DNA of 34,681 nucleotides from Microbacteriaceae bacterium PS02067 (GTDB taxonomy: Bacteria; Actinomycetota; Actinomycetes; Actinomycetales; Microbacteriaceae), in assembly GCA_029960085.1 (NCBI GenBank), contig JASCPG010000034.1, forward strand, positions 1-34,681, in the 5' to 3' direction. The translations under genes were made by a program, and so were the position numbers. The notes under the pieces are model-generated. The model was not told the origin of the DNA. It saw only the letters and a program-made list of their open reading frames with translations, and ran no database searches. Shown piece by piece: positions 1-34,681 of this stretch; within the stretch, counting starts at the first letter, position 1, and each line of letters opens with the position of its first letter.

Positions 1-1816
1 CGTCGCGGGGGCGGGCGATCGGGCCGATCTGCTCGCCGACCCACTTGCGCAGTGCGTCCGCGAGGCCTTCCGGCGAGTGCGTTTCGAGGTAGCTCTGCTT
101 GACGATCACGAACGCGACCACCGCCTGGCCTGTCGTCTCGTCGCTCGCGCCGACGACGGCGGCCTCGGCGACCGCCTCGTTGCCGACGAGGGCGGATTCG
201 ATCTCGGTCGTCGAGAGGCGGTGGCCCGACACGTTCATGACGTCGTCGACGCGACCGAGGAACCAGACGTCGCCGTCCTCGTCGAGGCGCGCGCCGTCGC
301 CGGCGAAGTAGTACCCCTTGTCCTGGAACTTCTCCCAGTAGGTCTCGACGAAGCGCTCCGGGTCGCCCCAGATGCCGCGCAGCATCGAGGGCCACGGCTC
401 GGTCAGCACGAGCAGCCCGCCGTTTCCGTTGCCGACGTGGTTCCCGTCATCGTCGACGACATCCACTCCGATGCCGGGGAACGGCACCTGCGCGCTGCCG
501 GGCTTCGTCTCGGTGACGCCGGGGAGAGCCGAGACCATGATCGAGCCGGTCTCGGTCTGCCACCACGTGTCGACGATCGGCGCGGCATCCGCCCCGATGA
601 TCTCGCGGTACCACATCCACGCCTCGGGGTTGATGGGTTCGCCGACGGAGCCGAGCAGGCGGATGGATGACAGGTCGAACTGCTGCGGGATCTGGCGGCC
701 GAGCTTCATGAACGAGCGGATCGCGGTCGGTGCCGTGTAGAGCACCGTGACGCCGTACTTCTGCACGAGTTCCCACCAGCGGCCCGGGTGCGGGGTGTCG
801 GGGGTGCCTTCGTAGAGCACCTGCGTGGCGCCGTTGGCGAGGGGTCCGTACGTGACGTACGAGTGACCGGTGATCCAGCCGATGTCGGCGGTGCACCAGA
901 AGACGTCGGTCTCGGGGTGCAGGTCGTGGACGACCTTGTTGGTGAAGGTCGCCTGCGTGAGGTACCCACCGGAGGTGTGCAGGATGCCCTTCGGCTTACC
1001 CGTCGTGCCGGAGGTGTAGAGGATGAACAGCGGGTTCTCCGCCGGGAAGGCCTGCGCCTCGTGGTCGGCGGAGGCGGCGGGAACCGCGTCATGCCACCAG
1101 AGGTCGCGCCCGTCGGTCCAGCCGACCTCGTTCTCTGTGCGGCGCACGACGAGCACGTGCTCGACGGTGGCCTGGGGGCCTGCGCCGCGGTCTGCGAGCG
1201 CCTGGTCGACGGCCGGCTTGAGCGGCGACACGCGGCCCTTGCGGTAGCCGCCGTCGGCGGTGATGACGACCTTCGCGCCGGCGTCGTCGATGCGGGTGCG
1301 GAGGCTGTCGGCCGAGAAGCCGCCGAAGATGACCGAGTGGATCGCGCCGAGGCGCGCGACGGCGAGCATCGCGGCGATCGCCTCGGGGATCATCGGCATG
1401 TAGATCGCGACGCGGTCGCCCTGGCGCACACCGAGACCCGCGAGCACGTTCGCGACGCGCTTCACCTCGTCGGTGAGTTCGGCGTAGGTCACTCGACGCT
1501 CGTCGCCGGGCTCGCCCTCCCACAGCAGCGCGACGCGGTCGCCGTTGCCCGCCTCGACGTGGCGGTCCAGGCAGTTGTACGCGACGTTGAGCTCGCCGTC
1601 GTCGAACCACTTCGCGAACGGGGGGTTCGACCAGTCGAGCACCCGCGTGAACGGGGTGTGCCAGTGCAGCGCTCGGGCGTGCTCGGCCCAGAAGCCCTCG
1701 CGGTCGGCTGCGGCCTGTGCGTACAGGTCGGCGGTGGCCACCGCCTGGGCGGCGAACTCGGGCGACGGTGCGAACCGACGGGTCTCGTTCAGCAGGTGGT
1801 CGATCTGGCTGCTCAT
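1..1816 (-). CDS. acs: Acetyl-CoA synthetase, 3' end outside window
   Basis: Cytosolic AMP-forming ligase that makes acetyl-CoA from acetate, ATP and CoA through an acetyl-AMP intermediate. The visible 605 codons start MSSQIDHLLNETRRFAPSP and contain the N-terminal acetyl-CoA synthetase region (HWHTPFTRVLDWSNPPFAKW), the adenylate-forming P-loop motif YTSGTTGKPKG, the DTWWQTETGS motif and the hinge region YYFAGDGARLDEDGD. Family members are about 650 residues, so roughly the last 45 are missing, including the conserved C-terminal lysine that is acetylated in homologues. The ATG at 1816 is preceded by AAAGGAG (1827-1833). The gene is transcribed divergently from the small RNA and pilus locus. 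Identification is secure; the C-terminus cannot be assessed. Confidence 0.95.
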   Translation of the reverse strand, partial: MSSQIDHLLNETRRFAPSPEFAAQAVATADLYAQAAADREGFWAEHARALHWHTPFTRVLDWSNPPFAKWFDDGELNVAYNCLDRHVEAGNGDRVALLWEGEPGDERRVTYAELTDEVKRVANVLAGLGVRQGDRVAIYMPMIPEAIAAMLAVARLGAIHSVIFGGFSADSLRTRIDDAGAKVVITADGGYRKGRVSPLKPAVDQALADRGAGPQATVEHVLVVRRTENEVGWTDGRDLWWHDAVPAASADHEAQAFPAENPLFILYTSGTTGKPKGILHTSGGYLTQATFTNKVVHDLHPETDVFWCTADIGWITGHSYVTYGPLANGATQVLYEGTPDTPHPGRWWELVQKYGVTVLYTAPTAIRSFMKLGRQIPQQFDLSSIRLLGSVGEPINPEAWMWYREIIGADAAPIVDTWWQTETGSIMVSALPGVTETKPGSAQVPFPGIGVDVVDDDGNHVGNGNGGLLVLTEPWPSMLRGIWGDPERFVETYWEKFQDKGYYFAGDGARLDEDGDVWFLGRVDDVMNVSGHRLSTTEIESALVGNEAVAEAAVVGASDETTGQAVVAFVIVKQSYLETHSPEGLADALRKWVGEQIGPIARPRD

Positions 1817-1885
1817 TGGTGGCGCGCTCCTTTGCGGCGGGGTCCCCGAGGTCGAGTCCGGCGTGGTCTCGTGAGGATTCAGGGA

Positions 1886-1891
1886 ACTTTA
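1886..1891 (-). promoter_or_regulatory. Possible -10 box for acs
   Basis: TAAAGT on the minus strand lies about 70 nt upstream of the acs start in otherwise GC-rich DNA. No convincing -35 box is visible, so this is only a candidate. Confidence 0.35.
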
Positions 1892-1952
1892 GCCAGCGGC
1901 CGAGCGGCCCCACTACCGCCGATAGTAGGGAGCGGCAGCGGGGATCCGCGGG

Positions 1953-1962
1953 CGATATATCG
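1953..1962. promoter_or_regulatory. 10-bp palindrome CGATATATCG
   Basis: A perfect AT-rich palindrome in GC-rich DNA between the acs start and the 6C RNA. It could be an operator or an AT-rich promoter element for either transcript. No family can be assigned. Confidence 0.3.
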
Positions 1963-2018
1963 GCGAGCGGAGTGCGGGTTTGTCCGCGGTTTGATAACTC
2001 GCCACGTAAACTCCCTCA

Positions 2019-2121
2019 CGGCCGAACTCTTGATTCTGGCAATGCGGTGCCCCACCCCCCCCAACCGGGGCGTCGCTTGGGCGGCATCCCATTCCCCCAG
2101 TGGGATGCCGCCCCCTCTTTT
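2019..2121 (+). ncRNA. 6C-type small RNA (two C-rich hairpin loops)
   Basis: Two consecutive hairpins each expose a run of cytosines. Hairpin 1 pairs 2044-2053 with 2067-2076 (10 bp, two GU pairs) around a loop with eight C in a row (2055-2062). Hairpin 2 pairs 2080-2091 with 2101-2112 (12 bp, perfect) around TTCCCCCAG and is followed by CTCTTTTT, so it also acts as terminator. This is the defining architecture of the actinobacterial 6C RNA, whose C-rich loops pair with G-rich ribosome binding sites of target mRNAs in mycobacteria. The position between acs and tad genes also matches the mycobacterial 6C (B11) neighbourhood as I remember it. The 5' end is inferred from a TAAACT box at 2007-2012. 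Confidence 0.8.
2080..2121 (+). terminator. Rho-independent terminator of the 6C RNA
   Basis: Perfect 12-bp stem GGCGGCATCCCA / TGGGATGCCGCC with a 9-nt loop, followed by CCCTCTTTTT. No protein gene on this strand lies upstream in the window, so the terminator serves a non-coding transcript. Confidence 0.85.
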
Positions 2122-2248
2122 TCTCGTCGTCGTCGTCGTCCTTCTTCTCGCGCGTGTCGTCGAGCCCGCCGTGCTCTCCCCAATCGCGAATTCGGGGGCG
2201 TTGTCCACCGAACGGCTCCTCGGGCTCTCGCGGTTGCATCGCGCGACG

Positions 2249-2254
2249 TAGCGT
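2249..2254 (+). promoter_or_regulatory. -10 box TAGCGT, leaderless start of tadA
   Basis: TAGCGT ends 6 nt before the tadA ATG, which places the expected transcription start at the start codon. No Shine-Dalgarno is present. Confidence 0.6.
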
Positions 2255-2260
2255 CGGGGC

Positions 2261-3343
2261 ATGTCCGAGCCGTTCATCGTCCGACCCCGCGTTCCCGAGG
2301 CCGCCCGCCGTCGGGATCGAGGGGTCGCGGATGCCTCGCTGCCGGCCCGATCGCTCCCGGCCGGCATCAGTGTCGCGTCCGCATCCGCACCCGTGCGCCC
2401 GGCGCGCCGTGCGCTGCCCGACCACCCGGCGCTCGAACCCCTGCGCGGGGTGCTCTCCGACCCCGCCGTCACCGACGTGTTCGTCAACGGCACCGACGGA
2501 CTCTTCGTCGATCGCGGCCAGGGCGCCGTGCCCGTCCAGGGGTGGACGGCGGGAGCGGACGAGCTGCGCGCACTCGCCGTGGCGCTCATCGGCATCGGCG
2601 GCCGGCACCTGGACGACGGGACGCCCCTCGTCGACGTGCGCTGGGAGGAGGGCGCGCGTGTCCACGCCGTCCTGCCTCCCGTCGCCTGCTCGGGCGCCGC
2701 GATCTCGATCCGGCTGCCGTCGACGGAGCTCCCCGACCTCGACGACCTCGGCCGGCGCGGCATGTTCGACGCGGTCACGTCGGCACGCCTCGACGCGCTC
2801 GTCGCAGCGCGGACCAACCTGCTCGTCACCGGAGCGACCGGCGCCGGAAAGACCACTCTGCTCGCCGCACTCCTCGGAAGGGTGCCGGTGGGGGAGCGGA
2901 TCGTCACGATCGAGGATGTCGCGGAGCTGCGCCTCGAGCATCCGCATCATGTACGCCTGGAGGCGCGGCAGCCGAACCTGGAAGGTGTCGGTGCGGTGTC
3001 GCTCGCGCGGCTGGTCCGTGAAGCCCTCAGAATGCGGCCCGATCGACTCGTCGTGGGAGAGTGCCGCGGCGAGGAGGTGCGAGAGCTGCTCACCGCTCTG
3101 AACACCGGCCATGCGGGCGGCGCCGGGACGGTGCATGTCGGATCCATCCGCGACCTGCCGGCGCGTTTGGAGGCGCTCGGCGCGCTCGCCGGGCTCGACG
3201 ACCGGGCGACGGCACGGCAGGTCGTGAGCGCGATCGGCGCGGTCATCCACGTCGAGCGCGGCCGCGATGGGCTGCGCCGCGTCGCGGGTCTCGCCAGGCC
3301 CGTGCTCGCGGAGGACCGCTTGACGATGGAGGCGCTGCCGTGA
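2261..3343 (+). CDS. tadA: TadA/CpaF-type pilus assembly ATPase
   Basis: Hexameric secretion ATPase of the VirB11/GspE superfamily that powers Tad (Flp) pilus assembly at the inner face of the membrane. The 360 residues show the N-terminal domain segment LSDPAVTDVFVNG, the DDGTPLVDVRWEEG region, Walker A GATGAGKTT (about 191-199), Asp box IEDVAELRLEHPHHVRLEAR, Walker B-type LRMRPDRLVVGECRGEE and the His-box segment LNTGHAGGAGTVH. The length equals the short actinobacterial TadA form and lacks the extra N-terminal domain of longer CpaF proteins. The ATG at 2261 has no Shine-Dalgarno but an immediate -10 box. The stop overlaps the next gene's GTG by four bases. Confidence 0.92.
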   Translation: MSEPFIVRPRVPEAARRRDRGVADASLPARSLPAGISVASASAPVRPARRALPDHPALEPLRGVLSDPAVTDVFVNGTDGLFVDRGQGAVPVQGWTAGADELRALAVALIGIGGRHLDDGTPLVDVRWEEGARVHAVLPPVACSGAAISIRLPSTELPDLDDLGRRGMFDAVTSARLDALVAARTNLLVTGATGAGKTTLLAALLGRVPVGERIVTIEDVAELRLEHPHHVRLEARQPNLEGVGAVSLARLVREALRMRPDRLVVGECRGEEVRELLTALNTGHAGGAGTVHVGSIRDLPARLEALGALAGLDDRATARQVVSAIGAVIHVERGRDGLRRVAGLARPVLAEDRLTMEALP

Positions 3344-4257
3344 CCTGGTTTCGTATGCGACGACGTGTCGCGGCTCGCCTCCGGAGCCGGGAGACCCCGC
3401 GCGCGACGGCGACGGCGACGGTGCAACGCCTCGCCGTCCTGCTCGAGGCAGGTATCCCTGCGCCGCGCGCCTGGGAGTTCGTCGCCGAGGCGGGAGATGA
3501 GACGGCTTGCGCCGTGGCGGCCGCCGCGCCCGGTCAGAGCGTCGGCGATGTCCTGCGCGACCGGCCGGACCCGTGGCCGGAGGTCGCGCTCGCGTGGCGG
3601 GTGTCGGAGACCGTCGGCGCCCGGCTCGCGCCGAGTCTGCGCCGCTTCGCGGACGCGCTGCGTGACGCGCAGGACACCCGCGACGATGTCGATGTCGCCC
3701 TCGCGGACCCGGCGGCGACCGCTCGGATGCTCGCGTGGCTCCCGCTCGTCGCGTTGGCCCTCGCGTTCGCGCTCGGCTTCGACGTGGCGCAGGCGCTGAC
3801 GCAGCCGGCCGGCATCGCCAGCGCTGTCGTCGGCGTGCTGCTCATGCTCGCCGCCCGCCGATGGACGGCGCGACTCGTCGCGAAGGCGCAACCACCGCCG
3901 GGCCTTCCCGGCCTGCAGGCCGACGTCGTCGCGATCGCGCTGTCCGGCGGAGTCTCCACCGATCGCGCGCTCGCCGTCGTGGCGGGCGCCGGGGGCGGTG
4001 ACGCCGAGGCCTCGACGATCGAGGTGCTGGATCTGTCGACGCGCGCGGGCGCACCCGCCGCGGAACTCCTGCGGGCCTCCGCCACCGACGAGCGGCGCCG
4101 CGCCCGCACCGACGGGCGGCTGCGCGCAGCACGGCTGTCGTCGCGTCTGCTACTGCCGATGGGGGTGTGCACCCTGCCGGCGTTCCTCGCCCTCGGCGTG
4201 GGGCCCATGCTGCTGTCGGTCCTCTCCGGTGCCCTCCCCGTCTTCGCCGCGCCCTGA
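3340..4257 (+). CDS. TadB/TadC-like type II secretion F protein (possible fusion)
   Basis: Inner-membrane platform protein of the Tad pilus. GTG at 3340 overlaps the TadA stop (GTGA). The 305 residues read as two similar halves. Residues about 25-120 form a T2SSF-like cytosolic helical bundle (RLAVLLEAGIPAPRAWEF, ALAWRVSETVGARLAPSLRR), followed by two membrane segments near 127-175. A second bundle (LQADVVAIALSGGVSTDRAL) is followed by a C-terminal membrane segment (LLLPMGVCTLPAFLALGVG). Most Tad loci carry separate tadB and tadC genes; here only one gene lies between the ATPase and the pilin, so it may be a shortened TadB-TadC fusion. Family assignment is good, the fusion reading is inference. 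Confidence 0.8.
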   Translation: MTWFRMRRRVAARLRSRETPRATATATVQRLAVLLEAGIPAPRAWEFVAEAGDETACAVAAAAPGQSVGDVLRDRPDPWPEVALAWRVSETVGARLAPSLRRFADALRDAQDTRDDVDVALADPAATARMLAWLPLVALALAFALGFDVAQALTQPAGIASAVVGVLLMLAARRWTARLVAKAQPPPGLPGLQADVVAIALSGGVSTDRALAVVAGAGGGDAEASTIEVLDLSTRAGAPAAELLRASATDERRRARTDGRLRAARLSSRLLLPMGVCTLPAFLALGVGPMLLSVLSGALPVFAAP

Positions 4258-4264
4258 CGCGGCG

Positions 4265-4309
4265 CAGTGTGCCCGATCCCACAGTGTGCCCGATCCACGA
4301 TGTGCCCGA
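4265..4309 (+). repeat. Three short direct repeats before the pilin gene
   Basis: TGTGCCCGA occurs at 4268-4276, 4285-4293 and 4301-4309 with 16-17 nt periodicity. The first two copies extend to CAGTGTGCCCGATCC. They occupy the gap between the TadB/C-like gene and the pilin ribosome binding site. Confidence 0.7.
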
Positions 4310-4332
4310 CCAACTCATCCGAAGGAGTAACG

Positions 4333-4578
4333 ATGTCCCTCATCCCCATCCCCACCAACCGCCCCGCGCGCCGGGCCGATCCGAACGCGCTCCCGCCCCT
4401 CACCCGGCGTCGAGCCGCCGCTCTCCTCGCCGACGACACGGGTGCCGCGACGGCAGAGTATGCCGTTGCGACGATGGCAGCGGTGGCCTTCGCCGGCCTC
4501 CTCGTCATGATCATGCGCTCGGACGAAGTCCGCGGCATCCTCACCGACCTCGTCCGCCGCGCCCTCACCGTGGCGTGA
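4333..4578 (+). CDS. Flp-like pilin (DUF4244 type)
   Basis: Small pilin candidate of 81 residues for the Tad apparatus. A charged N-terminal leader (about 36 residues) ends at DDTG, followed by AATAEYAV and a hydrophobic stretch ATMAAVAFAGLLVMIM. This gives a glycine at -1 and Glu-Tyr at +5/+6, the processing signature of Flp prepilins. The resemblance is to the actinobacterial DUF4244 family (Rv3656c in mycobacteria). ATG at 4333 is preceded by GAAGGAG (4321-4327), the strongest Shine-Dalgarno in the locus, consistent with a major subunit made in excess. No prepilin peptidase gene is visible nearby. Confidence 0.85.
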   Translation: MSLIPIPTNRPARRADPNALPPLTRRRAAALLADDTGAATAEYAVATMAAVAFAGLLVMIMRSDEVRGILTDLVRRALTVA

Positions 4579-4913
4579 CGGCGATGCGAGACGACCGCGG
4601 GTCCGCGACAGCGGAGTTCGCTGTCATCGTGCCCGCGGTCGTGCTCGTCATCGCGCTCACGATCGGTGCGCTCGGCGCGGCGAGCAGACAGGTCCGGCTC
4701 GAACAGGGCGTCGCCCAGGCGGCCCGCCTCCTGGCACGCGGCGAAGCGGAGGACCGTGCCCGCGCCGTCCTCGGCGCGATCGCGGGCGGCGCTGTCGCGT
4801 CGGTCTCGGCGGAGGGCGATCTGGTCTGTGTCACCGCGACGGCGCCGACCGGCGTGCCGTTGCCGCTCCCGCCACTGCATGCGCGCGGCTGCGCACTGTC
4901 TGACGGTCGCTGA
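4575..4913 (+). CDS. TadE-like minor pilin
   Basis: 112-residue pseudopilin of the Tad locus. After the start comes MRDDRGSATAEFAVIVPAVV, again a Gly followed by Glu-Phe at +5/+6 and a hydrophobic N-terminal helix, as in TadE/TadF proteins. The C-terminal part is a small extracytoplasmic domain containing two cysteines (LVCVTA, HARGCAL). GTG at 4575 overlaps the pilin stop (GTGA), the same junction used elsewhere in this operon. ATG at 4584 is an alternative start three codons downstream. The stop overlaps the next ATG by one base (TGATG). Confidence 0.82.
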   Translation: MTAMRDDRGSATAEFAVIVPAVVLVIALTIGALGAASRQVRLEQGVAQAARLLARGEAEDRARAVLGAIAGGAVASVSAEGDLVCVTATAPTGVPLPLPPLHARGCALSDGR

Positions 4914-5230
4914 TGGTGGGCGTTGCGACCGGGGTCGGAGCGCTCGCCGTCACGGCGGTGCTCGCACTCGGCGTCACGGCCGTCGGTGCAGCGTCGGTGC
5001 GCAGTGCGCGTGCGGCCGGAGCGGCGGATGCAGCGGCGCTCGCCGCCGCGGACGCGGTCATCGGCGCGGTCTCGGGAGACCCGTGCGGGCGGGCCGCCGA
5101 GGTCGCCCGAGCGGTCGGGGCATCCGTCGTTGCGTGCGACCTCAACGGCTTCGTCGCGACGGTGCAGGTCGCCGTCGGCGGGGGAGCGTTCGCGGCCGTC
5201 GCGAGGGCCCGCGCCGGTCCGCCGCCGTGA
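4913..5230 (+). CDS. Rv3654c-type TadE-like protein
   Basis: 105-residue, very Ala/Val-rich protein with one N-terminal membrane helix (VGALAVTAVLALGVTAVGAA) and the segment AAGAADAAALAAADA typical of the Rv3654c-like TadE-related family that closes actinobacterial tad loci. Two cysteines (DPCGRA, VACDL) may form a disulfide outside the membrane. Unlike many relatives, the protein begins directly in the hydrophobic helix and lacks an upstream DRG-type processing motif. Translation is coupled to the preceding gene through TGATG. Confidence 0.7.
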   Translation: MVGVATGVGALAVTAVLALGVTAVGAASVRSARAAGAADAAALAAADAVIGAVSGDPCGRAAEVARAVGASVVACDLNGFVATVQVAVGGGAFAAVARARAGPPP

Positions 5231-5273
5231 CACGGAACGGCCCCTCACAGGCTCCTCATGTCTCCCACGTGTG

Positions 5274-5296
5274 TATGGTGTGCATCGGAGAAAGGA
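5274..5296 (+). promoter_or_regulatory. topA -10 candidate and ribosome binding site
   Basis: TATGGT at 5274-5279 is a plausible -10 box. AAAGGA at 5291-5296 lies 6 nt before GTG 5303 and fixes the start of topA. It rules out an in-frame upstream ATG at 5258. Confidence 0.5.
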
Positions 5297-5302
5297 CGCC
5301 AC

Positions 5303-7996
5303 GTGGCCGAGAGCACCAAGGCGACGAGCACGAAGGCGGGCAAGAAGCTCGTCATCGTCGAGTCGCCGACGAAGATGAAGTCGATTCAGGGGTACCTGGG
5401 CGACGGCTACGAGGTTCTCAGCTCCGTCGGGCACATCCGCGACCTCGCGGACAAGAAGGACATCCCCGCCGAGTTGAAGAAGACCTCGGTCGGCAAATAC
5501 TCCATCGACATCGAGAACGGGTTCACTCCTCTATATGTCGAGAGCGACCGCGGCAAGAAGACCGTCGCCGAGCTCAAGCGCGCCCTGAAGAACGCCGACG
5601 AACTCCTCCTCGCGACCGATGAGGACCGCGAGGGCGAGGCCATCGCGTGGCACCTCCTCCAGGCGCTCAAGCCCAAGGTGCCGGTGCGTCGCATGGTGTT
5701 CCACGAGATCACGAAAGACGCCATCCGCGCCGCCGTCGACAACACGCGCGACCTCGACCTCGCCCTCGTCGACGCGCAGGAGACGCGCCGCATCCTCGAT
5801 CGCCTCTATGGCTGGGACGTCTCCGACGTCACCCGCCGCAAGGTCGGCCAGGGCACGTCCGCAGGGCGTGTGCAGTCCGCCGCGACGCGCCTCGTCGTCG
5901 ACCGCGAGCGCGAGCGCATCGCCTTCGTCTCGGCCGACTACTGGGACGTCGAAGCCGTCGCCCACAGCGGCGCCGACGCGTTCGACACCCGCCTCGCGCG
6001 CCTCGACGGCGCTCCGCTCGCCCGCGGCACCGACTTCGACGACGCCGGGCAGCTGAAGAAGGCCGTCATCGTCCTCGGCGAGAAGGATGCCCGAGAGTTG
6101 GCCTCCGCTCTCGAGACAGCCGGCGAGGCGACCGTCGTCTCCGTCGAGGCGAAGCCCGGCACGCGCACCCCGAAGCCCCCCTTCACGACCTCGACCCTCC
6201 AGCAGGAGGCGGGGCGCAAGCTCTCGATGAGCGCCAAGCACGCCATGGGCGTCGCGCAGCGGCTCTACGAGAAGGGGTACATCACCTACATGCGCACCGA
6301 CTCGACAGCCCTGTCGACGCAGGCGATCGCCGCCGCGCGCACGCAGGCCGTCGCGCTGTACGGCGACCGCGCCGTGCCGCCGAACCCGCGCAGCTACCGC
6401 AACAACAGCAAGAACGCTCAGGAGGCGCACGAGGCGATCCGCCCGTCCGGCGACGCATTCCGCACGCCCGCGTCGGTGGCATCCGCCCTCGACCGCGACG
6501 AACTGCGCCTGTACGACCTCATCTGGAAGCGCACCGTCGCCTCGCAGATGTCCGACGCGAAGTACGAGACCACCACGGTCACCCTCGAGGCGGATGCCGC
6601 GGGTCGCGTCGCCTCGTTCACGGCATCCGGCACCGTGTACACCTTCAAGGGGTTCCTGGAGGCGTACGAAGAGGGGCGCGACGAGAAGCGCTCCGACTCC
6701 GACAAGGCCGACGACCAGTCCCTCCCGCAGCTCGCGGTGGGCGACGTGCTGGGCCTTCGCGACATCGAGCCGAAGGGGCACGCGACGAGCCCGAAGCCGC
6801 GGTACACCGAGGCATCCCTCGTCAAGGCGCTCGAAGAGAAGGGCATCGGCCGCCCGTCGACGTTCGCGTCGATCATCGACGTCATCATCAATCGCGAGTA
6901 CGTCTCCAAGCGCGGTCAGGCGCTCGTGCCGAGCTGGCTCGCATTCTCGGTCGTGCGCCTGCTCGAGCAGCACTTCGCCGACCTCGTCGACTACGACTTC
7001 ACGGCCGCCCTCGAAGACGACCTGGATGCCATCGCCCGCGGCGAGCAGCAGCGGGTGGAGTGGCTGCAGGAGTTCTACTTCGGCTCCGACGACCACGTGG
7101 GTCTGCGGAACATCCTCGACAACCTCGGCGAGATCGACGCGCGCGAGATCAACGCGACGCGCATCGGCGACGTCGCGACCCTGCGGTTCGGCCGCTACGG
7201 GCCCTACCTGGACGTCCCGAACCCCGACGGCACGTCGCGCATCGTCAATGTCCCGCGCGACCTCGCGCCCGATGAGCTCACCCCCGAGAAGGCGCGCGAG
7301 CTGATCGACGCGCCGATCGCGGGCGACCGCGTGCTCGGCCAGAACCCCGAGACGGGCCGCGACATCGTCGTCAAGGACGGCCGCTTCGGTCCGTACCTCG
7401 AAGAGGTGATCCCCGCCGAGCCCGAGCCCGTCGTCGACCCCGACGCCCCGAAGAAGCGCACTAAGAAGGTCGAGGCGCCCAAGCCCCGCCGCGCGTCGCT
7501 GTTCAAGAGCATGTCGCCCGAGACGATCGACCTCGACACCGCGCTGAAGCTCTTCTCGCTCCCGCGCACCGTCGGCGTCGACCCCGAGACGGACGTCCCG
7601 ATCACGGCGCAGAACGGCCCGTACGGTCCCTACATCAAGAAGGGCACCGATTCGCGGTCGATCGCGAGCGAAGACCAGATCTTCGACATCACGCTCGAGC
7701 AGGCGCTCGAGATCTACGCGCAGCCCAAGTACGCGAACCGTGCGGCGACCTCCCTCAAGGAGTTCGAGGCCGACCCCGAGTCGGGCAAGCCAATCCGCAT
7801 CAAGGACGGCCGTTTCGGCGCATACGTCACCGACGGCACGACGAACGTGACGATCCCGCGTGGGCAGACCGCCGACGACATCACGTTCGAGATCGCGGTG
7901 CAGATGCTCGCGGACAAGCGCGCGAAGGGCCCGGCGCCCAAGCGCACGACGCGGCGCGCGCCGGCGGCCCGCAAGCCCGCCGCCAAGAAGAAGTGA
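5303..7996 (+). CDS. topA: DNA topoisomerase I
   Basis: Type IA topoisomerase that relaxes negative supercoils by cutting one strand. From GTG 5303 it has 897 residues. The Toprim domain begins KLVIVESPTKMKSIQGYL with catalytic Glu20 and acidic cluster TDEDREGEA (105-112). The active-site tyrosine is Tyr329 in GYITYMRTDS. The C-terminal third contains the repeats RFGRYGPYLDV, DGRFGPYLEE, QNGPYGPYIKKG and DGRFGAYVTDG instead of C4 zinc fingers, and it ends in a Lys/Arg/Ala/Pro tail, all typical of actinobacterial TopoI. The stop overlaps tmk by four bases. Confidence 0.97.
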   Translation: MAESTKATSTKAGKKLVIVESPTKMKSIQGYLGDGYEVLSSVGHIRDLADKKDIPAELKKTSVGKYSIDIENGFTPLYVESDRGKKTVAELKRALKNADELLLATDEDREGEAIAWHLLQALKPKVPVRRMVFHEITKDAIRAAVDNTRDLDLALVDAQETRRILDRLYGWDVSDVTRRKVGQGTSAGRVQSAATRLVVDRERERIAFVSADYWDVEAVAHSGADAFDTRLARLDGAPLARGTDFDDAGQLKKAVIVLGEKDARELASALETAGEATVVSVEAKPGTRTPKPPFTTSTLQQEAGRKLSMSAKHAMGVAQRLYEKGYITYMRTDSTALSTQAIAAARTQAVALYGDRAVPPNPRSYRNNSKNAQEAHEAIRPSGDAFRTPASVASALDRDELRLYDLIWKRTVASQMSDAKYETTTVTLEADAAGRVASFTASGTVYTFKGFLEAYEEGRDEKRSDSDKADDQSLPQLAVGDVLGLRDIEPKGHATSPKPRYTEASLVKALEEKGIGRPSTFASIIDVIINREYVSKRGQALVPSWLAFSVVRLLEQHFADLVDYDFTAALEDDLDAIARGEQQRVEWLQEFYFGSDDHVGLRNILDNLGEIDAREINATRIGDVATLRFGRYGPYLDVPNPDGTSRIVNVPRDLAPDELTPEKARELIDAPIAGDRVLGQNPETGRDIVVKDGRFGPYLEEVIPAEPEPVVDPDAPKKRTKKVEAPKPRRASLFKSMSPETIDLDTALKLFSLPRTVGVDPETDVPITAQNGPYGPYIKKGTDSRSIASEDQIFDITLEQALEIYAQPKYANRAATSLKEFEADPESGKPIRIKDGRFGAYVTDGTTNVTIPRGQTADDITFEIAVQMLADKRAKGPAPKRTTRRAPAARKPAAKKK

Positions 7997-8637
7997 CCGC
8001 GCCGGCCGCGCCGCGCGCGGGAGGACTCTGGGTCACCTTCGAGGGCGGTGACGGCGCCGGCAAGACGACGCAGGCCACTCTCCTGGAGGAGTGGCTGCGC
8101 GAGTCGGGCCGCGCCGTCGTCCGCACCCGTGAGCCGGGCGGCACGGAGGTCGGCGTCCTCATCCGCAACATCGTGCTGCACCACCGCGGCGACGTCGCGC
8201 CCCGCGCGGAGGCGCTCCTCTACGCGGCCGACCGCGCGCACCACGTCGCGACGCTCGTGCGGCCCGCGCTTGAGCGCGGAGACGTCGTCATCCAGGATCG
8301 CTACCTCGACTCGTCCGTCGCCTACCAGGGTGCGGGGCGGGTGCTGGATGCCACGGAGGTCCGCGACCTGTCGCTGTGGGCAACCGAGGGGGCGCTCCCC
8401 GACATCACGGTGCTGCTCGACCTCGACGAGGCGTCCGGCCGTGCGCGTCTCGACGCCGACGACAAGCCCTTCGACCGACTCGAAGCGGAGAAGGACGAGT
8501 TCCACGCGCGCGTCCGCGCGGCGTTCCTCGCGCTCGCGGCGGCAGAGCCGGAGCGGTTCCTCGTGCTCGATGCCACGCTCCCGGCGGAGGAACTCGCCGC
8601 CGTCGTGCGCGAGCGCGTCGCCGCCGCGCTCGCGTGA
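7993..8637 (+). CDS. tmk: Thymidylate kinase
   Basis: Phosphorylates dTMP to dTDP with ATP. 214 residues, usual family length. P-loop FEGGDGAGKTTQA (about 16-28), the TREPGGTEVG motif, DRY-type motif QDRYLDSSVAYQGAGR and the segment ITVLLDLDEASGRAR are all present. GTG 7993 overlaps the topA stop (GTGA), so translation is coupled to topA. Confidence 0.95.
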   Translation: MTAPAAPRAGGLWVTFEGGDGAGKTTQATLLEEWLRESGRAVVRTREPGGTEVGVLIRNIVLHHRGDVAPRAEALLYAADRAHHVATLVRPALERGDVVIQDRYLDSSVAYQGAGRVLDATEVRDLSLWATEGALPDITVLLDLDEASGRARLDADDKPFDRLEAEKDEFHARVRAAFLALAAAEPERFLVLDATLPAEELAAVVRERVAAALA

Positions 8638-8658
8638 GGCGGGGTCGCACCCACACCG

Positions 8659-8664
8659 TAGGCT
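8659..8664 (+). promoter_or_regulatory. -10 box TAGGCT, leaderless start of holB
   Basis: TAGGCT lies 7 nt before the holB ATG inside the 34-nt gap after tmk. It suggests holB also has its own leaderless promoter besides readthrough from topA-tmk. Confidence 0.55.
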
Positions 8665-8671
8665 GGTCGGC

Positions 8672-9805
8672 ATGACGGCGTGGAGCGAGGTGTGGGGCCA
8701 GGATGAGGCGCTCCGGCAGCTTCAGGCCGCGGCATCCGACCCGGCGCAGCTCGCGCACGCGTGGCTCATCACGGGTCCCGCGGGGTCCGGCCGCTCGACC
8801 CTCGCCTACGCCTTCGCGGCCGCGCTCATCGCGGAGCCGGGCGACGACGCGGCGGTCCGGCAGGTGCTCGCCGGCACGCATCCCGACCTCACGGCGCTGC
8901 GCACCGAGGGCGTCATCATCTCGATCAAGGATGCCCGGAGCCTCGTCGAGCGGTCGTACTTCTCTCCGTCGCTCGGTCGCTATCGCGTGATGGTCATGGA
9001 GGATGCCGACCGCATGGTCGAGCGGACCTCCAATGTGCTCCTGAAGGCCCTCGAGGAGCCGCCGGAGCGGACGGTGTGGATCCTCTGCGCGCCGAGCGAG
9101 GCGGACCTCCTCCCGACGATCCGCTCCCGCGTGCGCACGCTGCGCCTGCGCGAGCCCGGTGTCGCCGACGTCGCCCGCCTGATCACGCAGCGCACGGGCG
9201 CCGACGAGGCGACCGCCGAACAGGCCGCGCGGCTCTCGCAGCGCCACATCGGCATGGCGGTCCGGCTGGCGACGGATGCCGACGCGCGGGCACGCCGCGA
9301 CGAGACTCTCCGCGCCGTCCTGAGCGTCCGCGGCGTCGCGACGGCGGTCGAGACGGCCGCGCGGATCGTTCAGATCGCCACCGACGATGCGAAGGCGCTC
9401 ACGGCGGAGCGGGACGAGAGCGAGCGCGAGGCGCTCCTGCGCACCCTCGGCGTGACACCGGGCACGGCCGTACCGCCTGCCGTGCGCAGTCAGGTGAGCG
9501 CGCTCGAAGACGACCAGAAGCGCCGCGCGACGCGGAGCCTCCGCGACGGGATCGACCGCGTCTTGACCGACCTCGAATCGATGTTCCGCGACGTGCTGAT
9601 GCTGCAGTTCGGGCAGACCGGCGACCTCATCAACCGCGAACTCGCCGCCGACCTCGACGCTCGCGCCTCCGCCTGGACGCCGGAGCGCACCCTGACCGTG
9701 CTCGACCAGATCTCCGCGACCCGCGCGAATCTCGAGGGCAACGCCGCTCCGGCGCTCGCGCTCGAGAGCATGCTCATCACCGTCGCCAGTGGAAGGACTC
9801 CGTGA
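8672..9805 (+). CDS. holB: DNA polymerase III delta' subunit
   Basis: Clamp-loader subunit of the replicative polymerase, 377 residues. AAA+ features: VWGQDEALRQLQAAA, P-loop-like GPAGSGRST, THPDL, sensor-type VMEDADRM, LLKALEEPPERT and the SRC-like box IRSRVRTLRL. The P-loop lysine is replaced by Arg, in line with delta' being a non-catalytic AAA+ subunit. The four-cysteine zinc module that usually precedes the THPDL motif is absent: the segment reads AEPGDDAAVRQVLAGTHPDL. Start chosen at ATG 8672 after the leaderless-type -10 box; upstream in-frame sequence belongs to tmk's shadow. Confidence 0.92.
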   Translation: MTAWSEVWGQDEALRQLQAAASDPAQLAHAWLITGPAGSGRSTLAYAFAAALIAEPGDDAAVRQVLAGTHPDLTALRTEGVIISIKDARSLVERSYFSPSLGRYRVMVMEDADRMVERTSNVLLKALEEPPERTVWILCAPSEADLLPTIRSRVRTLRLREPGVADVARLITQRTGADEATAEQAARLSQRHIGMAVRLATDADARARRDETLRAVLSVRGVATAVETAARIVQIATDDAKALTAERDESEREALLRTLGVTPGTAVPPAVRSQVSALEDDQKRRATRSLRDGIDRVLTDLESMFRDVLMLQFGQTGDLINRELAADLDARASAWTPERTLTVLDQISATRANLEGNAAPALALESMLITVASGRTP

Positions 9806-11382
9806 ACACCTCTCGCCGCGCCCCCCTCGCCCGCCGCGCCCTCGCCGTGATCGTCGGTGCCGTCGCCGCCGTGTCGCTGCTGACGGGATGCCTGTACTCC
9901 GTCATCCCCTCCGACGCCACATCCTCACCGGCGCCGAGCCGGCAGCCCGACCTCGACGGGGTGCCCGCGGGGTTCGAGGAGTTCTACGCACAGACCCTCG
10001 ACTGGACCTCGTGCGAGGGCGTCGACGCCGGCCGGTACGACTGCACGACGGTCACCGCGCCCCTCGACTGGTCGGATCCGGAGGCCGGGACGATCGACCT
10101 CGCGGTCATCCGCCGTGCGGCGACCCACGGCGACGCGATCGGGTCTCTCCTCACGAACCCCGGTGGGCCGGGCGCGAGCGGATACGACCTGATCGCCCAG
10201 TCCGCGTCCTACGCCGTCGGCGAGGCGGTGCTCGACGCCTATGACGTGATCGGCTTCGACCCCCGCGGCGTCGGCCGTTCGACGGCCGTGGAGTGCCTCG
10301 ACGCCAAGGCGATGGACAGCATGCTCTACGACATCCCGGCCGATCCGCGCGGCAGCCAGGGCTGGACCGACGAGTTGACCCAGCGCAACCGCGACTTCGT
10401 CAATGCGTGCGAGGCGCACTCCGAGGGCATCCTGCCGTACATCACGACGGACAACGCGGCGCGCGACATGGACCTGCTCCGCGGGGTCCTCGGTGACGCG
10501 AAGCTCAACTACCTCGGGTACTCCTACGGCACCTTCCTCGGAGCGACCTACGCGAAGCTCTTCCCGGAGCGCGTCGGCCGGCTCGTCCTCGACGGCGCGA
10601 TCGACCCCTCAGTGTCGGGCACCGACGTCGGCACGACGCAGGCGATCGGCTTCGAGTCGGCCCTGCGGGCCTACATGGCCGACTGCCTGGACGGCGGCGA
10701 CTGCCCGTTCAGCGGCACCGTGGATCAGGCGATGGCGGATCTCGGGACGCTGCTCGCGAGTGTCGACGCGAAGCCGCTGCGCAACTCCGACGGGCGGATG
10801 CTCGGCGCCGACACCCTCATGACCGGCATCATCGCGGCGCTCTACTCGGAGGACTCGTGGTCGTATCTCACGACGGCGTTGGCGCAGACGCTCGAGGGCG
10901 ACCCGTCCACCGCCTTCAGCCTCGCTGACTTCTACAACAACCGTGACCGCAACGGCAACTACTCCGACAACTCCACCGAGGCGTTCCGGGCGTACAACTG
11001 CATGGACTACCCGGTGGACACGTCGCAGGCCGACAAGGATGCCGCGCAGGCTCTCGTCGAGCAGAAGGCGCCGACCATCGCGCCGTACTGGCAGGGCGTC
11101 GACGTGTGCGAGGTCTGGCCCTACCCGCCGACCGGTGTGCGCGAGAAGATCACCGCCGACGGCGCGGCACCGATCGTCGTGGTCGGCACGACGAACGACC
11201 CCGCGACGCCGTATGCCTGGTCCGAGTCGCTTGCCGCCCAGCTCTCGTCCGGCGTCCTCGTCACCCGCGAAGGGGAGGGGCACACGGGGTACAACAAGGG
11301 CAACACGTGTGTCGACAGCGCCGTCGAGGGGTACCTCATCGACGGGACGGTGCCGCAGGACGGGCTTCGCTGCAGCCGGTGA
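9802..11382 (+). CDS. Secreted TAP-like alpha/beta hydrolase lipoprotein
   Basis: Probable cell-surface tripeptidyl aminopeptidase-like hydrolase of 526 residues. The signal peptide ends in lipobox LLTGC near residue 33, predicting a lipid-anchored protein. The alpha/beta hydrolase core shows oxyanion region NPGGPGASG, YDVIGFDPRGVGRS, nucleophile elbow GYSYGT (Ser241), acid in TTNDPATP (Asp466) and His494 in GEGHTGY within the C-terminal TAP-like domain. GTG 9802 overlaps the holB stop (GTGA). The exact substrate is unknown; homologues of this fold cleave short peptides from N-termini. Confidence 0.88.
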   Translation: MNTSRRAPLARRALAVIVGAVAAVSLLTGCLYSVIPSDATSSPAPSRQPDLDGVPAGFEEFYAQTLDWTSCEGVDAGRYDCTTVTAPLDWSDPEAGTIDLAVIRRAATHGDAIGSLLTNPGGPGASGYDLIAQSASYAVGEAVLDAYDVIGFDPRGVGRSTAVECLDAKAMDSMLYDIPADPRGSQGWTDELTQRNRDFVNACEAHSEGILPYITTDNAARDMDLLRGVLGDAKLNYLGYSYGTFLGATYAKLFPERVGRLVLDGAIDPSVSGTDVGTTQAIGFESALRAYMADCLDGGDCPFSGTVDQAMADLGTLLASVDAKPLRNSDGRMLGADTLMTGIIAALYSEDSWSYLTTALAQTLEGDPSTAFSLADFYNNRDRNGNYSDNSTEAFRAYNCMDYPVDTSQADKDAAQALVEQKAPTIAPYWQGVDVCEVWPYPPTGVREKITADGAAPIVVVGTTNDPATPYAWSESLAAQLSSGVLVTREGEGHTGYNKGNTCVDSAVEGYLIDGTVPQDGLRCSR

Positions 11383-11461
11383 CGCGCCGGGGCATCCGCT
11401 GACAGAAGCCGCGCATCCGTGACACGCCCGGGTACTCCGGGGCGCGTCGCGACGCGGCCGC

Positions 11462-12121
11462 TCAGCGGCGCAGGACGCGGCGGCCGAGCGCGTTGCCGAC
11501 CAGTTGCACGATCTGCACGATCACGATGATGATGAGCACCGCCGCCCAGGTGACCCACGGATTGAACTGCTTGAACCCGAAGTTGATCGCGAACTGACCG
11601 AGTCCACCGGCGGCCACGACGCCGGCCATCGCGGTCATGTCGATGAGTGCGACGACGATGAACGTGTACCCGAGGATCAGGGGCCCGAGAGCCTCGCGCG
11701 GGACGAGACGGAAGAGGATGCGCGCGCGGCTGGCGCCGGCCGCGCGGGCCGCTTCGATGACCCCGGGGCGCACGGTGAGCAGATTCTGCTCCACGATGCG
11801 GCTGATCGCGAAGAGCGACGCGATGGCGATCGCGAAGATCGCGAACGGGGCACCGATGCCGGGCAGGCCCAGCCCGCGTGCCAGGGGCTGAACGGCGGCG
11901 AGCAGGATGATGAACGGGATCGGCCGGAACGTGTTCACGATGACGTTCAGGACGCCGAAGACAGCGCGCTGCGGGAAGAGGCTCCCCGCGCGGGTCGCAT
12001 ACAGCGCCATGCCGAGGATGAGGCCGGCGAGCCCGCCCAGGATGAAGCCCGACGTGGCGACGTAGAGCGTTTCGAGGGTCGCGTCCCACAGTTCGGGGAG
12101 CAGGTCGATGAGCCTATCCAC
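11462..12121 (-). CDS. metI: Methionine ABC transporter permease
   Basis: Membrane subunit of the MetNIQ importer for D/L-methionine. 219 residues with about five membrane helices (FILGGLAGLILGMALY, PIPFIILLAAVQPLA, FAIFAIAIASLFAIS, GVVAAGGLGQ region) and the EAA-type coupling loop VIEAARAAGASRARILFRLV. GTG at 12121 overlaps the last 8 bases of metN (stop TAG 12116-12114), indicating tight translational coupling. No better start exists: the upstream in-frame sequence is antisense-like and lies inside metN. Confidence 0.93.
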   Translation of the reverse strand: MDRLIDLLPELWDATLETLYVATSGFILGGLAGLILGMALYATRAGSLFPQRAVFGVLNVIVNTFRPIPFIILLAAVQPLARGLGLPGIGAPFAIFAIAIASLFAISRIVEQNLLTVRPGVIEAARAAGASRARILFRLVPREALGPLILGYTFIVVALIDMTAMAGVVAAGGLGQFAINFGFKQFNPWVTWAAVLIIIVIVQIVQLVGNALGRRVLRR

Positions 12122-13151
12122 GGGTGCCCTCCTCGGTGAGCTCGGCGAAGGCCGATGCGGTGGCGAGCGCACGGTCCACGGCATCCGCCTCGCCCGTGAG
12201 AGCGAGCGTGAGATGGCCGAAGACGCGCCCGCGGATGTCGTTGATGCCGCCGTGGACGACCTCGAACCGCACCCCGTGCGTCGAGAGCGCCGCGAACACG
12301 TCGGCCTGTGCGGCAGCGCCTTCGCGGACGTCGAGAGTGACGATGCGGCCGGGATGGCGGGAGCGGAGCGTCGCGAGGTCGTCGCCGGTCGGGACGTCCT
12401 CGATGATGCTCGACACGAATCGGGCAGTGGCGGCGTGCCGCGGGGCCGAGAGGATGTCGAAGACGGCGCCCTCCTCGATGATGCGGCCGTGCTCCATGAC
12501 GACGACGCGGTCGGCGAGGGTGCGGATGACATCCATCTCGTGGGTGATCACGAGGATCGTGACGCCGAGCTCGACGTTGACGCGCTTGAGGAGGCTGAGG
12601 ACCTCCGCGGTGGTGTCGGGGTCGAGGGCGCTCGTGGCCTCGTCCGCGAGGAGGATGCGTGGGCTCGTGGCGAGGGCGCGGGCGATGCCGACGCGCTGCT
12701 TCTGCCCGCCGGAGAGCTGCTCGGGGTAGTTGCCCGCCTTGTCGCCGAGGCCGACGAATTCCAGCAGCTCCGCAACGCGGGCGCGGACCTCGGCGCGGGA
12801 GCGTCCCGCGACTTCGAGAGGGTAGGCGACGTTGCCGGCCACGGTGCGGGAGTCGAACAGGTTGAACTGCTGGAAGATCATTCCGATATCGCCGCGCAGG
12901 CGCCGCAGCCCCCGCTCGCCGAGGCGGGTGATGTCGACCCCGTCGACTTCGACCGTGCCGGAGGTGGGCGTCTCGAGCGCGTTGACGAGGCGCAGGACGG
13001 TGGACTTGCCCGCACCCGAGTACCCGATGATGCCGCAGATCTCTCCCGCAGCGATCTCGAGGGTCACGTCATCGACGGCCGTCACGGGCTGCGCGTCGCG
13101 CGTCGCGGCGGGGAACGTCTTGGTCACGCCACTCAGGCGGATGAGGGTCAT
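12114..13151 (-). CDS. metN: Methionine ABC transporter ATP-binding protein
   Basis: ATPase subunit of the methionine importer, 345 residues. Walker A GYSGAGKST (43-51), Q-loop IFQQFNLF, signature QLSGGQKQR, Walker B ILLADEATSALD and switch ITHEMDV are intact. The C-terminal 80 residues (RIVTLDVREGAAAQADVFAAL, IRGRVFGHLTLAL) form the NIL domain that in E. coli MetN binds methionine and inhibits transport when the cell is replete. ATG at 13151 is preceded by AGGAGG. It is separated from metQ by 67 nt containing a long hairpin. Confidence 0.95.
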   Translation of the reverse strand: MTLIRLSGVTKTFPAATRDAQPVTAVDDVTLEIAAGEICGIIGYSGAGKSTVLRLVNALETPTSGTVEVDGVDITRLGERGLRRLRGDIGMIFQQFNLFDSRTVAGNVAYPLEVAGRSRAEVRARVAELLEFVGLGDKAGNYPEQLSGGQKQRVGIARALATSPRILLADEATSALDPDTTAEVLSLLKRVNVELGVTILVITHEMDVIRTLADRVVVMEHGRIIEEGAVFDILSAPRHAATARFVSSIIEDVPTGDDLATLRSRHPGRIVTLDVREGAAAQADVFAALSTHGVRFEVVHGGINDIRGRVFGHLTLALTGEADAVDRALATASAFAELTEEGTRG

Positions 13152-13173
13152 GGATGCCTCCTGGCACGGCGCA

Positions 13174-13209
13174 CGCGTGCGGCCCGCTCCGAGGAACGGG
13201 CCGCACGCG
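13174..13209 (-). terminator. Perfect 13-bp hairpin between metQ and metN
   Basis: CGCGTGCGGCCCG (13174-13186) pairs perfectly with 13197-13209 around a 10-nt loop, 10 nt after the metQ stop. There is no T-tract, so it is more likely a partial terminator or 3' stabiliser that raises metQ mRNA over metNI. Confidence 0.6.
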
Positions 13210-13218
13210 CGACTGTTG

Positions 13219-14127
13219 TCACTGGTTGGCGCGGATCTCGTCCTCGGTCTTCTTGAGGGAGTCGAGGAGGTCGCTGACCGGCGTCTTCAGGAGCACGGCG
13301 GACCCGCCGGCGGCCTCCTGCACGCCGTCCTGCACGGCCTTGGTGTCCTGGTAGATCTTCACGAGCTTCAGGTAGGTCGGGTTCTCGGCATCCGCAGCGC
13401 GCGCGGCAAAGATGTTGATGTACGGGAACGCGGTGGGGTCGGCGGGGTCGTCCTGCGCGAGCAGCTGGTCGGGGGTGAGCCCCGACTTGGTCACGAAGTC
13501 GTTGTTGACGACGGCGCCGGCGAAGTCGGGGAGCGACGACGCGGTGAAGTCGGCGGCGACCGCCTCGACCTTGACCTTGGAGCCGGGCTCGATGTCGGCG
13601 GTCGTGGAGAACACCGACCCGCCGTCCTTGAGCTCGATGAGCTTCGCCGACTGCAGCACGAGGAGCGCCCGGGCCTGGTTCGACTCGTCGTTCGGGACGG
13701 CGATCGTCTCGCCGGCGGGGATGTCGTCGACCTTCTTGTACTTCGTGGAGTACAGGCCCAGCGGGTAGATCGCCGTCGCACCGATCGGCACGAGGGTGTC
13801 GTTCGCCTTCACGTTGTAGGTGGCGAGGTAGATGATGTGCTGGAACTGGTTGAGGTCCAGCTCACCGGCCGCGAGTGCGGGGTTCGGCTGGTCGTACGAG
13901 TCGAAGTCGACGATGTCGACGGTGATGCCCTCCTTGGCCGCGGCCTCCTTGTAGGTGGCCCAGTACGGGTCGCCCGCTCCGACGACGCCGATCTTGACCG
14001 GCTTGCTCGGGTCGGCGTCGCCCGTCGAGGCGGGGGACGCGTTCGACGCGCAGGCGGCGAGGGCCAGCACGAGCGGGACGGCGAGGGCCGCGAGCAGGGA
14101 CTTCGCGGTGAGGGATCGGCGGGACAT
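13219..14127 (-). CDS. metQ: Methionine-binding lipoprotein
   Basis: Substrate-binding lipoprotein of the methionine importer, 302 residues. N-terminal signal peptide with lipobox LALAAC (Cys near residue 26). The NlpA/MetQ fold is recognisable from KIGVVGAGDPYWATYKEAA, VDIVDFDSYDQPNPALAAGELDLNQFQH (two adjacent segments), YPLGLYSTKYK, AVPNDESNQARALLVLQ and NAFV-equivalent NNDFVTKSGL. ATG at 14127 follows AAAGGAG (14136-14142) with 8-nt spacing. It is first in metQNI and is preceded by a structured 5' UTR described separately. Confidence 0.95.
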   Translation of the reverse strand: MSRRSLTAKSLLAALAVPLVLALAACASNASPASTGDADPSKPVKIGVVGAGDPYWATYKEAAAKEGITVDIVDFDSYDQPNPALAAGELDLNQFQHIIYLATYNVKANDTLVPIGATAIYPLGLYSTKYKKVDDIPAGETIAVPNDESNQARALLVLQSAKLIELKDGGSVFSTTADIEPGSKVKVEAVAADFTASSLPDFAGAVVNNDFVTKSGLTPDQLLAQDDPADPTAFPYINIFAARAADAENPTYLKLVKIYQDTKAVQDGVQEAAGGSAVLLKTPVSDLLDSLKKTEDEIRANQ

Positions 14128-14135
14128 GAGTGGTG

Positions 14136-14213
14136 CTCCTTTGGGTCAGGGCACCGCGTCGGCGCGGAGGGCACAGCTGACCTGGCTGTCCGCGCTCGCC
14201 TCATCGCGGTGCC
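14136..14213 (-). promoter_or_regulatory. Pseudoknot-capable 5' UTR of metQ, candidate methionine/SAM-responsive element
   Basis: The metQ leader folds into three stacked helices: P1 GGCACCGCG (14213-14205) with 14158-14150; P2 GCGCGGA (14195-14189) with 14168-14162; P3 CAGC (14188-14185) with 14177-14174. The P3 loop GGUCA (14182-14178) can pair with UGACC (14148-14144) just before the Shine-Dalgarno AAAGGAG (14142-14136). A TAGCGT box at 14220-14225 predicts transcription starting at 14213, the first base of P1. The core of the common S-box (GGCAACC) is absent. The gene downstream makes methionine or SAM the obvious ligand candidates, but ligand binding is inference. Confidence 0.55.
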
Positions 14214-14219
14214 ACTTCG

Positions 14220-14225
14220 ACGCTA
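14220..14225 (-). promoter_or_regulatory. -10 box TAGCGT for metQNI
   Basis: TAGCGT on the minus strand, 6 nt before the predicted transcription start at 14213. The -35 region is not clear. Confidence 0.5.
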
Positions 14226-14350
14226 GGCGGACGCGCGCGAGGCCTTCGAATCGGGCGTAACACGGCGACACCGGATGCCGTCACGACGTGCGGATCGGGC
14301 GATCCGCCGTGGCCAGGGGCGGCTGGTTCGCGGCAGGCATCCGAACCCTG

Positions 14351-14356
14351 TAAGAT
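14351..14356 (+). promoter_or_regulatory. -10 box TAAGAT for tRNA-Thr
   Basis: TAAGAT lies 30 nt upstream of the mature tRNA 5' end. TTCGCG at 14327-14332 is a weak -35 candidate at 18-nt spacing. Confidence 0.5.
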
Positions 14357-14386
14357 CGTTCCTCGTGCACGGCGATCTCGTCGCAC

Positions 14387-14462
14387 GCCGCCCTAGCTCA
14401 GTCGGCAGAGCATTTCACTCGTAATGAAAAGGTCAAGGGTTCGATTCCCTTGGGCGGCTCCA
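14387..14462 (+). tRNA. tRNA-Thr (anticodon CGU)
   Basis: Complete cloverleaf: acceptor GCCGCCC with GGGCGGC, D-arm GCTC/GAGC, anticodon stem TTTCA/TGAAA with loop CTCGTAA (anticodon CGT at 14420-14422), T-arm AAGGG TTCGATT CCCTT. The CCA end is encoded (14460-14462). The next protein gene starts 2 nt later. Confidence 0.97.
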
Positions 14463-14464
14463 CA

Positions 14465-14857
14465 ATGTCCTCCACCATCGACATCCTGATCGAGGTCTTC
14501 ACCTGGATCGGATTCGCGGGCTTCCTCGCGCTCGCCGTGGTCATCGTCGGCGTCTGGGCGGTGGACGGCACCTGGTTGCCGGCGGAGGCGATCGTCGACC
14601 GCGAGGGCGGCGAGACCGTCGTCCGCTGGTACGACGCCGAGGGTGACGCGAACGTGGCCGTCGCCGATCCGTCGGATGCCGCGGCGCTCGCCGGCCGTGA
14701 GACGGCCTCGATCTGGTACCGCCACGGCTGGCGCGACCGGATGCGGCTCACCCGCCGCCCACCCGGGCTACGACGTCTCGTGCTCGCCGCGGGCGGCATG
14801 CTCGCGCTCGGGGTCCTCTGCCTCATCGCCGGGTGGGTGCTCTACTTCGCCCGATGA
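14465..14857 (+). CDS. Small two-helix membrane protein of unknown function
   Basis: 130 residues, not recognised. It begins MSSTIDILIEVFTWIGFAGF with a first membrane helix (about 9-31), then a soluble stretch with AEAIVDREGGETVVRWYDAEG and ETASIWYRHGW, and a second helix LVLAAGGMLALGVLCLIAGW before the C-terminus FAR. The ATG lies only 2 nt after the encoded CCA of tRNA-Thr, so no ribosome binding site is possible outside the tRNA. After 3' processing of the tRNA the mRNA would be almost leaderless. Membrane topology is clear, function unknown. Confidence 0.75.
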   Translation: MSSTIDILIEVFTWIGFAGFLALAVVIVGVWAVDGTWLPAEAIVDREGGETVVRWYDAEGDANVAVADPSDAAALAGRETASIWYRHGWRDRMRLTRRPPGLRRLVLAAGGMLALGVLCLIAGWVLYFAR

Positions 14858-14889
14858 ACCCCGCGCGCAGGTGGTGGGGATTTGCTAGC

Positions 14890-14895
14890 TAGGCT
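14890..14895 (+). promoter_or_regulatory. -10 box TAGGCT, leaderless start of MMPL gene
   Basis: TAGGCT lies 6 nt before ATG 14902, inside the repeated word GCTAGCTAGGCTAGC. There is no Shine-Dalgarno. Confidence 0.6.
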
Positions 14896-14901
14896 AGCGA
14901 T

Positions 14902-17139
14902 ATGAGCGCGCGCCGACAGTACGGATCCGCCCCCGTCGGGGGATCGCCGTCGCGATGGCTGCGCATCGGCATCCCCGTCGTCCTCGTGCTCATCTGGCTC
15001 GTCGGCGGGTCGATCGGCGGGCCCTACTTCGGCAAGGTCGACGAGGTCGCCACGAACGACCAGTCGAGCTTCCTGCCGTCTTCGGCGGAGTCGACCCAGG
15101 TGCAGGAACGTCTCGCCGACTTCACCGGCGGCGACACGATCCCCGCCGTCGTCGTCGTGACCGGCGACGGCGCGCTCACCCCGACCGATCTGACCAAGAT
15201 CGCCGATCTCGCCGCCGCGATCGGGGCGGTCCCCGGCGTCGGCGAGGTCTCGCCCGCGCTCCCGTCGGAGGACGGTGAGGCGGCGCAGCTGTTCGTCCCG
15301 ATCGAGACGGCCGGCGACGTGGGGGACACCGTCGCCGATGTCCGCGCCGCGATCGCGAGCAGCCTCCCCGATGGGCTGGATGCCTGGGTCACGGGCCCCG
15401 CCGGGTTCACGGCCGATCTCGTCGCGGGGTTCCTCGGCATCGACGGGATCCTCCTCGCCGTCGCGCTCGGGGCCGTGTTCGTCATCCTCGTGATCGTGTA
15501 CCGCTCGCCGCTGCTGCCGGTGCTCGTGCTGCTCACCTCGACGTTCGCGTTGTGCGTCGCGCTCCTCACGGTGTGGTGGCTCGCGAAGGCGGGCGTCTTC
15601 GTGCTGAACGGGCAGGTCCAGGGCATCCTGTTCATCCTCGTCATCGGCGCGGCGACCGACTATGCGCTCCTCTACGTCGCGCGCTTCCGCGAGGCGCTCG
15701 CCTCGGGCAAGCGGCGATGGGATGCCACGACCTCGGCCTGGCGCGGAGCGTTCGAGCCGATCCTCGCGTCCGGCGGAACCGTCATCGCAGGGCTGCTGTG
15801 CCTGCTGCTGAGCGATCTTGCGACGAACCGTGCGCTCGGGCCGATCGCGTCGATCGGCATCGCCTTCGCAGTGCTGTCGGCGCTGACCTTCCTTCCCGCG
15901 CTCCTGGCGCTCACGGGGCGCGCTGCGTTCTGGCCGTTCGCGCCGAAGCCGGGCAGGGTCGGCGACGCCGGGCAGGCGGCCGAGGCGCTCGTCGCCGATC
16001 CCTCCGCCCCGGTGCGCGGATTCTGGGCGCGTCAGGCCCGCCTCATCGCCCGGCATGCCCGTCCGGTGTGGATCGTCACGACGGTCGTGCTGCTCGGGGC
16101 CTCGCTCGGCGTGCTGCAGTTGCAGGCGAACGGCGTGCCGCAGAGCGATCTCGTGCTCGGCGCCTCGGAGGCGCGTGACGGGCAGGCCGTGCTCGCCGAC
16201 CACTTCGCCGCCGGTTCCGGGAGCCCCGCCTACGTGATCGTCCCGCAGGGCCGCGTCGCCGCGGCCGTCGGCGTGCTGGAGGACAGCTCCGGCATCGACA
16301 GTGTCGCCGCCGTGTCGCGGGATGCCGCGTCGGGCCAGGTCGGGGTGACGATCGCGGACGGGGAGCCCGTCTACACCGCGGCCGGTCCTCCCGGCACGGC
16401 GGCGCCCGAGCCCACGGTGTCGGGCGGTGACGTCCTGCTCGTCGCAACGCTCTCCGACGCGGCCGATTCGCTCGCCGCGGAGCAGACGATCCGCGATCTG
16501 CGGACGTCGTTCGATGAGGCCCTCGGCGCGGAGCAGGCGCTCGTCGGCGGCCCGACCGCGATCGATCTCGACACCAACGACACGTCGATCCGCGACCGGA
16601 CCGTCATCATCCCGGTGATCCTCCTCGTGATCCTCGTCATCCTGATGCTGCTCCTCCGCGCGATCGTCGCCCCGGTGCTGCTGATCCTCAGCGTCATCCT
16701 GTCGTTCGGGGCGGCGCTGGGGGTGAGCGCGCTCGTCTTCCGTCACGTGCTCGATTTCCCGGGGGCGGACCCCGCCGTGCCGCTGTACGGATTCGTCTTC
16801 CTCGTGGCGCTCGGCGTGGACTACAACATCTTCCTGATGTCGCGCGTGCGCGAGGAGTCTCTGCGTCACGGCACACGCCCCGGCATCCTGCGCGGGCTCG
16901 TCGCGACCGGCGGCGTCATCACGTCGGCCGGGCTCGTGCTCGCCGCGACGTTCGCCGCTCTCGGGGTGATCCCGATCCTCTTCCTCGCACAGCTCGCGTT
17001 CATCGTGGCGTTCGGGGTGCTGCTCGACACGTTCGTCGTTCGCTCGCTGCTCGTTCCCGCCGCCGCGTACGATCTCGATCGCCGGATCTGGTGGCCGTCC
17101 CGACTGTCGCGCCGCGACAGCGGTAGCCTCGACACATGA
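14902..17139 (+). CDS. MMPL-family RND exporter
   Basis: 745-residue proton-driven membrane exporter of the MmpL/HpnN type, two repeats of one helix, an extracytoplasmic domain and five or so helices. First half: helix GIPVVLVLIWLVGG, then domain with FLPSSAESTQVQERL. Proton-relay motif TDYALLYVARFREA (Asp253-Tyr254). The second half repeats it with GVDYNIFLMSRVREE (Asp640-Tyr641). Both Asp-Tyr pairs are intact, so the pump should be active. Homologues export lipids or drugs; the substrate here is unknown. The stop overlaps pncA by four bases (ATGA). Confidence 0.93.
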   Translation: MSARRQYGSAPVGGSPSRWLRIGIPVVLVLIWLVGGSIGGPYFGKVDEVATNDQSSFLPSSAESTQVQERLADFTGGDTIPAVVVVTGDGALTPTDLTKIADLAAAIGAVPGVGEVSPALPSEDGEAAQLFVPIETAGDVGDTVADVRAAIASSLPDGLDAWVTGPAGFTADLVAGFLGIDGILLAVALGAVFVILVIVYRSPLLPVLVLLTSTFALCVALLTVWWLAKAGVFVLNGQVQGILFILVIGAATDYALLYVARFREALASGKRRWDATTSAWRGAFEPILASGGTVIAGLLCLLLSDLATNRALGPIASIGIAFAVLSALTFLPALLALTGRAAFWPFAPKPGRVGDAGQAAEALVADPSAPVRGFWARQARLIARHARPVWIVTTVVLLGASLGVLQLQANGVPQSDLVLGASEARDGQAVLADHFAAGSGSPAYVIVPQGRVAAAVGVLEDSSGIDSVAAVSRDAASGQVGVTIADGEPVYTAAGPPGTAAPEPTVSGGDVLLVATLSDAADSLAAEQTIRDLRTSFDEALGAEQALVGGPTAIDLDTNDTSIRDRTVIIPVILLVILVILMLLLRAIVAPVLLILSVILSFGAALGVSALVFRHVLDFPGADPAVPLYGFVFLVALGVDYNIFLMSRVREESLRHGTRPGILRGLVATGGVITSAGLVLAATFAALGVIPILFLAQLAFIVAFGVLLDTFVVRSLLVPAAAYDLDRRIWWPSRLSRRDSGSLDT
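17124..17129 (+). promoter_or_regulatory. -10 box TAGCCT inside MMPL gene, leaderless start of pncA
   Basis: TAGCCT lies 6 nt before the pncA ATG within the last codons of the exporter gene. It could give an independent leaderless pncA transcript. Confidence 0.45.
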
Positions 17140-17717
17140 CCAAGGCACTTCTCATCGTCGATGTGCAGAACGACTTCACCGAGGGCGGGGCGCTCGGGGT
17201 GACCGGCGGCGATGCCGTCGCCACCGGGATCACCGCGCACCTCGCCGCCCACGCGGCGGATTACGCGGCCGTCGTGGCATCCCGCGACTGGCATGACGCC
17301 GACTCCGACAACGGCGGCCACATCGCCCTCGATTCGGAGCCCGACTTCGTCGACACGTGGCCCGTGCACTGCGTGGCGGGCACGCCGGGCGCGGAGTACG
17401 ACCCGGGGCTCGACACGGCATCCATCACCGACCACGTCAAGAAGGGGCAGGGCAAGCCCGCCTACTCCCTCTTCGAGGGCGCGACGGATGAGGGGCGCAC
17501 GGTGGCGGAGATACTCTCGGGCCTCGGCGTGACTGAGGTCGACGTCACGGGGATCGCGACCGACTACTGCGTGCGCGCGTCGGCGCTGGATGCCATCGAG
17601 CACGGCATCCACGTGCGGGTGCTGACCGGTCTGGTCGCCGGCGTCGCTCCCGAGTCGTCCGAAGCGGCGCTCGCAGAGCTCGCCCATGCCGGCGCCGACC
17701 TGGTGGTGGCGGCATGA
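17136..17717 (+). CDS. pncA: Nicotinamidase/pyrazinamidase
   Basis: Hydrolyses nicotinamide to nicotinate and ammonia for NAD salvage. 193 residues, isochorismatase-like fold. The catalytic triad is Asp9 (IVDVQNDF), Lys102 or Lys103 (DHVKKGQ) and Cys145 (TDYCV). Metal ligands are Asp51, His53 and His62 in SRDWHDADSDNGGH. PVHCVAGTPGAE is the conserved substrate-side motif. Overlaps the exporter stop (ATGA) and the next gene's start (ATGA), forming a three-gene coupled unit with possible extra leaderless promoter. Confidence 0.94.
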   Translation: MTKALLIVDVQNDFTEGGALGVTGGDAVATGITAHLAAHAADYAAVVASRDWHDADSDNGGHIALDSEPDFVDTWPVHCVAGTPGAEYDPGLDTASITDHVKKGQGKPAYSLFEGATDEGRTVAEILSGLGVTEVDVTGIATDYCVRASALDAIEHGIHVRVLTGLVAGVAPESSEAALAELAHAGADLVVAA

Positions 17718-18370
17718 GCGCCCCGGGCTGGTACCCCGACCCGTCGACGCCGGGCGGTCAGCGCTGGTGGGACGGCACGCAGTGGACGTCGCATCAGCAG
17801 GCTCCTGCCGCGGCCCCGGCGCAGGGTTACGCCGCGGCGCCGCCCGTCACCGGTTACGGCGTGGCACCGGCGCGGGTGAACGTCGAGACGAACACGCTGT
17901 GGATCTGGCTCGCGATCGTGGCGTCGCTGCTGCCGGTGCTCACCCTCTTCTTGATCGACTGGGATTCATACATCCGGATCGTCACGGATTCCACCGCGAC
18001 CGGGCGACCTGCAACGGCGGAACTCCTCGCGTGGCAAGGGCAGGTGCTCGGGGTCTCGGCTCTCAGCTATGTCACCGCGGCTGCCTTCATCGTGTTCAGT
18101 TGGCTGGACTGGCGCGAACTGCGCCGGCGGGGAGTGCCCGCGCCCTTCCACTGGGCGTGGTCGTTCTTCGCCCTGCTCGGTTCCGGTGCGGCGGTCTACG
18201 TCATCGGGCGCACGGTCGTACTGCGTCGCCGCACGACGACGAGCCCGTGGCTTCCGCTGTGGGTCTGGATCGGGGGCACGGTCGCGACCTTCATCATCGC
18301 GATGGTCTGGATCTTGAATCTGGTGAGCGAAGTGACGAGCCGCCTCCTCGGGACGTACAGCGGGGCCTGA
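17714..18370 (+). CDS. DUF2510 membrane protein
   Basis: 218 residues. The N-terminus SAPGWYPDPSTPGGQRWWDGTQW is the DUF2510 motif seen at the cytosolic end of many actinobacterial membrane proteins (two adjacent pieces). A Pro/Ala linker follows, then four membrane helices (LWIWLAIVASLLPVLTLF, SYVTAAAFIVFSWL, AWSFFALLGSGAAVYVI, WVWIGGTVATFIIAMVWIL). Function unknown. ATG 17714 overlaps the pncA stop, so it is translated with pncA. Confidence 0.85.
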   Translation: MSAPGWYPDPSTPGGQRWWDGTQWTSHQQAPAAAPAQGYAAAPPVTGYGVAPARVNVETNTLWIWLAIVASLLPVLTLFLIDWDSYIRIVTDSTATGRPATAELLAWQGQVLGVSALSYVTAAAFIVFSWLDWRELRRRGVPAPFHWAWSFFALLGSGAAVYVIGRTVVLRRRTTTSPWLPLWVWIGGTVATFIIAMVWILNLVSEVTSRLLGTYSGA

Positions 18371-18423
18371 GCGGGGCTCAGCGGGGCGGTGCCGCGGCGT
18401 CGCGAGGCGCTTCTCGGGTGCGC

Positions 18424-18429
18424 TAGGTT
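18424..18429 (+). promoter_or_regulatory. -10 box TAGGTT, leaderless start of lipoprotein gene
   Basis: TAGGTT, then six C, then ATG 18436. No Shine-Dalgarno is present. Confidence 0.6.
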
Positions 18430-18435
18430 CCCCCC

Positions 18436-19023
18436 ATGCGGACTCGTACTGTCGTTCTCGCCCTGTCGCTGGTGTTCGGCCTCACACTGACGGGATGTGC
18501 AACTCCGTCGGCGGGCGCAGGATCGAGCGGCTCTGACGTTCCGGCGGAACCGACCGCCGCGAGCGAGTCGCCCGTCATCGCCGACCCCGAAGCCGCGGCC
18601 GCCCGTGCGCAGGCCCAGGCATGGGTCGATTCGGCGGTGCTCCCGCCCGAAGCCGTGGCGTCGGAGAACGCCCCGCTCGCCTTCGGCACCTACACGGCAT
18701 GGCCGTGCGGCCCGATCGAGAAGCTCGAAGCCTACTGGACGATTCCCTCCATGACGGTCACACAGGCGGCGAACTGGCTGATGGCGCACCCGCCGGCGGG
18801 TCTCATGAGCACCATCGGGCGGCCGTACGAAGAAAACCCCGCGATCGACGGGGCCTCTGTCGGCTTCATCCCCCAGCTGGATGCCCAGGAGGGCATCGTC
18901 TACTCGGTCGCACGGAACGATACCGGCGTCGCGGTCAAGGCGGAGGTCGCCGCGCTCACGGCATCCGCGGTCTGCCCCACTCCGCCCGGTGGCGGGATGT
19001 GGGGCGCGCCCGGGCAGGGGTGA
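18436..19023 (+). CDS. Lipoprotein of unknown function
   Basis: 195 residues with signal peptide and lipobox LTLTGC (Cys near 22), so predicted to be anchored outside the membrane. The mature part begins with a low-complexity Ser/Gly/Ala/Glu linker, then RAQAQAWVDSAVLPPEA, TAWPCGPIEKLEAYW, SMTVTQAANWLMAHPPAG and a C-terminal Gly/Pro-rich tail. The layout resembles uncharacterised actinobacterial lipoproteins with a PASTA-unrelated alpha/beta domain; no function can be named. Leaderless start supported by the -10 box 6 nt upstream. Confidence 0.8.
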   Translation: MRTRTVVLALSLVFGLTLTGCATPSAGAGSSGSDVPAEPTAASESPVIADPEAAAARAQAQAWVDSAVLPPEAVASENAPLAFGTYTAWPCGPIEKLEAYWTIPSMTVTQAANWLMAHPPAGLMSTIGRPYEENPAIDGASVGFIPQLDAQEGIVYSVARNDTGVAVKAEVAALTASAVCPTPPGGGMWGAPGQG

Positions 19024-19068
19024 TGGGCGGAGTATCCAGTCCGCGTCGGTGATCGCGGTCGGAGGCGC

Positions 19069-19326
19069 TCAACTCGTCGCGAACGCGGCGGGGAGCACGA
19101 TCACGAGATAGCCGAGCAACGGCAGGCAGGCCATCGCGCCGAGGAGGGAGAGCCTGCCGTCGAAGGGTTCGGTCCGACGTAGCCCGCTTCTGCGCGCGAG
19201 AAGAGCGGCGGTGAGCCCGAGCGCGGCCAGGATCAGCGGAACCCAGATCGGTGTGGATCTGGTGAGGGTGAACGTCCACGCCAGTGCCGCCGAGATGACG
19301 CTGAGCCACGTGAACGCTCGCGTCAT
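19069..19326 (-). CDS. Small three-helix membrane protein
   Basis: 85 residues starting MTRAFTWLSVISAALAWTF, with three hydrophobic segments (19326-19260, IWVPLILAALGLTAALLA and LLGAMACLPLLGYLVIVLP). Not recognised. The start at 19326 is chosen because its ATG overlaps (ATGA) the stop of a 17-codon ORF that itself has a leaderless-type start. A GTG at 19413 would give 114 residues but has no Shine-Dalgarno. It is convergent with the upstream lipoprotein gene. Confidence 0.6.
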   Translation of the reverse strand: MTRAFTWLSVISAALAWTFTLTRSTPIWVPLILAALGLTAALLARRSGLRRTEPFDGRLSLLGAMACLPLLGYLVIVLPAAFATS

Positions 19327-19376
19327 CGTGGAGGCGCCGGACGTGCCGGTAGCGGGCCCGGTGTGGGGTGCGTCAT
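19323..19376 (-). CDS. Leaderless 17-codon upstream ORF
   Basis: ATG 19376 lies 6 nt after TATCGT (minus strand, 19388-19383). It encodes MTHPTPGPLPARPAPPR and its TGA overlaps the ATG of the membrane protein. Its Pro/Arg-rich content suggests a coupling or leader ORF, not a functional peptide. Confidence 0.45.
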   Translation of the reverse strand: MTHPTPGPLPARPAPPR

Positions 19377-19382
19377 GCCCCG

Positions 19383-19388
19383 ACGATA
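19383..19388 (-). promoter_or_regulatory. -10 box TATCGT of the leaderless mini-ORF
   Basis: TATCGT on the minus strand, followed by CGGGGC and ATG 19376. The spacing is the same as at the other leaderless starts. Confidence 0.45.
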
Positions 19389-19496
19389 GCGCGCCGATCG
19401 GCCGAACGCGCACCTTGCGCGGGCGCAGGCCGTCACAGAATCGATGGCCGGGCAGGGGCTCGGATTTCGCCCAACTCGGTCGTTGAGCGGGCAGGG

Positions 19497-19522
19497 GAGT
19501 GGTACCGTTTTACGTACTACTC
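19497..19522. promoter_or_regulatory. Inverted repeat, candidate YefM operator
   Basis: GAGTGGTAC (19497-19505) and GTACTACTC (19514-19522) pair at 8 of 9 positions over an 8-nt spacer. Each arm contains GTAC, the core of the palindromes bound by E. coli YefM (TGTACA). It lies 17 nt before the yefM start, fitting autoregulation. Confidence 0.55.
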
Positions 19523-19539
19523 AGCCTGGGAGGGCAATC

Positions 19540-19791
19540 ATGTCCGCTATCACCGCAACCGAAGCACGAAAGAGCCTGTTCGGGCTCATCCAACAGGTCA
19601 ACGAAGACCACACGACCGTCGAGGTCGTCTCCCGACGCGGCAATGCCGTCATCATGTCCAAGGATGACTTCGATGCGCTGACCGAGACCGCCTATCTGCT
19701 GCGCAACCCTGCGAACGCGGAGCGGCTGCTTGAGGCGGTCGAGCGCGCACGTCGCGGCGAGTTCGAGCAGCACGACCTCCTGGACGCGTGA
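19540..19791 (+). CDS. yefM: YefM/Phd-type antitoxin
   Basis: 83-residue antitoxin that binds and neutralises the YoeB RNase and represses its own operon. N-terminal Phd/YefM DNA-binding fold: SAITATEARKSLFGLIQQVN, TVEVVSRRGNAVIMSKDDFDAL; the C-terminal toxin-wrapping part is LLRNPANAERLLEAVERARRG. ATG 19540 is preceded by GGGAGG. The downstream toxin start overlaps its stop by four bases, the usual antitoxin-first arrangement that keeps synthesis coupled. Confidence 0.93.
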   Translation: MSAITATEARKSLFGLIQQVNEDHTTVEVVSRRGNAVIMSKDDFDALTETAYLLRNPANAERLLEAVERARRGEFEQHDLLDA

Positions 19792-20048
19792 CCCGCGCGC
19801 TTGCCTTCGACCCGAACGGGTGGGAGGACTACGTGTACTGGCAGACGCAGGATCGCAAGACCCTCAAGCGAATCAACATGCTGATCGCTGACATCCTTCG
19901 CGACCCGTTCGAAGGAATCGGCAAACCGGAACCACTCCGCCATGTACTGTCCGGAGCCTGGTCTCGGCGCACCGATGAGAAGAACCGCCTCGTCTATTAC
20001 GTCACCGACGAACACGTCGTGATCCTCCAGACACGGGACCACTACTGA
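19788..20048 (+). CDS. yoeB: YoeB-type ribosome-dependent mRNA interferase toxin
   Basis: 86-residue RelE-superfamily toxin. Residues equivalent to the E. coli YoeB catalytic set are present with a shift of two: Glu48 (GKPEPL), Arg67 (KNRLVYYV) and the C-terminal His85-Tyr86 (TRDHY). The motif WSRRTDEKNRLVY is diagnostic. The toxin therefore looks active and not decayed. GTG 19788 overlaps the yefM stop (GTGA). It converges on the HigA gene with a 44-nt gap. Confidence 0.94.
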   Translation: MTRALAFDPNGWEDYVYWQTQDRKTLKRINMLIADILRDPFEGIGKPEPLRHVLSGAWSRRTDEKNRLVYYVTDEHVVILQTRDHY

Positions 20049-20092
20049 CATCAGGGCGCCCGGTCGCCGGCCGTCTTGCGGGAGTTGATGGG

Positions 20093-20392
20093 TCAGGCGC
20101 TCAGCGGCTCGATTGTGTTGATCGGCGTGTCGGTACGAGCGAGCGCGAGGTCGTAGCCCTCCTGCAGTCGGAGCCAGAACTGGGGTGTGGTGCCGAAGAA
20201 TGCGCCGAGGCGCAACGCGGTGTCCGCGGTAATCGACTGCTTGCCGCGGACGATCCGTGAGATGCGTGCTTGATCGACGCCGATGCGCTTGGCGAGCTCA
20301 TACTGGCTCAGCCCGAACGGCTCGAGAAACTCCTCGAGCAGGATGTCACCCGGCGTCGAGAACTCGTCAGTGATAGTCGATGAATGCGACAT
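20093..20392 (-). CDS. higA: HigA-type XRE antitoxin
   Basis: 99 residues. HigA signature: PGDILLEEFLEPFGLSQYEL, then the helix-turn-helix AKRIGVDQARISRIVRGKQSI and the segment DTALRLGAFFGTTPQFWLRLQ typical of this family. It should neutralise the adjacent HigB toxin and repress the operon. Its ATG at 20392 lies inside the toxin gene (26-nt overlap), the usual toxin-first HigBA layout. Confidence 0.94.
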   Translation of the reverse strand: MSHSSTITDEFSTPGDILLEEFLEPFGLSQYELAKRIGVDQARISRIVRGKQSITADTALRLGAFFGTTPQFWLRLQEGYDLALARTDTPINTIEPLSA

Positions 20393-20645
20393 TGTTTGCT
20401 TCCCCTCCGTCCCAGTCGAAGACCAGTCTCCATTGGTCGTTGACCCGGATGCTGTACGTTCCCGCCCGGTCGCCTTGCAGCTTCTCGAGGCGGTTTGAGG
20501 GCGGGATCCTCAGATCTTGGAGCTCCGCTGCCGCCTCGAGCATTTGGAGCTTGCGCACCAGACGCCTCCGGACGTCGGGTGGCACGCGTCGCGGTGAGGG
20601 GCCACCGAGCCAGTACTCCTCGATGTCCCGATCCGCGAACTTCAC
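20367..20645 (-). CDS. higB: HigB-type mRNA interferase toxin
   Basis: 92-residue RelE/HigB toxin that cleaves mRNA at the ribosome. Recognisable pieces: VRRRLVRKLQMLEAAAELQDL, IPPSNRLEKLQGDRAGTYSI, RVNDQWRLVFDWDGGEANNV and the C-terminal DYH. GTG 20645 is preceded by GAGGG and, 6 nt upstream, by TAGTAT (20657-20652), so the transcript may be leaderless. The -10 box overlaps a perfect inverted repeat. Confidence 0.92.
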   Translation of the reverse strand: MKFADRDIEEYWLGGPSPRRVPPDVRRRLVRKLQMLEAAAELQDLRIPPSNRLEKLQGDRAGTYSIRVNDQWRLVFDWDGGEANNVAFIDYH

Positions 20646-20647
20646 AC

Positions 20648-20678
20648 CCTCATACTAGCGCAGCGCGCAAGTATGAGG
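20648..20678. promoter_or_regulatory. Perfect inverted repeat, candidate HigA operator
   Basis: CCTCATACT (20648-20656) and AGTATGAGG (20670-20678) are perfect 9-nt arms with a 13-nt spacer. The left arm overlaps the TAGTAT -10 box of higB, so a bound repressor would block transcription. This is the expected arrangement for HigA autoregulation. Confidence 0.65.
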
Positions 20679-21023
20679 AAGGGTCTGACGAGACGGTCAG
20701 CCGGCGCACGAATGGCGGTGCCTATCCGGGCAATGCACGATGGCGGTCTGTCGCGGGCTGTCACGACGCTCTTCGCCAGCGCCTCTTGTTAGTCGCTACC
20801 CATCCGCGCGTCAGGATGTGCGCCGCGTGTGTCAGGCCACCACGGATGTGGACGAGCAAGTCACTCAGGGCAATCGGATCGTCGGACGACACAAGCCTGG
20901 CGCGTGAACCAGCCTCGATCACTCGTCACACACGCCGCGGGCAAGGCTGATGCTGAGCATCTTGCGATCCCGGGTGGACACCGCGGAGTTGAGGCGGGCT
21001 GGTCGACAGAGGTTGTCCTGCTG
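20679..21023. other. Gene-free stretch between higB and zinc-finger gene
   Basis: No supported gene, RNA or strong repeat seen. Base composition is mixed and reading frames look random. It may be decayed mobile DNA. Confidence 0.5.
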
Positions 21024-21248
21024 TCAGCGCTTCTTGCGTGCGACCTTCTTTCGTCCCTCGCCGGTGAACGGGAACGCGAGGCCACGTCGCTCAGCCTCGG
21101 CTCGATGGGTCTCGTGTCTGTGGCCCACGCCCGCCTTCTCCCAGGAGGACTTAATGCAGGGCTGCCCCGTGGCAGCGGCACATTCCGAGCAGAGCTTCTC
21201 GTTCAACTGAGGCGTTCGCGGACGCCCGAAGACGATGCGTCCGTTCAT
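21024..21248 (-). CDS. Small zinc-finger-like protein
   Basis: 74 residues with the pattern Cys-x2-Cys-x6-Gly-x-Pro-Cys followed by His residues and Arg (KLCSECAAATGQPCIKSSW, GVGHRHETHRAEAERRG) and a basic tail KKVARKKR. This resembles the small CxxC-GxPC-H zinc-binding proteins common in actinobacteria and their phages. ATG 21248 has GGAGGG four bases upstream. An upstream in-frame ATG at 21272 overlaps the stop of a 7-codon leaderless ORF and would add eight residues. A role in nucleic-acid binding is inference. It sits in the accessory segment next to the AIPR gene, transcribed divergently. Confidence 0.65.
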   Translation of the reverse strand: MNGRIVFGRPRTPQLNEKLCSECAAATGQPCIKSSWEKAGVGHRHETHRAEAERRGLAFPFTGEGRKKVARKKR

Positions 21249-21268
21249 CGACCCTCCGGTGCGGCCTT

Positions 21269-21292
21269 TCATCGTTCATCACTCGTTCCCAT
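21269..21292 (-). CDS. Leaderless 7-codon upstream ORF
   Basis: TAGTCT (minus strand 21304-21299), then CCCATC, then ATG 21292 encoding MGTSDER. Its TGA overlaps ATG 21272 (ATGA), in frame with the zinc-finger gene. It is the same design as at 19376. Confidence 0.4.
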   Translation of the reverse strand: MGTSDER

Positions 21293-21304
21293 GATGGGAG
21301 ACTA

Positions 21305-21616
21305 GCGAAGCTATCGTGGCGCCGATTCGGATTCACGGCCATGTCCTCGACAGTGAGTTGTCCTGTGTGCGGACGAGATGCAGATCCGACGAGGGTGTCC
21401 GAGTGCGCCAAGTCAGCATCGGCGAGGACTTCGCCGATAGGGGCCGCTCGGCGCCGGGTCCTCTTGGGATCACTATTGGGTCCACCGCGGGGAACGGAAG
21501 CGCCCACGATTCGCCCATCAACCTTTCACAAGTGCCCAGGACGCGCAGGGTTCTGTTCGCCTCCCGCTTTCGTTCGGGCGTGCGAGTCGTGAGCAATGAG
21601 TGTGGGCGGGAGTCGA
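21305..21616. other. Gene-free stretch before AIPR gene
   Basis: No supported coding sequence. An ORF from 21341 starts with a CPVCGRD motif but continues as low-support sequence, so it is not called. The AIPR promoter lies at its right edge. Confidence 0.45.
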
Positions 21617-21622
21617 TAGGTT
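21617..21622 (+). promoter_or_regulatory. -10 box TAGGTT, leaderless start of AIPR gene
   Basis: TAGGTT ends 6 nt before ATG 21629. There is no Shine-Dalgarno. Confidence 0.55.
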
Positions 21623-21628
21623 CGTCGT

Positions 21629-23386
21629 ATGAGCGACTCCCCGGATCAGGTAATCGCGAAGGACAACTTCAACCAGTTCAAGCGAGAGAACTATCCGAAG
21701 TTGTCCGACGACGACGCCTTCGAGCGATTTGCCATGAGCCTGCTACTGAAGCGCTACGGTGCAAGCCCCGGGGACATTGAGCAAGGTCTCGTGTCCGGAA
21801 CCGACGATGGTGGAATCGACGGGTTCTACTTCTTCCTCAATCGCCGAGAGCTTGTGGGGTCAGATTCCTTGCGGCTGACGAATCGGAAGAACGCCCTGGA
21901 AGGTCTGCAGACCGGCTTGTCGTTGGACGTCGTCGTCGTTCAAGCGAAGAACGAGTCGAGCTGGGACACCAACGTCTTTCCGAAGATTGAAAGCACCCTG
22001 AAGGCGATCTTTGACAACAACCAGTCGGCCGCTGACCTGAGGGCATTCCCGCTCAACGAGGACATCGTCGAAAAGGCGATGACATGGCGAAAGCTGCGGT
22101 CCAGAATGGCAATGCTCGTGCCCGTCGTTCACTTTCACGTGCACTACGCGACGTTTGCGAAGCAGGTCGGCGTCAACGCCTATATGAAGACGAAGTCGCG
22201 ACAGCTGAAGAGCTGGCTCACAACCAGTCTCCCAACTGGAAGCACAATATCGGTGGACTACGTCGGGGACGCGGAGATCGTCACACGGCTGCGCACCGGG
22301 ACTGATTTCATGGCGAAACTGGTGTTGACCAAGCTTCCAATTCGTGAGGCCAATGCACTCGTCGGCCTCGTCGCGATCAAGGACTATCTCAAGTTCCTTC
22401 GATACGACAGGTCCAAGGTGATCCGGGACGAGATGTTCGCAGTGAATGTCAGGGACTACGCCGGATCGAACGTTCGTGTAAACGATGCAATTGGAAGAAC
22501 CCTCGCCAGCGACTCGGAGTCCTCTTTCTGGTGGCTAAACAATGGGATCACGATCATCGTAGACAAGGCCGACAATCCACTCGAACTGGAATGGGTTCTG
22601 ACAAATCCCCTAATCGTGAACGGCCTTCAGTCCTCCCACGTGATACACGAGCAAGACCTCGCGAAAGGCATCACGAAGAAGCGACTCAACCAATCCGTGC
22701 TGGTCCGAGTAATTACTGAGTCGGACCCCGACGTCCGTGAGGCGATCATCAGCGGAACCAACAATCAGACCGCAATCGCAAGCCTTCAGCTTCACGCGAA
22801 CGAGGAGAAGCAGCGGCGCATCGAGGAGTATCTCCGCGCGTCTGGCTGGTACTACGAGCGCCGACGCTACCAGTACCGCGGGGTTAAGGCGGCCGCGAGC
22901 CGAATCCGCAACATGACCGAAGTGGGTCAGGCAGTGATGGCCTTCCGCCTACTCCAGCCCGACACTGCGCGCGCACGCCCAACCTCGCTGCTCGGAAGCA
23001 CTGCCGGCTGGGACAAGGTCTTCGACCCCAACGAGTCCGAAGAGCTCTACCTGAAGGCTCTCTTGGTGGTGGACGGCGTTGACGATTACCTAAGGTCGTC
23101 CGCGGCGCGAGCGATCGCCGACGATCCAACCAACGCTCGGTATTACCTCGTTTCCGGTTACGCCTTGCGCTCGTCCGGCGTAAAGAAGCTAGGAGACTTC
23201 GAGAAGGTTCCCACCTCAAGCCTAAAGCGAAACCCATCCCAGGCCACGCTTACTGGCCTTCACCAGCTGTTGTACGCAGAGGTCGCGAAACTCGATGACG
23301 GTAAGACAGCGATGGATCGGATGTTCAAGGGTGGCAAGCTCAAGATCGCGTTCTTCGATGAGATTCTCAAACTGAACGCAGCCTGA
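21629..23386 (+). CDS. AIPR-family protein with N-terminal PD-(D/E)XK-like nuclease domain
   Basis: 585 residues, probable phage-defence (abortive infection) protein. Residues about 30-120 look like an Mrr-type nuclease: ERFAMSLLLKRYG, GTDDGGIDGFYFF (Asp64) and LDVVVVQAKNES (Gln105-x-Lys107, a QxK variant of the ExK motif). The AIPR core follows with FWWLNNGITIIVDKA (299-313), NPLIVNGLQSSHVI (325-338) and ISGTNNQTAIASLQLHANEE. The gene is complete and the nuclease motifs are intact. Base and codon use are visibly less GC-rich than in the flanking housekeeping genes. AIPR proteins are associated with phage resistance; the exact mechanism is not known to me. Confidence 0.85.
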   Translation: MSDSPDQVIAKDNFNQFKRENYPKLSDDDAFERFAMSLLLKRYGASPGDIEQGLVSGTDDGGIDGFYFFLNRRELVGSDSLRLTNRKNALEGLQTGLSLDVVVVQAKNESSWDTNVFPKIESTLKAIFDNNQSAADLRAFPLNEDIVEKAMTWRKLRSRMAMLVPVVHFHVHYATFAKQVGVNAYMKTKSRQLKSWLTTSLPTGSTISVDYVGDAEIVTRLRTGTDFMAKLVLTKLPIREANALVGLVAIKDYLKFLRYDRSKVIRDEMFAVNVRDYAGSNVRVNDAIGRTLASDSESSFWWLNNGITIIVDKADNPLELEWVLTNPLIVNGLQSSHVIHEQDLAKGITKKRLNQSVLVRVITESDPDVREAIISGTNNQTAIASLQLHANEEKQRRIEEYLRASGWYYERRRYQYRGVKAAASRIRNMTEVGQAVMAFRLLQPDTARARPTSLLGSTAGWDKVFDPNESEELYLKALLVVDGVDDYLRSSAARAIADDPTNARYYLVSGYALRSSGVKKLGDFEKVPTSSLKRNPSQATLTGLHQLLYAEVAKLDDGKTAMDRMFKGGKLKIAFFDEILKLNAA

Positions 23387-23890
23387 GCAGATCCACTTCC
23401 CGGGGGGTCCACGACGCCCGTCGCACTTGTTGGAGGCAACTGCGCAGGAACCCGGTGATCGCGCGGCCTAACAGCTTGTGAATTATTGCTGCTCACAGAG
23501 CGGTCGCCCACCGCGCGGGAGTGGGGCGGATGTCGCTCTGCACTGCGACCGTCGTCGCCGGTTGCTCATCGGATCGCCGGGACCGTCATGAGTCGTGAAC
23601 GGACACGCGCCTTTCGCAGAAGACCTGTCCGTAAAGATGCCATTCCGGCTCCCCTCGAGCGAGACAATCGACGAGGCTCCGATCGCTCCGGACTCACGCC
23701 CGGGTAGCCGACGTCGTATGCAAGCACCGAGCCCGATCGGAGATGTTGACACAGGACGATGCACGCGCGTGCATTCGAACGCGTTGACGACCGCTCAGAT
23801 GTTGTCAAAGTGTTGTCACGGAGAGTTTTCCTCGAACACCTAACCGCTGGGATCCCAGTGTTTTCACGGGTTCTGAGGAGAAAAACGCGG
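23387..23890. other. Gene-free stretch between AIPR gene and tRNA-Lys 3' end
   Basis: No supported gene. It contains a 12-bp palindrome CTGGGATCCCAG (23847-23858) and two nearby copies of TGTTGTCA (about 23803-23819), seen on the other strand as TGACAACA. Its position beside a tRNA 3' end suggests remnant attachment-site DNA, but no integrase or duplicated tRNA end was found. Confidence 0.5.
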
Positions 23891-23963
23891 TGGGCCCCGT
23901 GGGGCTCGAACCCACGACCCGCGGATTAAAAGTCCGATGCTCTACCGACTGAGCTAGAGGCCC
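23891..23963 (-). tRNA. tRNA-Lys (anticodon UUU)
   Basis: Complete cloverleaf on the minus strand: acceptor GGGCCTC with GGGGCCC, D-arm GCTC/GAGC, anticodon loop CTTTTAA (anticodon at 23930-23928), T-arm GTGGG TTCGAGC CCCAC, discriminator A. CCA is not encoded (ACCG follows). A run of five T begins a few bases after the 3' end. Confidence 0.97.
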
Positions 23964-24021
23964 CTGTGCCTCCAGCGTATCCGGTCGCGCTGACCCCCGC
24001 GTTCGGTGGCCGCACACGCAG

Positions 24022-24057
24022 GCGCGGCCACCGGCATCCCCCTGCCGGTGGCCGCGC
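24022..24057 (-). terminator. Perfect 15-bp hairpin after the fasciclin gene
   Basis: GCGCGGCCACCGGCA (24022-24036) pairs perfectly with 24043-24057 around TCCCCC, 10 nt after the stop. No T-tract follows. It is probably a terminator or stabiliser of the fasciclin transcript. Confidence 0.65.
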
Positions 24058-24067
24058 GCGGACCTGA

Positions 24068-24727
24068 TCAGTTGGTCGGCATCAGCACCGAGTCGATCAG
24101 GTACACGGTCGCGTTGGCCGTCTGCACGCCGCCGCAGATGACCTTCGCGCCGTTCACCATCCACTCGTCGCCCGAGCCCGTGACGTCGACGTCCGTGCCC
24201 TCGAGCGTCTTGTGCATGCCGGCGATCTTGCTCGGCTCGATCTGCCCCTGCACCACGTGGTAGGTGAGGATCTTCGTGAGCGCCGCGCTGTCGGTCTTCA
24301 GCGAGTCGATCGTGCTCGCATCGATCTTCGCGAACGCGTCGTCCACCGGCGCGAACACGGTGAACTCGCCGCCGTTGAGCGTGTCGACGAGGTTCACGTC
24401 GGGGTTCAGCTGCCCGCTGACCGCCTTCACGAGCGTCGTCAACATGGGGTTGTTGGATGCCGCGACCGCCACCGGGTCCTGAGACATCCCCTGAATGGAG
24501 CCTGCGCCCGAGGGCACCGCGCTCGCGTAGGCGGCACAGCCCGGGCCGACGAGGTTCGCCGCCGGGTCGGCGGTCATGCCCTCGGGGGTCGCGGACGGCG
24601 ACTCCTGCGTCATGCCCTGCGGCGTCTCGGCGGGGGTCGACGACCCCATCGAGCACCCCGCGAGCGCGAAGGAGCCGGCGATGGCGAGAGTGAGAACTGC
24701 GGTGATCTTCTTCTTGGTGCTGAGCAT
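24068..24727 (-). CDS. MPT70/MPT83-like fasciclin lipoprotein
   Basis: 219-residue secreted lipoprotein with one fasciclin (FAS1) domain. Signal peptide with lipobox ALAGC (Cys near 25), a Met/Pro/Thr/Ser-rich linker, then [79 protein letters not shown] and the C-terminal [15 protein letters not shown]. These segments resemble mycobacterial MPT83/MPT70 very closely. Two cysteines (GPGCA, VICGG) match the family disulfide. ATG 24727 is preceded by GGAGGT. It is divergent from dipZ, as in the mycobacterial mpt83-dipZ-mpt70 cluster, and carries a SigK-type promoter. Confidence 0.93.
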
Positions 24728-24773
24728 GATGACCTCCATGGATCGGTGACCGCGGGGTGCGGCCTCGATGCTG

Positions 24774-24800
24774 GTTCGGAGCCTCGAACGAATCGGATTG
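24774..24800 (-). promoter_or_regulatory. SigK-type promoter of the fasciclin gene
   Basis: On the minus strand: CAATCC (24800-24795), 16 nt, CGAAC (24778-24774). Transcription would start about 40 nt before the ATG. It resembles the CCATCC/CGAAT-type promoter reported for mycobacterial SigK (from memory). Confidence 0.65.
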
Positions 24801-24814
24801 GAAAGAATCCGAGG

Positions 24815-24841
24815 CAATCCGAAACCCCCTCCGCGACGAAC
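24815..24841 (+). promoter_or_regulatory. SigK-type promoter of dipZ
   Basis: CAATCC (24815-24820), 16 nt, CGAAC (24837-24841), identical in layout to the divergent promoter. It predicts transcription starting near 24848 and supports GTG 24867 over ATG 24768 as the dipZ start. Confidence 0.65.
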
Positions 24842-24866
24842 AGCTCTCGACGCGGACGGGAGCATC

Positions 24867-26582
24867 GTGGAACTCATCATCATCGGCCTTCTCGGGGGCC
24901 TCATTACCGGCATCTCGCCGTGCATCCTGCCGGTTCTGCCGGTCATCTTCCTCACCGGCGGCGCGCAGTCGGCACGCTTCGACGGGGCACCCGTGCCCGC
25001 ACGGCGCAGTCGCCCCTTCCTCGTGATCGCGGGGCTCATGGTGAGCTTCACGCTCGTGACGCTCGTCGGGTCGTTGCTGCTGGGCCTGCTCGGCCTGCCG
25101 CAGGACGTCATCCGGTGGGCCGGGATCGTCGTGCTCGTCCTCATCGGCATCGCGATGATCGTGCCCCGCTTCGAGCAGATGCTCGAACGGCCCTTCCAAT
25201 GGATCCCGCGGCGCGAGGTCGCCAACGGCGGCAGCGGCTTCGGCGTCGGGCTCGCCCTCGGCGCCGTGTTCGTCCCGTGCGCCGGCCCGGTGCTCGCCGC
25301 GATCATCGTCGCGGGTGCGACGGGCAGGATCGGCCTCGACACCGTCCTGCTCACGGCCTCGTTCGCCATCGGGGTCGCGATCCCCCTGCTCGTGTTCGCC
25401 CTCGCGGGTCGCGGCGTCGTGGAGCGCATCCGCGCGTTCCGCACCCGCGAACGGGGCCTCCGGATCGCGGCCGGCGTCGCGCTCCTCGCGCTCGCCCTCG
25501 GGCTCGCATTCAACGTGCCGCAGCAGCTGCAGCGACTCGTGCCCGACTATACGGCGCAGCTGCAGAAAGACCTGACCGACAACGACCAGGCATCCGAAGC
25601 ACTCGGGCTCGGCGGCCTCGTCACCGACGAGAACCGCGACCTCGACAAGTGCACGAACGGCGCTGAGGAGCTCGAATCGTGCGGCACGGCCCCGGCCCTC
25701 CGTGGCATCCAGAGCTGGCTCAACACCCCGGGCGGCTCCGCGATCGATCTCGAAGCGCTGCGCGGCAAGGTCGTGCTCATCGACTTCTGGGCGTACTCCT
25801 GCATCAACTGTCAGCGGTCGATCCCGCACGTGGTCGCGTGGGATGCCGCCTACCGCGACGCGGGCCTCGCCGTCATCGGCATCCATTCACCCGAGTACGC
25901 GTTCGAGAAGGATGCCTCGAACGTCGCCGCCGGCGCGCGCAACTTCGGCATCACCTACCCGGTCGGCCTCGACAACACCCTCTCGACCTGGACCGCGTAC
26001 CGCAACCGCTACTGGCCGGCGCACTACCTGATCGACGCCCAGGGCACGGTGCGGCACATCTCCTTCGGAGAGGGGAACTACGCCGCGACCGAGAAGCTCA
26101 TCCGCGAACTGCTGCGCGACGCCGACCCGGGCGTGACGCTCCCCGCCGCGACCGAAGTCGCCGACGACACACCCGACGCGGGATCGACGACCCGCGAGAC
26201 ATTCCTCGGCTCGTCGAAGGACGTCAACTTCGCCGGCCCCGACGCCTATCAGGCGGGGGAGCGGAGCTACACCTTCCCCGCGTCGCAGCCGGCCGACACG
26301 TTCGCGCTCGACGGCGACTGGTCGGTGCAGACGCAGTTCGCGACTCCGGAAGCAGGCGGCGATGCACGCGTGCGGCTCGACTACCACGCCGCCGAGGTGC
26401 GCACGGTGCTCGCCGGAACGGGTGAGGTGACGGTCCATCGCGCCGACGGCTCCTCCGAGACGATCGCGATCGCAGGGACGCCCCGCTCGTATCCGCTCGT
26501 GCAGACGACGGGCATCGAGGCGGGAGTGCTGACCCTCGACGTCACGCCGGGCGTGGAAGTGTACTCGTTCACGTTCGGCTGA
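24867..26582 (+). CDS. dipZ: DipZ: CcdA-type thiol transporter fused to thioredoxin-like domain
   Basis: 571-residue membrane protein that carries reducing power from cytosol to extracytoplasmic thiols. Residues 1-240 are the CcdA domain with six helices and paired cysteines Cys19 ([12 protein letters not shown]) and Cys138 ([12 protein letters not shown]). A linker containing two further cysteines follows. The thioredoxin/TlpA-like domain has [15 protein letters not shown] (Cys312-x-x-Cys315), and the DipZ C-terminal beta domain ([19 protein letters not shown]) ends the protein. GTG 24867 is preceded by GGGAG and lies about 20 nt after the predicted transcription start. It probably oxidises/reduces disulfides in secreted partners such as the divergent fasciclin protein. 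Confidence 0.92.
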
Positions 26583-26615
26583 CGACAGAGCGGGCGAAGA
26601 CGGAACGAGTACGAC

Positions 26616-27212
26616 ATGCTGGGGGAGATGGTCATCGACGGTATCGAGGTGTCGGACGAGCCTGCGCCCCGCGATCACGCGGCGGAACTGCTCGCGCTGG
26701 TCGCATCACGCGATCAGGACGCCTTCGCGCGCCTCTACGACATGCTGTCGGACCGTGTCTTCGGCCTCATCCTCCGTGTGCTCGTCAACCGCGCCCAGAG
26801 CGAAGAAGTGCTGCAGGAGGTGTTCCTGGAGATCTGGCAATCCGCCGCGTCGTTCGCTCCGAACAAAGGTCAGGGGAGGACGTGGATCATGACGATCGCA
26901 CATCGCCGGGCCGTCGACCGGGTCCGCTCGGCACAGGCCGGGGCCGACCGCGATGAGCGTGCCGGGCTCCGCGACATCCACACGGCGCAGGCGGGAGTCG
27001 AAGAGCAGGTGGAGCTGCGCATCGAGAGCAGACGCGTCGCCGGCGCCCTCGCCGCTCTGCCCGAGGCGCAGCGTGAGGCGCTCACCCTGGCCTATTTCGG
27101 CGGATACAGTCAGAGCGAGATCGCGGCGCTGACCGGGGCGGCGCTGGGAACGATCAAGACGAGGATGCGAGACGGTCTCTCGCGACTGCGACGGGAAATG
27201 GGGGTGGCGTGA
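26616..27212 (+). CDS. sigK: ECF sigma factor, SigK type
   Basis: 198-residue ECF sigma factor. Region 2: DAFARLYDMLSDRVFGLILR, SEEVLQEVFLEIWQSA and TWIMTIAHRRAVDRVR. Region 4: LAALPEAQREALTLAYFGGY, SQSEIAALTGAALGTIKTRM. The pairing with an RskA-type anti-sigma factor and with MPT83-like and DipZ genes identifies it as the SigK equivalent. It begins 33 nt after dipZ and is probably co-transcribed with it. ATG 26628 directly after GGGGGAG is a possible alternative start. Confidence 0.9.
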   Translation: MLGEMVIDGIEVSDEPAPRDHAAELLALVASRDQDAFARLYDMLSDRVFGLILRVLVNRAQSEEVLQEVFLEIWQSAASFAPNKGQGRTWIMTIAHRRAVDRVRSAQAGADRDERAGLRDIHTAQAGVEEQVELRIESRRVAGALAALPEAQREALTLAYFGGYSQSEIAALTGAALGTIKTRMRDGLSRLRREMGVA

Positions 27213-28024
27213 TGAACGAGCAGGAGTTCGCCGAGCTCTCGGCAGGCCACGCCCTCGGAGCCCTCTCCGGCGACGATGAGCGCGCCTTCCGTGACGCGCT
27301 CGCCGCGCACCCGGAGTGGCAGCACATCGTCGATCTCGATCTGCGCACCGCCGGCGAGCTCGCGGACGCCGTCCCGCCCGTCGCCGCGCCGCGGCGCCTG
27401 CGCGCCTCGATCCTCGACACGATCACCGCCGAGCCGCAGCCCGCCGGCGTGTCGGAGCCCGATCCCGCGGATGCCTCCGCCACGACCGGGCGAGCCGAGC
27501 CGGCTGCCGATCCGGGCGCCCGAGACGAGCCGCTGCCCACCGACGTGGTCCAGACGGTGCGCGGCAAGAACTGGCGGCGCGGACTGTTCGCACTCGTCGC
27601 CTCCTTCGTGCTCCTCGTCGGTGTCGGCTGGGGCGTCGGCGCCATCGCGGCACTGTGGCAGACGCCGCCCGCGGTGACCGCACTCGAGCAGATCCAGCGT
27701 GCCCCGGATGCCTCGTCGGCTTCGGCGGACTTCGACGGGGGCAGCGCCACGGTGCACTGGTCCGAGAGCCTGGGCGAGACGGTGCTCGTCGCCGACGGGC
27801 TCCCGGCGCTCCCGAGCGACCGCACCTACGAGCTGTGGTTCGTGCGCGGCGAGCAGGCCGTCGCAGCCGGGACGTTCTCGGCCTCCAGGGGCACGAGCAC
27901 CGCGCAGCTGGAGGGTGCGATGCAGCCGGGCGACACGATCGCTGTGACCGTCGAACCGGCCGGCGGGGCGCCGGACGGCGTCCCCACGACGACCCCCGTC
28001 CTGGCGGTGCCGACCTCGACCTGA
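27212..28024 (+). CDS. rskA: RskA-type anti-sigma-K factor
   Basis: 270-residue single-pass membrane anti-sigma factor. The cytosolic N-terminus (EQEFAELSAGHALGALSGDD) is the sigma-binding zinc-less helical domain; one membrane helix follows (GLFALVASFVLLVGVGWGVG, about 127-150). The outer RskA domain shows ALEQIQRAPDASSASADF, GLPALPSDRTYELWFVRG and MQPGDTIAVTVEPAGG. It should hold SigK inactive until outside signal and proteolysis release it, as in mycobacteria. ATG 27212 overlaps the sigK stop (TGATG); GTG 27209 is also possible. Confidence 0.92.
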   Translation: MNEQEFAELSAGHALGALSGDDERAFRDALAAHPEWQHIVDLDLRTAGELADAVPPVAAPRRLRASILDTITAEPQPAGVSEPDPADASATTGRAEPAADPGARDEPLPTDVVQTVRGKNWRRGLFALVASFVLLVGVGWGVGAIAALWQTPPAVTALEQIQRAPDASSASADFDGGSATVHWSESLGETVLVADGLPALPSDRTYELWFVRGEQAVAAGTFSASRGTSTAQLEGAMQPGDTIAVTVEPAGGAPDGVPTTTPVLAVPTST

Positions 28025-28050
28025 CCGGCCGCGCGCCTTCGGAGCCCGGC

Positions 28051-28056
28051 TACCCT
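28051..28056 (+). promoter_or_regulatory. -10 box TACCCT, leaderless start
   Basis: TACCCT followed by GGAACG and ATG 28063. Confidence 0.5.
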
Positions 28057-28062
28057 GGAACG

Positions 28063-28704
28063 ATGAGCGACGACGAGCAGCGGGGGTTCCACAAGCCCGT
28101 CCAGCGCCCGGCATCCACCTTCGATCGGCGCTTCGGGTCGACCGATCCCGCAGAGGTCTCGCGGGCGGCGCACGCCACGGCATCCGCTCTGATCACGCGC
28201 GTGCGCGACGAACCCGCCGAAGACGTCATCGACCGCCTGGTCTCCTTCACCGACACCCACGGGATCGACACCATCGCCGAACTGTGGGCGCACTCGTCGC
28301 CGCTGTCGCTGCCCGGCGCGCTCTGGCGGCTGTACCTGCTGCAGCTCATGGTGCGGGATGACCCGCACACGGCGGCCCTGCTCTACGAACGCGGGCGCGT
28401 CCTGCACGGGACGGTCCACGACGTCGTCGCAGGCGCTCCGACCCCCGCCGGCCCCGAAGAGCTCACGGTGCTCGTCGACGAGATCCTCCGCGGCGTCTTC
28501 GCGGGCGATTTCGCTGTGGCGCTCGACCGCGCGGCATCCTTCTGCCGCGTCGAAGCCGCGGGCGCGGTCGACCTCGCCGACGACCACGACGCGGCGGAGC
28601 CCGAGCGGGCGCAGTCGCTCACGGCGCGCGCCCTGCGTCTCGACACGTATGCGGACGACCTCACCGCCTGTGCGGGCCTCTGGCGCCGCGACATGCTGAC
28701 CTGA
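28063..28704 (+). CDS. Conserved-looking actinobacterial protein of unknown function
   Basis: 213 residues, soluble and acidic. It begins MSDDEQRGFHKPVQRPASTF, then FDRRFGSTDPAEVSRAAH and a long helical part (VIDRLVSFTDTHGIDTIAEL, WRLYLLQLMVRDDPHTAALL) and ends with LTARALRLDTYADDLTACAG. I recall similar proteins in actinobacterial genomes, sometimes mislabelled as RNA polymerase beta subunits, but know no tested function. The repeat cluster starts 4 nt after its stop. Confidence 0.8.
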   Translation: MSDDEQRGFHKPVQRPASTFDRRFGSTDPAEVSRAAHATASALITRVRDEPAEDVIDRLVSFTDTHGIDTIAELWAHSSPLSLPGALWRLYLLQLMVRDDPHTAALLYERGRVLHGTVHDVVAGAPTPAGPEELTVLVDEILRGVFAGDFAVALDRAASFCRVEAAGAVDLADDHDAAEPERAQSLTARALRLDTYADDLTACAGLWRRDMLT

Positions 28705-28707
28705 GCC

Positions 28708-28890
28708 GCGTCCTGCATCCCGGCACAGAAGTGCCGGGCCGCAGAACGCCCGGTGACGTGGCCGCAGGGCGGGAGAGGCGTCCCGCCTCCCGGCACAGAA
28801 GTGCCGGGCCGCAGAACGCCCGGTGACGTGGCCGCGGGGCGGGAGAGGCATCCTGCATCCCGGCACAGAAGTGCCGGGCCGCAGAACGCC
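28708..28890 (+). repeat. Tandem 70-bp repeat, three copies, each with an identical hairpin
   Basis: Units begin near 28708, 28778 and 28848 (the last is partial), with CGGCACAGAA at 28721, 28791 and 28861. Each unit contains CCCGGCAC AGAA GTGCCGGG (8-bp perfect stem; 28719-28738, 28789-28808, 28859-28878) followed by GCCGCAGAACGCC. It lies directly after the preceding stop codon and may work as a triple terminator. Confidence 0.85.
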
Positions 28891-28980
28891 TCTCGGCGAA
28901 AGGCCGCTCATAGCGGCGAAAGATGGAGCCCGGGGTTACTGCGGCCCGGCTGATTCAGTGTAACAACGGGCCGGGCGTCA
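28891..28980. other. Structured intergenic region with competing stems
   Basis: GCCGCT/AGCGGC forms a small hairpin near 28904-28917. GTTACTG (28935-28941) can pair with CAGTGTAAC (28956-28964), while CGGCCCG (28942-28948) can pair with CGGGCCG (28967-28973). The two stems overlap and exclude each other. It is probably part of the terminator region. Confidence 0.4.
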
Positions 28981-28994
28981 TTCATTCCCCGGCG

Positions 28995-29000
28995 TAGGCT
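28995..29000 (+). promoter_or_regulatory. -10 box TAGGCT, leaderless start of pabC-like gene
   Basis: TAGGCT followed by CGGGGC and ATG 29007. No Shine-Dalgarno is present. Confidence 0.6.
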
Positions 29001-29006
29001 CGGGGC

Positions 29007-29891
29007 ATGGCCTGGCGCTTCGCACTCATGATCGATCCCGTCGACGCCGCTGATGCGCGCGCCGACTACGCCGACACGTTCACCGCGCTCGATCCCGCCG
29101 CTCCCGCGCTGACGGTCGGCGAACTCAGCACGCAACGCGGTGACGGCATCTTCGAGTCGATCGGTGTCATCGACTCGCACCCGCAGGAGGTCGCCGCCCA
29201 CCTCGAACGCCTCGCCCACTCCGCGCGCCTCTGCGACCTGCCCACCCCGAACCTCGACCAGTGGCGCGCCGCCGTCGCCCTCGCGGCCGCGCAGTGCGGC
29301 GCGGGGGAGGCGGTCATCAAGCTGATCCTCAGCCGCGGTGTCGAGCACGGGCCGGCGCCGACCGCGTGGGTGACGGCGGCCGAGGCATCCGATTTCACGC
29401 GCGCGCGCACCGAAGGCATCCGCGTCGTGACCCTCGACCGCGGCTACGCGCTCGACGCGCCCGCGCACGCACCGTGGCTGCTGCTGGGTGCCAAGACGCT
29501 GTCATACGCCGTGAACATGGCGGCGCTGCGCGAGGCGAACCGGCGCGGAGCCGACGACGCGATCTTCCTCTCGAGCGACGGCTACGTGCTCGAGGCGCCC
29601 ACCGCCTCGCTGATCCTCCGCCGCGGCGACACGTTCGTCACGCCCGCACCGAACGGGGGCATCCTGCACGGCACGACGCAGCTGAGCCTGTTCGAGCACC
29701 TCGACGCCCAGGGCTACGAGACCGTCTACGCCACCATCCCTGCCGAGAGCCTCGGTGCGGCGGATGCGGCCTGGCTCGTCTCGAGCGTGCGCCTCGCTGC
29801 GCCGATCACCGCCGTGGACGATGCGCCGATGCCCGTGGATGCCGCGCTCACGGCATCCATGAACGCCTACCTCCTCTCGCCGCGCGACTGA
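29007..29891 (+). CDS. pabC: Class IV aminotransferase, probable aminodeoxychorismate lyase
   Basis: 294-residue PLP enzyme of the branched-chain aminotransferase fold. GDGIFESIGV is the N-terminal substrate motif. The PLP lysine is Lys163 in LLLGAKTLSYAVNMAALREA. DGYVLEAPTASLIL holds the cofactor-binding Glu and the C-terminal GILHGTTQ binds phosphate. As aminodeoxychorismate lyase it would release 4-aminobenzoate for folate. D-amino acid transaminase or another class IV activity cannot be excluded from sequence alone. Leaderless start. Confidence 0.85.
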   Translation: MAWRFALMIDPVDAADARADYADTFTALDPAAPALTVGELSTQRGDGIFESIGVIDSHPQEVAAHLERLAHSARLCDLPTPNLDQWRAAVALAAAQCGAGEAVIKLILSRGVEHGPAPTAWVTAAEASDFTRARTEGIRVVTLDRGYALDAPAHAPWLLLGAKTLSYAVNMAALREANRRGADDAIFLSSDGYVLEAPTASLILRRGDTFVTPAPNGGILHGTTQLSLFEHLDAQGYETVYATIPAESLGAADAAWLVSSVRLAAPITAVDDAPMPVDAALTASMNAYLLSPRD

Positions 29892-29915
29892 CGCCCGCTC
29901 GCGGGGAGCACGAAA

Positions 29916-29981
29916 ACAGGAGATCTCACCAAAACAGGACGCTTTCCCCAGAAAACGTCCTGTCTCGGTGAGATCTCCTGT
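29916..29981. repeat. 66-nt nested inverted repeat between convergent genes
   Basis: Outer arms ACAGGAGATCTCACC (29916-29930) and 29967-29981 pair perfectly over 15 bp. Inner arms ACAGGACG (29934-29941) and 29956-29963 pair over 8 bp, separated by 3-nt AAA/CTC bulges. AAAACAGGA and TCCTGTCTCGGTGA each occur twice. No T-tract. It may be a bidirectional terminator or a dispersed palindromic element. Confidence 0.8.
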
Positions 29982-29984
29982 CTC

Positions 29985-30016
29985 GGTGACGCGACGCGCG
30001 CCGGCGCGCGGTCACC
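29985..30016 (-). terminator. Hairpin after pstB
   Basis: GGTGAC...GTCACC outer arms (29985-29990, 30011-30016) with an inner perfect GCGCGC CG GCGCGC stem (29996-30009), 10 nt beyond the pstB stop. No T-tract. Confidence 0.5.
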
Positions 30017-30025
30017 CGCCCCGAC

Positions 30026-30805
30026 TCACCCGAATCGGCCGGAGACGTAGTCCTCCGTGGCCTGCACCGACGGCGAGGTGAAGATCGTGTCGGTGTCGTT
30101 GTACTCGATGAGCTTGCCGGGCTTGCCGGTGCCGGCGATGTTGAAGAAGGCGGTCTTGTCGCTGACGCGGGATGCCTGCTGCATGTTGTGCGTCACGATG
30201 ACGACCGTGTACTCGTTCTTGAGCTCCTGGATGAGCTCCTCGATCGCGAAGGTCGAGATCGGGTCGAGCGCCGAGCACGGCTCGTCCATGAGGAGCACGT
30301 CGGGGGAGACCGCGATCGCGCGCGCGATGCAGAGACGCTGCTGCTGGCCGCCGGAGAGCCCCGCGCCGGGCTTGTCGAGGCGGTCCTTGACCTCGTTCCA
30401 GAGGTTCGCACCCTGGAGCGACTTCTCGACGAGGGCGTCCGCGTCGGACTTCGAGATGCCCTTGTTGTTCAGGCGCACCCCCGCCAGCACGTTCTCCTTG
30501 ATCGACATCGTCGGGAACGGGTTCGGCCGCTGGAAGACCATGCCGACCTGGCGGCGCACGAGCACCGGGTCGACGCCGGGGCCGTACAGGTTGTCACCGT
30601 CGAGGAGCACCTCGCCCTTGACGTGGGCGCCGGGGATGACCTCGTGCATGCGGTTGAGCGTCCGCAGGAACGTGGACTTGCCGCAGCCCGACGGGCCGAT
30701 GAAGGCGGTCACCGTGCGCGGGCGGATGTCGATGGACACACCCTCGACGGCGAGGAAGTCGCTGTAGTAGACGTTGAGGTCGTTGACTTCGATGCTCTTG
30801 GACAT
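30026..30805 (-). CDS. pstB: Phosphate ABC transporter ATP-binding protein
   Basis: ATPase of the high-affinity phosphate importer PstSCAB. 259 residues. Walker [10 protein letters not shown] (37-45), Q-loop VFQRPNPFP, signature [15 protein letters not shown], Walker [13 protein letters not shown] and switch [13 protein letters not shown] are intact. The DEPCSALDP sequence is typical of PstB. Last gene of the operon, 30 nt after pstA. Confidence 0.96.
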
Positions 30806-30835
30806 CGGATGCCTTTCTGGGACAGACCCGGGGGG

Positions 30836-31927
30836 TCAGCGGGTCTTCGGCGCGAACACCATCGCGACGATACGGGCAATGAGGTTGAAGATGATGACCA
30901 GGATGACGAGCAGCAGTGCCGCACCCCATGCCTGGGCCTGGGAGGCGTCGATGTCCTTGCCGGGGAAGCTGTAGGCGGTGTACGCCATGACCGGCAGGGT
31001 CTGCATCGGGTCCTGGAACGGGTTGACGTTCAGGCTGTCGGTGAAGCTCGCCGCGATGAAGATCGGGGCGGTCTCGCCGACGACACGGGCCACCGCGAGG
31101 ACGACACCGGTCACGATGCCGCTCGCCGCCGTGCGCAGCACGATCTTGATGATCGTCGTCGAGCGCGGCACACCGAGCGCGAAGGATGCCTCGCGCAGAT
31201 CTGCCGGCACCAGGCGGAGCATCTCCTCGGTGGAGCGGATCACGATCGGGATCATCAGGACGCACAGGGCGATCGAGGCGGAGAAGCCGGAGAACGCCTT
31301 CGGGCCGACGATGAGCGCGAACAGCGAGAACGCGAACAGACCCGCGACGATCGAGGGGATGCCCGTCATGACGTCGACGAGGAACGTGACCGTGCGTCGC
31401 AGCGGATTGTTCGGCTGCGCGTACTCGACGAGGTAGACGGCGGCGAGGATGCCGATCGGCACGGAGATCAGCGCAGCGATGCCCGTGATGATGAGCGTGC
31501 CGACGACGGCCTGCCAGGCGCCGGGCGTCGCGACGACCTCGAGGGTGTTCGGGTCGAACGTCGTCCCGCCGACCTGGGTGACGAACTGCCAGTTGAGGAC
31601 GCCCATGCCCTTGATGAACACCGTGAGCAGCGTCGAGACGAGCGGGATGAGGGCGAGGAGGAACGCGGCCGTCACGAGTCCCCGCACGACGCGGTCGGTG
31701 GCGCGGCGACGGCCTTCGACGATCGTCGATCCGACGCCGATGGCGAGGAGGTAGACGATGGCGGCGATGATGAGCCAGCCGGGCAGCGAGAAGGCCTGCA
31801 GCACGAGCATGATCACCGCGACGGCGGCGAACGCGCCCACCGCGAGGGCGGGCTCGATGAAGCGGGGCAGCTGGCCGCTGGTCAGCGCGCGCTGCTCGGT
31901 GGCAGCAGCCGGGGCGGTGGTGGTCAC
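30836..31927 (-). CDS. pstA: Phosphate ABC transporter permease PstA
   Basis: 363-residue membrane subunit. The N-terminal part carries extra helices (FIEPALAVGAFAAVAVIMLV, WLIIAAIVYLLAIGVGSTIV) before the standard PstA core, longer than the E. coli protein. The core has FIKGMGVLNWQFVTQ, the coupling motif EEMLRLVPADLREASFALGV and GETAPIFIAASF. GTG 31927 overlaps the pstC stop (GTGA). Confidence 0.94.
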   Translation of the reverse strand: MTTTAPAAATEQRALTSGQLPRFIEPALAVGAFAAVAVIMLVLQAFSLPGWLIIAAIVYLLAIGVGSTIVEGRRRATDRVVRGLVTAAFLLALIPLVSTLLTVFIKGMGVLNWQFVTQVGGTTFDPNTLEVVATPGAWQAVVGTLIITGIAALISVPIGILAAVYLVEYAQPNNPLRRTVTFLVDVMTGIPSIVAGLFAFSLFALIVGPKAFSGFSASIALCVLMIPIVIRSTEEMLRLVPADLREASFALGVPRSTTIIKIVLRTAASGIVTGVVLAVARVVGETAPIFIAASFTDSLNVNPFQDPMQTLPVMAYTAYSFPGKDIDASQAQAWGAALLLVILVIIFNLIARIVAMVFAPKTR

Positions 31928-32925
31928 GAGCGCTTTCCCTTCTTGCGGCGGCCCTTGGCCCCAGGCCCGGTCGCCGCGATGATGTAGCGCGCGAGCATGT
32001 TCACCGCGAGCGAGACGACGAAGAGCATCAGACCGGTGCCGATGAGCGCCGAGCGCTGCAGGTCGGTGGCGATGGGGAAGTTCAGGGCGATGTTCGCGGC
32101 GATCGTCTGCGAGTTGTAGCCGTCCGTGAGGATGCGCAGCGAGAAGATCAGCGACGGCGAGACGATCAGCGCGATCGCCATGGTCTCGCCGAGCGCGCGC
32201 CCGAGGCCGAGGAGCGTCGCAGAGACCATGCCGCTGCGTGCGTAGGGGATGACCGAGAGGCGGATCATCTCCCACCGGGTCGCGCCGAGGGCGAGCGCGG
32301 CCTCTTCGTGCAGGCGCGGGGTCTGCAGGAAGATCTCGCGCGTGATCGACGTGACGATCGGGAGGATCATGACCGCGAGCACCACGCCACCGGCGAAGAG
32401 GGTCGAGCCGGTGCTCGAGACGGGATCGGCGAAGATCGGGATCCATCCGAAGTACTGGTTCAGGAAGTCGGCGAACGGCAGTAGGAAGGGGCGGATGACG
32501 ATGATGCCCCAGAGGCCGAAGACGATCGAGGGGACGGCCGCGAGCAGGTCGACGACGTAGCCGAGCGCTCCGGCCAGGCGCCGCGGCGCGTAGTGCGAGA
32601 TGAACAGCGCGATGCCGATCGCGACCGGGGTTCCGAGCACCATCGCGATGAGGGCTGCCCAGATGCTTCCCCACAGGAGCGGGCCGACGTAGTCCCAGAA
32701 GCTCGCCCAGTCGTTGTTCTGGTAGCCGGCGAGCTCGCCTTCGGACCAGTTGGCGGTGATCGCCGGGAGGCCCTTGAGGATGAGGAAGATGGCGACGCCG
32801 GCGAGGATCACCATGATCGACACGGCGGCGCCGGTCGAGAGCCCGAGGAAGATCGTGTCGCCTGGGCGGCGTTTGGTCGACGGGCGCACGGCGCCGTTCG
32901 CGGCTGCGGTTGTCGTGTCAGTCAC
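31924..32925 (-). CDS. pstC: Phosphate ABC transporter permease PstC
   Basis: 333-residue membrane subunit with six helices. First helix VSIMVILAGVAIFLILKGLP, then NDWASFWDYVGPLLWGSIWA, IALFISHYAPRRLAGALGYV, VDLLAAVPSIVFGLWG, coupling loop TPRLHEEAALALGATRWEMI and ALGETMAIALIVSPS. GTG 32925 with GGAG nine nt upstream. Separated from pstS by a long hairpin. Confidence 0.95.
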   Translation of the reverse strand: MTDTTTAAANGAVRPSTKRRPGDTIFLGLSTGAAVSIMVILAGVAIFLILKGLPAITANWSEGELAGYQNNDWASFWDYVGPLLWGSIWAALIAMVLGTPVAIGIALFISHYAPRRLAGALGYVVDLLAAVPSIVFGLWGIIVIRPFLLPFADFLNQYFGWIPIFADPVSSTGSTLFAGGVVLAVMILPIVTSITREIFLQTPRLHEEAALALGATRWEMIRLSVIPYARSGMVSATLLGLGRALGETMAIALIVSPSLIFSLRILTDGYNSQTIAANIALNFPIATDLQRSALIGTGLMLFVVSLAVNMLARYIIAATGPGAKGRRKKGKRS

Positions 32926-33010
32926 AGGTGCGTCTCCGCTGTCGGGTGGTCATCGGGTCTCCTCGGGTCTGCCGAGCGCCTCCACCGAGCCGAGGGATCG
33001 GGGGGAGCGC

Positions 33011-33051
33011 TCGGCTCAGCCCGACCCGCGAAGCGGGCCGGGCTGAGCCGA
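33011..33051 (-). terminator. Long hairpin between pstS and pstC
   Basis: TCGGCTCAGCCCG (33011-33023) pairs perfectly with 33039-33051. Inside, CCCGC GAA GCGGG forms a further 5-bp stem past one A/C mismatch. It starts 5 nt after the pstS stop and has no T-tract, so it probably limits readthrough or protects pstS mRNA. Confidence 0.6.
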
Positions 33052-33056
33052 AGGGA

Positions 33057-34184
33057 TTACTTGATCGCAGCCAGCGTCTTGGCCGCGGCCTCGAGGACCG
33101 AGGTCGGCAGCGGCGCGGAGCCCGCGTTCTTCGCGGCGACTTCCTGGCCCAGCGACGAGGTCACGAAGCCGAGGTACGACTTGACGAGCTCGGCCTGCTT
33201 GGCGTCCTTGAACGTGGTGCAGGTGACGGCGTACGAGACCAGCGGGATCGGGTACGTCTCAGCGGTCAGCTTCGAGTAGTCGAACTTCTTCGACAGGTCG
33301 CCCTCGACGCCGTTGGAGGCATCCACAGCGGCGACGTCGAACGTCTTCGAGACGGCCTCGCCCGAGTACGCGACCGCGGTGCCGTCCTGGAGGATCGACG
33401 CAGCGTTCAGGTCACCGATGGCGGAGTGGTCGGCGTAGCCGATGGTGCCAGAGCCCGACTTCACGGCCTCGACGACACCGCTGCCGCCCTTCTGCTTCGA
33501 GACGTTGCCCTCGACCGGCCAGTCCTTGCCCGCGGGGTAGGTCCAGACCGAGGTCTGGGTCGCGGCGAGGTAGTTGGTGAAGTTCTGGGTCGTGCCCGAG
33601 CCGTCCGAACGCGCGACCGTGGTGATCGGGCCGGCGGTGAGCGCCGAGCCGTTGTCCTTCGTGATGGCCGGGTCGGACCAGTCGGTGATCTGCAGCGCGA
33701 AGATCTTCGCGATCGTCTCACCCGAGAGGGAGAGCTTCGTGACGCCGGGGATGTTGAAGATGATCGCGACACCGTCGAGGTAGACGGGGATGTTCACGCC
33801 GCCCTCGGTGCACAGCGCCTTGGACTGCGTGGTCTGGTCGGCGTTCAGCGGCGAGTCGGAGCCCGCGAAGTCGTACGCGCCGGAGAGGAAGTTGGTGACG
33901 CCACCGCCGGAGCCCTGCGACTTGTCGTAGTTGATCGTGACGTTCTTCGCCGTGGCGTTGTACGCCGTGGTCCACGCCTGCTGGGCGTTGGACTGGGCGC
34001 TCGAACCACCGGAGGTGATCGTGCCGGACAGGCTCGGGTCGATCGTGAACTCGACGTTGGAGTCGGCGGGCGACTCGGAGGCAGACGGCGTGGAGCCGGT
34101 GTCGGAGGTCGACGCGCAACCGGCGAGCGTCAGGGCCGCGATGGCGGCGACAGCGCCCAGCTGGGCGATGCGGGTGATCTTCAC
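33057..34184 (-). CDS. pstS: Phosphate-binding lipoprotein PstS
   Basis: 375-residue phosphate-binding lipoprotein. Signal peptide with lipobox LTLAGC (Cys near 23), Ser/Thr-rich linker, then the PstS fold: GTITSGGSSAQSNAQQAWTT, NYDKSQGSGGGVTNFLSGAY, DFAGSDSPLNADQT, VYLDGVAIIFNIPG, TTVARSDGSGTTQNFTNYLA and KQKGGSGVVEAVKSGSGTIG, which supply the phosphate-binding Ser/Gly/Asp/Arg residues. GTG 34184 has AAGGA about six nt upstream. First gene of pstSCAB, preceded by a PHO-box-like repeat. Confidence 0.95.
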   Translation of the reverse strand: MKITRIAQLGAVAAIAALTLAGCASTSDTGSTPSASESPADSNVEFTIDPSLSGTITSGGSSAQSNAQQAWTTAYNATAKNVTINYDKSQGSGGGVTNFLSGAYDFAGSDSPLNADQTTQSKALCTEGGVNIPVYLDGVAIIFNIPGVTKLSLSGETIAKIFALQITDWSDPAITKDNGSALTAGPITTVARSDGSGTTQNFTNYLAATQTSVWTYPAGKDWPVEGNVSKQKGGSGVVEAVKSGSGTIGYADHSAIGDLNAASILQDGTAVAYSGEAVSKTFDVAAVDASNGVEGDLSKKFDYSKLTAETYPIPLVSYAVTCTTFKDAKQAELVKSYLGFVTSSLGQEVAAKNAGSAPLPTSVLEAAAKTLAAIK

Positions 34185-34254
34185 TGTGAATCCTTCACTG
34201 TGGTCGGGGTGGGGTTCGGCCCGGTGCAGGGCTCGACCTGACGGTAGACACCGA

Positions 34255-34260
34255 CTCTTA
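34255..34260 (-). promoter_or_regulatory. -10 candidate TAAGAG for pstS
   Basis: TAAGAG on the minus strand, downstream of the PHO-box repeat, which would cover the -35 region. This is the usual layout for PhoP-activated promoters. Confidence 0.4.
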
Positions 34261-34277
34261 CGGGAGTGGGCTGTGCG

Positions 34278-34295
34278 GGTGAACGAGAGGTGAAC
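34278..34295 (-). promoter_or_regulatory. PHO box (PhoP operator) of pstS
   Basis: On the minus strand GTTCACC occurs twice with an exact 11-nt period (34295-34289 and 34284-34278). This matches the 11-bp direct repeats beginning GTTCA that bind PhoP in Streptomyces. Confidence 0.7.
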
Positions 34296-34329
34296 GGTGA
34301 TGCCTGTTGAGGGGGTGGAACGCGCCGCT

Positions 34330-34351
34330 GTTCTTCTGCGGTTCACCTGGG
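34330..34351 (+). promoter_or_regulatory. Second PHO-box-like repeat, facing the divergent gene
   Basis: GTTCTTCTGCG (34330-34340) is followed directly by GTTCACCTGGG (34341-34351), an 11-nt direct repeat on the plus strand. It covers the -35 region of the gene starting at 34370. Confidence 0.5.
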
Positions 34352-34356
34352 GCCGA

Positions 34357-34362
34357 TACCCT
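34357..34362 (+). promoter_or_regulatory. -10 box TACCCT, leaderless start
   Basis: TACCCT followed by 7 nt and ATG 34370. Confidence 0.5.
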
Positions 34363-34369
34363 GTGCGCC

Positions 34370-34681
34370 ATGTCGAAGACCAGCAAGGCCGAGCGCGACG
34401 CGCTCGACGCCATCAGCGAGGCATCCACCGCCGTCAAGCGAGCCGAGAAGGCCGCCCGTACGCTGCCCAAGAAGCAGGCGCGCGCGCTCGAGGACTACAT
34501 CGACGAGGCGCGTGACGCCGTCGACGTGTCGAAGAAGAAGGTCCGCAAGATGCCCCGCAAGGTCGCCAAGGCCGCGGAGCGCGCCGCGCGCCGCCTCGAG
34601 CGGGCGGTCGCGACGTCCCTCGCGAAGGCCGAGCGCAAGGCGCAGCTGCGCGCCGACGCCCGCCGGGCCGCGGCGGATGCC
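34370..34681 (+). CDS. Lys/Ala-rich coiled protein, 3' end outside window
   Basis: At least 104 residues, starting MSKTSKAERDALDAISEAST and rich in Lys, Arg and Ala (RAEKAARTLPKKQARALEDY, KKKVRKMPRKVAKAAERAAR). It looks like a continuous basic helix, perhaps a nucleic-acid or polyphosphate-interacting protein, but no family is recognised. Divergent from pstS with a PHO-box-like repeat over its promoter, so it may respond to phosphate. Leaderless start. Confidence 0.7.
   Translation, partial: MSKTSKAERDALDAISEASTAVKRAEKAARTLPKKQARALEDYIDEARDAVDVSKKKVRKMPRKVAKAAERAARRLERAVATSLAKAERKAQLRADARRAAADA

Follow-up and report, generated by a model that had tools for sequence, protein, structure and literature searches.

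Riboswitches of the SAM-II, SAM-V and SAM/SAH types are compact leaders that form H-type pseudoknots, in which a loop pairs near the Shine-Dalgarno sequence (SD), and the SAM clan (SAM-I, SAM-IV and SAM-I/IV) shares GGCAACC, which we take to be its core motif. SAM-IV (RF00634) carries a pseudoknot strand, PK-2, at its 3′ end (PMC6890682). SAM-VI, which precedes metK in Bifidobacterium, has three stems around a three-way junction, exerts control at the level of the SD and has a stem at its 5′ end (P0) that competes with P1 (PMC6914780).

The leader described here lies in a window of 34,681 nucleotides, the whole stretch of DNA that was analysed. It occupies positions 14213..14136 of the minus strand, directly before metQ, the first gene of metQ-metN-metI, whose AUG is at 14127-14125. 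An initial annotation had called it a candidate new class of SAM or methionine riboswitch. Its features are as follows, in 5′ to 3′ order.

14220..14225, minus strand: −10-like TAGCGT, 6 nt before the start of P1
14205..14213, minus strand: P1 5′ strand, GGCACCGCG; pairs 1, 3 and 4 change on both sides
14196..14204, minus strand: J1/2, AUGAGGCGA, the conserved core drawn unpaired; family sequence A N G A R G C G A
14189..14195, minus strand: P2 5′ strand, GCGCGGA; six of the seven P2 pairs change on both sides
14169..14188, minus strand: apical part, CAGCCAGGUCAGCUGUGCCC, with the loop GGUCA(G) at 14182-14177
14162..14168, minus strand: P2 3′ strand, UCCGCGC, pairing with 14195-14189 (7 bp); followed by CGA
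14150..14158, minus strand: P1 3′ strand, CGCGGUGCC, pairing with 14213-14205 (9 bp)
14144..14149, minus strand: tail CUGACC, the complement of the loop GGUCAG; the whole tail up to the SD reads CUGACCC
14136..14142, minus strand: SD, AAAGGAG, assigned from sequence; followed by CACCACUC and AUG
13219..14127, minus strand: metQ, methionine-binding lipoprotein (class 1); PF03180 above cut-off
12114..13151, minus strand: metN, ATPase with a C-terminal NIL domain; PF00005 and PF09383 above cut-offs
11462..12121, minus strand: metI, permease; PF00528 above cut-off; its 5′ end overlaps the end of metN

The best NCBIfam matches are MetQ/NlpA and methionine transporter models, all under their curated cut-offs: TIGR00363 for the metQ product, TIGR02314 for the metN product and NF008049 for a longer open reading frame of metI, whose GTG start is our choice from the reading frame. 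tRNA genes adjoin metQ in the window (14387-14459, plus strand) and at loci L172, L173, L176, L180, L184 and L187.

No SAM or SAH family was matched in Rfam. Over the whole window only two tRNAs reached gathering scores, and at E ≤ 10 the stretch 14080-14330 matched only P5 sRNA (E 2.7) and sucA (E 7.2), both far below threshold, with no match to the SAM clan (SAM-I, SAM-IV and SAM-I/IV); nor did the leader match SAM-II, SAM-V or SAM/SAH. Searches with 13 divergent members of the family at E ≤ 5 returned tRNAs and four sub-gathering matches, and no SAM family. GGCAACC, reported missing by the initial annotation, is indeed absent from the window leader and, by eye, from 69 distinct leaders. Neither SAM-I nor SAM-IV (the latter searched with stricter filters) was found in the source genome. 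SAM-IV occurs in 13 of 198 Microbacterium genomes, none of them in our class-1 list, an observation to which we attach no statistical weight, and it precedes metQ in Arthrobacter sp. Edens01 (L068, 1255-1373, plus strand), as seen among the 20 of 43 loci L047-L089 that were scanned. A possible likeness of J1/2 to guanidine-III was dropped, there being no Rfam match. The motif is not named in the accessible parts of PMC11109978, PMC2864571, PMC6914780 and PMC6890682 or in literature listings.

The architecture of the leader also sets it apart. SAM-II, SAM-V and SAM/SAH consist of a single hairpin and a pseudoknot, whereas the Microbacterium leader combines a junction strand of 9 nt with two or three helices. 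SAM-IV resembles it in its metQ context (Arthrobacter sp. Edens01) and in having a 3′ pseudoknot strand (PMC6890682), and differs in its 116 positions, two pseudoknots and P5. The likeness to SAM-VI lies in an actinobacterial methionine-cycle gene, a three-way junction as predicted for many divergent members but not for the window, a possible 5′ stem that competes with P1 and probable control at the SD (PMC6914780). SAM-VI differs in having its AUG within P1 and an SD that connects P1 to P3, whereas in the Microbacterium leader both lie downstream of P1. The distance from P1 to GGAG is 8-15 nt in 66 leaders out of 69 and 25-27 nt in the remaining three, a placement of the SD unlike that in SAM-VI and SAM-III.

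A search with MetQ gave 80 loci. The top 37 (L010-L046) are all Microbacterium-type, and every one carries the core of the leader (37/37); the core was not found at the other 43 (41 from other genera, and Microbacterium L061 and L088), save for three loose pattern matches (L066, L071 and L084) that lack the surrounding structure and were rejected. Our survey of the genus covered 366 genomes, 214 of them with MetQ at E ≤ 1e-60. Class 1 comprises the 74 genomes with a match at E ≤ 1e-118, the next match being at 8e-113 and the listed ones beyond it 59-64% identical. The leader is present in all 74; 46 were recovered with model R1, metQ being confirmed, and 28 were fetched by the position of MetQ alone. 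It is absent from all 12 leaders of the other metQ class that were read (L191-L202). These have a different, very short leader, commonly about GAGUCCCCCAAGAGAGGAAC before the AUG, which is itself conserved. The core pattern is matched by every one of the 65 rows that were reached by way of the protein only (37 plus 28, some genomes counting twice because they are present in two collections), so the conservation was not produced by the search. The collections overlap, and the 112 leaders gathered reduce to 69 distinct ones.

Of the 62 matches to model R1 in the 366 genomes, 46 are the metQ leaders; the other 16, with no metQ in the fetched stretch and coding-like by eye, were treated as chance (L135 at 46.1 bits, the rest at 33.7 bits or less). 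Ten weak R1 matches in other genera, none with metQ, were also set aside. Model R3, run on 398 genomes at the family level, matched in two genomes only, both Microbacterium, and also missed the known leader of G045. The source genome holds one significant match to the leader model and two more at E 0.67 and 0.85; neither a second copy nor another gene context was seen in this genome or in the R3 scan, which misses some true members. A DNA search with the whole leader reached close species only. One locus labelled Stenotrophomonas maltophilia (L022, JACEFY010000118.1) has a Microbacterium-type metQ and leader and is probably a contaminant or mislabelled contig. As far as these surveys reach, the family appears to be a structured RNA found in Microbacterium only, and before class-1 metQ only.

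The core CCGCGAnGARGCG is nearly fixed over the 69 distinct leaders: positions 2, 5-9, 12, 15 and 16 are invariant, positions 10 and 17 are the same in 67 and position 13 in 61. The pattern used for collecting fixes positions 5-9, 12, 15 and 16, yet all 112 candidates passed it. C8 is held by more than pairing in P1, because it is invariant even though its P1 partner is non-standard in 8 of 61 aligned members.

Covariation of the helices was assessed with and without a structural alignment. Covariance model R2, derived from 8 rows of a single lineage, places 61 of the 69 leaders (its own 8 rows included) above the first chance match, and its search lists 68 of 69 among 87 matches at E ≤ 1. The resulting alignment, A6, comprises 61 leaders (L034 aligned in part only) and omits L045, L148, L165, L172, L176, L186, L189 and L190, whose R2 score lies below the first chance match or, for L176, is lacking. 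In A6, 93.2% of 1,153 cells are paired; none of the 500 shuffles equalled the alignment on any of five measures, and pairing falls to 22-54% when the partners are slid by 1-3 columns. On this structure-fitted alignment, lacking 8 of 69 leaders, both sides change in 15 of 22 pairs (112 cells), and 6 of 22 pairs, two per helix and including P1 pairs 3 and 4, reach E < 0.05 against a tree-aware null in which columns evolved along a FastTree tree. When the tree-aware test is set against all column pairs, only 27-61 falls below E 0.05, and some unpaired column pairs, for example 3-138 and 4-135, score as high as P1 pairs.

For the alignment-free permutations, one random member was taken from each of 20 clusters, and medians were formed over 20 draws. 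A median of 0 of 1,000 permutations was as good as the real pairing for P2. The value for P1, 11 of 1,000, flatters the pairing, most 3′ strands having been chosen for complementarity; with the 3′ strand left free it is 27.5-38 of 1,000, and another fairer form gives 139-331 of 5,000. Ten of eleven other pairings tested in this way lacked support; neither J1/2 with the tail, arm or SD region nor the P1 strands with the tail or SD region were supported across the 20 clusters, and the SD region with the arm (24 of 1,000, uncorrected for 14 tests) is borderline at best. Three groups of 24, 16 and 17 members (57 of 69) were picked by eye. Within the group of 24, the window subgroup, P1 hardly varies and covariation of P2 is not significant (1,321 of 10,000 permutations as good); the support for the helices comes from members more distant than these.

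The predicted folds differ across the family. The window leader forms one long arm, in which the apical part replaces the end of P2 and the P3 of other members, whereas many divergent members are predicted to form a three-way junction that runs from P1 through J1/2, P2 and P3 back to P1, all three helices of which covary. Helices of 9, 7 and 4 bp, stacked coaxially, had been described for the window. P1 (9 bp) and P2 (7 bp) are recovered; the 4-bp apical stem CAGC/GCUG (14188-14185 with 14177-14174) is possible, and the minimum free energy (MFE) fold shows the apical part otherwise. The stacking is doubtful: the tail starts 0-1 nt after P1, so the helices could hardly form one straight coaxial rod if loop and tail pair. 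Nor does a single rod fit as the general shape, given the three-way junctions predicted in many divergent members. The 86-nt leader has an MFE of −39.7 kcal/mol, the mean of 200 shuffles being −31.9 (z −2.25; 6 of the 200 are as good), and such a predicted folding energy, taken alone, is moderate evidence for structure.

The other element of the original model was a pairing of the loop GGUCA with UGACC just upstream of the SD. The complement is present (14148-14144; 6 bp with the next G/C counted) and the pairing has support across the family, but covariation is missing in the window subgroup. Family-wide, a median of 4 of 1,000 permutations was as good (20 clusters); a looser test that includes the end of the P2 5′ strand was weaker (32-180 of 5,000). 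Of 1,000 shuffled tails, 14 equalled the window complement, and 22 of 69 members, the window included, reach 5% in this test. Covariation of loop and tail is significant in the divergent group (32 of 10,000) and not in the window subgroup (24 leaders; 853 of 10,000) or the L026 group (9,438 of 10,000). In other lineages loop and tail differ in sequence and still match: they read GUGGAUCG/CGAUCCAC across much of the L026 group, GUCGUCAG/CUGACGAC in L185, where the last two bases of P1 are used, GGUCGUC/GAUGAUC in L142 and GGUAGUC/GACUAUC in L188 (all lengths by eye). The complement is weak or absent in many of the nearest relatives of the window, and the helix is nearly absent in the close relatives L016-L018, L020, L024 and L025. 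The leader of L010 is near-identical to window 14213-14136, with GUGACC in place of GUGCCC, which creates another UGACC as a potential competitor of the tail for GGUCA. The loop-tail helix could be a pseudoknot atop P1 or a nested helix beside an alternative 5′ hairpin; a constrained fold of the window gives the latter arrangement.

All but one of the 69 distinct leaders have a TANNNT sequence 5-7 nt upstream of P1, 53 of them at a distance of exactly 6 nt; the exception, L013, has TAGCGC. The RNA therefore very probably begins at P1, judging from these promoter-like sequences, and the original placement of the 5′ end by a −10 box agrees with this (TAGCGT, 6 nt upstream). Farther upstream, 38-40 nt from P1, 47 of the 69 leaders have a CGATT/CGGTT-like element; by eye, a similar sequence also precedes the other metQ class, and the element may be part of a promoter or operator shared by both. 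The initial annotation had named unconserved or non-covarying helices and a start excluding the structure as evidence against it; we find helices that covary, a conserved core and an inferred start that coincides with P1.

From these comparisons we conclude that the metQ leader is a real, conserved and structured cis-acting RNA of a family not in Rfam 15. As a structured, conserved and covarying 5′ UTR before a metabolic gene, it has the general makeup of a riboswitch. Our main reading, to which we give a probability of about 0.57, is that this 5′ leader of the metQNI mRNA belongs to a genus-restricted structured family that acts as a translational, riboswitch-like off-switch. Comparison places the probable transcription start at P1, shows a fixed junction strand enclosed by P1 and P2, joined by P3 in many divergent members, and shows the tail between P1 and the SD pairing with the arm loop better than chance across the family. 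A metabolite that signals enough methionine (SAM, SAH or methionine) would bind the junction, P1 and the loop-tail helix would lock, and the adjoining SD would become less open. Without ligand, the P1 5′ strand may pair with the P2 5′ strand (CCGC with GCGG), freeing the 3′ part; this hairpin may, by analogy, resemble the P0/P1 competition of SAM-VI. We infer the switch, its direction and its ligand alike. The CCGC/GCGG pairing, G-U allowed, can form in 61 of 69 members and is missing in 8. Of 59 scorable members, 50 are predicted to be more stable with P1, the window by a margin of 8.9 kcal/mol, and 9 with the hairpin, among them seven from the L026 group; the hairpin shows no covariation of its own (302 of 1,000). 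P1 is not followed by a run of U, and the tail directly adjoins the SD, which makes translation the likelier level of control, and a translational riboswitch is the likeliest mechanism.

SAM or methionine is a plausible ligand, drawn from the gene alone; one genus and one gene give one clue only. The proposal of a SAM or methionine riboswitch class is partly supported, by a conserved, covarying family without an Rfam match, its ligand inferred from that gene. In its full form, a new Microbacterium-specific class with a three-way junction and an arm loop that pairs beside the SD, acting on the methionine importer of a genus in which few genomes have SAM-IV, it is tentative, and we would sooner doubt it than accept it.

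Leaders bound by proteins are known in actinobacteria, and a protein or other trans factor that binds this one and controls the translation or stability of metQ would suit a genus-restricted family with a single gene, in which part of the conserved sequence falls in helix strands. We consider this unlikely; the conserved block includes the 9-nt junction strand, as ligand pockets would. A constitutive leader, whose 5′ stem protects the mRNA from +1 or fixes the level of translation with no sensing, would fit with a P1 whose first base, in 68 of 69 leaders, coincides with the inferred start, with its predicted stability over the alternative hairpin and with the patchy loop-tail helix. A plain protective hairpin, however, needs neither a fixed junction strand nor conserved second and third helices, and we regard this explanation as quite unlikely. 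That the leader is a degenerate SAM riboswitch of the SAM-IV, SAM-I/IV or SAM-VI type is very improbable: no SAM family matched the window stretch at E ≤ 10 or the 13 divergent members at E ≤ 5, the GGCAACC that we take to be the core is absent and the SD lies outside P1, against which stand a three-way junction and possible competing 5′ stem that recall SAM-VI (PMC6914780) and a pairing of loop and 3′ tail that recalls PK-2 of SAM-IV (PMC6890682). Least probable of all is a repressor-bound DNA operator, a palindrome CCGCG-N10-CGCGG just past the start. Its half-sites, CCGC and GCGG with G-U allowed, occur in 61 of 69 members, but their spacing and the second half-site vary (for example in L040, L042, L177, L185 and L188) while the RNA helices compensate, and the 3′ strand with which P2 covaries lies farther away.

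The translational off-switch thus remains our preferred reading of a covarying leader that is common to all examined class-1 metQ genes of one genus, and with a single operon and few plausible ligands it is readily testable. Should SAM or methionine prove to be its ligand, the leader would bring a further class into a well-studied set and would explain how methionine import in these actinobacteria is controlled without the usual SAM riboswitches.
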